In this document: positions 1 to 64,000 of the stretch, one piece after another
How the letters are laid out: each line of letters starts with the position of its first letter
Position numbering within the stretch: the stretch's first letter is position 1
Origin: Candidatus Westeberhardia cardiocondylae
Lineage (GTDB): Bacteria; Pseudomonadota; Gammaproteobacteria; Enterobacterales; Enterobacteriaceae
DNA: 64,000 bases
Reading direction: 5' to 3'
NCBI GenBank assembly: GCA_024648785.1
Contig: JABYQB010000004.1
Location: 1-64,000 of the forward strand
The notes under the pieces: generated by a model
The model's database searches: none
What the model saw: only the letters and a program-made list of their open reading frames with translations
What the model was told of the DNA's origin: nothing
Position numbers and translations under genes: made by a program

Positions 1-197
1 TTAAAATATTTAAAACTTATATAAATAAAATTTATAACAAATTTTATAGAAAAATATTTTTTATAAAAATTAACAAAATTTATTAACAAAATAATTAAAA
101 TATCAAAAATAAAAACATAATAAAAATTATAAAAAACAATAATATTATAATTTATATAAAAATATAATAAATACTTATAACAAAAATTTTAAAATAT

Positions 198-1322
198 ATG
201 TTTGAAATTAATTATATAAAAAATAAAATAATAAAAGTAAAAAAAAAAATAAAAATATTAAAAAATATTTTTAATTACCATGAAAAAAAAAATAGACTTA
301 AAAAAATAGAAAATATTTTACAACAACCAAATTTATGGAAAAAACCAAAATATGCAAAAAATATAAACAAAGAACAATCTGAACTAAATTCTGTAGTTTA
401 CAATATAAAATCAATTTCAAATAATATAAAAAACATAAATAAAATTATAAAGTTAAAAATTCAAAATCAAAATACAAATTATACACTTAATTATAATACA
501 GTCAAACAATTAAAAAATATTGAAAAAGAAATAAAAAAAATAGAATATTTACGTTTCTTCTATAAAAAATATGACATTTCCAATTGTTATATGGATATAC
601 AAGCAGGATCTGGTGGCGTTGAAGCACAAGATTGGGCAAATATGCTACTAAGAATGTACTTACGTTGGTCTGAAAATCATAAATTTAAAACAACAATTAT
701 TGAAAAAACGACTGGAGAAATTACTGGAATTAAATCAGCAACAATAAAAATTTCTGGGAAATATGCTTATGGATGGGCTCACACTGAAACAGGAATACAC
801 AGATTAGTACGAAAAAGTCCATTTAACTATACTGGTAAAAGACACACATCTTTTAGTTCTATATTTATATATCCGGAAATGAGCGAAAGTATTAAAATAA
901 ATATTAAACCAGAAACACTTCGTATTGATGTTTATAGATCATCTGGAGCAGGTGGACAACATGTTAATAAAATAGAATCTGCAGTTCGAATTACTCATTT
1001 ACCAACCAACATAGTTACACAATGTCAAAACGAAAGATCACAACATAAAAATAAAAATCAAGCTATGAAACAACTAAAAGCCAAATTATATAAATTAGAA
1101 ATAGAGAAAAAAAATATTGAAAAAAAAAATATAGAAACAACAAAATCTAATATCGGGTGGGGTAGACAAATTAGATCATATATATTAGATGATTCTAGAA
1201 TAAAAGATCTAAGAACAGGATTAGAAACAAGAAATATTCAAAATATTTTAGATGGAAATTTAGATATATTTATAAGAGAAAATTTAAAATATAGACTATC
1301 AAAAGGAAAAAAATATGTCTAA
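198..1322 (+). CDS. prfB: Peptide chain release factor 2 (single uninterrupted ORF)
   Basis: ORF 374 aa; GGQ motif ([11 protein letters not shown]), SPF-type motif ([14 protein letters not shown]), N-terminus MFEIN as in E. coli RF2; followed by lysS. Confidence 0.97.
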
Positions 1323-2838
1323 AATTCACGAACATAATAATTATAAAATTAACAAATTAAATAATGAATTATCAATACGAAAAGAAAAATTAAAAAAATT
1401 AAAAAAAGTAGGAAATGCGTTTCCAAACAAATTTAGAAAAAATATTAATTTTAACAATATATATAAAACATACGGACAAAAAAGCAAAAAAGAACTAAAA
1501 ATAATTAATTTATCAGTCAGTGTTGCTGGAAGAATGATATCTAGAAGAATAATGGGAAAAAATTCATTTATAACATTACAAAATATAGAAGGAAACATCC
1601 AATTATACGTAACAAGTAAAAATATTTCAGAAAATTTTTATAAAAAACAATTTAAACAATGGGATTTAGGAGATATTATAGGAACACATGGGGTGTTATT
1701 TAAAACAAATACTGGAGAAATATCTATTTATTGTAAACAAATTTATTTGTTAACTAAATCAATACGTCCATTACCAGACAAATTTCATGGATTAAAAAAT
1801 CGTGAAACTAGATATAGAAAAAGATATTTAGATCTAATTACTAATGAAAAAACAAGACAAACATTTAAAACTAGATCAAAAATTATTACAGAAATACGCA
1901 AATTTATGCAAAAACATCATTTTATGGAAGTAGAAACACCAATGATGCAAAATGCACCTGGTGGTGCTACAGCTAATCCTTTTCATACCTACCACAACTC
2001 TTTAAACATAAATATGTATATGAGAATAGCACCTGAATTATATCTAAAACAATTAATCATAGGTGGATTTGAAAAAATATTTGAAATAAATAAAAATTTT
2101 AGAAATGAAGGATTATCTCCATACCACAATCCAGAATTTACTATGATGGAACTTTATATAGCATATGAAGATTATAAAGGACTAATTATTTTAATAGAAA
2201 ATTTATTTAAAACTATAACAAAAAAAATATTAGGTAGTAATTTACTAAATTACAACAATAATACTTTTGATTTTGGAAAACCATTTAATAAAATGACAAT
2301 GCAAGAAGCAATATTTCATGTACATCCAAAAATAACAAAAAAACAAATAAATAACATAAAAGATGCCAATAAAATCGCAAACTTTCTTGGAATAAAAACT
2401 AAACAAAAATGGGGGTTAGGTAAAATACAAACAAAAATTTTTGAAAGCACAGTAGTTAATAATTTAATTCAACCAACATTTATCACACATTACCCTGCAG
2501 AAGTATCCCCCCTAGCCAGAAAAAACGATAAAAACCCATTTTTAACAGATAGATTTGAATTATTCATAGGAGGTTTCGAAATTGGAAATGGTTTTTCAGA
2601 ATTAAACGATCCAGAAGATCAAGAAAAACAATTTAAAAAAAATACAACAGAAACAAATGAAACAAAAGATGAAATTATACCTTATGACAAAAATTATATA
2701 ATTGCACTAGAACACGGACTACCTCCTACAGCAGGATTAGGAATAGGAATAGATAGGCTCGTTATGTTATTCACAAATAAAAAAACAATACGAGATGTCA
2801 TTTTATTCCCGTTATTAAAACACAAAAATCAAAAATAA
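1315..2838 (+). CDS. lysS: Lysyl-tRNA synthetase (class II)
   Basis: ORF 507 aa; class II motifs ([31 protein letters not shown]); overlaps the prfB end by 8 nt. Confidence 0.97.
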
Positions 2839-3131
2839 AAAAAACAATAAACTATAAATTTTAATATTTAATTTATTTAAATTATATTAATAAAATTTAA
2901 AAATATAAATTTCTATTATTTTTATAAAATTTCAATATATTATTAAATATTTAAAATAATTAAAACTAATATTGACAAAATATATATAATATATAAAAAC
3001 ATATTGTTTTAAAGTTTTATTAAATTATTAAAATACAAATACAAAATAAGAAAATTAAAAAAATTAATACTGAAAATTTTTTAAATCTTGTATAATAATC
3101 AAAATTAATAACAAAACAGAATATCAAATAT

Positions 3132-5741
3132 ATGAATATTAGTACTTCTGAAATACGACAAAAATTCCTAATTTTTTTCAAACAAAAAGGACATAAAATA
3201 ATTAAAGGAAGTTCACTAATTCCAAAAAATGATCCATCATTATTGTTTACTAATGCTGGAATGAATCAATTTAAAGATATATTTTTAGAAAAAACTAAAC
3301 CACTAAATAAACGAATTACTACTACACAATACTGTATACGTGCCGGAGGAAAACATAATGACTTAGAAAATATTGGATACACAATGCAACATAATACTTT
3401 CTTCGAAATGTTAGGAAATTTTAGTTTCGGTGATTACTTTAAAGAAGAAGCAATACAATTTTCTTGGGAACTATTAACTGATAAAAAATGGTTTAATCTA
3501 CCTAAAAATAAATTTTATATTACCATATATGAAAAAGATAAAGAAACATATAATATATGGAAAAATAAAATTAAAATACCTGATAAACAAATTATTCTCA
3601 TTAAAAATGAAAAAAACAAAATATATCATTCAAAAAACTTTTGGAGAATGGGTGATACTGGGCCATGCGGACCATGTTCAGAAATTTTATATAAAAATGA
3701 AAAAAATATACAAAAAAATAAATACATTGAGTTATGGAATTTAGTATTTATACAATATAATCAACAAGATGAAGAAATTTTTATTCCTTTAAATAAACCA
3801 TCAATAGATACAGGAATGGGATTAGAAAGATTAACATCAATTTTACAAAATGTGAATTCAAATTATGAAATTGATGTTTTTAAAAAACTAATTTCTGCTA
3901 TATCAGAAATATTAAACATTAAAAATTCAAAACAAAAATCATTGTACATTTTAGCAGATCACATTAGATCATGTGCTTTTTTAATAAATTACGGAGTAAT
4001 ACCTTCAAATGAAGGAAGGGGATATGTGCTTCGCAGAATAATTAGACGAGCTATTAGACATGGAAATACCTTAGGTACCAAAGATATTTTTTTCTATAAA
4101 ATATTAACACCATTCATTGATATTATGCAAGACATTACAAAACCATTAAAAACAAAACAAAAAAAAATAGAAAAAATATTACAACAAGAAGAAGAAAAAT
4201 TTACTGATATCTTAAAAAGAGGAATGATTTTCTTAAAAAAAGAAATAAAAAATAAAAATAAAAAAATAACAGAAAAAACCGCATTTTTCTTACATAACAC
4301 ATATGGTTTTCCAATAGATTTAACTATTGACATCTGTAAAGAAAATAACATAAAAATAGACATTAAAAAAATAAAAGAAATAACAAAATTACAAAATAAA
4401 AAAAATAAAAAAATACATACTAACAATAAACACAAAAAAAACAACATATTACTAAATATACAACAAACTAAATTTTTTGGTTATTCAAAATATCAACATA
4501 AAGGAAAAATTATAGCAATAATTCAAAAAAACACACTAAAACAGTCAATACAAAAAGGAGAAACTGCTATTATAATACTAAACGAAACATCATTTTATGG
4601 TGAATCAGGAGGACAAATAGGAGACACTGGTACATTAGAATCAAAAAATGGCACAATATTTAAAGTAACAGATACAAAAAAATATGAAAAAGAAATTTTC
4701 GGACATATAGGAAAATTAAAACATGGAACATTAAAATTAGGAATGACAATATATACAAAAATCAATATAAAAAAAAGAAAATTAATACAAATAAACCATA
4801 CTACAACTCATTTACTACATTCAGCTATACAAAAAATTTTAAACATAAATGTCCAACAAAAAGGATCATTAATAAACGATAAATATTTATATTTTGATTT
4901 TTCATATCATAAATCACTAACTAAAAAACAAATTTATCAAATTGAAAATTTAATTAATAATTGGATTAGACAAAATATACAAATTACTACAAAAATTATT
5001 AAAATAAATAAAATTTCAGAAAAACATACCATTAATTCATTAATACAAAAATACGGAAAAAAAATTCGAATACTAATTATAAAAAATATATCTACTGAAT
5101 TTTGTTGCGGAACACACACCAATAGCACAGGTAATATTGGAATATTTCACATACTTTTTGAAAATAGTATATCTTCAGGAATAAGAAGAATTAAAGCAAT
5201 TACTGGAGAAAAAGTATGTACATTATTTCAAGAACAAAATAATATACTACAAAATATCAAATATTTATTTAACAGCAATAACAAAACAATATTAGATAAA
5301 TTAAAAAAAATTGAAAAATTTTATAAAACATTTAAAAAAGACATACAAAAAATTAATGAACAAAAATTTTTAAAACAAAATATATCAATAATTAAAAAAA
5401 ATATTGAAAATATAAATGGAATACAAATACTAATAAAAATAGTAAATAACATAAAACCAAAAACATTAAGAATACTAGCTAAAAATTTAAACAATAAAGA
5501 AAAAATATCTATTGTAGTATTAGCGACAAATATAGAAAATAAAACAATGATAGTATCTTGTGTTACAGAAAATATTTTTAATAAAATTACAGCTACCAAA
5601 ATTATTAAAAATATTACAAAACAAATAAATGGAAAAGGTGGAGGTAAAAAAAAATTTGCAGAATGTGGAGGAAAAAATATTATTGAATTACCATATGCAT
5701 TATCAAAATTAAAAAATACAATATACAAATGTCTACAATAA
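3132..5741 (+). CDS. alaS: Alanyl-tRNA synthetase
   Basis: ORF 869 aa; NDPSLLFTNAGMNQFKDIFL, DTGMGLERL, C-terminal GGGKKKFAECGG. Confidence 0.97.
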   Translation: MNISTSEIRQKFLIFFKQKGHKIIKGSSLIPKNDPSLLFTNAGMNQFKDIFLEKTKPLNKRITTTQYCIRAGGKHNDLENIGYTMQHNTFFEMLGNFSFGDYFKEEAIQFSWELLTDKKWFNLPKNKFYITIYEKDKETYNIWKNKIKIPDKQIILIKNEKNKIYHSKNFWRMGDTGPCGPCSEILYKNEKNIQKNKYIELWNLVFIQYNQQDEEIFIPLNKPSIDTGMGLERLTSILQNVNSNYEIDVFKKLISAISEILNIKNSKQKSLYILADHIRSCAFLINYGVIPSNEGRGYVLRRIIRRAIRHGNTLGTKDIFFYKILTPFIDIMQDITKPLKTKQKKIEKILQQEEEKFTDILKRGMIFLKKEIKNKNKKITEKTAFFLHNTYGFPIDLTIDICKENNIKIDIKKIKEITKLQNKKNKKIHTNNKHKKNNILLNIQQTKFFGYSKYQHKGKIIAIIQKNTLKQSIQKGETAIIILNETSFYGESGGQIGDTGTLESKNGTIFKVTDTKKYEKEIFGHIGKLKHGTLKLGMTIYTKINIKKRKLIQINHTTTHLLHSAIQKILNINVQQKGSLINDKYLYFDFSYHKSLTKKQIYQIENLINNWIRQNIQITTKIIKINKISEKHTINSLIQKYGKKIRILIIKNISTEFCCGTHTNSTGNIGIFHILFENSISSGIRRIKAITGEKVCTLFQEQNNILQNIKYLFNSNNKTILDKLKKIEKFYKTFKKDIQKINEQKFLKQNISIIKKNIENINGIQILIKIVNNIKPKTLRILAKNLNNKEKISIVVLATNIENKTMIVSCVTENIFNKITATKIIKNITKQINGKGGGKKKFAECGGKNIIELPYALSKLKNTIYKCLQ

Positions 5742-5839
5742 TAAATATTAATTTTATATTAAAAATAAAATTAACAAAAATATATTAAAAATATAAACGA
5801 ATAAAATAATATAAAATTTAATAAGAAAAAATATAAAAT

Positions 5840-5926
5840 GGTGAAATGGCCGAGTGGTTGAAGGCGTTCCCCTGCTAAGGGAATATACGATTCTTCGTAT
5901 CGAGAGTTCGAATCTCTCTTTCACCG
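5840..5926 (+). tRNA. tRNA-Ser (anticodon GCT)
   Basis: Acceptor GGTGAAA/TTTCACC, long variable arm, anticodon loop CTGCTAA, T arm GAGAGTTCGAATCTCTC; adjacent to alaS as in E. coli serV. Confidence 0.95.
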
Positions 5927-5942
5927 ATCATACAAAATACAT

Positions 5943-6016
5943 GCATCCGTAGCTCAATTGGACAGAGTACTCGGCTACGAACCGAGCGGTCGGAGGTTCG
6001 AATCCTCTCGGATGCG
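5943..6016 (+). tRNA. tRNA-Arg (anticodon ACG)
   Basis: Near-identical to E. coli argV-type tRNA: GCATCCGTAGCTCAATTGGACAGAGTACTCGGCTACGAACCGAGCGGTCGGAGGTTCGAATCCTCTCGGATGC. Confidence 0.96.
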
Positions 6017-6132
6017 TATAAATATTTAATAAATTAAATAATATATAAAATATCATCATTACAAAATAATTATTAAAATAAACATTAATAATGTTAAAAC
6101 ATAAAAACACAAAATTATATAAAAAATTAAAA

Positions 6133-6204
6133 GTCTTCGTAGTTAAATGGATATAACAAGTTCCTCCTAAGAACTAATTACAGGTTCAATTCCTGTCGAA
6201 GACG
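6133..6204 (+). tRNA. tRNA-Arg (anticodon CCT)
   Basis: Acceptor GTCTTCG/CGAAGAC, anticodon arm AGTTC-CTCCTAA-GAACT, T arm ACAGGTTCAATTCCTGT; resembles E. coli argW. Confidence 0.93.
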
Positions 6205-6327
6205 ACAAATTAAAATGAAAAATAATAAATTAAAAAACTTTAACATTAAAATTTTAAATAAATTTTACTAAATATCTTTTTATTATAAATAAATAAAATA
6301 ATTACAAAAATTAATAAATAAATTTTA

Positions 6328-6996
6328 TTAACTTTTAACTTTAATACCAACATCACTACTAATAAGTAATATATCAGCCTTTCTAATAGCAAACAAACCA
6401 ACAGTAACAATACCAGGAATATTATTCAATCTTTTTTCAAAATCTATTGCATTTACAATATTTAAATTATGTACATCTAATATAATATTACCATTATCAG
6501 TTATTACATTTTCCCTATATTTAGGAAATCCACCAAAACAAACTAATTCTTTTGAAACCACAGAACGAGCCATTGGAATAACTTCTATAGGAAGTGGAAA
6601 TTTACCCAAAATTTTTACTACTTTAGTAACATCAACAATACAAATAAATTTTTTCGATGCAAACGAAATAATCTTTTCTTTAGTAAGAGCTGCTCCCCCC
6701 CCTTTAACCATTTGCATTAAATCATTAACCTCATCAGCACTATCTATATATATATCTAAAGAATCATGTAAATCATTCAAATCATACAATGGTATTCCAA
6801 TATTTTTTAATTGAATTGATGATATCTCAGAGCTAGAAACAACACCCTTAATTTGATCTTTTATAGAAGACAAAGCATCTATAAAATATGAAACAGTAGA
6901 ACCTGTCCCAACACCAATAATAGTATTGGGTTTAATATATCGTAATGCAAATAAAGCAACCTTTTTTTTTAATTTCTCTTTTTTAAACATATACAT
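6328..6996 (-). CDS. rpiA: Ribose-5-phosphate isomerase A
   Basis: ORF 222 aa; [41 protein letters not shown]. Confidence 0.96.
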
Positions 6997-7329
6997 ATTA
7001 TTAAAAATACATATTTAATTTATATAATATATTATATTACATACTATATAAAATTTATTAATTAATTAATAATATTTTAATATAAACATTATTAATATAT
7101 AATATGAAATATATTCAATCTTAAAATATTAAAAAACAAACATTTAAATTATATAAAATATATCAAAATTTAAAATATAAATAACAAATAAATATATATT
7201 ATTTAATATTAACAATAATATTTACTTATATTTTTTACATTCAAAATAAAATAAAATTAAATAATTCAAACTTAAAAAATCATTAACACCACTAATTTAC
7301 AACTAAATATAAAAATTAATACATTTAAA

Positions 7330-8655
7330 TTACAAAAAATTTTTCAAGAAATTTATATCAACCTTACCTTTCTGAAATGAAACATCATTAATAATCCTGA
7401 TATGTAAATCAATATTAGTATGTATTCCATTAATTATTAACTCAGACAATGCATTTTTCATTTTTGCAATAGAAATATCTCTATTATCACCCAAGCAAAT
7501 AACTTTACCAATCATAGAATCATAAAATGAAGGAATATAATAACCAGAATAAATATGAGATTCCCAACGCACACCAAAACCTCCGGGGGGGTGGAAACTA
7601 ATTATTTTTCCAAAACTTGGTAAAAAATTTTCGGAACTTTCGGAATTAATACGACACTCTAAAGCATGACCGGATACTTGAATTTGGTTTTGTTTTATCG
7701 ATAATGATTCTCCAAAAGCAACTTTCAATTGCTCCTTAATTAAATCTATACTAGTAATCATTTCAGTAACTGTATGTTCAACTTGAATTCTAGTATTCAT
7801 TTCAATAAAAAAAAATTTACCATCCTTATACAAAAATTCAAATGTTCCAACACCCCTATAACCAATTTCAATACAAACTTTAATACAACATTCAACAATA
7901 TAATTTAAAATTTTTTTTTCAATTCCAATAGAAGGAGCCTCCTCTAACAATTTTTTATGACATCTTTGTATTGAACAATCTCTATTTGATAAAGAAACAA
8001 CATTACCTTTACCATCAGATAAAATCTGTATTTCAATATGACGAGAATTTTTTATATATTTTTCAATATAAAATAAATTATTACTCATATATTTTAATTC
8101 TAAACACATTATTTCAATAATATTATCCAAATCATTTTCATTATACACTACACGAATTCCTTTACCCCCAAAACCCAAAGAAGATTTAATGATAATAGGA
8201 TAGCTTGTATAGCTAACAATATTACGAATCATATTAATATCTGAAATTTCACTAAAACCTGGAACACAAGAAATTCCAAATTTTTTCATAGTATGAATTG
8301 CAGAAATTTTATTACTCATTAATCTTATAGTTTCAGGTTTCGGTCCAACAAAAATAAAACCAGATTTCTCTACCTGTTCTGCAAAATCAGCATTTTCTGA
8401 CAAAAATCCATATCCAGGATGAATAGCAATAGCTCCTGTAACTTCAGCAGCTGAAATAATTGCTGGAACATTTAAATAACTTTTATCTGGTTGAGGAGGT
8501 CCAATACAAACACTCTCGTCTGATAATAAAACATGTTTCAAATTACGATCAGCTGTAGAATATACAGCAACAGTTTTAATACCTAACTCTTTACAAGCTC
8601 TTAAAATACGTAATGCAATTTCACCACGATTCGCAATAACAACTTTATCTAACAT
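7330..8655 (-). CDS. accC: Acetyl-CoA carboxylase, biotin carboxylase subunit
   Basis: ORF 441 aa; [43 protein letters not shown]. Confidence 0.97.
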
Positions 8656-8679
8656 TTTATTTTATACTATAAAATCAAA

Positions 8680-9144
8680 TTATTTAATAAGAACTAATGG
8701 TTCATCAAACTCAACAGGTTGACCATCATTCAAAAAAATTATTTTAACTATTCCAGATATATCTGACTGAATACTATGAACAGTCTTCATTGCTTCAATA
8801 ATAAATAAAGTGTCACCAATATCAACTTTATCTCCAACCTCTACAAACGGTTTTGAACCAGGATAAGAAGAACGATAAAATGTTCCTACCATAGGTGATC
8901 GTATAATATTACCATCTTCTGTATTATAAGAAATATCATTATCTTTACTACATGAAGAAGAGACAAATATCTTACTATTTTTATTTTTTAAAGATAAATG
9001 ATTTTTAGTATGTAAAAAAGAATTACAAAACTTATTCTTATCACGATTTATACGAATATATTCACCACCTTTATTAATTTCTAACTCACAAATATTAGAT
9101 TTTTCAACCAATTCTATAAGTTTTTTAATCTTGAGAATATCCAT
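8680..9144 (-). CDS. accB: Biotin carboxyl carrier protein of acetyl-CoA carboxylase
   Basis: [14 protein letters not shown] start matches E. coli AccB (internal Met of ORF 8680..9165); biotinyl motif [20 protein letters not shown]-terminus. Confidence 0.95.
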
Positions 9145-9164
9145 ATAAATATTTATATACAACA

Positions 9165-9620
9165 TTAATTAGACATCAATAATTTTTTAACAGCCATTCT
9201 TAATGCATAAAAATAACCATAATGTCCAAAACCACATATCATTCCAAGAGCAATATCAGAAATATAAGAAATGTGCCTAAAAGATTCTCTTGAAAAAATA
9301 TTAGAAATATGTACTTCAATACACGGAATATTTACAGCTAATAATGCATCACGTATAGAAATACTAGTATGAGTAAATGCAGCAGGATTAATAATAATAA
9401 AATCCACATCTTTTTTCTTAGCATTATGTATAACATCAATTAACATATATTCAGCATTTGATTGAAAATGACTTAACTTAACATTTAATTCATTAGATAA
9501 TATATACAAATCTTTAATAATATCCTCAAGACTTTTTATACCATAATTATCAATTTCACGAGTACCAAGCAAGTTTAAATTTGGACCATTAATAATTAAA
9601 ATATGAAATTTCTTATTCAT
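9165..9620 (-). CDS. aroQ: Type II 3-dehydroquinate dehydratase
   Basis: ORF 151 aa; [42 protein letters not shown]; upstream of accBC as in E. coli. Confidence 0.96.
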
Positions 9621-10315
9621 AATTTATTGCCTCATTAAAATCAAAAAAATAATTTATATAAAATATTTATATTATTACATTAATATAAAATATTAAAAAT
9701 TAAAATATTAAAAAATAATATATAATTTAAAATAAATACTATAAATTTTTTATATAAATTGATAAATTATAAATTTAATAAAATGAATACAATGCATAAA
9801 ATATTAAAATTAAACAATTAAATATCAATAAAAATTTGTTAATAAACATAAAATAAATAACATTTTTTAAAAAACTAAAAATAGTATTTAATAATTACAA
9901 TAAAATTATACAAATACATATTTACTTTATAGTAAAACATATCTAAAACATATAAAAATTATTTAAATTACATTTACAACACTATAAGTAAATAACATAT
10001 ATTATTAAAATATATGAATATAATACAAATAAACAATTTTAAACTATAAATATGATACAATAACATAATTTGTATAATTGAAAAACTTATAATATAAAAT
10101 TTTATTAGTTCAAATTATAAACTATAATTTATAAAATTTTAACAAAAATAAAACAACATTATATAATTAAAATTTTTATAATACACATCATACAATAAAT
10201 ATTAATAAAATTTAAAATTATAAAACATTATTTATAATATAGAAAATTAAAATCTTAAAATAAATTTTTTAAAATATTTATAAACAAATAAATATAAATT
10301 TTTAAAATATTTTAA

Positions 10316-11404
<1,089 letters not shown>

Positions 11405-11468
11405 AGAACATTTTTTAAATAATTCTTTAAAATACAAATGAAATAATTTTCCTATATTTAAAATTCTT

Positions 11469-12278
11469 ATGAAGAAAAATTTTAATAATAAATTTTTTAC
11501 AAAATTTAAATTTATAATAATAATTATATTTTCTGTAACATTGATTACATTAGATAAAACATCAAATTTAACAAAAATAATAAAAAATTACTTAGAAAAT
11601 TTTATTAAACCTATATACTTTATTGTTAATATTCCTAATAAAACATATATAAATATCTATAAAATAATAGAATGTTATCAAAAAGCAAAAACAAAACACG
11701 AAATATGTAACAAAAATTATTTAGTACAAAAATATGAAACATTATTACTAAACTATTACAAAACAGAAAATTATCAATTAAGAAAATTATTAAAATTACC
11801 AATTAAAAAACAAAAAAATATTATAATAGCTCAAATTTTATCAAATAATTCACATTCAAATAAATGTCAGATAATAATAAACAAAGGTGAACAAGAAAAT
11901 ATATACATAGGACAACCAGTAATAAACACTCAAGGAATTGTAGGTCAAATTATTTCAACAACTAAAAATACAAGTAGGGTATTATTATTACATGATATAT
12001 CTCATGCAATACCTGTAAAAATATTAAGAAACAACACACATGGTATCCTGGTAGGAAAAGGATTATCACAAAATCTTGAGTTAAAACATATACCAGAATA
12101 TCATGACATTAAAATAGGAGATATATTAATATCTTCAGGATTAGGAGGGTGTTTTCCAAAAGGATATCCAGTTGCTATAATAACTAAAATAGTAAAAAAT
12201 TTTAAATATCCCTATACTATTATTCAAGCAAAATCTGTAATACATATTCAAGATTTAAATTACTTAATTTTAATATAA
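11469..12278 (+). CDS. mreC: Rod-shape-determining protein MreC (short C-terminus)
   Basis: ORF 269 aa downstream of mreB; N-terminal TM, GIVGQIISTTKNTSRVLLLHDISHAIPVKI, GGCFPKGYPVAII. Confidence 0.92.
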   Translation: MKKNFNNKFFTKFKFIIIIIFSVTLITLDKTSNLTKIIKNYLENFIKPIYFIVNIPNKTYINIYKIIECYQKAKTKHEICNKNYLVQKYETLLLNYYKTENYQLRKLLKLPIKKQKNIIIAQILSNNSHSNKCQIIINKGEQENIYIGQPVINTQGIVGQIISTTKNTSRVLLLHDISHAIPVKILRNNTHGILVGKGLSQNLELKHIPEYHDIKIGDILISSGLGGCFPKGYPVAIITKIVKNFKYPYTIIQAKSVIHIQDLNYLILI

Positions 12279-12522
12279 AATAAATATTTTATACATAAAA
12301 CTATAAAGATAAAATTTAATAATTAATTTAATTTTTTATATTATTTTAAATAAAATAATTTAAATAAAAAATTTAATATATTTAAAATATAAATATAATT
12401 TATTTAAAATTAAATAATTCTTATAAAGAATTTTATAACCAAAATCAAAATTAAAAAAATTTATTATTTATAATAAACTTGCATTCAAATTAAATTAAAT
12501 ACTTTAATAAATATATAAAAAG

Positions 12523-13029
12523 ATGAAATACAAAAAATACTTTATAAAATGCAAAATATTAATTTATATAATAATATCAATTATATTGCAATTATCAACA
12601 CAAACAATAAGTTTGAATCAACAAATATATCAACCATCTTTTATAAATATGTCATTTATATATTTTAAAATTACATATCCAAATCAATTAAATTCTGTAA
12701 TTTGCTTTATACTTGGATTAATATTAGATACAATATTTCATTATACATTAGGAATACATTCACTATCATTTATAATTATAAATTATTTAATGATAAATAA
12801 AATTAATAGTTTTTATAAAAAAAATATTAAAAAACAAATATTAATAATAATTTTATTATTATTAATAATTCAATTTATTATAAACATGGATGAATTATAT
12901 ATATATAACGCAAAATTTATAACAACACAATTTTATCACTGTATAATAGACGGAACTATATTATGGATATTAATTTATAAATTACATATAAAAACTAAAA
13001 AAGAATTTATAAAAATAAATTTTAAATAA
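12523..13029 (+). CDS. mreD: Rod-shape-determining membrane protein MreD
   Basis: ORF 168 aa, multi-TM, position after mreC; GLILDTIFHYTLGIHSLSF motif. Confidence 0.82.
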   Translation: MKYKKYFIKCKILIYIIISIILQLSTQTISLNQQIYQPSFINMSFIYFKITYPNQLNSVICFILGLILDTIFHYTLGIHSLSFIIINYLMINKINSFYKKNIKKQILIIILLLLIIQFIINMDELYIYNAKFITTQFYHCIIDGTILWILIYKLHIKTKKEFIKINFK

Positions 13030-13402
13030 ATCTATATAACAAAATATCAAACTTATAAAATATTTAATAAAACATATATTATGTTAAAATAATATTTTAT
13101 ATAAACTAAATAATAGTAAAAGATTTAAAATTTAATAAATAATTTATTGAATTAATTTATTAATATGTTATAAAATTATTACAATATATTTGTAAAATAC
13201 TTAAATAAAATAAATGTTAATTATTTAAATATTTAAAACAATTAAATATTAAAAATTAAATAATATGTGATTTAATAAATTTAAAATATTTACAAAATTT
13301 TAATTAAAACTTAAATATAAAAATATAACTTCTACGAACTTATATCTAAATTAATAATTTAAAATTAATTTTAATAATAAAAAAATAAAAAACGGAAATA
13401 AA

Positions 13403-14740
13403 ATGTCAAAAATAACAAAAATTATAGGAAGAGAAATACTAGATTCTAGAGGTACACCAACAATAGAAGCAGAAGTACATTTAGAAAACAATTACATAGG
13501 AATAGCATCCGTACCGTCAGGATCATCTAAAGGTTCAAGAGAATCATTAGAATTACGAGATAATGATAAATATAGATTTTTCGGAAAAGGAGTAAAAAAA
13601 TCAGTAAAAATAATAAACAATACCATAATGGAAGCACTAAAAGATAAAAATTCAGAAAATCAAGATATTATTGATAAAATCATGATTGATTTAGATGGAA
13701 CTGAAAAAAAAGAAAAATTAGGAGCAAACAGCATATTAGCTGTTTCATTAGCAACTGCTAAAGCAACAGCAAACTTCAAAAACATTCCTTTATATAAACA
13801 TATAGCAGAATTAAATAATACTCCAAATAAATTTTCTATGCCACTACCAATGATGAATATATTAAATGGCGGAAAACATGCAAATAACAATCTAAATATT
13901 CAAGAATTTATGATACAAACAATTAATGCATCAAATATAAAAGAATCAATAAGAATTGGAGCAGAAATTTTCTATAATTTAAAAAAAGTATTAACTTCAC
14001 ATGGAATAAAAATTGTTACCGGAGACGAAGGTGGTTATGCACCAAATTTAAAATCAAATTCTGATGCATTATATATGATAAAAGAAGCTACAGAAAAATC
14101 AGGATATAATCTAGGAAAAGATATAGCTTTAGCTATTGACTGCGCAGCATCTGAATTTTTTGAAAAATCAACACAAAAATATTACTTAAAAAATGAAAAT
14201 AAAAAATTAACTTCAAAAGAATTTACCAATTATTTGAAAAACCTAACAGAAAAATATCCAATTTCTTCTATAGAAGATGGTTTACATGAATCAGATTGGG
14301 ATGGGTTTCGTTATCAAACGAAAATATTAGGAAACAAAATTCAATTAGTTGGAGATGATCTATTTGTTACAAATTCTAAAATTTTAAAAAAAGGAATTAA
14401 AAACAAAATAGCTAATGCAATATTGATAAAATTAAATCAAATAGGAACTTTAACAGAAACATTAAAAACAATTAAATTAGCAAAAAATAATGGTTATTCT
14501 ACAATAATTTCTCATAGATCTGGAGAAACAGAAGATACTAGTATCTCTGACTTATCTGTAGGTACACAATCTGGACAAATTAAAACAGGATCATTAAGTA
14601 GATCAGACAGAACATCAAAATACAACCAATTAATAAGAATTGAAGATAATTTAGGTAAAAACTCAATTTTTAATGGATTAAAAGAAATTAAAAATTACAA
14701 GTTTTATTTACAAAAAAATAAAAAATTAAATATTTTATAA
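13403..14740 (+). CDS. eno: Enolase
   Basis: ORF 445 aa; [47 protein letters not shown]. Confidence 0.97.
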
Positions 14741-15193
14741 CTTGCATTAAATTATTTAAATTATTTAATTAAATATATATTATTTTTACATTCAAATTAT
14801 AAAAGAAAACATTAAAAAAATAACTTTTAATTAAAAATAAGATATTAAAAACATAACAATTTAAATAAATTTTTAACAAAGTTAAAAATTTAATATATTC
14901 AATAATATTCAATACATATAAAAAATATTATACTTTTATATAAAGTATTCATTTTATTAAATTAAAATATATTTTAATGCAATATTTATAAATATAAAAT
15001 AATTTAAATACATTATATTAAAAATTTACATTAAAGTTTAAAAACTATTTTACAAATATAAAATTAAATACAAACAACAAAAAGTATTTAAATATTTAAC
15101 ATTTAAAAAATATTTTATCTTCTACAAATATGTAATATATAAAAAAATAAACATATAATATTTAACAAATTATTCAATAAGTCATAATTTTAT

Positions 15194-15820
15194 ATGCAGA
15201 AAAATAATGTAATTTTTTTATTAAAAGAATTAATACAACTAGGAATTCATGATTCAAAAATATTAAAAGCAATACAAAATATACCAAGGGAACATTTTGT
15301 TGAAAAATCACTAAAATATAAATCATACGAAAATGTAGCATTACCAATTAAATTTGGTCAATTTATATCACAACCATATATTGTAGCAAAAATGACAGAA
15401 TTGTTATTATTAAAACCAAATTCAAAAGTATTAGAAATAGGAACAGGATCTGGATATCAAACAGCAATATTATCATATTTAGCACAACATATATTTTCTA
15501 TAGAAAGAATTAAAGAACTACAATTACAAGCAAAAAAAAAACTAAAAAAATTAAAATTATATAATATATCTATAAAATACGGAGATGGAAATCAAGGATG
15601 GTCAACAGAAAAACCATTTGATGCAATAATTATTACAGCTGCATCAAAAAAAATACCAAAAAAACTAATACAACAACTACACAATAAACATGGAATATTA
15701 GTTGCACCAATTGGTGAAAAAAATAAACAATTTTTAACAAGAATATTTCGTACAGGAAAAACATTTAAAACAGAAACTATAGAACAGGTAAACTTTGTAC
15801 AATTAATAGATGGAGTATGA
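15194..15820 (+). CDS. pcm: Protein-L-isoaspartate O-methyltransferase
   Basis: ORF 208 aa, same length as E. coli Pcm; ISQPYIVAKMTELL, VLEIGTGSGYQTAIL, PFDAIIITAA. Confidence 0.95.
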   Translation: MQKNNVIFLLKELIQLGIHDSKILKAIQNIPREHFVEKSLKYKSYENVALPIKFGQFISQPYIVAKMTELLLLKPNSKVLEIGTGSGYQTAILSYLAQHIFSIERIKELQLQAKKKLKKLKLYNISIKYGDGNQGWSTEKPFDAIIITAASKKIPKKLIQQLHNKHGILVAPIGEKNKQFLTRIFRTGKTFKTETIEQVNFVQLIDGV

Positions 15821-15915
15821 AATAAAAATTTTTAACATTTACAAAAAACACAAAATTATAAAAAATACAAATATTTTAAATTATTAAATAACTTTAAATA
15901 TAAAATGAAAAAATA

Positions 15916-16719
15916 ATGTATCTTTGGAAAAAACATTACAATATATACTATTTACACATAGTAATAATAACCATAGAAATAATGAATAATATTATTACTA
16001 CAACTTTAAAAGAACATACAATAAAATATTTTACAAACTATTACAAACAATATTATTATATAAAAAACACACAATATTTATTAATAGATACTAATAAAAT
16101 TAAATTAATTAATAACAAACATTACAATTTTTCTGTAAATACATCAATAATACCTATATCAACAACAAATACAATACCATCAAATATAACAAAAAAACAA
16201 CATCATAAATATATAAAAGAAAAAAAATATAAATTTGCATATAAAAAAATAAATTTTTTTATAAAAAAAAAAGAAAAAAAATTACAATATATAACAATAT
16301 TCAAATTAAATTTAATAAAAAACTATAAAAAAATTAAAAAAAATAATTGGTATTGGCCAACAAGAAATATTAATAATAAAAATATAATTAATAAAATTTT
16401 TATTAAGAAAAAAAATCAAGGAATAGAAATTTTTGGATATTTAGGACAAGATATTTTAGCTACTAATAATGGTATAGTAGTATATACAGGAAATAAAATT
16501 AAAGGGTATGGAAACTTAATAATCATTAAACACAATAAAAATTATTTAAGTACATACTCACATAATGAAAAAATTTTGGTATGTACAACAGATACAGTAC
16601 AAGCCGGGCAAAAAATAGCAACTATGGGAAAAACAGATACAAATAAAACAAAATTATATTTTTCAATTTACTACAAAGGAAAACCAATAAATCCATTACT
16701 TATTAATTATATAAAGTAA
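15916..16719 (+). CDS. nlpD: NlpD/EnvC-like M23-family (degenerate LytM) protein; N-terminus divergent, true start uncertain
   Basis: C-terminal half GYLGQDILATNNGIVVYTGNKIKGYGNLIIIKHNKNYLSTYSHNEKILV...GQKIATMG aligns with E. coli NlpD; follows pcm as in E. coli. Confidence 0.85.
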   Translation: MYLWKKHYNIYYLHIVIITIEIMNNIITTTLKEHTIKYFTNYYKQYYYIKNTQYLLIDTNKIKLINNKHYNFSVNTSIIPISTTNTIPSNITKKQHHKYIKEKKYKFAYKKINFFIKKKEKKLQYITIFKLNLIKNYKKIKKNNWYWPTRNINNKNIINKIFIKKKNQGIEIFGYLGQDILATNNGIVVYTGNKIKGYGNLIIIKHNKNYLSTYSHNEKILVCTTDTVQAGQKIATMGKTDTNKTKLYFSIYYKGKPINPLLINYIK

Positions 16720-16855
16720 AATAAATATACACTTTTCAAACAAAAAAATTTTAATGATTTTACACACCTTAATAACAAATTAAAATGACAAATAACTTCT
16801 AAAATATATAAAAATAATAAAATAATAAAAATTTATTATTAATATTATAATAACA

Positions 16856-17944
16856 CTAATCAAAACTTCTCAAATATTTTTGAAAAACTTCTGAACATTG
16901 AGCCTTTTGTCTTAACCAATGATCCATAAGAACAATTGCAACCATTGCTTCAGCAATAGGAACAGCTCTAATTCCAACACATGGATCATGTCTACCCCTA
17001 GTAACAACTTCAGATATCTTTCCGAATTTATTAACAGTTGTTCCACGAACCATAATACTAGAAGTTGGTTTCAAAGCAATATTCACAATAATATTTTGAC
17101 CACTACTAATACCTCCAAGTATACCACCAGCATGATTACTTTTAAAACCTGACAAAGTCATTTCATCACGATTTTCACTTCCGTATTTTTCAATTACAGA
17201 AAATCCATCACCAATTTCTATTCCTTTAACTGCGTTAATGCTCATTAATGCATGTGATAAATCAGCATCTAATTTATCAAATACTGGTTCACCCAAACCA
17301 GGTGGAACATTTTCAGCAACAACTGTAATTTTAGCTCCAACAGAATCACCCTTCTTTTTTATATTTCTAATTAATTCATCTAAATCCGGTAAACAATCAA
17401 CATTGGGGCAAAAAAAATCATTTTTTTCAACATCATCCCAATTTTTAAATTCACAACAAATATTTCCAATTTGCGACAAAAATCCTCTAACAGATACATG
17501 ATATTTTTTCAAATACTTCTTAGCAAATACTCCAGCCGCAACACGTATAACTGTCTCCCTTGCAGAAGATCTACCTCCACCACGATAATCTCGATAACCA
17601 TACTTACAATCATAAGTATAATCAGCATGACCTGGTCGATAAATATCTTTAATATCAAAATAATCCTTAGATCTACAATCAATATTTTTTACTAATAACC
17701 CAATACTAGTACCAGTAGTAAATCCTTCAAAAACACCAGAAAGTATCTCAATAATATCCATTTCACGTCTTTGAGTAGTATAACGAGATTTACCTGGTTT
17801 CCTTCTATTTAAATCATATTGAATATCCTTTTCACAAATAGAAACACCTGGAGGCATACCATCTATAATTCCACCCAACGCCTTACCATGAGACTCACCA
17901 AAACTAGTAACTCGAAAAAATTGCCCAATACTATTTCCAGCCAT
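16856..17944 (-). CDS. aroC: Chorismate synthase
   Basis: [33 protein letters not shown] (internal Met of ORF 16856..18013), [29 protein letters not shown]. Confidence 0.97.
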
Positions 17945-18276
17945 TATACATCTCCAAAAATATATCAAAATATTTACAAAAATATAAATCTTATAATAAA
18001 TATTATACAACACTTAAATAAAAATAATAAATATTTTAGTTTAAAATAAAATTACATACAAAACTAATAATTAATAATAAATACAAAATACAATATAAAA
18101 AATAACATACAAATAAATATAACAAAAAAATTTTTAATAAAAATAAAATATGAAATAATAAAAATTATATTACAAAATATACTAATATAAAACTTATAAC
18201 TATAAATATAAAATTAATAAAACACAAAAAATAAAAACAAAATATTAATTTATAAATTTAATAAATTAAAATTTAT

Positions 18277-19125
18277 CTAAGATTCAATAACTAATCTAAT
18301 CTTTTTCATAGCATTTTTTTCTAATTGTCTTACTCTCTCAGCTGACAAACCATATTGATCAGCTAATTTTTGTAATGTAATTTTATTTTCTCCATTTAAC
18401 CAACGAGAACGAATTATATCTTGACTACGTTCATCTAACCCCTTTAAAGCAACATTTAATTTATCAGAAGCATAATCACCCCAATTACTTTCTTCAATAT
18501 TATTGGCAAAATCAGAAGATTTATCATATAAATACAACATAGGAGCCAACCTCCTATCATCACAATACTCTTCAGAAGAAATTACATCAAATGTTATATC
18601 CTGATCAGTCATACGAGATTCCATTTCTATAACATCTTTTCTAGTAACACCTAACTCTTTTGCAACTATATCAATTTCACGCTTATTAAACCAAGAAAAA
18701 CGTTGCTTTGTTTTACGTAAATTAAAAAAAAGCTTACGTTGAGATTTTGTAGTAGCTACCTTAACTATTCTCCAATTTCTTAAAATATATTCATGAATTT
18801 CAGCCTTTATCCAATGCACAGCAAATGATACTAATCTAACACCAACCTCAGGGTTAAAACGACGTACTGCCTTTAATAATCCAATATTACCTTCTTGAAT
18901 TAAATCAGCTTGAGATAATCCATAACCAGAATAATTACGAGAAATATGAATAACAAAACGTAAATGAGATAAAATTAACTGTTTTGCCGCTTTTAAATCA
19001 CTTTCATAATACAAACGTTCCGCCAAAACCCGTTCTTCTTGTGCTGTCAATATAGCATAATAAGTATTAACAATTTTGATATATGATTCTAACCCCGAAG
19101 AAAAAACAGAAGTAAATAATTTCAT
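18277..19125 (-). CDS. rpoH: RNA polymerase heat-shock sigma factor (sigma-32)
   Basis: ORF 282 aa; [71 protein letters not shown] (RpoH box). Confidence 0.97.
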
Positions 19126-19993
19126 ATAATTTAAACTACCATATTAAAAATATATATATTTTATACAATATAAAATTAAAATTTAATCAAAAAATGAAAA
19201 CTAAAAAATATAAAAAATAAATACAACATAAAATATAAATAAAAACAACAAAAATCATTAATAATTTCAAAATATAAAAACAAATAAGATTTAAAATTAA
19301 AAATGTTATCAATATAAAATAACAAAAATCAAAATATTATAACAAAATTACTTTAGTATTAAAATACTATGTATTTTATATTACATAAAACATATAAACA
19401 AAATTTTTTTAATATAACAAAAATAAAAATAATTTAAATATGTAAATATCTATTATATTAATAAAAAATAAAAAAATATCACATGTTAAACATAAAAATA
19501 TATGTATTAAATTTTCTAAAAAAATTATAGTTTTAAATAAAACTAATACTAATAACAAAAACTAAAATTAAAATTCATAAAATATATTAATTTAAAAATA
19601 TAAAACATTTAAAAAACTAACAAAATAATAAGATTATAAAATGTACATAATAAAAATTAACAAATAAAATATTTGTAAAATTTATACAAAAATATAAATA
19701 AAGCAAAACATTTAAAAATAAAAATATTAAAAAATTTAATATATATTGAAAATAAAATATTATAACATTAAAATTAAACCAAATATATAACAAACATAAA
19801 ATATTAACAAATAATAAAAATAACAAATAATACATGAAAAAATAATGTCTAAATAATTTTAAATAATTATAATACATAAAATTTAATAAATAATATTACA
19901 TACAAAAAATATAATATCTATAAAATAAATATTTTAAAAAAAATAAAAAATTAAAAATTAAAACAAAAACTAATAAAAAATCATAGGTATTTC

Positions 19994-21202
19994 ATGAAAT
20001 GTGCTGTTATTACCGGAATTGGAATTATATCTAGTATAGGAAATAATAAAAAAGAAGTATTAACATCTCTAAAAAAAGGAAAATCTGGAATTGTATTTTC
20101 TAAAGAATTAAAAAATTCAGGAATGCGAAGTCACGTTTGGGGAAACATAAAATTAGAAACAACAGGATTAATAAATAGAAAAAATTCTAGATTCATGAAT
20201 AATGCCGCAATTTATGCTTATTTAGCAATGGAACAGGCAATACAGGATGCAAGATTAACACCTAATATGATCTCAAATGATAGAACTGGACTAATTGTAG
20301 GATCAGGAATAGGATCACCAAAAAACAAAATACTAAGCTTAAAAAAAATGAAAAAAAAAGGATTACATAAAATAGAACCATATATGGTAATAAAATCAAT
20401 GTCATCTGGAATATCAGCTTGTTTAGCAACTCCTTTTAAAATACGAGGAATAAATTATTCTATTAGCTCTGCATGTTCTACTTCAGCTCACTGTATAGGA
20501 AATGCAATGGAAATGATACAATTTGGAAAACAAGACATCATATTTGCTGGAGGTGGGGAAGAATTATGTTGGGAAATGGCTTATGAATTTGATGCCATGG
20601 GTGCCTTATCAACAAGCTATAATCATATTCCAAAAATAGCCTCAAGAACATATGATAAAAATAGAGATGGTTTTGTAATCTCTGGAGGTAGTGGAATTAT
20701 TGTAATAGAAGAATTAACACATGCATTATCAAGAAATGCTTATATTTACGCTAAAATTATTGGATATGGAACTACATCAGACGGATATAGTATGGTAACA
20801 CCTTCTGGCGAAGGTGCGGTTAGGTGTATGAAAATGGCCATAAAAAATATAAAAAAACCAATAGATTACATAAATACACATGGAACATCAACAAAAATAG
20901 GAGACACTAAAGAATTATGGGCAATTCGTAAAACATTTGGAAAAAAACATCCAGAATTTTCTTCAACTAAATCAATGACTGGTCATTCTCTAGGGGCATC
21001 CGGGGTACATGAAATAATATATACAATACTAATGTTAAAACACAATTTCATAGCTCCAAGTATAAATATAGAAAAACCAGATCCATATTTAAAAAATATG
21101 AATATAATTACGAAAACAAAAAAAAAAAAACTAACAATAGCAATGAGTAATAGTTTTGGATTCGGTGGAACAAATGTAACATTAGTAATATCAAAAATAT
21201 AA
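19994..21202 (+). CDS. fabB: 3-oxoacyl-ACP synthase I (KAS I)
   Basis: ORF 402 aa; SSACSTSAH active site, INTHGTSTKIGDTKEL, SNSFGFGGTN. Confidence 0.96.
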   Translation: MKCAVITGIGIISSIGNNKKEVLTSLKKGKSGIVFSKELKNSGMRSHVWGNIKLETTGLINRKNSRFMNNAAIYAYLAMEQAIQDARLTPNMISNDRTGLIVGSGIGSPKNKILSLKKMKKKGLHKIEPYMVIKSMSSGISACLATPFKIRGINYSISSACSTSAHCIGNAMEMIQFGKQDIIFAGGGEELCWEMAYEFDAMGALSTSYNHIPKIASRTYDKNRDGFVISGGSGIIVIEELTHALSRNAYIYAKIIGYGTTSDGYSMVTPSGEGAVRCMKMAIKNIKKPIDYINTHGTSTKIGDTKELWAIRKTFGKKHPEFSSTKSMTGHSLGASGVHEIIYTILMLKHNFIAPSINIEKPDPYLKNMNIITKTKKKKLTIAMSNSFGFGGTNVTLVISKI

Positions 21203-21368
21203 AAATATACAAAATAAAAACATTTTCAAAAATCTTGAAATAAAATTATAAAACATAATAAAAATTATAAATAACAAAAATATTTTATAATTCAAACATT
21301 ACTTTAAAAACTACACTAATATATATAAATATATTAATTACATAATAAATAATTAATGCAAAAAATAT

Positions 21369-22154
21369 ATGAAGATAGCACTTAGCATCGCGTATGATGG
21401 TAGCAAATTTTACGGTTGGCAAAAACAAAAAACACTTCCAAGTATTCAAGAAAAAATTGAATATGCTTTATCAAAAGTTGCAAATGAACCAATTAAAACT
21501 TCATGTGCTGGAAGAACTGACGCGGGAACACACGCAACATCACAAATAGTACACTTTATAACTAATAATAAACTTCCAATTCAAGCATGGACCTTAGGAG
21601 TAAATTCACATTTACCAAAAAATATTAATATAAATTGGGCAAAACAAGTAGAAAACGATTTTCACGCAAGATTTAGCGCTATATCAAGAAGATATCGTTA
21701 TATTATATACAATAATCCTATTAGAACATCAATACTAAATAATGGAATAACACATTATAAAAAAAAACTAAATATAAAAAATATGAACTTCGCAACAAAA
21801 TATTTAATAGGAAAAAAAAATTTATCATCCTTTAAACCATCAAAATGTACATCAAAAAATCCAAAAAGAAATATATATTTCATAAAAATTAAATGCATTA
21901 ACCAATATATCATTGTGGATATTAAAGCAAATTCTTTTTTTCACCATATGGTAAGAAACATAATAGGAAGTTTAATAGAAATTGGAAAAGAAAAAAAAAC
22001 GAAATATTGGATACATCAACTAATAAAATACAAAAATAGAAAATTAGCAGGACCTACTGCACCATCTAAAGGATTATATTTAGTAGAAATAAATTACCCA
22101 AAAAAATTTAAATTACCAAAAATACCTATTGGTCCATTATTCCTAATAAACTAA
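21369..22154 (+). CDS. truA: tRNA pseudouridine synthase A
   Basis: ORF 261 aa; AYDGSKFYGWQKQ, AGRTDAGTHATSQIVHF, FFHHMVRNIIGSLIEIG. Confidence 0.96.
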   Translation: MKIALSIAYDGSKFYGWQKQKTLPSIQEKIEYALSKVANEPIKTSCAGRTDAGTHATSQIVHFITNNKLPIQAWTLGVNSHLPKNININWAKQVENDFHARFSAISRRYRYIIYNNPIRTSILNNGITHYKKKLNIKNMNFATKYLIGKKNLSSFKPSKCTSKNPKRNIYFIKIKCINQYIIVDIKANSFFHHMVRNIIGSLIEIGKEKKTKYWIHQLIKYKNRKLAGPTAPSKGLYLVEINYPKKFKLPKIPIGPLFLIN

Positions 22155-22244
22155 CAAAAATATAAATATTTAACAATATATTTTATCTTATTTAAAAAAT
22201 ACTATTAAATTTTTTACAACAATTAAAAACAATATTTAAATAAA

Positions 22245-23117
22245 ATGAATTGGATAAAAAAAAAAATAAAAAAAAATATTATTAATACAAATAAAATAAA
22301 TATACCAAAAGGTATATGGATTAAATGTGAAAAATGTAAACAAATATTATATTACAAAGAACTAGAAAAAAATTTAGAAGTATGCACAAAATGTGACCAT
22401 CATATGAAAATAAAAGCACGATATAGATTATATTCATTTCTAGACAAAGAAAAAAACTATAAAGAAATTGGTAAAGAACTAGAACCAAAAGATATTTTAA
22501 AATTCAAAGACTTACAAAAATATAAAGATAGATTAATAACAGCACAAAAAAACACTAATGAAAAAGAAGCCTTAATAGTTATAAAAGGAACATTATATAA
22601 AATGCCAATAATAGCAGCTTCTTTTGAATTTTCTTTTATAGGAGGATCAATGTCATATGTCGTTGGTACCAAATTTATGTACGCAGTACAACAAGCTATA
22701 AAAAACAAATGTCCTCTCATATGTTTTTCAGCAAGTGGTGGCGCAAGAATACAAGAATCACTTATATCTTTAATGCAAATGGCAAAAACAAGCATAGCAT
22801 TAAAAAAACTACAAAAAAAACATTTACCTTATATTTCAGTATTAACAAACCCAACAATGGGGGGGGTATCTGCAAGTCTAGCTATGTTAGGAGACATAAA
22901 TATTGCTGAACCAAAAGCACTTATAGGTTTTACCGGTCCTAAAATTATTCAACAAACAACAAAAGAAACATTACCTAAAGAATTCCAAAAAAGTGAATTT
23001 CTATTAAAACATGGAGTAATAGACATTATAATAAGAAGACAGGATATGAGAAAAAGAATAGCAAATATAATTGCAAAACTTATGAATAAACCACAACCAA
23101 ATACAAAATACTATTAA
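22245..23117 (+). CDS. accD: Acetyl-CoA carboxylase carboxyltransferase beta subunit
   Basis: ORF 290 aa; Zn finger [48 protein letters not shown]. Confidence 0.96.
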
Positions 23118-23135
23118 ATAGTAAATAACATAAAA

Positions 23136-24438
23136 ATGAAAAATATGAAAATAAAATCAAAAAAAAAACAATTCCAAACATTAAATCTTCTTTACACGAT
23201 TGGCTACAATATATAAATAATATACATAACAAAAAAAATCATTTGAATTTAAAAAAAATTAAACATATTGCAAAAATATTACAATTATTAAACCCAGCTC
23301 CATATATGATAGTTATAGGTGGTACTAATGGTAAAGGCACAACATGTCATTTATTAGAAAAAATATTAATATACAATAATATACGTGTTGGTATATACAG
23401 TTCTCCACATATATTATACTATACTGAAAGGGTTCGAATACAAGGAAAAACATTAACAGAACATGAACATGTTAATGCAATGAATATTATCGAAAACAAA
23501 AGAAAAAATATACCTTTAAATTACTTTGAATATAGTACACTAGTTGCATTACAATTATTCAAAAATTCTAAAATAGAAGTAGGTATTTTAGAAGTAGGAA
23601 TAGGTGGAAAATTAGATGCCACAAACATTATAGATTCTGACATTTCAGCTATAACTAATATAGCATTAGATCATACAAAAATATTAGGAAACAATAGAAA
23701 TAATATTGCAAAAGAAAAATCTGGAATTTTTCGTCTCAATAAACCAGCCATTTTTGGAGAAAATAATATTCCAAAAACTTTAAAAAAAGAAGCAAAAAAA
23801 TTGGATCAATACTATATGCAAAAAATATACATTGGTGGATGAAAAAAGAAAACAAAACAACATGGTCATGGTGGAATAAATCATATATTTTAAAATCACT
23901 TCCTATACCAAAAATACCAATAAATAACGCAGCAACAGCACTTGCCATAATACAATCATATACCATTTAAAATATCAAAAAATACAATTTACAAAGCAAT
24001 ACAAAATACAAAACTACCAGGAAGATTTCAATGTATTAAAAAAAACCATTAATAATATTAGATGTAGCACATAATCCTCATGCTTCTTCATATCTTGCAA
24101 AATATATTAAAAATATTAACAAAAATAATAAAATTATAACAATAGTTGGAATGTTATCAGACAAAAATATTCCAAAAACTTTAAAACCATTACATAAAAT
24201 TACAAAAAAATGGTATTGTGTATCATTAAAACATGAAAAACAAGGAAGAAATGCAAATCAAATAGCAAAACATATAAAAAATAAAAAGACAGAAAAATGT
24301 GAAAATGTCTTATATGCATTAAAAAAAGCAATAAAAACATCATCTAAAAACGATTGCATTTTAATATTTGGATCATTTCATACAATTTCACCAATAATGA
24401 AATCATTAAAAATAAATACAAATCCAATAATAAGATAA
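23136..24438 (+). pseudogene. folC: Dihydrofolate synthase/folylpolyglutamate synthase with four frame disruptions (probable pseudogene or slippage-dependent gene)
   Basis: GGTNGKGTTCHLLEKILIYNNIRVGIYSSPH, YTERVRIQGKTL, NAATALAII, LPGRFQCI, DVAHNPHASSYL, GMLSDKNIPKTL, FGSFHTISP lie in order but in different frames; follows accD as in E. coli. Confidence 0.93.
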
Positions 24439-24833
24439 AAAAATTAATAAAATATAAAAATAAAACATATAATTTAATAATTAAAATAAAATATTTAAAT
24501 ATTAAAAATTAATATATATTTCAAAAAAAAATACTATTAAAATTATTAAAAATATATAAACAAAATAATTTTAAATCTAAAAAAACAAAAATAGAATATA
24601 CTTTTTATTAAAACATTAAAAAATACATACAAAATAAAAATATAAAAATATACAAAATAAAAAACATTTTAAATCTTATTTGTAATAAAATTTTAATATA
24701 AAATAAAACTAAAACTTAAAAAATAAATTACAAAAATATAAAAAAAATATGATTATATGTTTATATAAATAAAATTTAAATAAATTAAATATTAAAATTT
24801 TTTTTAAAAAAATAAATAAAATAAACAACAAAC

Positions 24834-26999
24834 TCATTGAGCTTGAATATTTGTTACAGCTACTGTATAAACAATATCATCTACTGATGCACCACGAGAC
24901 AAATCATTAACAGGTTTACGTATTCCTTGTAAAATTGGCCCAATAGAAAGTAAGTTAACAGAACGTTGTACAGCTTTATAAGTTATATTACCAGAATTCA
25001 AATCAGGAAATATAAAAACATTTGCTCTTCCAGCAACTAAAGAATTTGGAGATTTTAAAATAGCAACATCCCTAGAGATAGCAGCATCATATTGAATAGG
25101 TCCATCAATATTCAACAAAGGTCGTTTTTCTTTAACCAATAAAGTAGCCTTTTTAATTTTTTCAACATCACTACCAAAACCAGAAGTACCAGTAGCATAA
25201 GACATCATAGCAACTATCGGGCTAATACCAAAAAGTCTGGCAGTATCAGAAGACTGTATAGCAATTTCAGCTAATTGTTCTGCTGTAGGATTAACATTAA
25301 CAGCACAATCTCCATAAACCAAAACATAATCTGGAAATAACATAAAAAATACAGAAGAAACCAATGAAACATTAGGTAAAGTTTTAATAATTTGTAAAGC
25401 CGGGCGTATAGTATTTGCAGTAGTATTTACTACACCAGAAACTAAACCATCCACTTCGTTGTTTTCCAGCATCAAAGTACCAAACATTACATTATCCTCC
25501 AACTGTTTTCTTGCTAATAATTCTGTCATACCCCTGTGTTTACGCAAATTCAATAAACGAAAAACATAATTTTCTCGTAATAATATCGGATTAATAATTT
25601 CAACGTCTTTATGTAACACAATACCATACAAATTAGCTATTTTCCTTATATTATCAATATCTCCTAATAAAACACAATGAGCAATTTTTTTATCAGCACA
25701 AATAGAAACTGCTTCTATTATACGAGGATCATTACCCTCAGGAAATACAATACGTTTTTTATATTTACGTGATAACTCCAATAACCTATAACAAAATAAT
25801 GAAGGAGATAAAGAAAATATTTTTTTAATATTAACATTAACATTTTTCAATGAAATTAACCAATTATTATCAATATAATTTATAATATGATTACATATTT
25901 TTTTTACACGAATTTCGTCATCCCAAAACATTTGTAAATTAAAATTTCTTAACATTAACACAACTTCTTCAAAACCATAATTAACAAACAACAAAGGAAA
26001 TTTAATTTTTTTAAAAAAATTAATATTAAATTTATCAATAAAAACTTTTCCATTTTTATAACAATCGGTTAGTAATACAGCACTAACTTTAACATTATTA
26101 ACAAAAATAAAATATACAATAACCAAAACATTAACAATATTACACGACAATATTAATAAAGATCCTAAATTACAATAATTTAAAAAATTTGAAATATCAT
26201 TACCACATAAAACACACGAATTTATTCTTCTATTATAACATTCTTCACCCAAAATTGTATTAATATCAAAAAATCGAATAACATCAATAACACGAACAGA
26301 TAACAAATCAATATTCCAAGGAATACAACCTAAAATTGGTAAAGAAATTTTCTTAAAAACAGAAGAACTACTTTCTAGTCTCAAAGATTTATCAAATCTT
26401 TTAGAAATATTAAAAATATTAGATATAAAATACTCATAATCCTCTTTAGGAGATCCTATTTTATTTAAAATAATACCAAAAACATTTTTAATAACACAAT
26501 TCAAATAATTCGAATTTATTAATTTAATATATCGATTAAAATCATAAAATACATTTTCATATTCAGAAATAACATAAACAATTTCAGCATTTAAAATATT
26601 TGCAATATTATAATTCAAATCTGAAAAAAATGGATATCTTATATAAGATTGAGAAAGTCCCTCTACCAAAACAATATCTTCTTCTTTAAATACACTATAA
26701 AAATTAAACAATATTTCTTCCATTAAAATATTCTTTTTGTTCATTCTAACAAAAAAATCAACATGATCAATATCAAACAATTTTAAATAATTAACATTAG
26801 GATAATAATTTTTCATTATATATGTTGTAGATTCAGATAAATATTCACATTCATATCTTCTATTAAATAGAAATCTAGAAATTGGTTTAAAAACACCAAC
26901 TTTTATATTATCTTTTACAAAATAATTAACAATACTAGCTATAATACTAGTTAATCCTACTTTTACCCCATATGAAATAAACATTATTACACGTGACAC
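24834..26999 (-). CDS. pta: Phosphate acetyltransferase (full-length, with N-terminal P-loop/DRTGG-type region)
   Basis: C-terminal KKRIVFPEGNDPRIIEAV, VDGLVSGVVNTTANTIRPALQIIKT; likely GTG start (VSRVIMF, cf. E. coli MSRIIML) preceded by GGAAGG. Confidence 0.95.
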   Translation of the reverse strand: MSRVIMFISYGVKVGLTSIIASIVNYFVKDNIKVGVFKPISRFLFNRRYECEYLSESTTYIMKNYYPNVNYLKLFDIDHVDFFVRMNKKNILMEEILFNFYSVFKEEDIVLVEGLSQSYIRYPFFSDLNYNIANILNAEIVYVISEYENVFYDFNRYIKLINSNYLNCVIKNVFGIILNKIGSPKEDYEYFISNIFNISKRFDKSLRLESSSSVFKKISLPILGCIPWNIDLLSVRVIDVIRFFDINTILGEECYNRRINSCVLCGNDISNFLNYCNLGSLLILSCNIVNVLVIVYFIFVNNVKVSAVLLTDCYKNGKVFIDKFNINFFKKIKFPLLFVNYGFEEVVLMLRNFNLQMFWDDEIRVKKICNHIINYIDNNWLISLKNVNVNIKKIFSLSPSLFCYRLLELSRKYKKRIVFPEGNDPRIIEAVSICADKKIAHCVLLGDIDNIRKIANLYGIVLHKDVEIINPILLRENYVFRLLNLRKHRGMTELLARKQLEDNVMFGTLMLENNEVDGLVSGVVNTTANTIRPALQIIKTLPNVSLVSSVFFMLFPDYVLVYGDCAVNVNPTAEQLAEIAIQSSDTARLFGISPIVAMMSYATGTSGFGSDVEKIKKATLLVKEKRPLLNIDGPIQYDAAISRDVAILKSPNSLVAGRANVFIFPDLNSGNITYKAVQRSVNLLSIGPILQGIRKPVNDLSRGASVDDIVYTVAVTNIQAQ

Positions 27000-27076
27000 A
27001 ATAAAACCTTCCAAAAATTAATTTTTAATAAACATATTAATTACAATTTATAAAACACTATTTACAAAAAACAAAA

Positions 27077-28288
27077 TTAACCTAATAAACTCACAACATC
27101 TCTCACTATTACTAACTCTTCACAAGTCGGTATAACAATAGCTGAAATACTACTATCACAAGTAGTAATAAATCCAGATTTACCACTATGAATGGACAAA
27201 TTACGTTTATGATCCAATTTAAAATTCAACAACTTTAATCTTCTCAATGTTAACTCACGAATTAAAACAGAATTTTCACCAATTCCACCAGTAAAAATAA
27301 CTGCATCCAAAGAATTATCCATTAAAATACTATACGCCCCTATGTATTTAGCTAATCTATAACAAAAAACATTAATTGCACGATGAGCTCCAGATGAAAC
27401 ATCATAATAATTTTTCTCAATATCACGACAATCATAACTAACACCATTATTTAAACCTAACAAACCTGATTGTTCTGTAAGAATTTTTTTAATATTTTCC
27501 AAAGAAATATTAAATTTTTCATATAAATAAAAAATAATAGAAGGATCAATATCTCCGCATCTTGTACCCATTACTAAACCTTCCAGGGGGGTTAACCCCA
27601 TAGAAGTATCCACACAACATCCATTAGAAATAGCAGAAATTGAGCTACCATTACCCAAATGACACGTAATAATATTTAAATTTTTGCATGATTTATTTAA
27701 AAACTTAGCTGACTCTTGAAAAACATAATAATGACTAAGTCCATGAGCACCATAACGACGAATACCATAATTTTTATAAAAATAATAAGGTAGTGGATAT
27801 AAATATGCTTCCTCAGGGATATTCTGATAAAACGACGTATCAAAAACTGCAACATTCCTTTTTACTAGACTAGGAAATTGTTTCATTATTTTACTAATTC
27901 CAATTAAATGAGCTGGATTATGTAACGGAGCAAAAGGAATGGATTCCTCTATACCTTTTACAACATTATCATTAATAATCTCAGATTTAATAAAAGATAA
28001 ACCACCATGTACAATACGATGACCAACAGCAAATACTTCACCAAGTAATCTTAACTCTTTTAACAAAACATTAAAAATAATATAATCTAAAACTAAATCA
28101 ATTGAACTTACAGAACTTAATATTCTACTTTTAATTACATTATTTAAACTCCACTGAATATAAACTTTTTTAAAAGAAAAAAACTCAGCAAAACCAAAAA
28201 GACGACGTTGTTCATCATAAAAATTAAAAATTGAAAATTTTACAGAAGAACTACCACAGTTTAAAACTAATATTAATTTATTTAACAT
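27077..28288 (-). CDS. ackA: Acetate kinase
   Basis: ORF 403 aa; LILVLNCGSSSVKFSIF, VGHRIVHGG, TCHLGNGSSISAI, MGLTPLEGLVMGTRCGDIDP. Confidence 0.97.
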   Translation of the reverse strand: MLNKLILVLNCGSSSVKFSIFNFYDEQRRLFGFAEFFSFKKVYIQWSLNNVIKSRILSSVSSIDLVLDYIIFNVLLKELRLLGEVFAVGHRIVHGGLSFIKSEIINDNVVKGIEESIPFAPLHNPAHLIGISKIMKQFPSLVKRNVAVFDTSFYQNIPEEAYLYPLPYYFYKNYGIRRYGAHGLSHYYVFQESAKFLNKSCKNLNIITCHLGNGSSISAISNGCCVDTSMGLTPLEGLVMGTRCGDIDPSIIFYLYEKFNISLENIKKILTEQSGLLGLNNGVSYDCRDIEKNYYDVSSGAHRAINVFCYRLAKYIGAYSILMDNSLDAVIFTGGIGENSVLIRELTLRRLKLLNFKLDHKRNLSIHSGKSGFITTCDSSISAIVIPTCEELVIVRDVVSLLG

Positions 28289-28938
28289 TAAAAATTACAC
28301 CTTTTATAAATTTATTAAATAAAATTTATTAAATTATTCCATATAAATATAATTACATCAATAACATAAATTACTTAATATACTTAAAATATAAAAAAAG
28401 TATTACATTATAATATATAAAACAATTAATAAAACAAATAAATATATAAAATTCCTTAAAAAATATTTAAATATATTAAATTCATATAAATAATATTTAA
28501 AAATATAATTTTAAATAAACTATTACTATTAATAACTTCAATCTAATAAATTAAACAATATACTAAATTTAAATAATACTTTTTTAAATAAATAAATTTT
28601 ATAATATTAAAAACATTTAATTTATACACAAATATTTATATAAATAAAAAATTATTAAAAATAAAATTAACAAAAAATATATTAAAAACTTAAAAATAAT
28701 TATTAAAATTATTTCAATAAATTTTATTTTTTTCAAAAAAAATAAAAATTTTTATATATTTAAACTTTTTAAGTTTTAAAAAAAATAAAAATAATATATA
28801 ATACATATTTTGATATTTATACCAATAAAAATGAAATTTTATCTAGAAAATTATTTTTTTTAAAATACAATGTAAGTTTACAAAAAAAATAAAAATTATT
28901 TTTCTTAAAATTTAACAATAACTTATCTTTTATTTATC

Positions 28939-29364
28939 ATGAATAATTGCAATTCAATTATAGAACAAGATGTTCACAGTAATGTTATATCACTAATAAC
29001 TTTATTCACGATATCTTTAATATTATGCACAACAATATTATTTATAAGTTTTTTTTTAGGAGAAAGAAATAATTACCAGAACTCACATTCAAGAAATATA
29101 CCATTTGAATCCGGAGTTAATCCAGTAGAAAAAACAAGATTTCTATTTTCAATAAAATTTTACCTAATAGCTGTTGCATTTGTAATTTTTGACATCGAAT
29201 CACTTTACATATACACTTGGTCAATTGTTATTAATGAAGCAAATTGGATAGGATTAATTGAAATAATAATTTTCATCATCAATTTATTAATTGGTCTTTT
29301 ATATTTAATAAAAAAAGATGTATTAAATTGGGCAAAAATAACAAAAAATAAACAATACAAATAA
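28939..29364 (+). CDS. nuoA: NADH-quinone oxidoreductase subunit A
   Basis: ORF 141 aa; IPFESGVNPVEKTRFLFSIKFYLIAVAFVIFDIE; first of nuo cluster. Confidence 0.95.
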   Translation: MNNCNSIIEQDVHSNVISLITLFTISLILCTTILFISFFLGERNNYQNSHSRNIPFESGVNPVEKTRFLFSIKFYLIAVAFVIFDIESLYIYTWSIVINEANWIGLIEIIIFIINLLIGLLYLIKKDVLNWAKITKNKQYK

Positions 29365-29379
29365 AACTAATTTATAAAT

Positions 29380-30045
29380 ATGTACTATAATATTATTAAC
29401 ATAGAAACAAATAAAAATTATTCTAAAAAAAAAATCAAAACAGAAAAAAATACTACACAATATATAAAAAACAATATTTTCTTTCACAAACTTAAAAATA
29501 TTGTAAAAAAAATTGTAAATTGGAGTAGAAGTAATTCAATTTGGCCTCTTAATTTTGGTTTATCATGCTGTTACGTAGAAATGACAACTTCATTTACATC
29601 TGTACATGATGTAGCAAGATTTGGGTCTGAAGTAATTAGATCTTCTCCAAGACAAGCAGATTTAATGGTAATAGCAGGAACACCATTCATAAAAATGGCT
29701 CCTGTAATTAAAAGGTTATATGATCAAATGTTAGAACCAAAATGGGTAATATCTATGGGATCATGCGCAAATTCTGGTGGTATGTATGATATATATTCCG
29801 TTATACAAGGAATAGACAAAATACTACCTGTCGATGTATACATCCCTGGATGCCCACCAAGACCGGAATCTTATATACAAGCTCTTCTACTACTACAAAA
29901 AGCTATAAAAAAAGAAAATCGTCCATTATCCTGGATCATAGAAAACAATAAAAAATATAAAGTAAAAAATATATTTAAACATCAAAAAAAACAAAAAAAT
30001 ATAAACAAAATTAAATATTTTAGATCTCCTAATAAAATACCGTAA
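29380..30045 (+). CDS. nuoB: NADH-quinone oxidoreductase subunit B
   Basis: [58 protein letters not shown]. Confidence 0.97.
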
Positions 30046-30144
30046 TATTAAATATTAAATAAAATAAAAATATATAATAAGAAAATTAAACCAATATTAA
30101 AAATTAAATAAAATATTTAAATATTTAAAACATACAAAAAACAT

Positions 30145-31923
30145 ATGGAATATAAAATTGAAAAAAATATTCATTCAAAATATAATAACTCAATTATACA
30201 AGATATTTATAAAAATTTTGGAAAAGAAAATTTCTTCATACAAAATACTTATATTAATAACCCTGTAATTTGGGTAAAAAAAAAACAAATATTACACGTA
30301 TTAACTTTTCTAAAAAAACATACAACAAAATATAACATGTTATACGACTTACATGGAATTGATGAACGTTTTAGAACACATAAAGAAAATTTACCAAAAA
30401 CAGATTTCACAGTATTTTATCATTTAATTTCTATAAATAAAAACTCCGATATACTTTTAAAAGTGGCATTATTAGAAAATAATCTTCACATACCAACCGC
30501 AACAAAAATATTTTCAAACGCTAATTGGTACGAACGTGAAACATGGGAAATGTTTGGAATAATTTTCGATAACCACCCAAATCTTACACACTTAATTATG
30601 CCAAAAAATTGGGAAGGGTATCCATTACAAAAAAATCATCCTGCAAGAGCAACAGAACTTAAACCATTCTCATTTGATAAAGAACAAGAAAATTTAAGTA
30701 TGAGAGAATTAAATTTTATTCCAGAAGAATGGGGGATGAAAAAAAATTCAAAAAATGAAAATTTTATGTTTCTAAATTTAGGACCTAATCACCCATCAGT
30801 ACATGGAGTATTTAGAATTATTTTACAACTAAATGGAGAAGAAATTATAAATTGTGTTCCTGAAATTGGTTACCACCACAGAGGTGCAGAAAAAATGGCA
30901 GAAAGACAATCTTGGCATAATTACATACCATACACAGATCGTATTGAATATTTAGGTGGTTGCATAAACGAAATGCCATATATTCTAGCGGTAGAAAAAT
31001 TAGCCAAAATTGAAGTACCAGACAGAGTAAAAGTAATTCGTATTATGCTATCAGAACTATTTCGAATTAACAGTCATCTTTTATACATAGGAACATATAT
31101 ACAGGATATTGGAGGTATGACACCAGTATTTTTAGCATTTACAGATAGACAAAAAATATATGATGTTATTGAAGGAATAACAGGTGCTCGTATGCATCCA
31201 GCATGGTTTAGAATTGGTGGTGTTGCAAACGATTTACCTAAAGGGTGGGATAAATTACTTAAAGAATGTCTAACATGGATACCAAAAAGATTACAAAAAT
31301 ATATAAACACATCTATAAAAAATAGTATTTTTTATTCTAGGACAAAAGGAATTGCTTCATATAATTCAAAAGAAGCAATAAATTGGGGAGTAACAGGTTC
31401 ATCGCTACGAGCAACCGGGGTAAATTTTGATATTAGAAAATGTAGACCATATTCAAGTTATGAAAATTTTGAATTCGAAATTCCTATTGGAGACGGAATA
31501 AGTGATTGTTATAGTAGAATAATAATGAAAATAGAAGAAATTTACCAAAGTATTAAAATACTTAAACAATGTTTAATAAACATGCCAGATGGTCCATATA
31601 AAGCAAACCATCCTTTAACAACTCCTCCTATAAAAAATAGAACATTACAGGATATTGAAACATTAATTACACACTTTCTTCAAGTATCTTGGGGGCCAAT
31701 TATCCCAGAAAACGAATCGTTACAAATGGTAGAAGGAACAAAAGGAATAAATAGTTACTACTTAATTAGTGATGGAAGTACAATGAGCTATAGAACAAGA
31801 ATTAGAACACCAAGTTTTCCTCATCTACAACAAATACCATCAGTAATTCGTGGAAGTTTATTATCAGATTTAATTGTATACTTAGGTAGTATTGACTTTG
31901 TTATGTCAGACGTAGACAGATAA
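30145..31923 (+). CDS. nuoC: NADH-quinone oxidoreductase fused subunits C/D
   Basis: 592 aa; NuoC-like N-terminus ([25 protein letters not shown]) fused to NuoD ([37 protein letters not shown]). Confidence 0.97.
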
Positions 31924-31969
31924 ATATATTTATAAAAAATTAATAAAATATACTAATTTAATAAAAATC

Positions 31970-32449
31970 ATGAATAAATTATTTACTTTTAATAATGAAG
32001 AAAAAGAATACATAAAAAAAGAAAAAGAAAATCATGAAAATACAAAAAGTGCTGTAATTGAAATAATAAAATTTATCCAAAAAAAATATAATTGGGTATC
32101 AGATGAACACATAAATTCTATAGCAAAAATATTAAATATTACAAATATAGAATTAGAAGAAATAACAACATTTTATAGTCAAATATTCAGAAAACCAATA
32201 GGTAAAAATATTATTAGATACTGTGACAGTATTGTTTGCTATATTAACAATTATAAAATTGTACAAAAAGAAATAGAAAATATATTAAAAATTAAACCTG
32301 GAGAAACTACAAAAGATAAAAAATTTACTCTATTACCTACATGTTGTTTAGGAAATTGCGATAAAAGCCCAGTAATCATGATAAACAATAATACTTACAC
32401 TAACATGCAACCAAATAAAATATCAATGTTATTAAACAAATACAAATAA
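31970..32449 (+). CDS. nuoE: NADH-quinone oxidoreductase subunit E
   Basis: 159 aa; [13 protein letters not shown] ... [15 protein letters not shown] 2Fe-2S ligands. Confidence 0.95.
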
Positions 32450-32450
32450 A

Positions 32451-33737
32451 ATGAATACAATTATTAGAAAAATGGAAACACATCCTTTAACCTGGAGACT
32501 AAGAAAAGACCAAAAACCAATATGGATAAAAGAATATATAAAAAAAAATGGTTATATAGGAATAAATAACGCAATATTAAAAGATCCAAAAGAAATTATA
32601 AAAATAATACAAGATTCTGAACTAAAAGGTAGAGGTGGTGCCGGATTCCCAACTGGAATAAAATGGAGTTTAATACCACAAGAAAAAAAAATACGTAAAA
32701 AATATATAATATGTAATGCAGATGAAATGGAACCAGGAACATATAAAGACCGTTTATTAATTGAAAAACTACCACATCTATTAATTGAAGGAATATTAAT
32801 TGCGGCATATGCTATACAAGCAAATTTCGGATACATTTTTTTACGCGGTGAATATATAGAAGCAGCTAAACATATAAAAAAAGCAATTTCTGAAGCTAAA
32901 GAAAAAAATTTAATAGGAAAAAATATTTTAAAAACAAATTTTAATTTTACATTATTTTTACATACAGGAGCTGGAAGATATATATGTGGTGAAGAAACAG
33001 CTCTTCTAAATTCATTAGAAGGTCGTAGGGCAATTCCTAGATTTAAACCTCCCTTCCCAGCTAATTATGGATTATGGGGTAAACCAACTTGCATAAACAA
33101 TGTAGAAACATTATGTAATGTTCCAGCTATACTTGAACATGGTGTAATATGGTATAAAAATCTTTCTTTAAAAAACACACAAGATCATGGAACAAAACTA
33201 ATGGGGTTTTCAGGAAAAGTAAAAAATCCTGGAGTTTGGGAAGTTCCATTCGGAACTACATCAAGAGAAATTTTAGAATATTACGCTCATGGGATGAAAA
33301 ATAAATATACACTAAAAGCTTGGCAACCAGGAGGTATAGGTACAGAGTTTTTAACTCAAAAACATTTAGATTTACCAATGGATTTTAATCATATAAAAAA
33401 TGCAGGAAGCAGATTAGGAACAGCGTTATCAATAGCAATTGACAATTCTATTAATATGATTTCTTTAACTAAAAATATTGAAAAATTTTTTTCCAGAGAA
33501 TCATGTGGGTGGTGCACCCCTTGTAGAGATGGATTACCATGGGTAGTACAAATATTAAAATCATTAGAAAATCGTCAAGGAACAAAAGAAGACATAAAAA
33601 TACTAGAAGATATTTGCAATTTTATACAACCAGGATCAACATTTTGTGCACATGCACCATCAGCAATAGGTCCATTAAAAAGCGCTTTAAAACATTTTCG
33701 TTCAGAATTCGAAAAAGGAATTCAAAATTCATATTAA
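32451..33737 (+). CDS. nuoF: NADH-quinone oxidoreductase subunit F
   Basis: 428 aa; [52 protein letters not shown]. Confidence 0.97.
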
Positions 33738-33840
33738 AAACAAAAAATAAAAAATAATACAATTTACTTTATATAACATTAAACATATAATTATCATATT
33801 AATTATTTAAAAAATTAAAAATTTAATTATTTTATATAAC

Positions 33841-36579
33841 ATGAAAACAATTTATATAAATAAAAAAAAATACACAATACAAAAATCAAATAACTTTTTA
33901 CAAATATGTTTATCACTTGGGTTCGATATTCCTTACTTTTGTTGGCACCCAGAACTTGGAAGTATTGGTTCATGTAGACAATGTGCTATTAAAAAATATG
34001 AAAACTTTCAAGATACATCAGGTAAAATAATTATGTCATGTATGACAGAAGCCAATAATGAAGATATTATCTCTACAGAAGATAAAGAAATAAAAAAATT
34101 TAGAAAAAATATTATTGAATTATTAATGATAAATCATCCACATGATTGCCCAGTATGTGAGGAAGGTGGTAATTGTCATCTACAAGATATGACTGTAATT
34201 ACACAACATAATATAAGAAGATACAAATATAAAAAAAGAACACATAATAACCAAAATCTTGGACCATTTATAATACATGAAATGAATAGATGTATTACAT
34301 GTTATCGTTGTGTTCGTTATTATAAGGATTATGCTGGTGGAAATGATTTCGGGGTATATGGCATTAGTAATAACATATATTTTGGTAGACAAAAAAGTGG
34401 AACATTAGAAAATGAATTTTCAGGAAATTTAATAGAAATATGTCCAACTGGAGTATTTACTGATAAAACTTATTCTGAACATTACAACAGAAAATGGGAT
34501 ATGCAAAGCGCCCCAAGTATTTGCCAACAATGCAGTATAGGATGCAATATCATTCTAGAAGAAAGATATGGAAAAATACGACGTGTTGAAAATCATTACC
34601 ATAAAGAAATTAATAACTACTTTATATGTGATAGAGGTAGATTCAGTTACGATTATATAAATTCTAAAAATAGACCATATCAACCAATGCAAAAAAAAAG
34701 AGAAAAATGGATTACATTAACAGCAAATGAAACAATAAAAAAAACTATAAAAATACTAAAAGATTCACAACAAATAATTGGAATTGGATCTACAAGATCA
34801 AGTATAGAAAATAATTTTTCATTACTTGAATTTGTTGGAGAAAAAAATTTCTCTAATGGAATACCAAAAAAAGAAAATAACGAACTTAAATTAATCTTAA
34901 ATATTTTAGAAAATAGCGGAATTCATACACCATCTTTAAAAGAAATAGAAAACTATGATGCAATATTAATTTTAGGAGAAGATATTACTCAAACTGGATC
35001 AAGAATGGCTCTATCAATACGTCAAGCAATAAAGAAAACAAAAATTATGGAATTAAAAAAACAAAAAATACCTTTATGGAATGTTAATGCAATAATGAAT
35101 ATTAGACAAAACAAAAAAAATCCACTTTTTATCACTAATGTTGATAAAACAAAATTAGATGATATTGCAACATGGACATATTATGCAAACACTAATGATC
35201 AAGCAAAATTTGGATTCGCAATAGCACACGAAATAGATAAAATTTCACCTAAAATTAATAATTTAGATTCTTCTTTAAAAGAAAGAATAAATATGATAGT
35301 AACATCATTAATTAACTCAAAAAAACCACTTATAATTTCAGGAAATGGTTCTGGAAACATAAAAATAATTTCAGCAGCTGCAAATATTGCTCTTTCTTTA
35401 AAAAAAAGAGGATTAAAAAATATAGGAATAAGCTTTATTGTATCTAACGCTAATAGCATGGGTTCAATAATCATGAATGGAACAAATTTAAATGATTTAA
35501 TAAATAATATTAAAAACAACAAAAAAAACAATGAAATAACTATTATTTTACTAGAAAACAACTTACACAGATACATATCAGAAAAAAAAATAAATTTTCT
35601 TAGAAAGAAAATAAAAAATTTAATTGTTTTAGATAACCAATTTAGTCAAATACACAAATATGCAGATTTAATTCTTCCAACAACAAATTTTGCAGAAAGC
35701 AATGGAACTATAATTAATCAGGAAGGAAGAGCGCAAAGATTTTTCCAAGTATATAATCCATCTCATTATGATAGTAATAAAATTATTCTAGATGGGTGGA
35801 GATGGATACATTGGATAAATTCAGAATATAATACAAAAAAAATATATTGGACAAATATTGATCATGTTATTAATACGATATCTAAAAAAATACCAAAATT
35901 ATACATGATTAAAGACGTATCTCCAAAAGCAAATTTCAGAATACACGGAAAAAAATTAGCAAGAATGCCACATTGTTATAGTGGAAGAACAGCTATTAAT
36001 ACAAAAATTTCAATACATGAAATTAATACACCAGAAGATAAAGATAGCATGTTCACATTTTCAATGGAAGGCGATAATTCTCCTAAAACACCAAGAAAAC
36101 AAATGTCTTTTGTATGGTCTCCAGGTTGGAATTCCTATAGTGCATGGAATAAATTTCAAAAAGAAGTAGGTGGTGATTTATTACATGGTAATCCTGGTAT
36201 TAAATTATTTAATAACAAAAAAACAAAAATTCTGCAATATTTTACATATAATTATGAAAGAAAAAAAAACAAAAAAAATTATTGGTATATTGCAGCATAT
36301 TGGCATTTATTCGGAAGTGAAGAAACATCACAAAATTCAAAATTCATAAAAAAAATAATACCTAAAACTTATGTAGTAATAAGCAAAGAAGATATAAAAA
36401 AATTTAATAATATTAAATCTTCTACATGTTTATCATTTAAATGCAAAGATATAAAATTCTGTCTTCCATTTAAAATTAGTAAAAAATTAAAAAGTGGACA
36501 AATAGGTCTACCAATAGGTCTACCTGGGATTCCTACTACGATTATAGGATCAGAAATAACAAATTTAAAATGTTTATAA
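33841..36579 (+). CDS. nuoG: NADH-quinone oxidoreductase subunit G
   Basis: 912 aa; [53 protein letters not shown] (extra-cluster ligands retained). Confidence 0.96.
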
Positions 36580-36583
36580 TAAT

Positions 36584-37552
36584 ATGAATCAACTTATACA
36601 AGATATTATAAATAACTTTAAAAAAATAACAACAATTCTTCTATGTCTAGTTATTTTTGGAGCATATATGAGCTTTTTTGAAAGAAGAATTTTAGGATTG
36701 CTACAAAACAGATACGGGCCAAATAGGGTTGGGTGGAATGGATCAATGCAAGTAATAGCAGACCTAATAAAGATGATGTTTAAAGAAACATGGATACCAC
36801 CATTTTCCGATAAAAAACTTTTTATATTAGCACCGATAATATCATTTATTATACCAATAATTACATTTTCCATTATACCAATAACGCCAAATTTAATAAT
36901 ATCTAATTTTAATATTGGAATATTATTTTTCTTAATGATGGCAGGATTAAACATATATCCAATATTATTAGCTGGATGGGCAAGTAATAATAAATATTCC
37001 ATTCTTGGTGCTATGAGAGCAATAATACAAACAATAAGTTATGAAATATTTTTGGGAATATCACTAATGGGTATAGTTGTTAAAACAGGATCATTTAACT
37101 TAAAAGATATTGTTATGGATCAAAAAAATTTATGGAATTGTATACCACAATTCTTAGGATTTATTACATTTCTATTAGCTGGAATTGCAATCTGTCATAG
37201 ACATCCTTTCGATCATCCAGAAGCTGAACAAGAATTATCAGACGGATATCACATTGAATATTCAGGTATAATGTTCGGATTATTCTTTGTTGGTGAATAT
37301 ATAAACATAATTACAATATCATCATTAATAACAACATTATTTTTTGGTGGTTGGATGGGTCCATGGTTACCTAAAACAATTTGGTTCATAATTAAAACAA
37401 TACTATTTATAATATTATTTATATTAATTCGCGCATCAATTACTAGACCATCATATGAAAAAATTATGTCATTAAGCTGGAAAATTTGTTTTCCATTAAC
37501 ACTAATAAATCTTATAATAACAGCATTGTATATTTTATATAACAAACACTAA
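36584..37552 (+). CDS. nuoH: NADH-quinone oxidoreductase subunit H
   Basis: 322 aa; [42 protein letters not shown]. Confidence 0.96.
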
Positions 37553-37571
37553 AAATACAAATAAAAATACT

Positions 37572-38117
37572 ATGAAGAAAATAATACAATTTTTATCAAA
37601 ATTCTCTAGTATATTAAAAAGCATATTTTTAACTGGTTTAAATGCTTTTGAAAAAAGAGAAACTCTAAAATATCCTGATATACCAGTTAAATTATTTCCT
37701 AGATTTAGAGGAAGAATTGTTCTAACAAAAGATCCAAACAATAAAGAACGTTGTGTAGCATGTAATTTATGTTCTGTTGTATGCCCAGTAAGTTGTATTG
37801 TATTACAAAAAAAAACATCAAAAGATGGACGTTGGTACCCAAAATTTTTCAGAATAAATTTCTCTCGTTGCATTTTTTGTGGATTATGTGAAGAAGCTTG
37901 CCCAACTTATGCAATTCAACTCATACCTGATTTCGAAATGAGTGAATTTAACAGACAAGATCTCATATACGAAAAACAAGACTTACTAATTTCAGGAACA
38001 GGTAAATATACAAAATATAATTTTTATAATAAAACAGGAATAAAAATAAAAGGAAAAAATAAAGGAGAAGCAAAAAACGAAACAAAACCAATTGATACAA
38101 AAAAAATATTACCATAA
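37572..38117 (+). CDS. nuoI: NADH-quinone oxidoreductase subunit I
   Basis: 181 aa; two 4Fe-4S motifs [18 protein letters not shown] and [16 protein letters not shown]. Confidence 0.96.
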
Positions 38118-38134
38118 TATTAAGGAATAAATAA

Positions 38135-38620
38135 ATGAAATTAATATTTTTCATAATAGGAATAATAAATATTATATCTGCAATTAATGTTGTATTACAA
38201 ACAAATCTAATATACTCACTGTTATATTTTATTTCATATATTATATCTATATCATGTATTTTTTTCGCACTAAACTTTGAATTAATCGGATATTTAAATA
38301 TAATTATTTATGCCGGAGCTATTATGATATTATTCGTTTTTGTTGCAATAACAATAAGAAAAAACAACAACAAAACACAAAATTATAAAAAATACAAATA
38401 TTTTTTAAAATTACCATTGCCACTATCATTATTATATCTAATAATATATAGTATATCACAAGAGGATAAAACATACATTTCATTTGACTATAACACAACA
38501 AATGAAAAAGAAATAGGACTTGCTTTATTTGGAGGACCTTATTTTTTAATAACAGAATTATCATCAATTCTTCTTTTAGCAAGTCTAATAATTACACTAC
38601 ATTTCAATAATGAAACATAA
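38135..38620 (+). CDS. nuoJ: NADH-quinone oxidoreductase subunit J
   Basis: 161 aa, TM protein at nuoJ position; NIIIYAGAIMILFVFVA. Confidence 0.9.
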   Translation: MKLIFFIIGIINIISAINVVLQTNLIYSLLYFISYIISISCIFFALNFELIGYLNIIIYAGAIMILFVFVAITIRKNNNKTQNYKKYKYFLKLPLPLSLLYLIIYSISQEDKTYISFDYNTTNEKEIGLALFGGPYFLITELSSILLLASLIITLHFNNET

Positions 38621-38665
38621 AAATAATTAAAAATTTAAAAATTAAAACAAAAAATAAAACATTTT

Positions 38666-38965
38666 ATGGAACTTTCATTACAAAACGCTTTATATTTACC
38701 ATCAATCTTATTTATTATTGGGTTAACTGGAACAATTATTTGTAAAAATATATTATCTATATTTTTAGGAACAGAAATTATGATAAACTCTGCATCAATG
38801 GCATATATAATATCAGAAAATTATTGGAAAAATATAAACGGGCAAATTATGTACATAATAATAATAACTGTTATTGCATCAGAAGCAAGTATTTTTCTAA
38901 TTTTATTATTAAAATTACAAAAAATCAAAAAAAACTTAAACATTAAAAACATTTCCATGAGATAA
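38666..38965 (+). CDS. nuoK: NADH-quinone oxidoreductase subunit K
   Basis: 99 aa; GTEIMINSASMAYI, ASEASIFLILLL; nuoK position. Confidence 0.92.
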   Translation: MELSLQNALYLPSILFIIGLTGTIICKNILSIFLGTEIMINSASMAYIISENYWKNINGQIMYIIIITVIASEASIFLILLLKLQKIKKNLNIKNISMR

Positions 38966-38973
38966 AAACATTA

Positions 38974-40839
38974 ATGAATTTATTATTTTTAATACCAACA
39001 TTACCATTAATTAGTTTTATTTTTCTAACATTTCCTAAATGTAAAAACAACAAAAAATATTCAACATTTATAGGTATTACAGGAATTAGTTTATCTGCAT
39101 GTATTAGTATAATAATAGCAACAATTTTTATAAAAAAAAATATAGAAACAACAAATATTTTTTTTAAACAATATTTATTCAATTGGGTAGAAATAGATAA
39201 TTTCAAAATTAATATTTCATTACATTTAGATATATTATCATTAATTATGATATCCATTATAATAATAACTGGATTACTTATTTTATTATATTCAACATGG
39301 TACATGAAAGATAATAAAAATTATCCACTTTTCTTTTCTTATGTAAATTTATTTATCTCTAACATGATATTTTTAATACTATCCGACAACCTAATATCAA
39401 TGTACTTTTTCTGGGAAATAGTAGGATTTTGTAGTTACCTATTAATAGGATTTTACTATAAAAAATCAAAAAATATCAAATCAGCAAATAAATCTTTCAT
39501 TATGACAAGAATAAGTGATATATTTTTATTAATATCAATACTTATGATATTTAATAAATTTAAAACTTTAAATTTCCATGAAATTTCATATATTATAAAT
39601 GATCAAAAAAATTTACCTAATATAACAATTGAAACATTTTTGTTACTTATAGGTGCAATAGGAAAATCTGCTCAATTTCCAATGCATACATGGTTAATAT
39701 CAGCTATGGTTGGTCCTACTCCAGTATCAGCTTTAATTCATTCTTCAACAATGGTAACTATTGGTATATATCTAATTAATAGAACAAATTCAATGTTTAT
39801 TTCTTCACCAAAAATATTACTTATTCTAAATATACTAAGTATAGTAACTATACTAATATCAGGATCATCAGCTTTAGTACAAAAAAATATAAAGAAAATA
39901 CTTGCTTATTCAACAATAAGCCAATTAGGCTATATATTCCTAGCACTTAGTATACAAGCATGGAATGCCTCGATTATTCATTTAATAATTCATTCATTCT
40001 TTAAATCATTATTATTCTTATCTGCTGGTATATTAATTATATCATGTAATAACGAACAAAATATAACAAAAATGGGTGGGTTAAAAAAACCACTAATATT
40101 TATTTATATTTGCTTTCTCGTTGGATGTTCATCATTAGTTGGAATTCCATGGATAAGTGCAGGATTCTATTCAAAAGAATACATATTTCATTATCTTATA
40201 TACAATAACAATATATTCACATTAATTGGAGCAATTTTAGGTACATTATTTACTATTATATATACCTTTCGTATGATTTGTATAATATTTCACGGAAAAA
40301 TACAAATTAAACCCAGTATATGCCAAAATATAAATTGCAATTTACCATTAATTATATTATTAATTTTATCTAGTTTTATCGGTTTTTATATAATAAACCC
40401 AATAATAAAATATTTACCTAAAAATACGCAAAATACACAAAACATTAACATAATACAACAACTATTTGAATGTTTAATTTTCATAGTTATAGCATATTTA
40501 TCTAAAAAACTTTGGATAGAAAAAAAAACATTATTGATGCATCAAAAAAAATATAGGATTACTCAAAATATCAAACATGTTATATTTCAATTTTTATATG
40601 ATGGATGGAAAATAGATAAAATCTATACAACATTATTTACTAATTCATATAATAATTTTTGTAAAAAATTATCAAAAGATCCAATAAGCAAATTAAATAA
40701 TTTATGTAATAATATAGTATATTATATTCATTTAATATTATTAAATATTGAAAACAATAAAAGATTATATCGTTGGTACATATTATTAATGATAACAAAT
40801 TCAACAATCATTATAACATTTTTAATTTTTATCACATAA
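38974..40839 (+). CDS. nuoL: NADH-quinone oxidoreductase subunit L
   Basis: 621 aa; FFWEIVGFCSYLLIGFYY, AQFPMHTWLISAMVGPTPVSALIHSSTMVTIGIYL. Confidence 0.96.
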   Translation: MNLLFLIPTLPLISFIFLTFPKCKNNKKYSTFIGITGISLSACISIIIATIFIKKNIETTNIFFKQYLFNWVEIDNFKINISLHLDILSLIMISIIIITGLLILLYSTWYMKDNKNYPLFFSYVNLFISNMIFLILSDNLISMYFFWEIVGFCSYLLIGFYYKKSKNIKSANKSFIMTRISDIFLLISILMIFNKFKTLNFHEISYIINDQKNLPNITIETFLLLIGAIGKSAQFPMHTWLISAMVGPTPVSALIHSSTMVTIGIYLINRTNSMFISSPKILLILNILSIVTILISGSSALVQKNIKKILAYSTISQLGYIFLALSIQAWNASIIHLIIHSFFKSLLFLSAGILIISCNNEQNITKMGGLKKPLIFIYICFLVGCSSLVGIPWISAGFYSKEYIFHYLIYNNNIFTLIGAILGTLFTIIYTFRMICIIFHGKIQIKPSICQNINCNLPLIILLILSSFIGFYIINPIIKYLPKNTQNTQNINIIQQLFECLIFIVIAYLSKKLWIEKKTLLMHQKKYRITQNIKHVIFQFLYDGWKIDKIYTTLFTNSYNNFCKKLSKDPISKLNNLCNNIVYYIHLILLNIENNKRLYRWYILLMITNSTIIITFLIFIT

Positions 40840-40943
40840 ATATAAAAAAATAAAAATAAAACAACAATTTATAATAATCTCTGTTATAATCCCGAAAATT
40901 AATTTAATAATTTTATATATCTAAACTCAGGAATATCCATAAT

Positions 40944-42461
40944 ATGATTCTTACTTATTTTATACTCATTCCTTTTATAGGAGGATTGCTATCTTGGACA
41001 ATAGGAATCATCACTAAAAACACAAAAATAATTAAATATATTTCTTTAATTACAATAATCATTACATTCCTACTTTCTTTAATAGTATTAATATACAACA
41101 ATAAAGAAAAATACGAAACAAATAAATTTCCTAATTGGAAAATAGAATATATACAACCATGGATTCCAAAATTTGGAATCAACATACATCTTGCTATGGA
41201 CAATATATCAAATATAATGATTATATTAAGCACTTTCATGGGAATAATATCAATACTTTGTTCATGGTCTAAAATAGACAAACAAATTGGTGCATTTTAT
41301 TTTAATTTATTATGGTCAATAAGTAATACAATTGGAATATTTCTATCAATTGACATGTTATTATTATTCATATTCTGGGAAATAACAATATTTCCTATAT
41401 ATTTCCTAATTATACTATGGGGCAATCCAACAAATACAATCATACAAAGAATACACGCAGCAAAAAAATTCCTAATTTATTCACAAATTAGTGGAATAAC
41501 AATGTTAGTATCAATTTTATCTTTAGTAATAATTTATCATAATAATGAAAAAATTTGGACATTTAATTACGAAGAACTATTAAAAATACAAAATTCAAAA
41601 ATATTAGATTATATAATAATGTTAGGATTCTTTATATCTTTCACAATAAAAATACCAATTATACCATTTCATAATTGGTTAATTCACGTCCATAAAACAT
41701 CACCGATATACAATACCATAGAATTAACAAGTTTGTTATTAAAAACAGGAATATATGGACTATTTCGTTTTAATTTAATATTTTTCCCAAAAATATCCTA
41801 TAATTTTTCATACTTTGCAATGTTAATTGGTATAATAAGTATACTATACGGATCATGGATGGCATTTTCTCAAACAAACATCAAAAAATTAATTGCATAT
41901 TCAAATATTTCTCATTCAGGGTATATTATTGTTGCATTATATAGCGAAAATCAATTAGCATATCAAGGAGCAATAATTTACATAATTGCAAATACTATTT
42001 CTTCATCTGGATTATTCATAATGTCAGAACAACTTTATAATAGACTTCATACACACGATATACGAAACATGGGTGGTATATGGGAGAAATTAAATTTTTT
42101 ACCAGGGATGTCAATATTTTTATTTTCTGCAACACTTGGAATACCTGGAACAGGTAACTTCATAGGAGAAATAGCAATACTATTTGGCGTATTTCAAACA
42201 ACACCAATAGTATCAATAATTTTAGCATACGGATTAATTTTTTCTACCATTTATTCAATAATAACAATACAAAAAATATTTTTTGGGAAAAATATTAAAA
42301 TTAAAAAACCATTAAAAAAAATAACAAAAAAAGAAAAAATTATTATTTACACAATAGGTATATCTTCAATATTTATTGGTATATTTCCAAAATTCATTAC
42401 AAATATTACCTTTAATAATATTAAAAATATTAATTATTATGTTATTAAAAATAAAATTTAA
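40944..42461 (+). CDS. nuoM: NADH-quinone oxidoreductase subunit M
   Basis: 505 aa; IPIIPFHNWLIHVHKTSP, LIAYSNISHSGYIIVAL, GIPGTGNFIGEIAIL. Confidence 0.95.
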   Translation: MILTYFILIPFIGGLLSWTIGIITKNTKIIKYISLITIIITFLLSLIVLIYNNKEKYETNKFPNWKIEYIQPWIPKFGINIHLAMDNISNIMIILSTFMGIISILCSWSKIDKQIGAFYFNLLWSISNTIGIFLSIDMLLLFIFWEITIFPIYFLIILWGNPTNTIIQRIHAAKKFLIYSQISGITMLVSILSLVIIYHNNEKIWTFNYEELLKIQNSKILDYIIMLGFFISFTIKIPIIPFHNWLIHVHKTSPIYNTIELTSLLLKTGIYGLFRFNLIFFPKISYNFSYFAMLIGIISILYGSWMAFSQTNIKKLIAYSNISHSGYIIVALYSENQLAYQGAIIYIIANTISSSGLFIMSEQLYNRLHTHDIRNMGGIWEKLNFLPGMSIFLFSATLGIPGTGNFIGEIAILFGVFQTTPIVSIILAYGLIFSTIYSIITIQKIFFGKNIKIKKPLKKITKKEKIIIYTIGISSIFIGIFPKFITNITFNNIKNINYYVIKNKI

Positions 42462-42483
42462 CTAAACATTTATTTAAATAAAA

Positions 42484-43947
42484 ATGACAATAATATATAA
42501 ACAACTAATTGCACTTTTACCATTATGTACTATTGGAGTAACAATACTATTAATACTATTAAATAGTGCATGGAAAAATAACCAAATTATTAATATGTAC
42601 ATTACTAATGTAGGAATAAACTTATCAATTTATCTAACAAAATATTGTAAACATTACATACCAATATATATATCACCATTAATAACGATTGATTTATTTT
42701 CAATATTTTGTACAACATTAATCTTACTTAGTAATCTAACAATTAGTTTATCATCTTATATTTGGCTAAAAAAACTACCAAAAAATAAAAGAAATGAATT
42801 CTATTTATTGCTATTAATATCTTCAATAGGAAGTATAATTTTATGTAGTTCTGAACATTTTTTAACATTATTCATTGGAATTGAATTAATATCTATTACA
42901 TCATTTGGAATAATTGGATATGATATTTCTTCAAACAAAAAAAAATCAATAGAAATAACAATACATTATATACTACTATCAATAGTATCTTCTGCATTTT
43001 TTTTATTTGGAACATCATTATTATATTCATATTTCGGAGAATTATCATTCTTAAAAATAAAAGAATTATTAAATAATTACACAATAAATCACCCTGTGAT
43101 TTTAACAGGATTAGGAATGATTATAACTGGAATAGGATTTAAATTATCAATTGTTCCATTTCATTTATTAACACCAAAAATATATCAAAATTTATCATCA
43201 CAAAATATAATTTTTTTAACTACTAGTAAAATTACAATATTTTTAACAACTATTAGACTATTTTTACATACATCACTTAATAAAAACCAAACATTTTGTA
43301 CATTACTTATGGTCTTATCTAGCATTTCAATAATTCTAGGAACATTTATGGCATTAAAACAAAATAATATAAAAAAACTCTTTAGTTATTCTTCAATTAC
43401 AAACTTTGGTTATTTAACAATAGGTATAATTACTATAAATAAAAGTTACTCATTAACTATAGAAGCAATAGGAACATATATAATAGGTTATCTAATTTCT
43501 AATATAGGAATATTTAATTGCATTAGTATAATTTCTAATATTTATTCAAAAGAAAAAAATATTCACTCATTATCTTTCTACAAAAGTTTATTTTGGAAAC
43601 ATCCATACATATCTTTAACATTTACAATATCTTTATTATCATTCATAGGAACACCAATAACATTAGGATTTATAGGAAAAATATATATTATTATTTTAAG
43701 TATTCATAACAAACTATATTGGATATTACCAATAATAATTATCGGGAACATAATACAAATTATATATTATATGTACATAATAACTATTATGTTCTTGCCA
43801 GAAACAGAAACAAAAAAATATATATATACAAAATATAATAAAAAAAATTGTTTTAGAAATACTATAATAATAACATTAACATCAATAATAACTATATTAC
43901 TTGGAATACATCCACAACCACTAATTAATATATTAAAATCAATATGA
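42484..43947 (+). CDS. nuoN: NADH-quinone oxidoreductase subunit N
   Basis: 487 aa; LGMIITGIGFKLSIVPFHLLTPKIYQ, LFSYSSITNFGYL; last nuo gene. Confidence 0.93.
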   Translation: MTIIYKQLIALLPLCTIGVTILLILLNSAWKNNQIINMYITNVGINLSIYLTKYCKHYIPIYISPLITIDLFSIFCTTLILLSNLTISLSSYIWLKKLPKNKRNEFYLLLLISSIGSIILCSSEHFLTLFIGIELISITSFGIIGYDISSNKKKSIEITIHYILLSIVSSAFFLFGTSLLYSYFGELSFLKIKELLNNYTINHPVILTGLGMIITGIGFKLSIVPFHLLTPKIYQNLSSQNIIFLTTSKITIFLTTIRLFLHTSLNKNQTFCTLLMVLSSISIILGTFMALKQNNIKKLFSYSSITNFGYLTIGIITINKSYSLTIEAIGTYIIGYLISNIGIFNCISIISNIYSKEKNIHSLSFYKSLFWKHPYISLTFTISLLSFIGTPITLGFIGKIYIIILSIHNKLYWILPIIIIGNIIQIIYYMYIITIMFLPETETKKYIYTKYNKKNCFRNTIIITLTSIITILLGIHPQPLINILKSI

Positions 43948-44005
43948 CAGAATTATATCTGTAAATTGGAAAATGATAAAAATCATAAATTTAAAAACAA
44001 AAAAA

Positions 44006-45130
44006 TTACAATTCAAATTTTTTTAAATCATTAAAATCAATTTCAGAATCAACCTGCCCGATTAAATATGAACTAGATTCTACCTCTTGCGGAGCAACTT
44101 GCACATTATCTGAAATTAACCAAGAACTAATCCATGGAATCGGATTAACACTTATATCAAAAATACCATTTAAACCAATTGCTTCCATACGCAAATTTGT
44201 AATATACTCTATATATTGATTTAAAATATCTTTATTCAGACCAATCATAGAACCACCTTGAAATAAATAATCAGCCCAATCCTTCTCCTGATTAGCAGCG
44301 ATTAAAAAAATATCATAAAACTCTTTTTTACATGAAAAAAAAATATCAGATATATCTGAATCATGATCACGCATTAAATTCAACATATTTTGTGTACCAG
44401 TTAAATGTAAAATTTCATCTCTAGCAATTAAACGAATTATTTTTGCATTTCCTTCCATTAATTCCCTCTCAGCAAAAGAAAATGAACAAGCAAAACTTAC
44501 ATAAAATCTAATTCCTTCTAATACATTCACACTCATTAAACATAAATAAAGCTTCTTTTTTAAATCTTTAATATTTATAGAAATACTTTTACCATTAATT
44601 ATATGATCACCTTCACCAAAAAGATGATAATAACTAACATACTCAATTAAAATATCATAATAAACAGAAATATCTTTAGCACGTTTTAAAATTTCCTCAT
44701 TACTAATAATTTCATCAAAAATTAAAGAAGGGTTATTAACAATATTACGTATAATATGTGTATAAGATCGAGAATGAATAGTTTCAGAAAATGACCAAGT
44801 TTCTATCCAGGTTTCTAATTCTGGTATAGAAACTATTGGCAAAAATGCAACATTGGGGCTACGACCCTGAATTGAATCTAATAAAGTTTGATATTTTAAA
44901 TTACTAATAAAAATATGCTTCTCATGACTAGGTAATCCACAATAATCAATTCTATCACGAGAAACATCAATTTCTTCAGGACGCCAAAAAAACGATAATT
45001 GTTTTTCAATCAATTTTTCAAAAATTTCATATTTTTGTTGATCAAATCTAACTATATTAACAGATTGACCAAAAAACATTGGCTCTAGCAACTGATCATT
45101 TTTATTTTGAGAAAAAGTTGTATATTTCAT
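44006..45130 (-). CDS. nrdB: Ribonucleoside-diphosphate reductase class Ia beta subunit
   Basis: [53 protein letters not shown] (Met 17 of ORF 44006..45178 fits the E. coli start). Confidence 0.97.
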
Positions 45131-45180
45131 AAACACATATCCTATATAATTCGTTAACGTATTAATACAAAAACACACAA

Positions 45181-47478
45181 TTAAATTTTACAACAAGATT
45201 CAAAATCTTCCTCTTGATAAGAATATGACTCTTTTTTTATTACATCACAATCTTGAGGGTCAGATGAACCATCCCTTGTATTATGATAGTATAAAGTCTT
45301 CAATCCAAATTTATAAGCAGTTAATAAATCTTTTAATAAAACCATCATTGGAACTTTACCATATAAAAATACAGAAGGGTCGTAATTCATATTAGCAGAA
45401 ATAGATTGATCAACAAATTTTTGCATTATACTAACTAAACTTAAATAACCATAATTATTTGGAATATCCCAAAGAAACTCATATACATTTTTTAAACGAG
45501 TTGACTCAGGTACTATTTGTTTTAATACACCATCCTTAGAAGATTTAATAATTAAATCAGAACGAGGTGGTTCAATACCATTAGTTGCATTAGAAATTTG
45601 TGAAGAAGTTTCAGAAGGCATCAATGCAGATAAGGTTGAATTTCTTAAACCATATTTTCTAATATTTTTTCTCAATATGTTCCAATCACAATGCAAAGGT
45701 TCATTAACAATGTTATCTACATCTCTTTTATATGTATCAATAGGTAAAACACCATTAGCGTAATTTGTTTCACAGAATAAAGGACAAGATCCAAATTCTT
45801 TAGCTAAATTACAAGATGCCTGTAATAAACTATATTGTATTTTTTCAAATATACGATGAGTTAAATTATTAGCACTACCATCAGAATAACGTACGCCATT
45901 TTTTGCTAAATAATAAGCAAAATTTATTACTCCAATACCTAAAGATCTTCTGCCAATAGCAGCATTTTTAGCAGAAGGAAGAAGATAATGCTGATAATCT
46001 AATAAAGAATCAAGAGCTCTAACAATCAAATCAGACAATATACTAAATTCATTAGTATCATCTATAACTCCAAGATTAAAAGCGGATAACATACATAATG
46101 CAATTTCAGAATCACTATCATCAATATGTTTTATAGGTTTTGTTGGTAAAGTAATTTCTAAACATAAATTGGATTGACGAACAGGAGCTAATTTTGAATT
46201 AAATGCACCATGAGTATTGCAATGATCAACATTTTGTATATAAATACGACCTGTAGAAGATCTTTCTTGCATCAATAAAGAAAATAACTCCCTAGCTTTA
46301 ATACGTCGAAAACGAATATTAATATCTTCTTCATATTTAGTATATAATTTTACAAATTTATTCTGATCTGAAAAAAAAGCATCATACAATCCCGGAACAT
46401 CAGAAGGACTAAACAAAGTAATATATTCATCATTTAACAAACGCCTATACATTAAACCATTTAACTGAACACCATAATCAATATAACGAACTCTGTTTGA
46501 TTCTACACCTCTATTATTTTTTAAAACTAAAAGACTCTCTACTTCTAAATGCCAAATAGGGTAAAATAAAGTAGCTGCACCACCTCTAACACCACCCTGA
46601 GAACAAGATTTAACAGCAGTTTGAAAATGTTTATAAAAAGGTATACAACCAGTATGAAAAGCCTCACCATTTCTTATTGGGCTACCTAACGCACGAATAC
46701 GTCCAACATTAACACCAAGACCAGCCCTTTGAGAAACATACTTAACAATAGAACTAGCAGTTGCATTAATAGAATCCAAACTATCATCACATTCAATTAA
46801 AACACAAGAACTAAATTGCCTGCTTGGGGTACGAACTCCAGACATAATTGGCGTTGGAAGAGAAATTTTAAAATTTGAAATAGCATCATAAAAACGTCTA
46901 ATATAATCTAATCTATTATTTACAGAATAATTTATAAATATAGAAGCAGAAATTAAAACATATAAAAATTGTACACTTTCATAAATATCTCCAGTCACTC
47001 TATTTTGAACCAAATATTTACTTTCAAATTGTTTAACTGCAGCATAAGAAAATTTCATATCCCTACTATGATCAACAAAACTTCCAATATGTGAAATTTC
47101 ATCATAAGTATATTTTTCTAAAAGAGATTTATCATATTTACCAATTTTTACTAATTTAGATACATGTTCATATAACTTAGGAGGATTAAATTTACCATAT
47201 GCTTTCTTCCTAAGATGAAATATAGCTAATCTAGCAGCTAAATATTGATAATCAGGATATTCAACAGAAATTAAATCAGCTGATGACTTTATAATAGTTT
47301 CATGTATATCAGATGTTTTAATACCATTATAAAATTGAATTCTTGAACGCAATGCAACTTGAGAAACTGAAACATTTTTTAATCCTTGCGCAGCCCATGA
47401 AATTACACGATGAATTTTATCTAAATCAATACATTCCATTCTACCATTACGTTTGGTAACTAATAATTTTTGATTCAC
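45181..47478 (-). CDS. nrdA: Ribonucleoside-diphosphate reductase class Ia alpha subunit
   Basis: (GTG)[48 protein letters not shown] 45181..47490, second GTG fits the E. coli start. Confidence 0.96.
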
Positions 47479-48164
47479 AATTAAAAACACACCTCTAAAT
47501 TTAGATTAAAATTAATATTACTATAAAAATATAAAATATTTTAAATAAAATAAAAAATATAATTTAAATCAGTATATATTAAATACTACATTTTTCATAT
47601 ATTTTTAATATAAACATCAAAATACATGAAAGTAATATTACATAACATTTTTAATATATACATCAAATTTTTAATAAAAATATAAAACATGGAAACAAAA
47701 TACAAAAATGTTAAATAATTTAAAATATACAATAAATAATATAATTTAAATATAAATAATAAAAAATTTAAATATATAAAACATAATATTATACATATAA
47801 ATATAATATTTTAAAATTTCAATATATAATATGAAATATTATTAATTAATAATATTAAAAAAAAATAAACATTTTCGAATATAAAACATAAAGATGATAT
47901 ATAAAATTTTGATAAAAATAATTTTATAAATTAAAAAAAATAACTTAACATATGAAATGTAAAATTTTTAATAGAAATGAAATAATAAAAATTATATAAG
48001 AAATATATAATTATTTATAATTAAATGTTAAATATTTAACTAAAAATAAAAATATAAAATTAAATAAAAAGTTTATTTTTAATATTGTATAATATAAACT
48101 TTAATACTTAAAATTAAAAATTGAAAAATATTAAAAATATATAAATATTATAAATATTAAATTT

Positions 48165-50702
48165 ATGAAATATGAAACAAAAAATAATATATCAATTAAT
48201 ATCGAAGATGAACTTCAACAATCTTATCTAGACTACGCAATGTCGGTTATTATTGGAAGAGCTCTTCCAGATGTCCGTGACGGGCTAAAACCAGTACATA
48301 GAAGAATACTATTTGCCATGAATATTTTAGGAAATGATTGGGATAAACCACATAAAAAATCAGCAAGAATTGTTGGAGATGTAATAGGTAAATATCACCC
48401 TCATGGTGATAATGCAGTATATGAAACTATTGTTAGGATGGCACAACCATTTTCGTTACGTTATATGTTAATAGATGGCCAGGGTAACTTTGGGTCTATA
48501 GACGGAGATTCAGCTGCAGCAATGCGTTATACTGAAATAAGAATGACAAAAATAGCACATGAGTTATTATCTGAACTAGAAAAAAATACAGTTGATTACA
48601 TATCAAATTATGATAATACAGAAAAAATACCAAATATTTTACCAAGTAGAATACCTAACCTACTCATTAATGGATCTTCAGGAATTGCAGTAGGGATGGC
48701 AACTAATATTCCACCACATAATATAACAGAAGTAATAAATGCTTGCTTGCAATATTTAGATAATAAAAATATAAGTATAGAAGAATTAATGAAATTCATA
48801 CCAGGTCCAGATTTTCCAACAGCTGCTATTATAAACGGAACAAAAGGAATTAAAGAAGCATACAATACTGGTAAAGGAAAAATATATATTCAAGCACGTG
48901 CAAAAATACAAAATAATAAAAAGAATGGAAAAGAAACTATTATTATTAATGAAATTCCATACCAAGTTAATAAAGCAAAACTTGTAGAAAAAATATCAAA
49001 TCTTATTAAAGAAAAAAAAATTGAAGGAATAAGCAATTTACGAGATGAATCAGATAAAGATGGTATGAGAATTGTAATTAATATAAAAAAAAATACAATA
49101 GGAAAGATTGTGTTAAAAAAATTATATTCATTAACTCAATTACAAACATCATTTGGAATAAATATGGTTGCCTTACATCAAGGAAAACCAAAAACTTTAT
49201 CTCTAAAAGAGATATTATCATCATTTTTAGAACATCGTAAAGAAATAATAATAAGAAAAACAACATTTGAATTACAAAAAACAAAAGAAAAAATTCACAT
49301 TTTAGAAGCATTAATAATAGCAATACAAAATATTGATACAATAATAAAAATATTACAAAATTCTTTAACACCAAAAGAAGCAAAAAACATCTTACTATCA
49401 AAATCATGGAATACAATATTTAAAAATAAAAATAATAATATTAAAACAATAAAAAATATTAATAACAAAAAAAATAATAACGAACAAAATGATAAAAATA
49501 ATGAAATACAAAAAATAACTTACAAATTAAGCAATAAACAAGCAAAAGAAATATTAAATCTAAAACTACAAAAATTAACTAATTTAGAACACGAAAAAAC
49601 ATTCAATGAATATAATGAAATGATAAAAAAGAAAAATAAACTCTTTTATGTATTACAAAATCCAGAAAATGTAAAAAAAATAATGAAAGATGAATTAATT
49701 TCAATAAAACATAAATACAATGACATAAGAAGAACAAAAATAATTATAAAACAATCAAAAATAAAAACAGAAGACCTAATTAACAAAAAAAAAGTTGTTG
49801 TAACATTATCACATCAAGGATATGTAAAATATCAACCTATAACAGACTATGAAGCACAAAAACGTGGTGGGAAAGGAAAATCAGCAACAAATATTAAAAA
49901 CAAAGATTTTATAACTTCTATATTAGTAACTAATACTCATGACACTATCTTATTATTTTCTAATTTAGGTCAAGTATATTGGATGAAAGTATATCAATTA
50001 CCAGAATCAAATAGAACATCAAGAGGTAAACCAATAATAAATTTACTACCATTAAAATTAAATGAAAGAATTACTAATATTTTACCAATAACAAAACATG
50101 AAAAAGCTACAAATATACTTATGGCTACTGAAAATGGAAAAATAAAAAAAACACCTTTTAATGAATTTATCAATCCAAGAAATACTGGAATAATTGCAAT
50201 TCACCTTAACCCTGAAGATAAATTAATTGGAGTAGACCTAACAAACGGTAAAAATGATATAATGTTATTTTCTTCATACGGTAAAGTAGTTAGATTTTCT
50301 GAAAAACAAATACGTAATATGGGAAGAAAAGTTATAGGAATAAAAGGAATTAATTTACAAAAAGGGGATAAAGTAGTATCTTTGATAATTCCAAAAAACA
50401 CAAGCCCAATTTTAACAATAACAAAAAACGGATATGGAAAAAGAACAGAACAATCAGAATATCCAACAAAATCTAGAGCAACTCAGGGAGTAATATCAAT
50501 TAAAGTAACATCAAGAAATGGAAAAGTTGTTGGAGCTATACAAGCAGAAAACAAAGACCAAATTATCATTATTACAGATTCAGGAAAATTAGTTCGTACT
50601 CGTGTTTCTGAAATTAATATCGTAAGTAGAAACACACAAGGAGTTAGATTAATAAGAACAATAGATAACGAACATGTAGTAGGAATACAAAGAATTCCAT
50701 AA
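48165..50702 (+). CDS. gyrA: DNA gyrase subunit A
   Basis: 845 aa; [53 protein letters not shown] (GyrA box region). Confidence 0.97.
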
Positions 50703-51114
50703 AATATATACCAAACAAAATTTGAAAAATAAAAATTATGCAAATAAAGTTTGTAAAAATATATAAAACATTTAAATAAAATAAAATTATTAAAATATTT
50801 AAAATAAAATACTAAAAACAAATAATATTTAATTTTAAATAAAATTTCATTGTCTTAAATAAAAATGATATTTAAAAATAAAAAAATTTAGAACTTAAAT
50901 AAATATTAGAATATTAGAACTATACAAAATAACAAAATATATACAAAACATAAAAAATTTTACATTATCAAAAAAAATAAAAAACAAAAAATAAAAATTA
51001 AAAACCATTAAAATTTATATAAAATAAATATATAACATAATCAATAAATATATTCATATAATAAAATTATAAAAATATAACAAATAAAAAAAAAAATTTA
51101 CAAATAAAATATAT

Positions 51115-52497
51115 ATGAAAAAAAAATCTTTTTATCAAGAAAACAATATTAATGATATTAAAGTACCACCACATTCTACAGAAGCTGAACAATCAATTTT
51201 AGGATGCCTAATGTTAGATAATAATAGATGGGAAAACATAATAGAAAAAATAAATAGTAACAATTTCTTTAATTATTCTCATAAATTAATTTTTAAGGAA
51301 ATGCAAAATTTATCAGAAATAGGAAAACCAATAGATTTAATTACACTTTCAGAGTCACTTGAACAAAATGGAAAATTGAAAATGATAGGAGGATTTTCCT
51401 ATCTTGCCGAACTATCAAAAAATATACCAAGCGCTGCCAATATTTCAGCATATGCAGACATAGTAAGAGAAAGGGCTATAATACGTGAAATTATCACAAC
51501 AGCTAATGAAATTGCAGATGCTGGATATAACCCACAAGGTAAAAATGCAGAAAATATATTAGATTTTGCAGAATCAAAAATTTTTCAAATAGCTGAACAA
51601 CAAACAAACAAAAATCAAGGACCAAAAAACATTAATCTCATATTAAAAAAAACAGTAAAAGAAATTGAAAAAATATATCAAAAACCGTACAACAACGGAG
51701 TAACAGGAATATCAAGTGGATACAAAGATATAGACAAAAAAACTTCAGGTTTACAAAAATCAGACTTAATAATAATAGCAGCAAGACCTGCAATGGGAAA
51801 AACAACATTTGCCATAAATTTATGTGAAAATATTTCTATAAAAGAAAACAAACCCGCATTAATTTTTAGTTTAGAAATGTCAAATAAACAAATTATGATA
51901 AAAATTTTATCATCTTTATCTAGAGTAAACCAAACAAAAATAAGAACAGGTAAACTAAAAAATGAGGACTGGAATAAAATTTATAACACAATTGATATTT
52001 TATTAAAAAAAAACAATATATACATAGATGATTCTTCAGATTTAACACCAATTACATTAAGATCACGAGCTAGAAGAATATTCAAAGAACACGGTGGTTT
52101 AAGCGTCATAATGATAGATTATCTACAACTCATGAGAGTTCCATCATTGGCATATAATAGAACATCAGAAATAACAGAAATATCAAGATCATTAAAAGGA
52201 TTAGCAAAAGAATTAGAAGTGCCAATTATAGCATTATCACAATTAAATAGAAGTTTGGAACAAAGATCAGATAAAAGACCAATAAATTCTGATTTGCGGG
52301 AGTCTGGTTCAATTGAACAAGACGCAGACCTAATAATGTTTATTTATAGAGATGAAATATATAATGAATCTAGCACAATGAAAGGAATAGCAGAGATAAT
52401 TTTAAGTAAACAAAGAAATGGACCAATTGGTACAATACGATTAACATTTAATGGGCAATGGTCAAGATTTGATAATTACATAAATATTACAAATTAA
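51115..52497 (+). CDS. dnaB: Replicative DNA helicase
   Basis: 460 aa; PPHSTEAEQSILGCLMLDN, IIAARPAMGKTTFAINLCENI, LSQLNRSLEQRSDKRPINSDLRESGSIEQDADLIMFIYRDE. Confidence 0.97.
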   Translation: MKKKSFYQENNINDIKVPPHSTEAEQSILGCLMLDNNRWENIIEKINSNNFFNYSHKLIFKEMQNLSEIGKPIDLITLSESLEQNGKLKMIGGFSYLAELSKNIPSAANISAYADIVRERAIIREIITTANEIADAGYNPQGKNAENILDFAESKIFQIAEQQTNKNQGPKNINLILKKTVKEIEKIYQKPYNNGVTGISSGYKDIDKKTSGLQKSDLIIIAARPAMGKTTFAINLCENISIKENKPALIFSLEMSNKQIMIKILSSLSRVNQTKIRTGKLKNEDWNKIYNTIDILLKKNNIYIDDSSDLTPITLRSRARRIFKEHGGLSVIMIDYLQLMRVPSLAYNRTSEITEISRSLKGLAKELEVPIIALSQLNRSLEQRSDKRPINSDLRESGSIEQDADLIMFIYRDEIYNESSTMKGIAEIILSKQRNGPIGTIRLTFNGQWSRFDNYINITN

Positions 52498-52989
52498 AAA
52501 ATTAATTCTATACAATTAAATTTTCTATAAAAATCTAAATAAATTAAATATTAAAATATTTAAAATAAAAATTAACATAAATATTATTAAAATTTATTAC
52601 TATATATTTTATGAAAATACAAATAAAAATACAAAAATACATAAAATAACATTTTAATTTATTAAATTTAATTTTTAAAACAATATCAAAATATTTTAAT
52701 ATTATATATATACTAAATGCAATATTTAAAATTATATAAATAATTTTATTATAATAAAATATATAAATAAAAATTCTATTTTAAACAAAATTAATATTTT
52801 AAATTTTTAAAATAAATTAAATAAAAAAAAATTATTAAAAAATATAAATAAATATATGTATAATAAAAAAATAAACATACTTACATACAAATAAAAATAA
52901 TAAAATTAAAATATTTATGTATCTTTCTCTAATATATCAAAAAAAATAAATATTTCATTAATATAAAACAAATAAATTTAGGAATTAAT

Positions 52990-53484
52990 ATGAGCAAAGG
53001 AATTAATAAAGTAATTTTAATAGGAAATTTAGGACAAGATCCAGAAATACGATATATACCTAATAGTGAAACTGCAATTGCAAATATAAATCTAGCAACT
53101 TCAGAAAATTGGAAAGATAAAAAAACTGGAAACATAAAAGAAAAGACAGAATGGCACAAAATAGTACTATTTGGAAAATTAGCAGAAATAGCAAAAGAAT
53201 TTTTACATAAAGGTTCACAAATTTATATTGAAGGGTCATTACAAACACGAAAATGGAAAGACCAATATGGTCAAAACCATTACATAACAGAAATAATAGT
53301 TAACATGAATGGAACAATGCAAATGTTAGGAAATAAAAAACAACCTAACCTAAAAATAAAAAACATAGACAACAACACAAATAAAACAACAATAAAACAA
53401 GAAAAAACAAAAAATGAAAAAACATTTCAAGAAACAGATAACTTATCTTCTATAATGGACTTTGAAGATGATATTCCATTTTAA
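52990..53484 (+). CDS. ssb: Single-stranded DNA-binding protein
   Basis: 164 aa; [20 protein letters not shown]-terminal acidic tip MDFEDDIPF. Confidence 0.97.
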
Positions 53485-53846
53485 ATTATTTTAAACATAT
53501 TTAAATTTACTAATTCAACATTAAAATATAAAAAATCTAATGAAATATAATAAATTTGATAAAAATTTACATAAAATTTATAGAATAAAAATTAATAATA
53601 TTAACAATAACTTTAAATCAAATCAGTTAATAGGTAATAAAATTCTATAAAACTATAATAAATAGTTATTTAAATAACAAAATATGTATTTTAATATAAT
53701 GATTAAATATTCCAATAATTAAAAAACATTATACAAATTATTAATAAAAATTTAAAAATAAAAATCTATTTACATTTAAATAATAACATAATAAATGTTT
53801 TAACAAAATGATAAATTTATTAAGGTAAAAAAAAAATAAAATATGA

Positions 53847-54281
53847 TTAATCATTATAATAAACTAAAGGTAATCTAGATTCTTTCCATTCAAAAATACC
53901 ACCCTTAAGAACATATACATTTTTAAAACCATTTAATAATAAATATTCTGCAGAATTACGTGAAAAAAAACCATGATTACAAACAACAATAATATGTTTA
54001 TCTTTCATTTTACATAAATTACCAAACTTTTTTAATTTAATATCTTCAGAAACTAAATTAACACTATTAATAATATGACCTTTATAATATTCATTCCTAT
54101 CACGCAAATCAACAACAACAGCTGATTTTTTATTAATCAAATAAATAACATCAATACAAACAATTTCTTTAATTTTAGAAAAATATACTCTAAAAATAAT
54201 AAAAACTAAAACAGAAAACAATGTTAACCATATTATTGCAAGAATTATATGATTCAAAAAAAATTGAACAAATTTATCCAT
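53847..54281 (-). CDS. yibN: Membrane-anchored rhodanese-like protein (YibN-type)
   Basis: From Met 28 of ORF 53847..54362: MDKFVQFFLNHIILAIIWLTL..., AVVVDLRDRNEYYKGHIINSVNL, VVCNHGFFSRNSAEYLLLNGFKNVYVLKGGIFEW. Confidence 0.82.
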   Translation of the reverse strand: MDKFVQFFLNHIILAIIWLTLFSVLVFIIFRVYFSKIKEIVCIDVIYLINKKSAVVVDLRDRNEYYKGHIINSVNLVSEDIKLKKFGNLCKMKDKHIIVVCNHGFFSRNSAEYLLLNGFKNVYVLKGGIFEWKESRLPLVYYND

Positions 54282-54903
54282 ATTAATACCAAATAAAAAA
54301 TTTAACAAAGTAATATTATAAATATAAAAGATAAAAAATAAAATACAAAAATCAAAAAACATTAAATTTAAACAATTAAAAATTAAACAATATAATAATA
54401 TAAATTACTTTATAATATATAAAACAACAAATAAAATATTTATAAAATAATAACATTATGAAAACAACAAATTTATTAATATAAAATATGAAATTTAGAT
54501 AATTAAAAATATAACTAAAATTTATATTTTATAAACTTTTATTATAAATAAACTTCAATTTTAAATTTAAAAATCCTATATTATTAATTTAATTCACATT
54601 AAAATTAAAACATATTATTATAATATTTTATTAATACATTAAATATTGATAAAATTATTAAAATACAAATTGATTTTTTAATACTATTTACATAGTATTA
54701 TATTAAATATTAATAATGTTTTATTTAAATTAAATTAATAAATATAAAAATACTATTTGTGTAATTTAATACAAATTTTATTATTTTAAAATTAAAAACA
54801 ATAACAAAAAAAATTTATAATAACAATATATTAATTTTAATAACTATCAAAATACAAATAATAAAATTAAATATGCAAACTAAATTTATGAGTAAATAAT
54901 ACT

Positions 54904-55866
54904 ATGACAAACAAGCTAAATTCACTAAAAAAAATAACAACAATAGTAACAGATAGTAGTAACATACAAGATATTAAACATTTTAAACCACAAGATGCAA
55001 CAACAAACCCATCACTAATTTTAAATGCTATACAAAAAACAACAGAATACCAACATCATATAAATAATGCTATACAAATAGCAAAATTAAAATATAAAAC
55101 AAAAAATGAACAAGCAAAACACGCAGCAGAACAATTAGCAGTAAATATTGGCACAGAAATATTAAAAATAATTCCAGGAAAAATATCTACAGAAATAGAT
55201 TCACATTTATCATACAACATAGAAAAAAGTATCAATAAATCAAAGGAAATAATAAAATTATATAACAAAGCAAATATTAATAATAACCGCATATTAATAA
55301 AACTAGCAGCAACATGGCAAGGAATAAAAGCAGCTGAAATATTGGAAAAAGAAGGCATACATTGTAATCTTACATTATTATTTTCTTTCGCTCAAGCTAA
55401 AGCATGCGCCGAAGCTGGAGTTTATTTAATTTCACCATTTGTAGGAAGAATATTAGACTGGTATAAAAATACTTACCCTAAAAAAATCTTCACAAAAAAA
55501 AATGATCCAGGTGTAAAATCATTAACAAAAATATATCAATATTATAAAAAATATAATTATGAAACAATAATTATGGGAGCTAGTTTCAGAAATATAGAAG
55601 AAATATTATCATTAGCTGGATGTGACAAATTAACAATTTCACCTCATCTTTTAAAAGAATTAGAAAACACTAAAGGAAAAGTAGAAAAAAAATTACACAT
55701 TGAAAAAAACCTAATACAACAAAAAAAACCAGAAAAACTAAATGAAGAAGAATTTTTGTGGCAACATCATCAAGACACAATGGCTATAAATAGTCTATCA
55801 CAAGGAATAATAAATTTTGCAAATGATCAAAAAAAATTACAATATATATTATTTAAAATGATTTAA
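54904..55866 (+). CDS. tal: Transaldolase
   Basis: 320 aa; [69 protein letters not shown]. Confidence 0.97.
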
Positions 55867-56260
55867 AATTTAAACATCATAAAAATAATTAAAAAACATA
55901 ACAAAATTTACAGATACTAAAAAAATTTAAAAATACAAAAATAAAAGAAATAAAAAAATATGTTAAATATTAAATAATTAAATTATCTACAACAATTTTT
56001 TTAAAGCATTATTTTTATATTAAAATTAATATAAAAAAAATTAAAAAAATAATTAATAACAATATTAAACATAACATAATAAATATTATAACAATATATA
56101 ACAAATAACTAAATTTATATTAAACATAATAAAATACATAAAAATATACAAAACAAAATATAAAATAATAAATCTTTATAAAAAACATTTAATAAAATAA
56201 TAATAAAAAAATTATAATTTAAACGTATAAAACAAATATTTATTTTTTTTTGTTTTACCC

Positions 56261-56289
56261 CTTGATGCAGGATTGGTATGACCCCATCT
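56261..56289 (+). promoter_or_regulatory. Sigma-32 (RpoH)-type heat-shock promoter upstream of dnaK
   Basis: CTTGATG (56261-56267), 14-nt spacer, CCCCATCT (56282-56289); matches sigma-32 consensus CTTGAAA-N11-16-CCCCATnT and resembles E. coli dnaK P1; about 150 nt upstream of the dnaK ATG. Confidence 0.9.
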
Positions 56290-56441
56290 TATAACTTATT
56301 GGATACAATTAATTTAATTAAAAAAATATTTAATTAAAATTTTAATAACTTATAAACGTTTAAAACTTAAAATAAATATTTTAATAAAACAAAACAATAA
56401 AATAATATAAAAAATAATTTTAAATTCTGGAGATACACTAA

Positions 56442-58373
56442 ATGGCAAAAATAATTGGAATCGATTTAGGAACAACAAATTCCTGTATCGCAATAATTGA
56501 GGGTAATAAACCAAAAGTACTTGAAAACAGTGAAGGTGACCGTACAACTCCATCTATTATTGCTTACACCGAAGAAGGAGAAATTTTAGTTGGACAACCT
56601 GCTAAAAGACAATCAATAACAAATCCAAAAAATACATTGTTTGCTATTAAACGACTTATTGGACGTCGATTTCATGACAAAGAAATACAACGTGATGTCA
56701 ATATTATGCCTTACAAAATAATCGCTTCGAAAAACGGAGATGCTTGGCTAGACATAAAAGGACAAAAAATGGCACCTCAACAAGTTTCTGCAGAAATACT
56801 AAAAAAAATGAAAAAGACTGCAGAAGATTATTTAGGAGAATCAATAACTGAAGCAGTAATAACTGTTCCAGCATATTTCAATGATACACAAAGACAAGCA
56901 ACAAAAGATGCAGGAAGAATAGCAGGATTAGATGTAAAACGTATAATTAATGAACCAACTGCAGCAGCACTAGCTTATGGGTTAGATAAAGAAACTGGAA
57001 ATAGAACTATTGCAGTATATGATTTAGGAGGTGGAACATTTGATATTTCAATAATTGAAATAGATAATGTTGATGGTGAAAAAACATTTGAAGTACTTGC
57101 AACAAATGGTGATACACATTTAGGAGGAGAAGATTTTGATAGTAAACTTATCAATTATTTAGTAAATGAATTTATAAAATATCAAGGAATAGATTTAAAA
57201 AATGACCCCTTAGCTATGCAACGCTTAAAAGAAGCTGCAGAAAAAGCAAAAATTGAACTTTCTTCTACACAACAAACTGATATAAATCTTCCATATATTA
57301 CTGCTGATTCTACTGGTCCAAAACATATGAATTTAAAAATGACTCGTGCTAAATTAGAATCACTAGTTGAAAAATTGGTTAACAACACATTAGAACCAGT
57401 AAAAATTGCTCTAAAAGATGCAGGATTATCAATTTCTGATATTAAAGATGTAATTTTAGTAGGAGGGCAAACTCGTATGCCACTTGTTCAAAAAAAAGTT
57501 ACTGATTTCTTTAAAAAAGAACCAAGAAAAGATGTAAATCCTGACGAAGCTGTTGCAATTGGAGCAGCAGTACAAGGTGGTGTATTAACAGGAGATGTAA
57601 AAGATGTATTACTCTTAGACGTAACTCCATTATCATTAGGAATCGAAACAATGGGTGGGGTAATGACAACATTAATTGCAAAAAACACTACAATTCCAAC
57701 AAAACATAGTCAAGTTTTTTCAACAGCAGAAGATAATCAATCAGCAGTAACAATACATGTTTTACAAGGTGAGAGAAAACGAGCAATTGATAATAAATCT
57801 TTAGGTCAATTTAATCTGGATGGTATTGCGCCAGCAATGAGAGGAATACCTCAAATTGAAGTAACATTTGATATTGATGCAGACGGAATTTTACATGTAT
57901 CTGCAAAAGACAAAAAAAGTGGAAGAGAACAAAAAATTACAATTAAAGCATCTTCTGGATTAAAAGAAGAAGAAATAAAAAAAATGGTACAAGAAGCTGA
58001 AGCAAATGCTGAATCTGACCGTAAATTTGAGGAATTAGTACAAATTAGAAATCAAGGCGATCATTTATTACATAGTACTCGTAAACAATTAAAAGAATTA
58101 GAAAAAGAACTAAATAAAGAAGATAAAACAAAAATTCAAAATGCATTAAACAATCTAGAATCTACATTAAAACAAGAAGATAAAAAAAATATAGAAGAAA
58201 AAATACAAGAATTAATTAAAGTATCAAATAAATTAATAGAAGTAGCACAAAAACAAGAAAAACATAGATCAAAAAATGAAAATAAAAAAACAGAAAAATG
58301 TGAAAATGTAGTTGATGCTGAATTTGAAGAAATTAAAGAAAAAAATAAAGATCAAAAAGATCAAAAAAAATGA
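56442..58373 (+). CDS. dnaK: Hsp70 chaperone DnaK
   Basis: 643 aa; [22 protein letters not shown]-terminal [14 protein letters not shown]. Confidence 0.99.
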
Positions 58374-58465
58374 TATATAATTTTAGTTTACTTAATAAAA
58401 TTATTATTTTTAAAATATATATCAAAATAATATTAAACTAATAAAATTGGGATCAATAAAAAATA

Positions 58466-59602
58466 ATGTCGAAATTAGACTACTATGAAATTTTAGGAAT
58501 TTCCAAAAATGCAGGAGATCGAGAAATCAAAAAAGCCTATAAACGTCTAGCAATAAAATTTCACCCAGATAGAAACCCTGGAAATAAATATGCTGAAGCA
58601 AAATTTAAAGAAATAAAAGAAGCATATGAAGTATTAAGTAATACCAAAAAAAGAAATATGTATGACCAATATGGTCATTCTGCATTTGAACAAGGAATAA
58701 ATAACGGGGGTGGGTTTAGTAGTACTACTGTAGAAGGAGATTTCGGGGAAATTTTTGGTGATGTTTTTGGAGATATATTTGGAAATAATAGAAGAAAAAG
58801 AACAAAAAGGGGGTCAGATTTACAATATAATATAGAATTATCATTAGAAGAAGCTGTAAAAGGAACAACAAAAAAAATAAATATTCCTACTTTAGAAACT
58901 TGTAATATTTGTAATGGTAGTGGTTCTAAACCAGGAACAACATATGTATCATGTAAAACATGCCATGGACATGGACAAATACAAATGCAGCAAGGATTTT
59001 TCACTATTCAACAAACTTGCCCTAATTGTCACGGGGATGGAAAAATTATTCAGTATCCTTGTAACACTTGTAATGGCCATGGTAGAGTAGAAACATTAAA
59101 AACACTATCAATAAAAATTCCAGAAGGTGTTGATGATGGTGATCGTATTAGATTATCTGGAAAAGGTGAAGCTGGTAAAAATGGAGTACAAAATGGTGAT
59201 CTATATATACAAATTAAAATAAAAAAACATAACATATTTGCAAGAGAAAATAATGATCTTTACTGTGAAGTACCAATTAATTTTGCCATGGCTGCACTAG
59301 GAGGTGAAATTGAAGTACCAACTTTAAATGGAAAAGTTGGTTTAAAAATTCCATCAGAAACACAAAGCGGGAAACTACTACGAATAAGAGGTAAAGGGGT
59401 AAAATCTATCAGAAACGGAAAACAAGGTGATTTATTATGTAGAATAATAGTAGAAACTCCAGTAAATCTTAATGAAAAACAAAGACAATTATTGAAAAAA
59501 CTGGAATTAAGCTTTGGAGGACCAAAGGGTAATCAAAATAGTCCTAGATCAAAAAGTTTTTTTGATGGAGTAAAAAAATTTTTTGATAATCTAACAAGAT
59601 AG
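58466..59602 (+). CDS. dnaJ: Hsp40 co-chaperone DnaJ
   Basis: 378 aa; HPD in [10 protein letters not shown], four CxxCxGxG-type motifs. Confidence 0.98.
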
Positions 59603-59697
59603 AAATATATTAATAAAATTTGAAAACAAAAACAAAACTTAATAAAATATAAATACGAAATAAAATTTAATACTTTAAATAAAAATTAATATCGTAC

Positions 59698-59958
59698 TTA
59701 CATATTATTTATTTTTAATGCCAAATTAGATTTGAAACGAGATGCTTTGTTTTTGTGTAATAAATTCTTATTAGCCTGACGATCTAATATTGACTTCAAA
59801 AATGAAAAATTATTTTCAGCTTTACATTTATCACCTGAATTAATAGAAGAAATAACTCTTTTTATTAAAGTTTTAATCATAGATCGTCTACTAATGTTAA
59901 ATTTTCTTTTTTTTTCAGATTGAATAATACTTTTTTTATTTGATTTAATATAAACCAT
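59698..59958 (-). CDS. rpsT: 30S ribosomal protein S20
   Basis: 86 aa; MVYIKSNKKSIIQSEKKRKFNISRRSMIKTLIKRV, NLLHKNKASRFKSNLALKI. Confidence 0.95.
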   Translation of the reverse strand: MVYIKSNKKSIIQSEKKRKFNISRRSMIKTLIKRVISSINSGDKCKAENNFSFLKSILDRQANKNLLHKNKASRFKSNLALKINNM

Positions 59959-60750
59959 AAAATAATTATTTTTTCTTTATATAATTTAAAAATTTTAGAA
60001 AATAGATAGAATATCATAACTTACATAAAATAACAAAAAAATTACAAAATATTTATTATAAATTTTAATTTGAAAATTTAATTTTTATAACTAAACTTAA
60101 TATTATAAAATAAAAATATTATTAATACAAATTATTTATTTTTAAAATTTATCTTAATTAAACATTTTTAAATAAATTAAAAACAAAATAATTCATATAT
60201 TTAATAAATATATTTAAAAATATAATGAAACATTCAAAAAATATACACATCCAAACTATTATAAAATAATAAAAATATAAAATATTTTAAAAAAATAAAT
60301 ATTATGGTAAAATGCAAAAGTTTAAAATGATATATTCACAAAATTAAAATTCTTTAATACTTGAAAACAAAATAATAAAAAAAATAAAATATTATATATA
60401 ATGCATGAAAACACAATATTTATTAATAAAATTTAAAAATATAATTTCTATTAATACTAAAATTTAACAAAAAATCAAATACACCATTAACAATAACAAA
60501 TATTTTTACTATTTTAAAATATCAAATATTAAAACAAAAATAAAATATTTTAAAATACTTATTTATTTATAAATATATAAATAAAAATATTACAAAAATT
60601 AAATAATAAAAAATATATAACAGATTTATATAAAAATAATAAAAATTTATAGTCTAAATATTAAAACAAACACTTAAAAATTACAAAAAAATATAATATA
60701 AAAAATAATAAAATAAAAATTTAATTTAAATTATAAATAAAAAATAAAAA

Positions 60751-63585
60751 ATGCAAAAAACAAATTATAAAAATACTTTAAACATGCCAGAAACAAAATT
60801 TCCAATGAAAGGTAACTTACAAAAAAAAGAACAAGAAATTTTAAAAGAATGGAATCAACAAAACCTATATAAAAAAATTCGTGAATCCAAAAAAGGAAAA
60901 AAAATCTTTATTTTACATGATGGACCTATATATGCAAACGGAAATATACATATTGGTCATGCAATTAACAAAATATTAAAAGATATAATTATTAAAGAAA
61001 AAGGATTAATGGGATATGACGCGCCATATATACCTGGATGGGATTGCCATGGATTACCAATAGAAATTGAAGTAGAAAAAAATATCAAAAAATTAGGAAA
61101 AAAAATTAATTCTTACAAATTCAGACAATCATGTCAAGAATATGTCAAAAAACAAATAATAAAACAAAAAAAAGATTTCATACAATTAGGAATAATAGGA
61201 GATTGGGAAAATCCATATTTAACAATGGATAAAATAACAACAGCAAATACAATTAGAACACTAAAAAATATTATTTCTAATAAACAAGTATATCAAGGAA
61301 TTAAACCAACATATTGGTGTATTAACTGTTCTTCTACATTAGCAGAATCAGAAATCGAATATAAAAACACAAAATCTTTATCAATATATTGTATATTTCA
61401 AATAAATGAAATTGAAAAAATTACCAAAATATTTAAAACTCCAATTTTCTACAATAGAATATCATTAATAGTATGGACTACAAATCCATGGACATTACCT
61501 GGTAATCAGGCTATATCTATTCACCCGGAACAATATTATCAATTAATTAAAATAAATAAACAAATAATAATTATTAATGAAAAACTTGTTGATACCATAA
61601 TACAAAAAATTAAAATTAAAAATTGGAAAATATTAAGTACTATTAAAGGAAAATACTTAGAAAACATAAAATGCCAACACCCTTTTATGAAACTTACAAT
61701 ACCAATTGTATTAGACAATAATATAACTAACAAAATAGGAACAGGTTTAGTACATATTGCTCCAGGTCATGGTTTAATAGATTATATGATTTCTAAAAAA
61801 TACAAATTAAAAATAATTAATTTAATAAATGAAAATGGAATATATACATCAGACGTTTTCAAAAAATTAAATGGATTTAATATAAAAGAAGTAAATAATA
61901 AAATAATAAAAATTTTAAATGAAACAAACACTCTATTTTACATAGATAATATAAAACATTCTTATCCACATTGCTGGAGACATAAAACAAAAGTAATTTT
62001 CCGTTCAACACCACAATGGTTCATTAAAATACCAAAAAAAAATATTTTAGATTCATCAGATAAAACATTACTTGATCAAATTCATTGGAATCCAAAATGG
62101 GGAAAATCAAGAATAAAAACAATGATGATTAATTGCCCTGATTGGTGTATTTCAAGACAAAGAACATGGGGAACACCATTACCATTATTTATACATAAAA
62201 AAACAAAAAAATTACACCCAAATACCATAAATATTATGGAAGATATAGCAAAAATGATAGAAAAACATGGAACACAAGCTTGGTGGAATATTAAAACGGA
62301 AAAAATTCTTAACAATAAAGATTCTATTAATTACAGTAAAATAACAGATACATTAGATGTTTGGTTTGATTCTGGATCTACATACTTTACTGTAATAAAA
62401 ACAAGACCAGAATTTATGAAAAATACACCAAATATATATTTAGAAGGACATGATCAATATAGAGGGTGGTTTATGTCATCTTTAATCATATCAAATGCTA
62501 TAGAAAAAAAACCACCATATCATAAAATAATTAGTCATGGATTCGCTGTTGATAAAGATGGATATAAAATGTCCAAATCAAAAGGTAATATAATACAACC
62601 AAAAAGCATTACAAATAATTTTGGTGCAGATATACTTAGATTATGGATAGCTTCTATAAATTATACAAACGAAATTACTATTTCAAATAAAACTATTAAA
62701 CATACAATAGATATTTATAGAAAAATTAGAAATACATCCAGATTTTTATTAGGAAATTTATATGATTTTGATCCAAATTTACATATTGTTAAAAAAAAAA
62801 ATATGATTGCAATAGATCGTTGGGCCATAAGTTATACTAATAAAATACAAAAAAAAATCATTTCTTTATATGAAATATACGATTTTCACAATGTAATAAA
62901 AAATATCATGAAATTTTGTTCAATTAAAATGAGTTCATTTTATTTAGATATTATAAAAGATAGACAATATACAACAAAAAAAAACAGTAATAATAGAAGA
63001 AGCTGTCAAACAGCAATTTATCATATCATTGAATCACTAGTAAGATGGATATCCCCAATAATATCATTTACAGCTCATGAAATATGGAATTTCATCCCAG
63101 GAAAAAGAAAACAATTTGTTTTCACAGAAACATGGTACTCAAATTTATTTTCAATAGAAAATACAGAAAAATTAAATAATGAATATTGGAAATTAATACA
63201 AAAAATCAGAAATGAAATTAATAAAATAATAGAAAAAGAAAAAAACAAAAAAACAATTAATTCTCCACATGAAGCCAACGTAATATTATACGCAAAACCA
63301 AAACTTGCTAAAAAATTAAAAATATTAAGTACAGAATTATATTTCGCATTATCAACAGCATCTGCTAAAATAGAGAAATATGAAAATGATTACAAAAATA
63401 TAGCTACAAAATGTCAAGAAATAAAAGAACTAAAAATATTAATAATAAAAACAACAAAAAAAAAATGTCCAAGATGTTGGAATTTTACTAAAACAAATAC
63501 AAAAAATACAATGAAATACTCAGAAATATGTGAAAGATGCATTAACAATATATATGGTTCTGGAGAAAAAAGAAAATTTATTTAG
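60751..63585 (+). CDS. ileS: Isoleucyl-tRNA synthetase
   Basis: 944 aa; HDGPIYANGNIHIGHAINKILKDII, KMSKSKGNII, C-terminal CPRCWNFTKTNTKNTMKYSEICERC. Confidence 0.98.
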   Translation: MQKTNYKNTLNMPETKFPMKGNLQKKEQEILKEWNQQNLYKKIRESKKGKKIFILHDGPIYANGNIHIGHAINKILKDIIIKEKGLMGYDAPYIPGWDCHGLPIEIEVEKNIKKLGKKINSYKFRQSCQEYVKKQIIKQKKDFIQLGIIGDWENPYLTMDKITTANTIRTLKNIISNKQVYQGIKPTYWCINCSSTLAESEIEYKNTKSLSIYCIFQINEIEKITKIFKTPIFYNRISLIVWTTNPWTLPGNQAISIHPEQYYQLIKINKQIIIINEKLVDTIIQKIKIKNWKILSTIKGKYLENIKCQHPFMKLTIPIVLDNNITNKIGTGLVHIAPGHGLIDYMISKKYKLKIINLINENGIYTSDVFKKLNGFNIKEVNNKIIKILNETNTLFYIDNIKHSYPHCWRHKTKVIFRSTPQWFIKIPKKNILDSSDKTLLDQIHWNPKWGKSRIKTMMINCPDWCISRQRTWGTPLPLFIHKKTKKLHPNTINIMEDIAKMIEKHGTQAWWNIKTEKILNNKDSINYSKITDTLDVWFDSGSTYFTVIKTRPEFMKNTPNIYLEGHDQYRGWFMSSLIISNAIEKKPPYHKIISHGFAVDKDGYKMSKSKGNIIQPKSITNNFGADILRLWIASINYTNEITISNKTIKHTIDIYRKIRNTSRFLLGNLYDFDPNLHIVKKKNMIAIDRWAISYTNKIQKKIISLYEIYDFHNVIKNIMKFCSIKMSSFYLDIIKDRQYTTKKNSNNRRSCQTAIYHIIESLVRWISPIISFTAHEIWNFIPGKRKQFVFTETWYSNLFSIENTEKLNNEYWKLIQKIRNEINKIIEKEKNKKTINSPHEANVILYAKPKLAKKLKILSTELYFALSTASAKIEKYENDYKNIATKCQEIKELKILIIKTTKKKCPRCWNFTKTNTKNTMKYSEICERCINNIYGSGEKRKFI

Positions 63586-63605
63586 ATTTTTATAAAAAAA
63601 ATAAA

Positions 63606-64000
63606 ATATGTAAATTTTTAATTTACTATCTATTAATAGTATCAATTTTATTGATAGATTTAAAAACGAAGAAATATATTCAAACAAATTTAAATATTCA
63701 AGAAATAATATTTATTACAAAAAATATCAATATTACATATAAAAATAATACTGGAATTATCTTTGGATGTTTTAAAAACCAAATAGAACACAACCAAAAA
63801 ATAATTATAATAATATCTATTATTACTGTAATAATATTACTAATCATTTTACATAAAAACAAAAATACAAATAATATAGGTTATATACTAATAATAAGTG
63901 GTATCCTTGGAAATTTATTGGATAGACTAGTAAATAAATCAGTAATAGATTTTATAGATTTACATATAAACAACTATCATTTTCCGACATTTAATATATC
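63606..64000 (+). CDS. lspA: Lipoprotein signal peptidase, truncated by window end; no ATG start in frame
   Basis: Manual translation from about 63606: ...FLIYYLLIVSILLIDLKTKKYIQTN...NNTGIIFG...GYILIISGILGNLLDRLVNKSVIDFIDLHINNYHFPTFNIS; both catalytic-Asp motifs (NLLDRL, VIDFID) present; follows ileS as in E. coli. Confidence 0.85.
   Translation, partial: MCKFLIYYLLIVSILLIDLKTKKYIQTNLNIQEIIFITKNINITYKNNTGIIFGCFKNQIEHNQKIIIIISIITVIILLIILHKNKNTNNIGYILIISGILGNLLDRLVNKSVIDFIDLHINNYHFPTFNI

Follow-up and report, generated by a model that had tools for sequence, protein, structure and literature searches.

Genes in the AT-rich, reduced genomes of insect endosymbionts are known to erode after indels arise in their poly(A) tracts (described in PMC3017870, after Moran et al. 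2009), while in Blochmannia and Buchnera conserved genes with a homopolymer break are described in the same source as being corrected by slippage (Tamas et al. 2008; Wernegreen et al. 2010). Candidatus Westeberhardia cardiocondylae is a symbiont of Cardiocondyla ants in which tyrosine supply is the retained use of the shikimate pathway, and Westeberhardia of other Cardiocondyla species have genomes of 0.45-0.53 Mb with 22-26% GC, obtained with HiSeq 4000 and SPAdes (PMC9381600). The genome analysed here (G000; 447,238 bases in six contigs) agrees with these strains in size and GC. Its window, the stretch of 64,000 nucleotides under study, has a GC content of 22.6% and carries an accD with 80% identity to its counterpart in Candidatus Westeberhardia cardiocondylae LN774881 (G001), whose gene order is colinear with the window across nearly its full span. 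G002, a third genome of the genus, is colinear with it throughout the compared part. A pcm-like gene (protein-L-isoaspartate methyltransferase; 15194-15820, 208 aa) is open in the window and in G002, whereas the colinear part of LN774881 yielded no match to it. We describe here a folC gene with several frame breaks, which is very probably a very young pseudogene that closes the loss of the folate pathway, that is, ordinary genome shrinkage caught early.

Frame structure of the folC locus

A reading made from the sequence only had traced FolC homology in order over three frames of this locus, and both profile search and frame-aware alignment bear this out. The TIGR01499 profile detects full-length homology divided between two frames, with 212.9 bits over 23252-24070 (family positions 2-280; cut-off 162.65 bits) and 81.7 bits over 23773-24402 (positions 181-398), and stops interrupt each of the two readings. 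Frame-aware alignment to the intact 424-aa FolC of LN774881 gives 63% identity over 418 aa with three frame changes, which are inactivating lesions relative to this orthologue. The GTNGKGT P-loop and the EKxGIF and LDxAHNPHA motifs are all recovered once the segments are translated in their respective frames. No single frame is open from a start codon through the gene, given three certain breaks and the absence of an in-frame start.

Table 1. Features of the folC locus, in window coordinates
Feature	Positions	Strand	Remarks
folC (dihydrofolate/folylpolyglutamate synthase), very probably a pseudogene	23136..24438	+	between accD and pta; broken at three or four sites
Start region: out-of-frame ATG 23136, then A10 23159-23168	23136..23168	+	-1 break or lost start
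A7 tract, -1 break	23794..23800	+	frame-aware alignment; supersedes earlier A6 23820-23825
+1 break without homopolymer, sequence CAATCATATACC	23956..23961 (approx.)	+	frame-aware alignment
A8 tract, -1 break	24038..24045	+	frame-aware alignment
Longest open piece, 199 aa, internal TTG start, P-loop GGTNGKGTT	23243..23842	+	open-reading-frame list, alignment
Open C-terminal piece, 95 aa	24151..24438	+	52% identity to FolC of LN774881

The sequence-only reading had counted four disruptions, three of them single-A deficits. Three breaks are certain in the assembled sequence, two of them at A tracts; the fourth defect reflects a frameshift or else the loss of the start codon. The opposite-sign shift without a homopolymer of that earlier reading was recovered by the alignment as a +1, and its last break, at the A8 tract, as a -1. 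Its second break had been misplaced: the true site lies about 25 bases upstream of the proposed A6, at the A7 tract, because the frame that follows it gives KIGSILYAKNIHWW, which corresponds to KIGALLYVKNKNWW in W. cardiocondylae, and the LDQYYMQK of the earlier reading is out of frame. Scored against the sister with BLOSUM62, KKIGSILYAKNIHWWMKK reaches 63 and KKLDQYYMQKNIHWWMKK, the version with the break at A6, reaches 34.

The start of the gene is harder to place. Between the TAA at 23126 and the TTG at 23243 the main frame holds no ATG, GTG or TTG, and this TTG falls within a conserved region of FolC. The context upstream of the ATG at 23136, TAACATAAA, is common to the folC start of LN774881, and this ATG reaches the main frame only via a -1 shift at A10. 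Such a shift, proposed earlier as the first break, and a lost start codon explain the fourth defect equally well.

The two open pieces listed in Table 1 could in principle be separate working proteins of a split FolC. Hardly any weight can be given to this idea, since the 199-aa piece stops well within the N-terminal domain, ends in residues that are out of frame and has no proper start, and since the middle segment offers no separate open piece of at least 60 aa.

Folate metabolism and the age of the breaks

A search of the G000 genome gave no match for folP, folE, folK, a DHFR-type folA or a chorismate-binding (pabB-type) gene. The pathway context of folC is thus lost (five genes or types not found), and folC is the sole searched folate-synthesis gene still recognisable in this genome. 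Whether the chorismate/folate route still works, a question left by the sequence-only reading, can therefore be answered: apparently it does not. In LN774881, folC, folP, folK and folA are present, and folE and a chorismate-binding (pabB-type) gene were not found; in G002, none of folC, folP, folK, folA, folE and the chorismate-binding enzyme was found. The accD-pta interval of G002 is a non-coding spacer of about 500 bases, and a search for a folC remnant between these two genes found none; comparison of intergenic regions with the sisters by tblastx returned mainly short AT-rich noise. None of the three genomes seems to channel shikimate-pathway chorismate into folate.

G000, G001 and G002 all carry the folate-using genes fmt, glyA and folD, with no stop inside these genes, and thyA was not found in any of the three genomes. 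Given that fmt, glyA and folD are intact without the synthesis genes, reduced folate is presumably supplied by the host, the ant. With reduced folate drawn from the ant, FolC would have lost its synthetic role as dihydrofolate synthase and could at most have polyglutamylated imported folate, so that it would have become dispensable. Replication slippage in A-rich tracts, together with one further indel, would then have broken folC recently, before other decay built up, and G002 would represent the end point, with folC gone. Because G002 has no folC, the lineage can live without it. What counts against a young pseudogene is the case of G031, a more distant member of the family with a reduced genome: it has an open FolC (G031:C1:171657-172802), although a search of it found no folP, folE, folK or DHFR-type folA, indicating that FolC alone can pay. 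This suggests that G031 retains its FolC solely to salvage folate. FolC on its own may thus serve in salvage, which may be why the folC of the window lingered.

The protein sequence still encoded at the locus bears on the age of the breaks. There are no stop codons in the four homologous folC segments, which are 57-72% identical to LN774881. In a three-way comparison with G008, 32 FolC changes are private to the window lineage and 40 to LN774881, compared with 171 and 165, respectively, in 11 other genes. The resulting ratio of ratios is 0.77 (95% interval 0.46-1.29), so that no excess of amino-acid change and no sign of relaxed constraint is detected, with an upper bound of 1.29-fold. Of 95 sites that are constant across 25 FolCs of relatives, 15 are changed in the FolC of the window, and 13, 11 and 13 are changed in the intact FolCs of LN774881, G008 and G016. 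Since the decoded FolC shows neither acceleration nor a stop codon, its inactivation is taken to be recent, and the recent decay proposed earlier is thereby supported. On the assumption, made for dating, that the usual rate of folC evolution is 5-20% of the neutral one, the neutral period would span roughly 1.5-7% of the lineage since the split from LN774881. An unaccelerated FolC would date the loss as recent or else leave room for function, and two further points weigh against a young pseudogene: a still-functional gene would equally show no relaxed constraint, and several indels without excess substitutions require homopolymer indels to occur at a far higher rate than substitutions.

Sequencing error and recoding as less likely alternatives

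The same fully constrained appearance would be expected if folC were intact and its indels were artefacts of sequencing or assembly. The breaks are those of the assembled sequence, and two or three of them sit in A tracts, the usual site of such errors. We nevertheless consider an artefact unlikely. The 44 other window genes that were checked all have open frames, and their 214 A/T tracts of at least seven bases, up to 13 bases long and thus in part longer than those of folC, are without exception unbroken; folC has eight such tracts, two or three of which lie at breaks. The hypergeometric probability that all broken tracts fall in folC is 3e-5 for three tracts and 1e-3 for two. With 0 of 214 tracts broken outside folC, the breaks are unlikely to stem from random miscalling of homopolymers, and such miscalling would leave the +1 break, which lies outside any homopolymer, without an explanation. 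In addition, HiSeq 4000 and SPAdes (PMC9381600), from which this assembly presumably originates, seldom miscall tracts of 7-8 bases.

A second alternative is that FolC is still made, the A tracts serving as sites of transcriptional slippage or ribosomal frameshifting. Slippage had been entertained in the sequence-only reading, and such a rescue has a precedent in Blochmannia and Buchnera (PMC3017870). If FolC were still made, the enzyme would be retained for the polyglutamylation of host-derived folate. The unrelaxed FolC sequence would fit such a rescue, and the -1 breaks do lie within in-phase A_AAA_AAN heptamers. However, intact genes of the window contain about eight of these heptamers in every 1.3 kb, so that finding them in folC says little; as evidence for programmed frameshifting they were dropped. 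In Buchnera, transcript insertions climb exponentially with run length, and transcript deletions amount to 1.75e-5 per nucleotide, with frame-restoring events not seen (PMC5574713); selection against slippery runs is evident in many bacteria from nine bases (PMC1088944). The breaks of folC are not confined to long homopolymers, the tracts being only seven and eight A and one break having none. A single message would need three or four corrections, including a +1 without a homopolymer, so that the yield would be negligible. Nor is the frameshift common to related species, as the gene is intact in LN774881 and lost in G002, which manages without it. Because at least three independent corrections would be required, two on short tracts and one without a homopolymer, slippage rescue is improbable, and a working FolC produced by multi-site recoding and kept for polyglutamylating host folate would be very improbable indeed. 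A very young pseudogene thus remains the preferred explanation.

Besides the window, our survey of frame breaks covered 100 kb of contig C2 in G000. Among the G001 genes checked over these 100 kb, rodA (mrdB) is the clearest folC-like case. In G000 (G000:C2:73986-75057; L143) it is frame-broken at a T10 tract (74379-74388) and again somewhere in 74490-74559; in G002 (G002:C1 about 234200-235300; L156) it is frame-broken at or beside the T10 at 234785-234794, which corresponds to the T10 at 74550-74559 of G000 and to that at 264321-264330 of the intact rodA of W. cardiocondylae. Apart from the breaks, rodA is conserved (67% identity), and the adjoining mrdA-like gene is open. As a candidate for a frameshift that is tolerated or corrected by slippage, rodA is stronger than folC. 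In rng/cafA-like (ribonuclease G) and rpsA-like (ribosomal protein S1) genes on the same contig (G000:C2 about 81600-83200 and 92350-94050; L143, L144), similarity to the sister fades near the 3' ends, which suggests C-terminal truncation.

The locus among known systems

The locus presents one gene apparently caught at the moment of its loss, and two relatives can be set beside it, W. cardiocondylae with folC intact and another that no longer has it. It suggests an order in which folate dependence arose in the Cardiocondyla symbiosis: the synthesis genes went first and folC last, and the folate-using enzymes stay. The process itself is already known; what is new is the folC instance, its placement between intact and deleted relatives and the corrected map of its breaks. 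No report of this instance was found in the main texts of the papers searched.

One close counterpart is the folC of W. cardiocondylae LN774881, which occupies the orthologous accD-pta locus at 63% identity; it has an intact frame in a genome retaining folP, folK and folA, whereas the folC of the window is broken. The erosion of Moran et al. (2009), as far as PMC3017870 describes it, is similar to the present case in its AT-rich, reduced genome, in its single-base losses from A tracts and in a gene heading for loss. It differs in that folC has several breaks, an unaccelerated sequence and one break outside any homopolymer. The slippage-corrected genes of Blochmannia and Buchnera share with folC their homopolymer breaks, the conservation of the gene and an insect symbiont, of ants or aphids, as its carrier. 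However, those genes, in the account given in PMC3017870, have a single break in one homopolymer, whereas folC is broken at three or four sites, which lie on short tracts or, in one case, outside any homopolymer.
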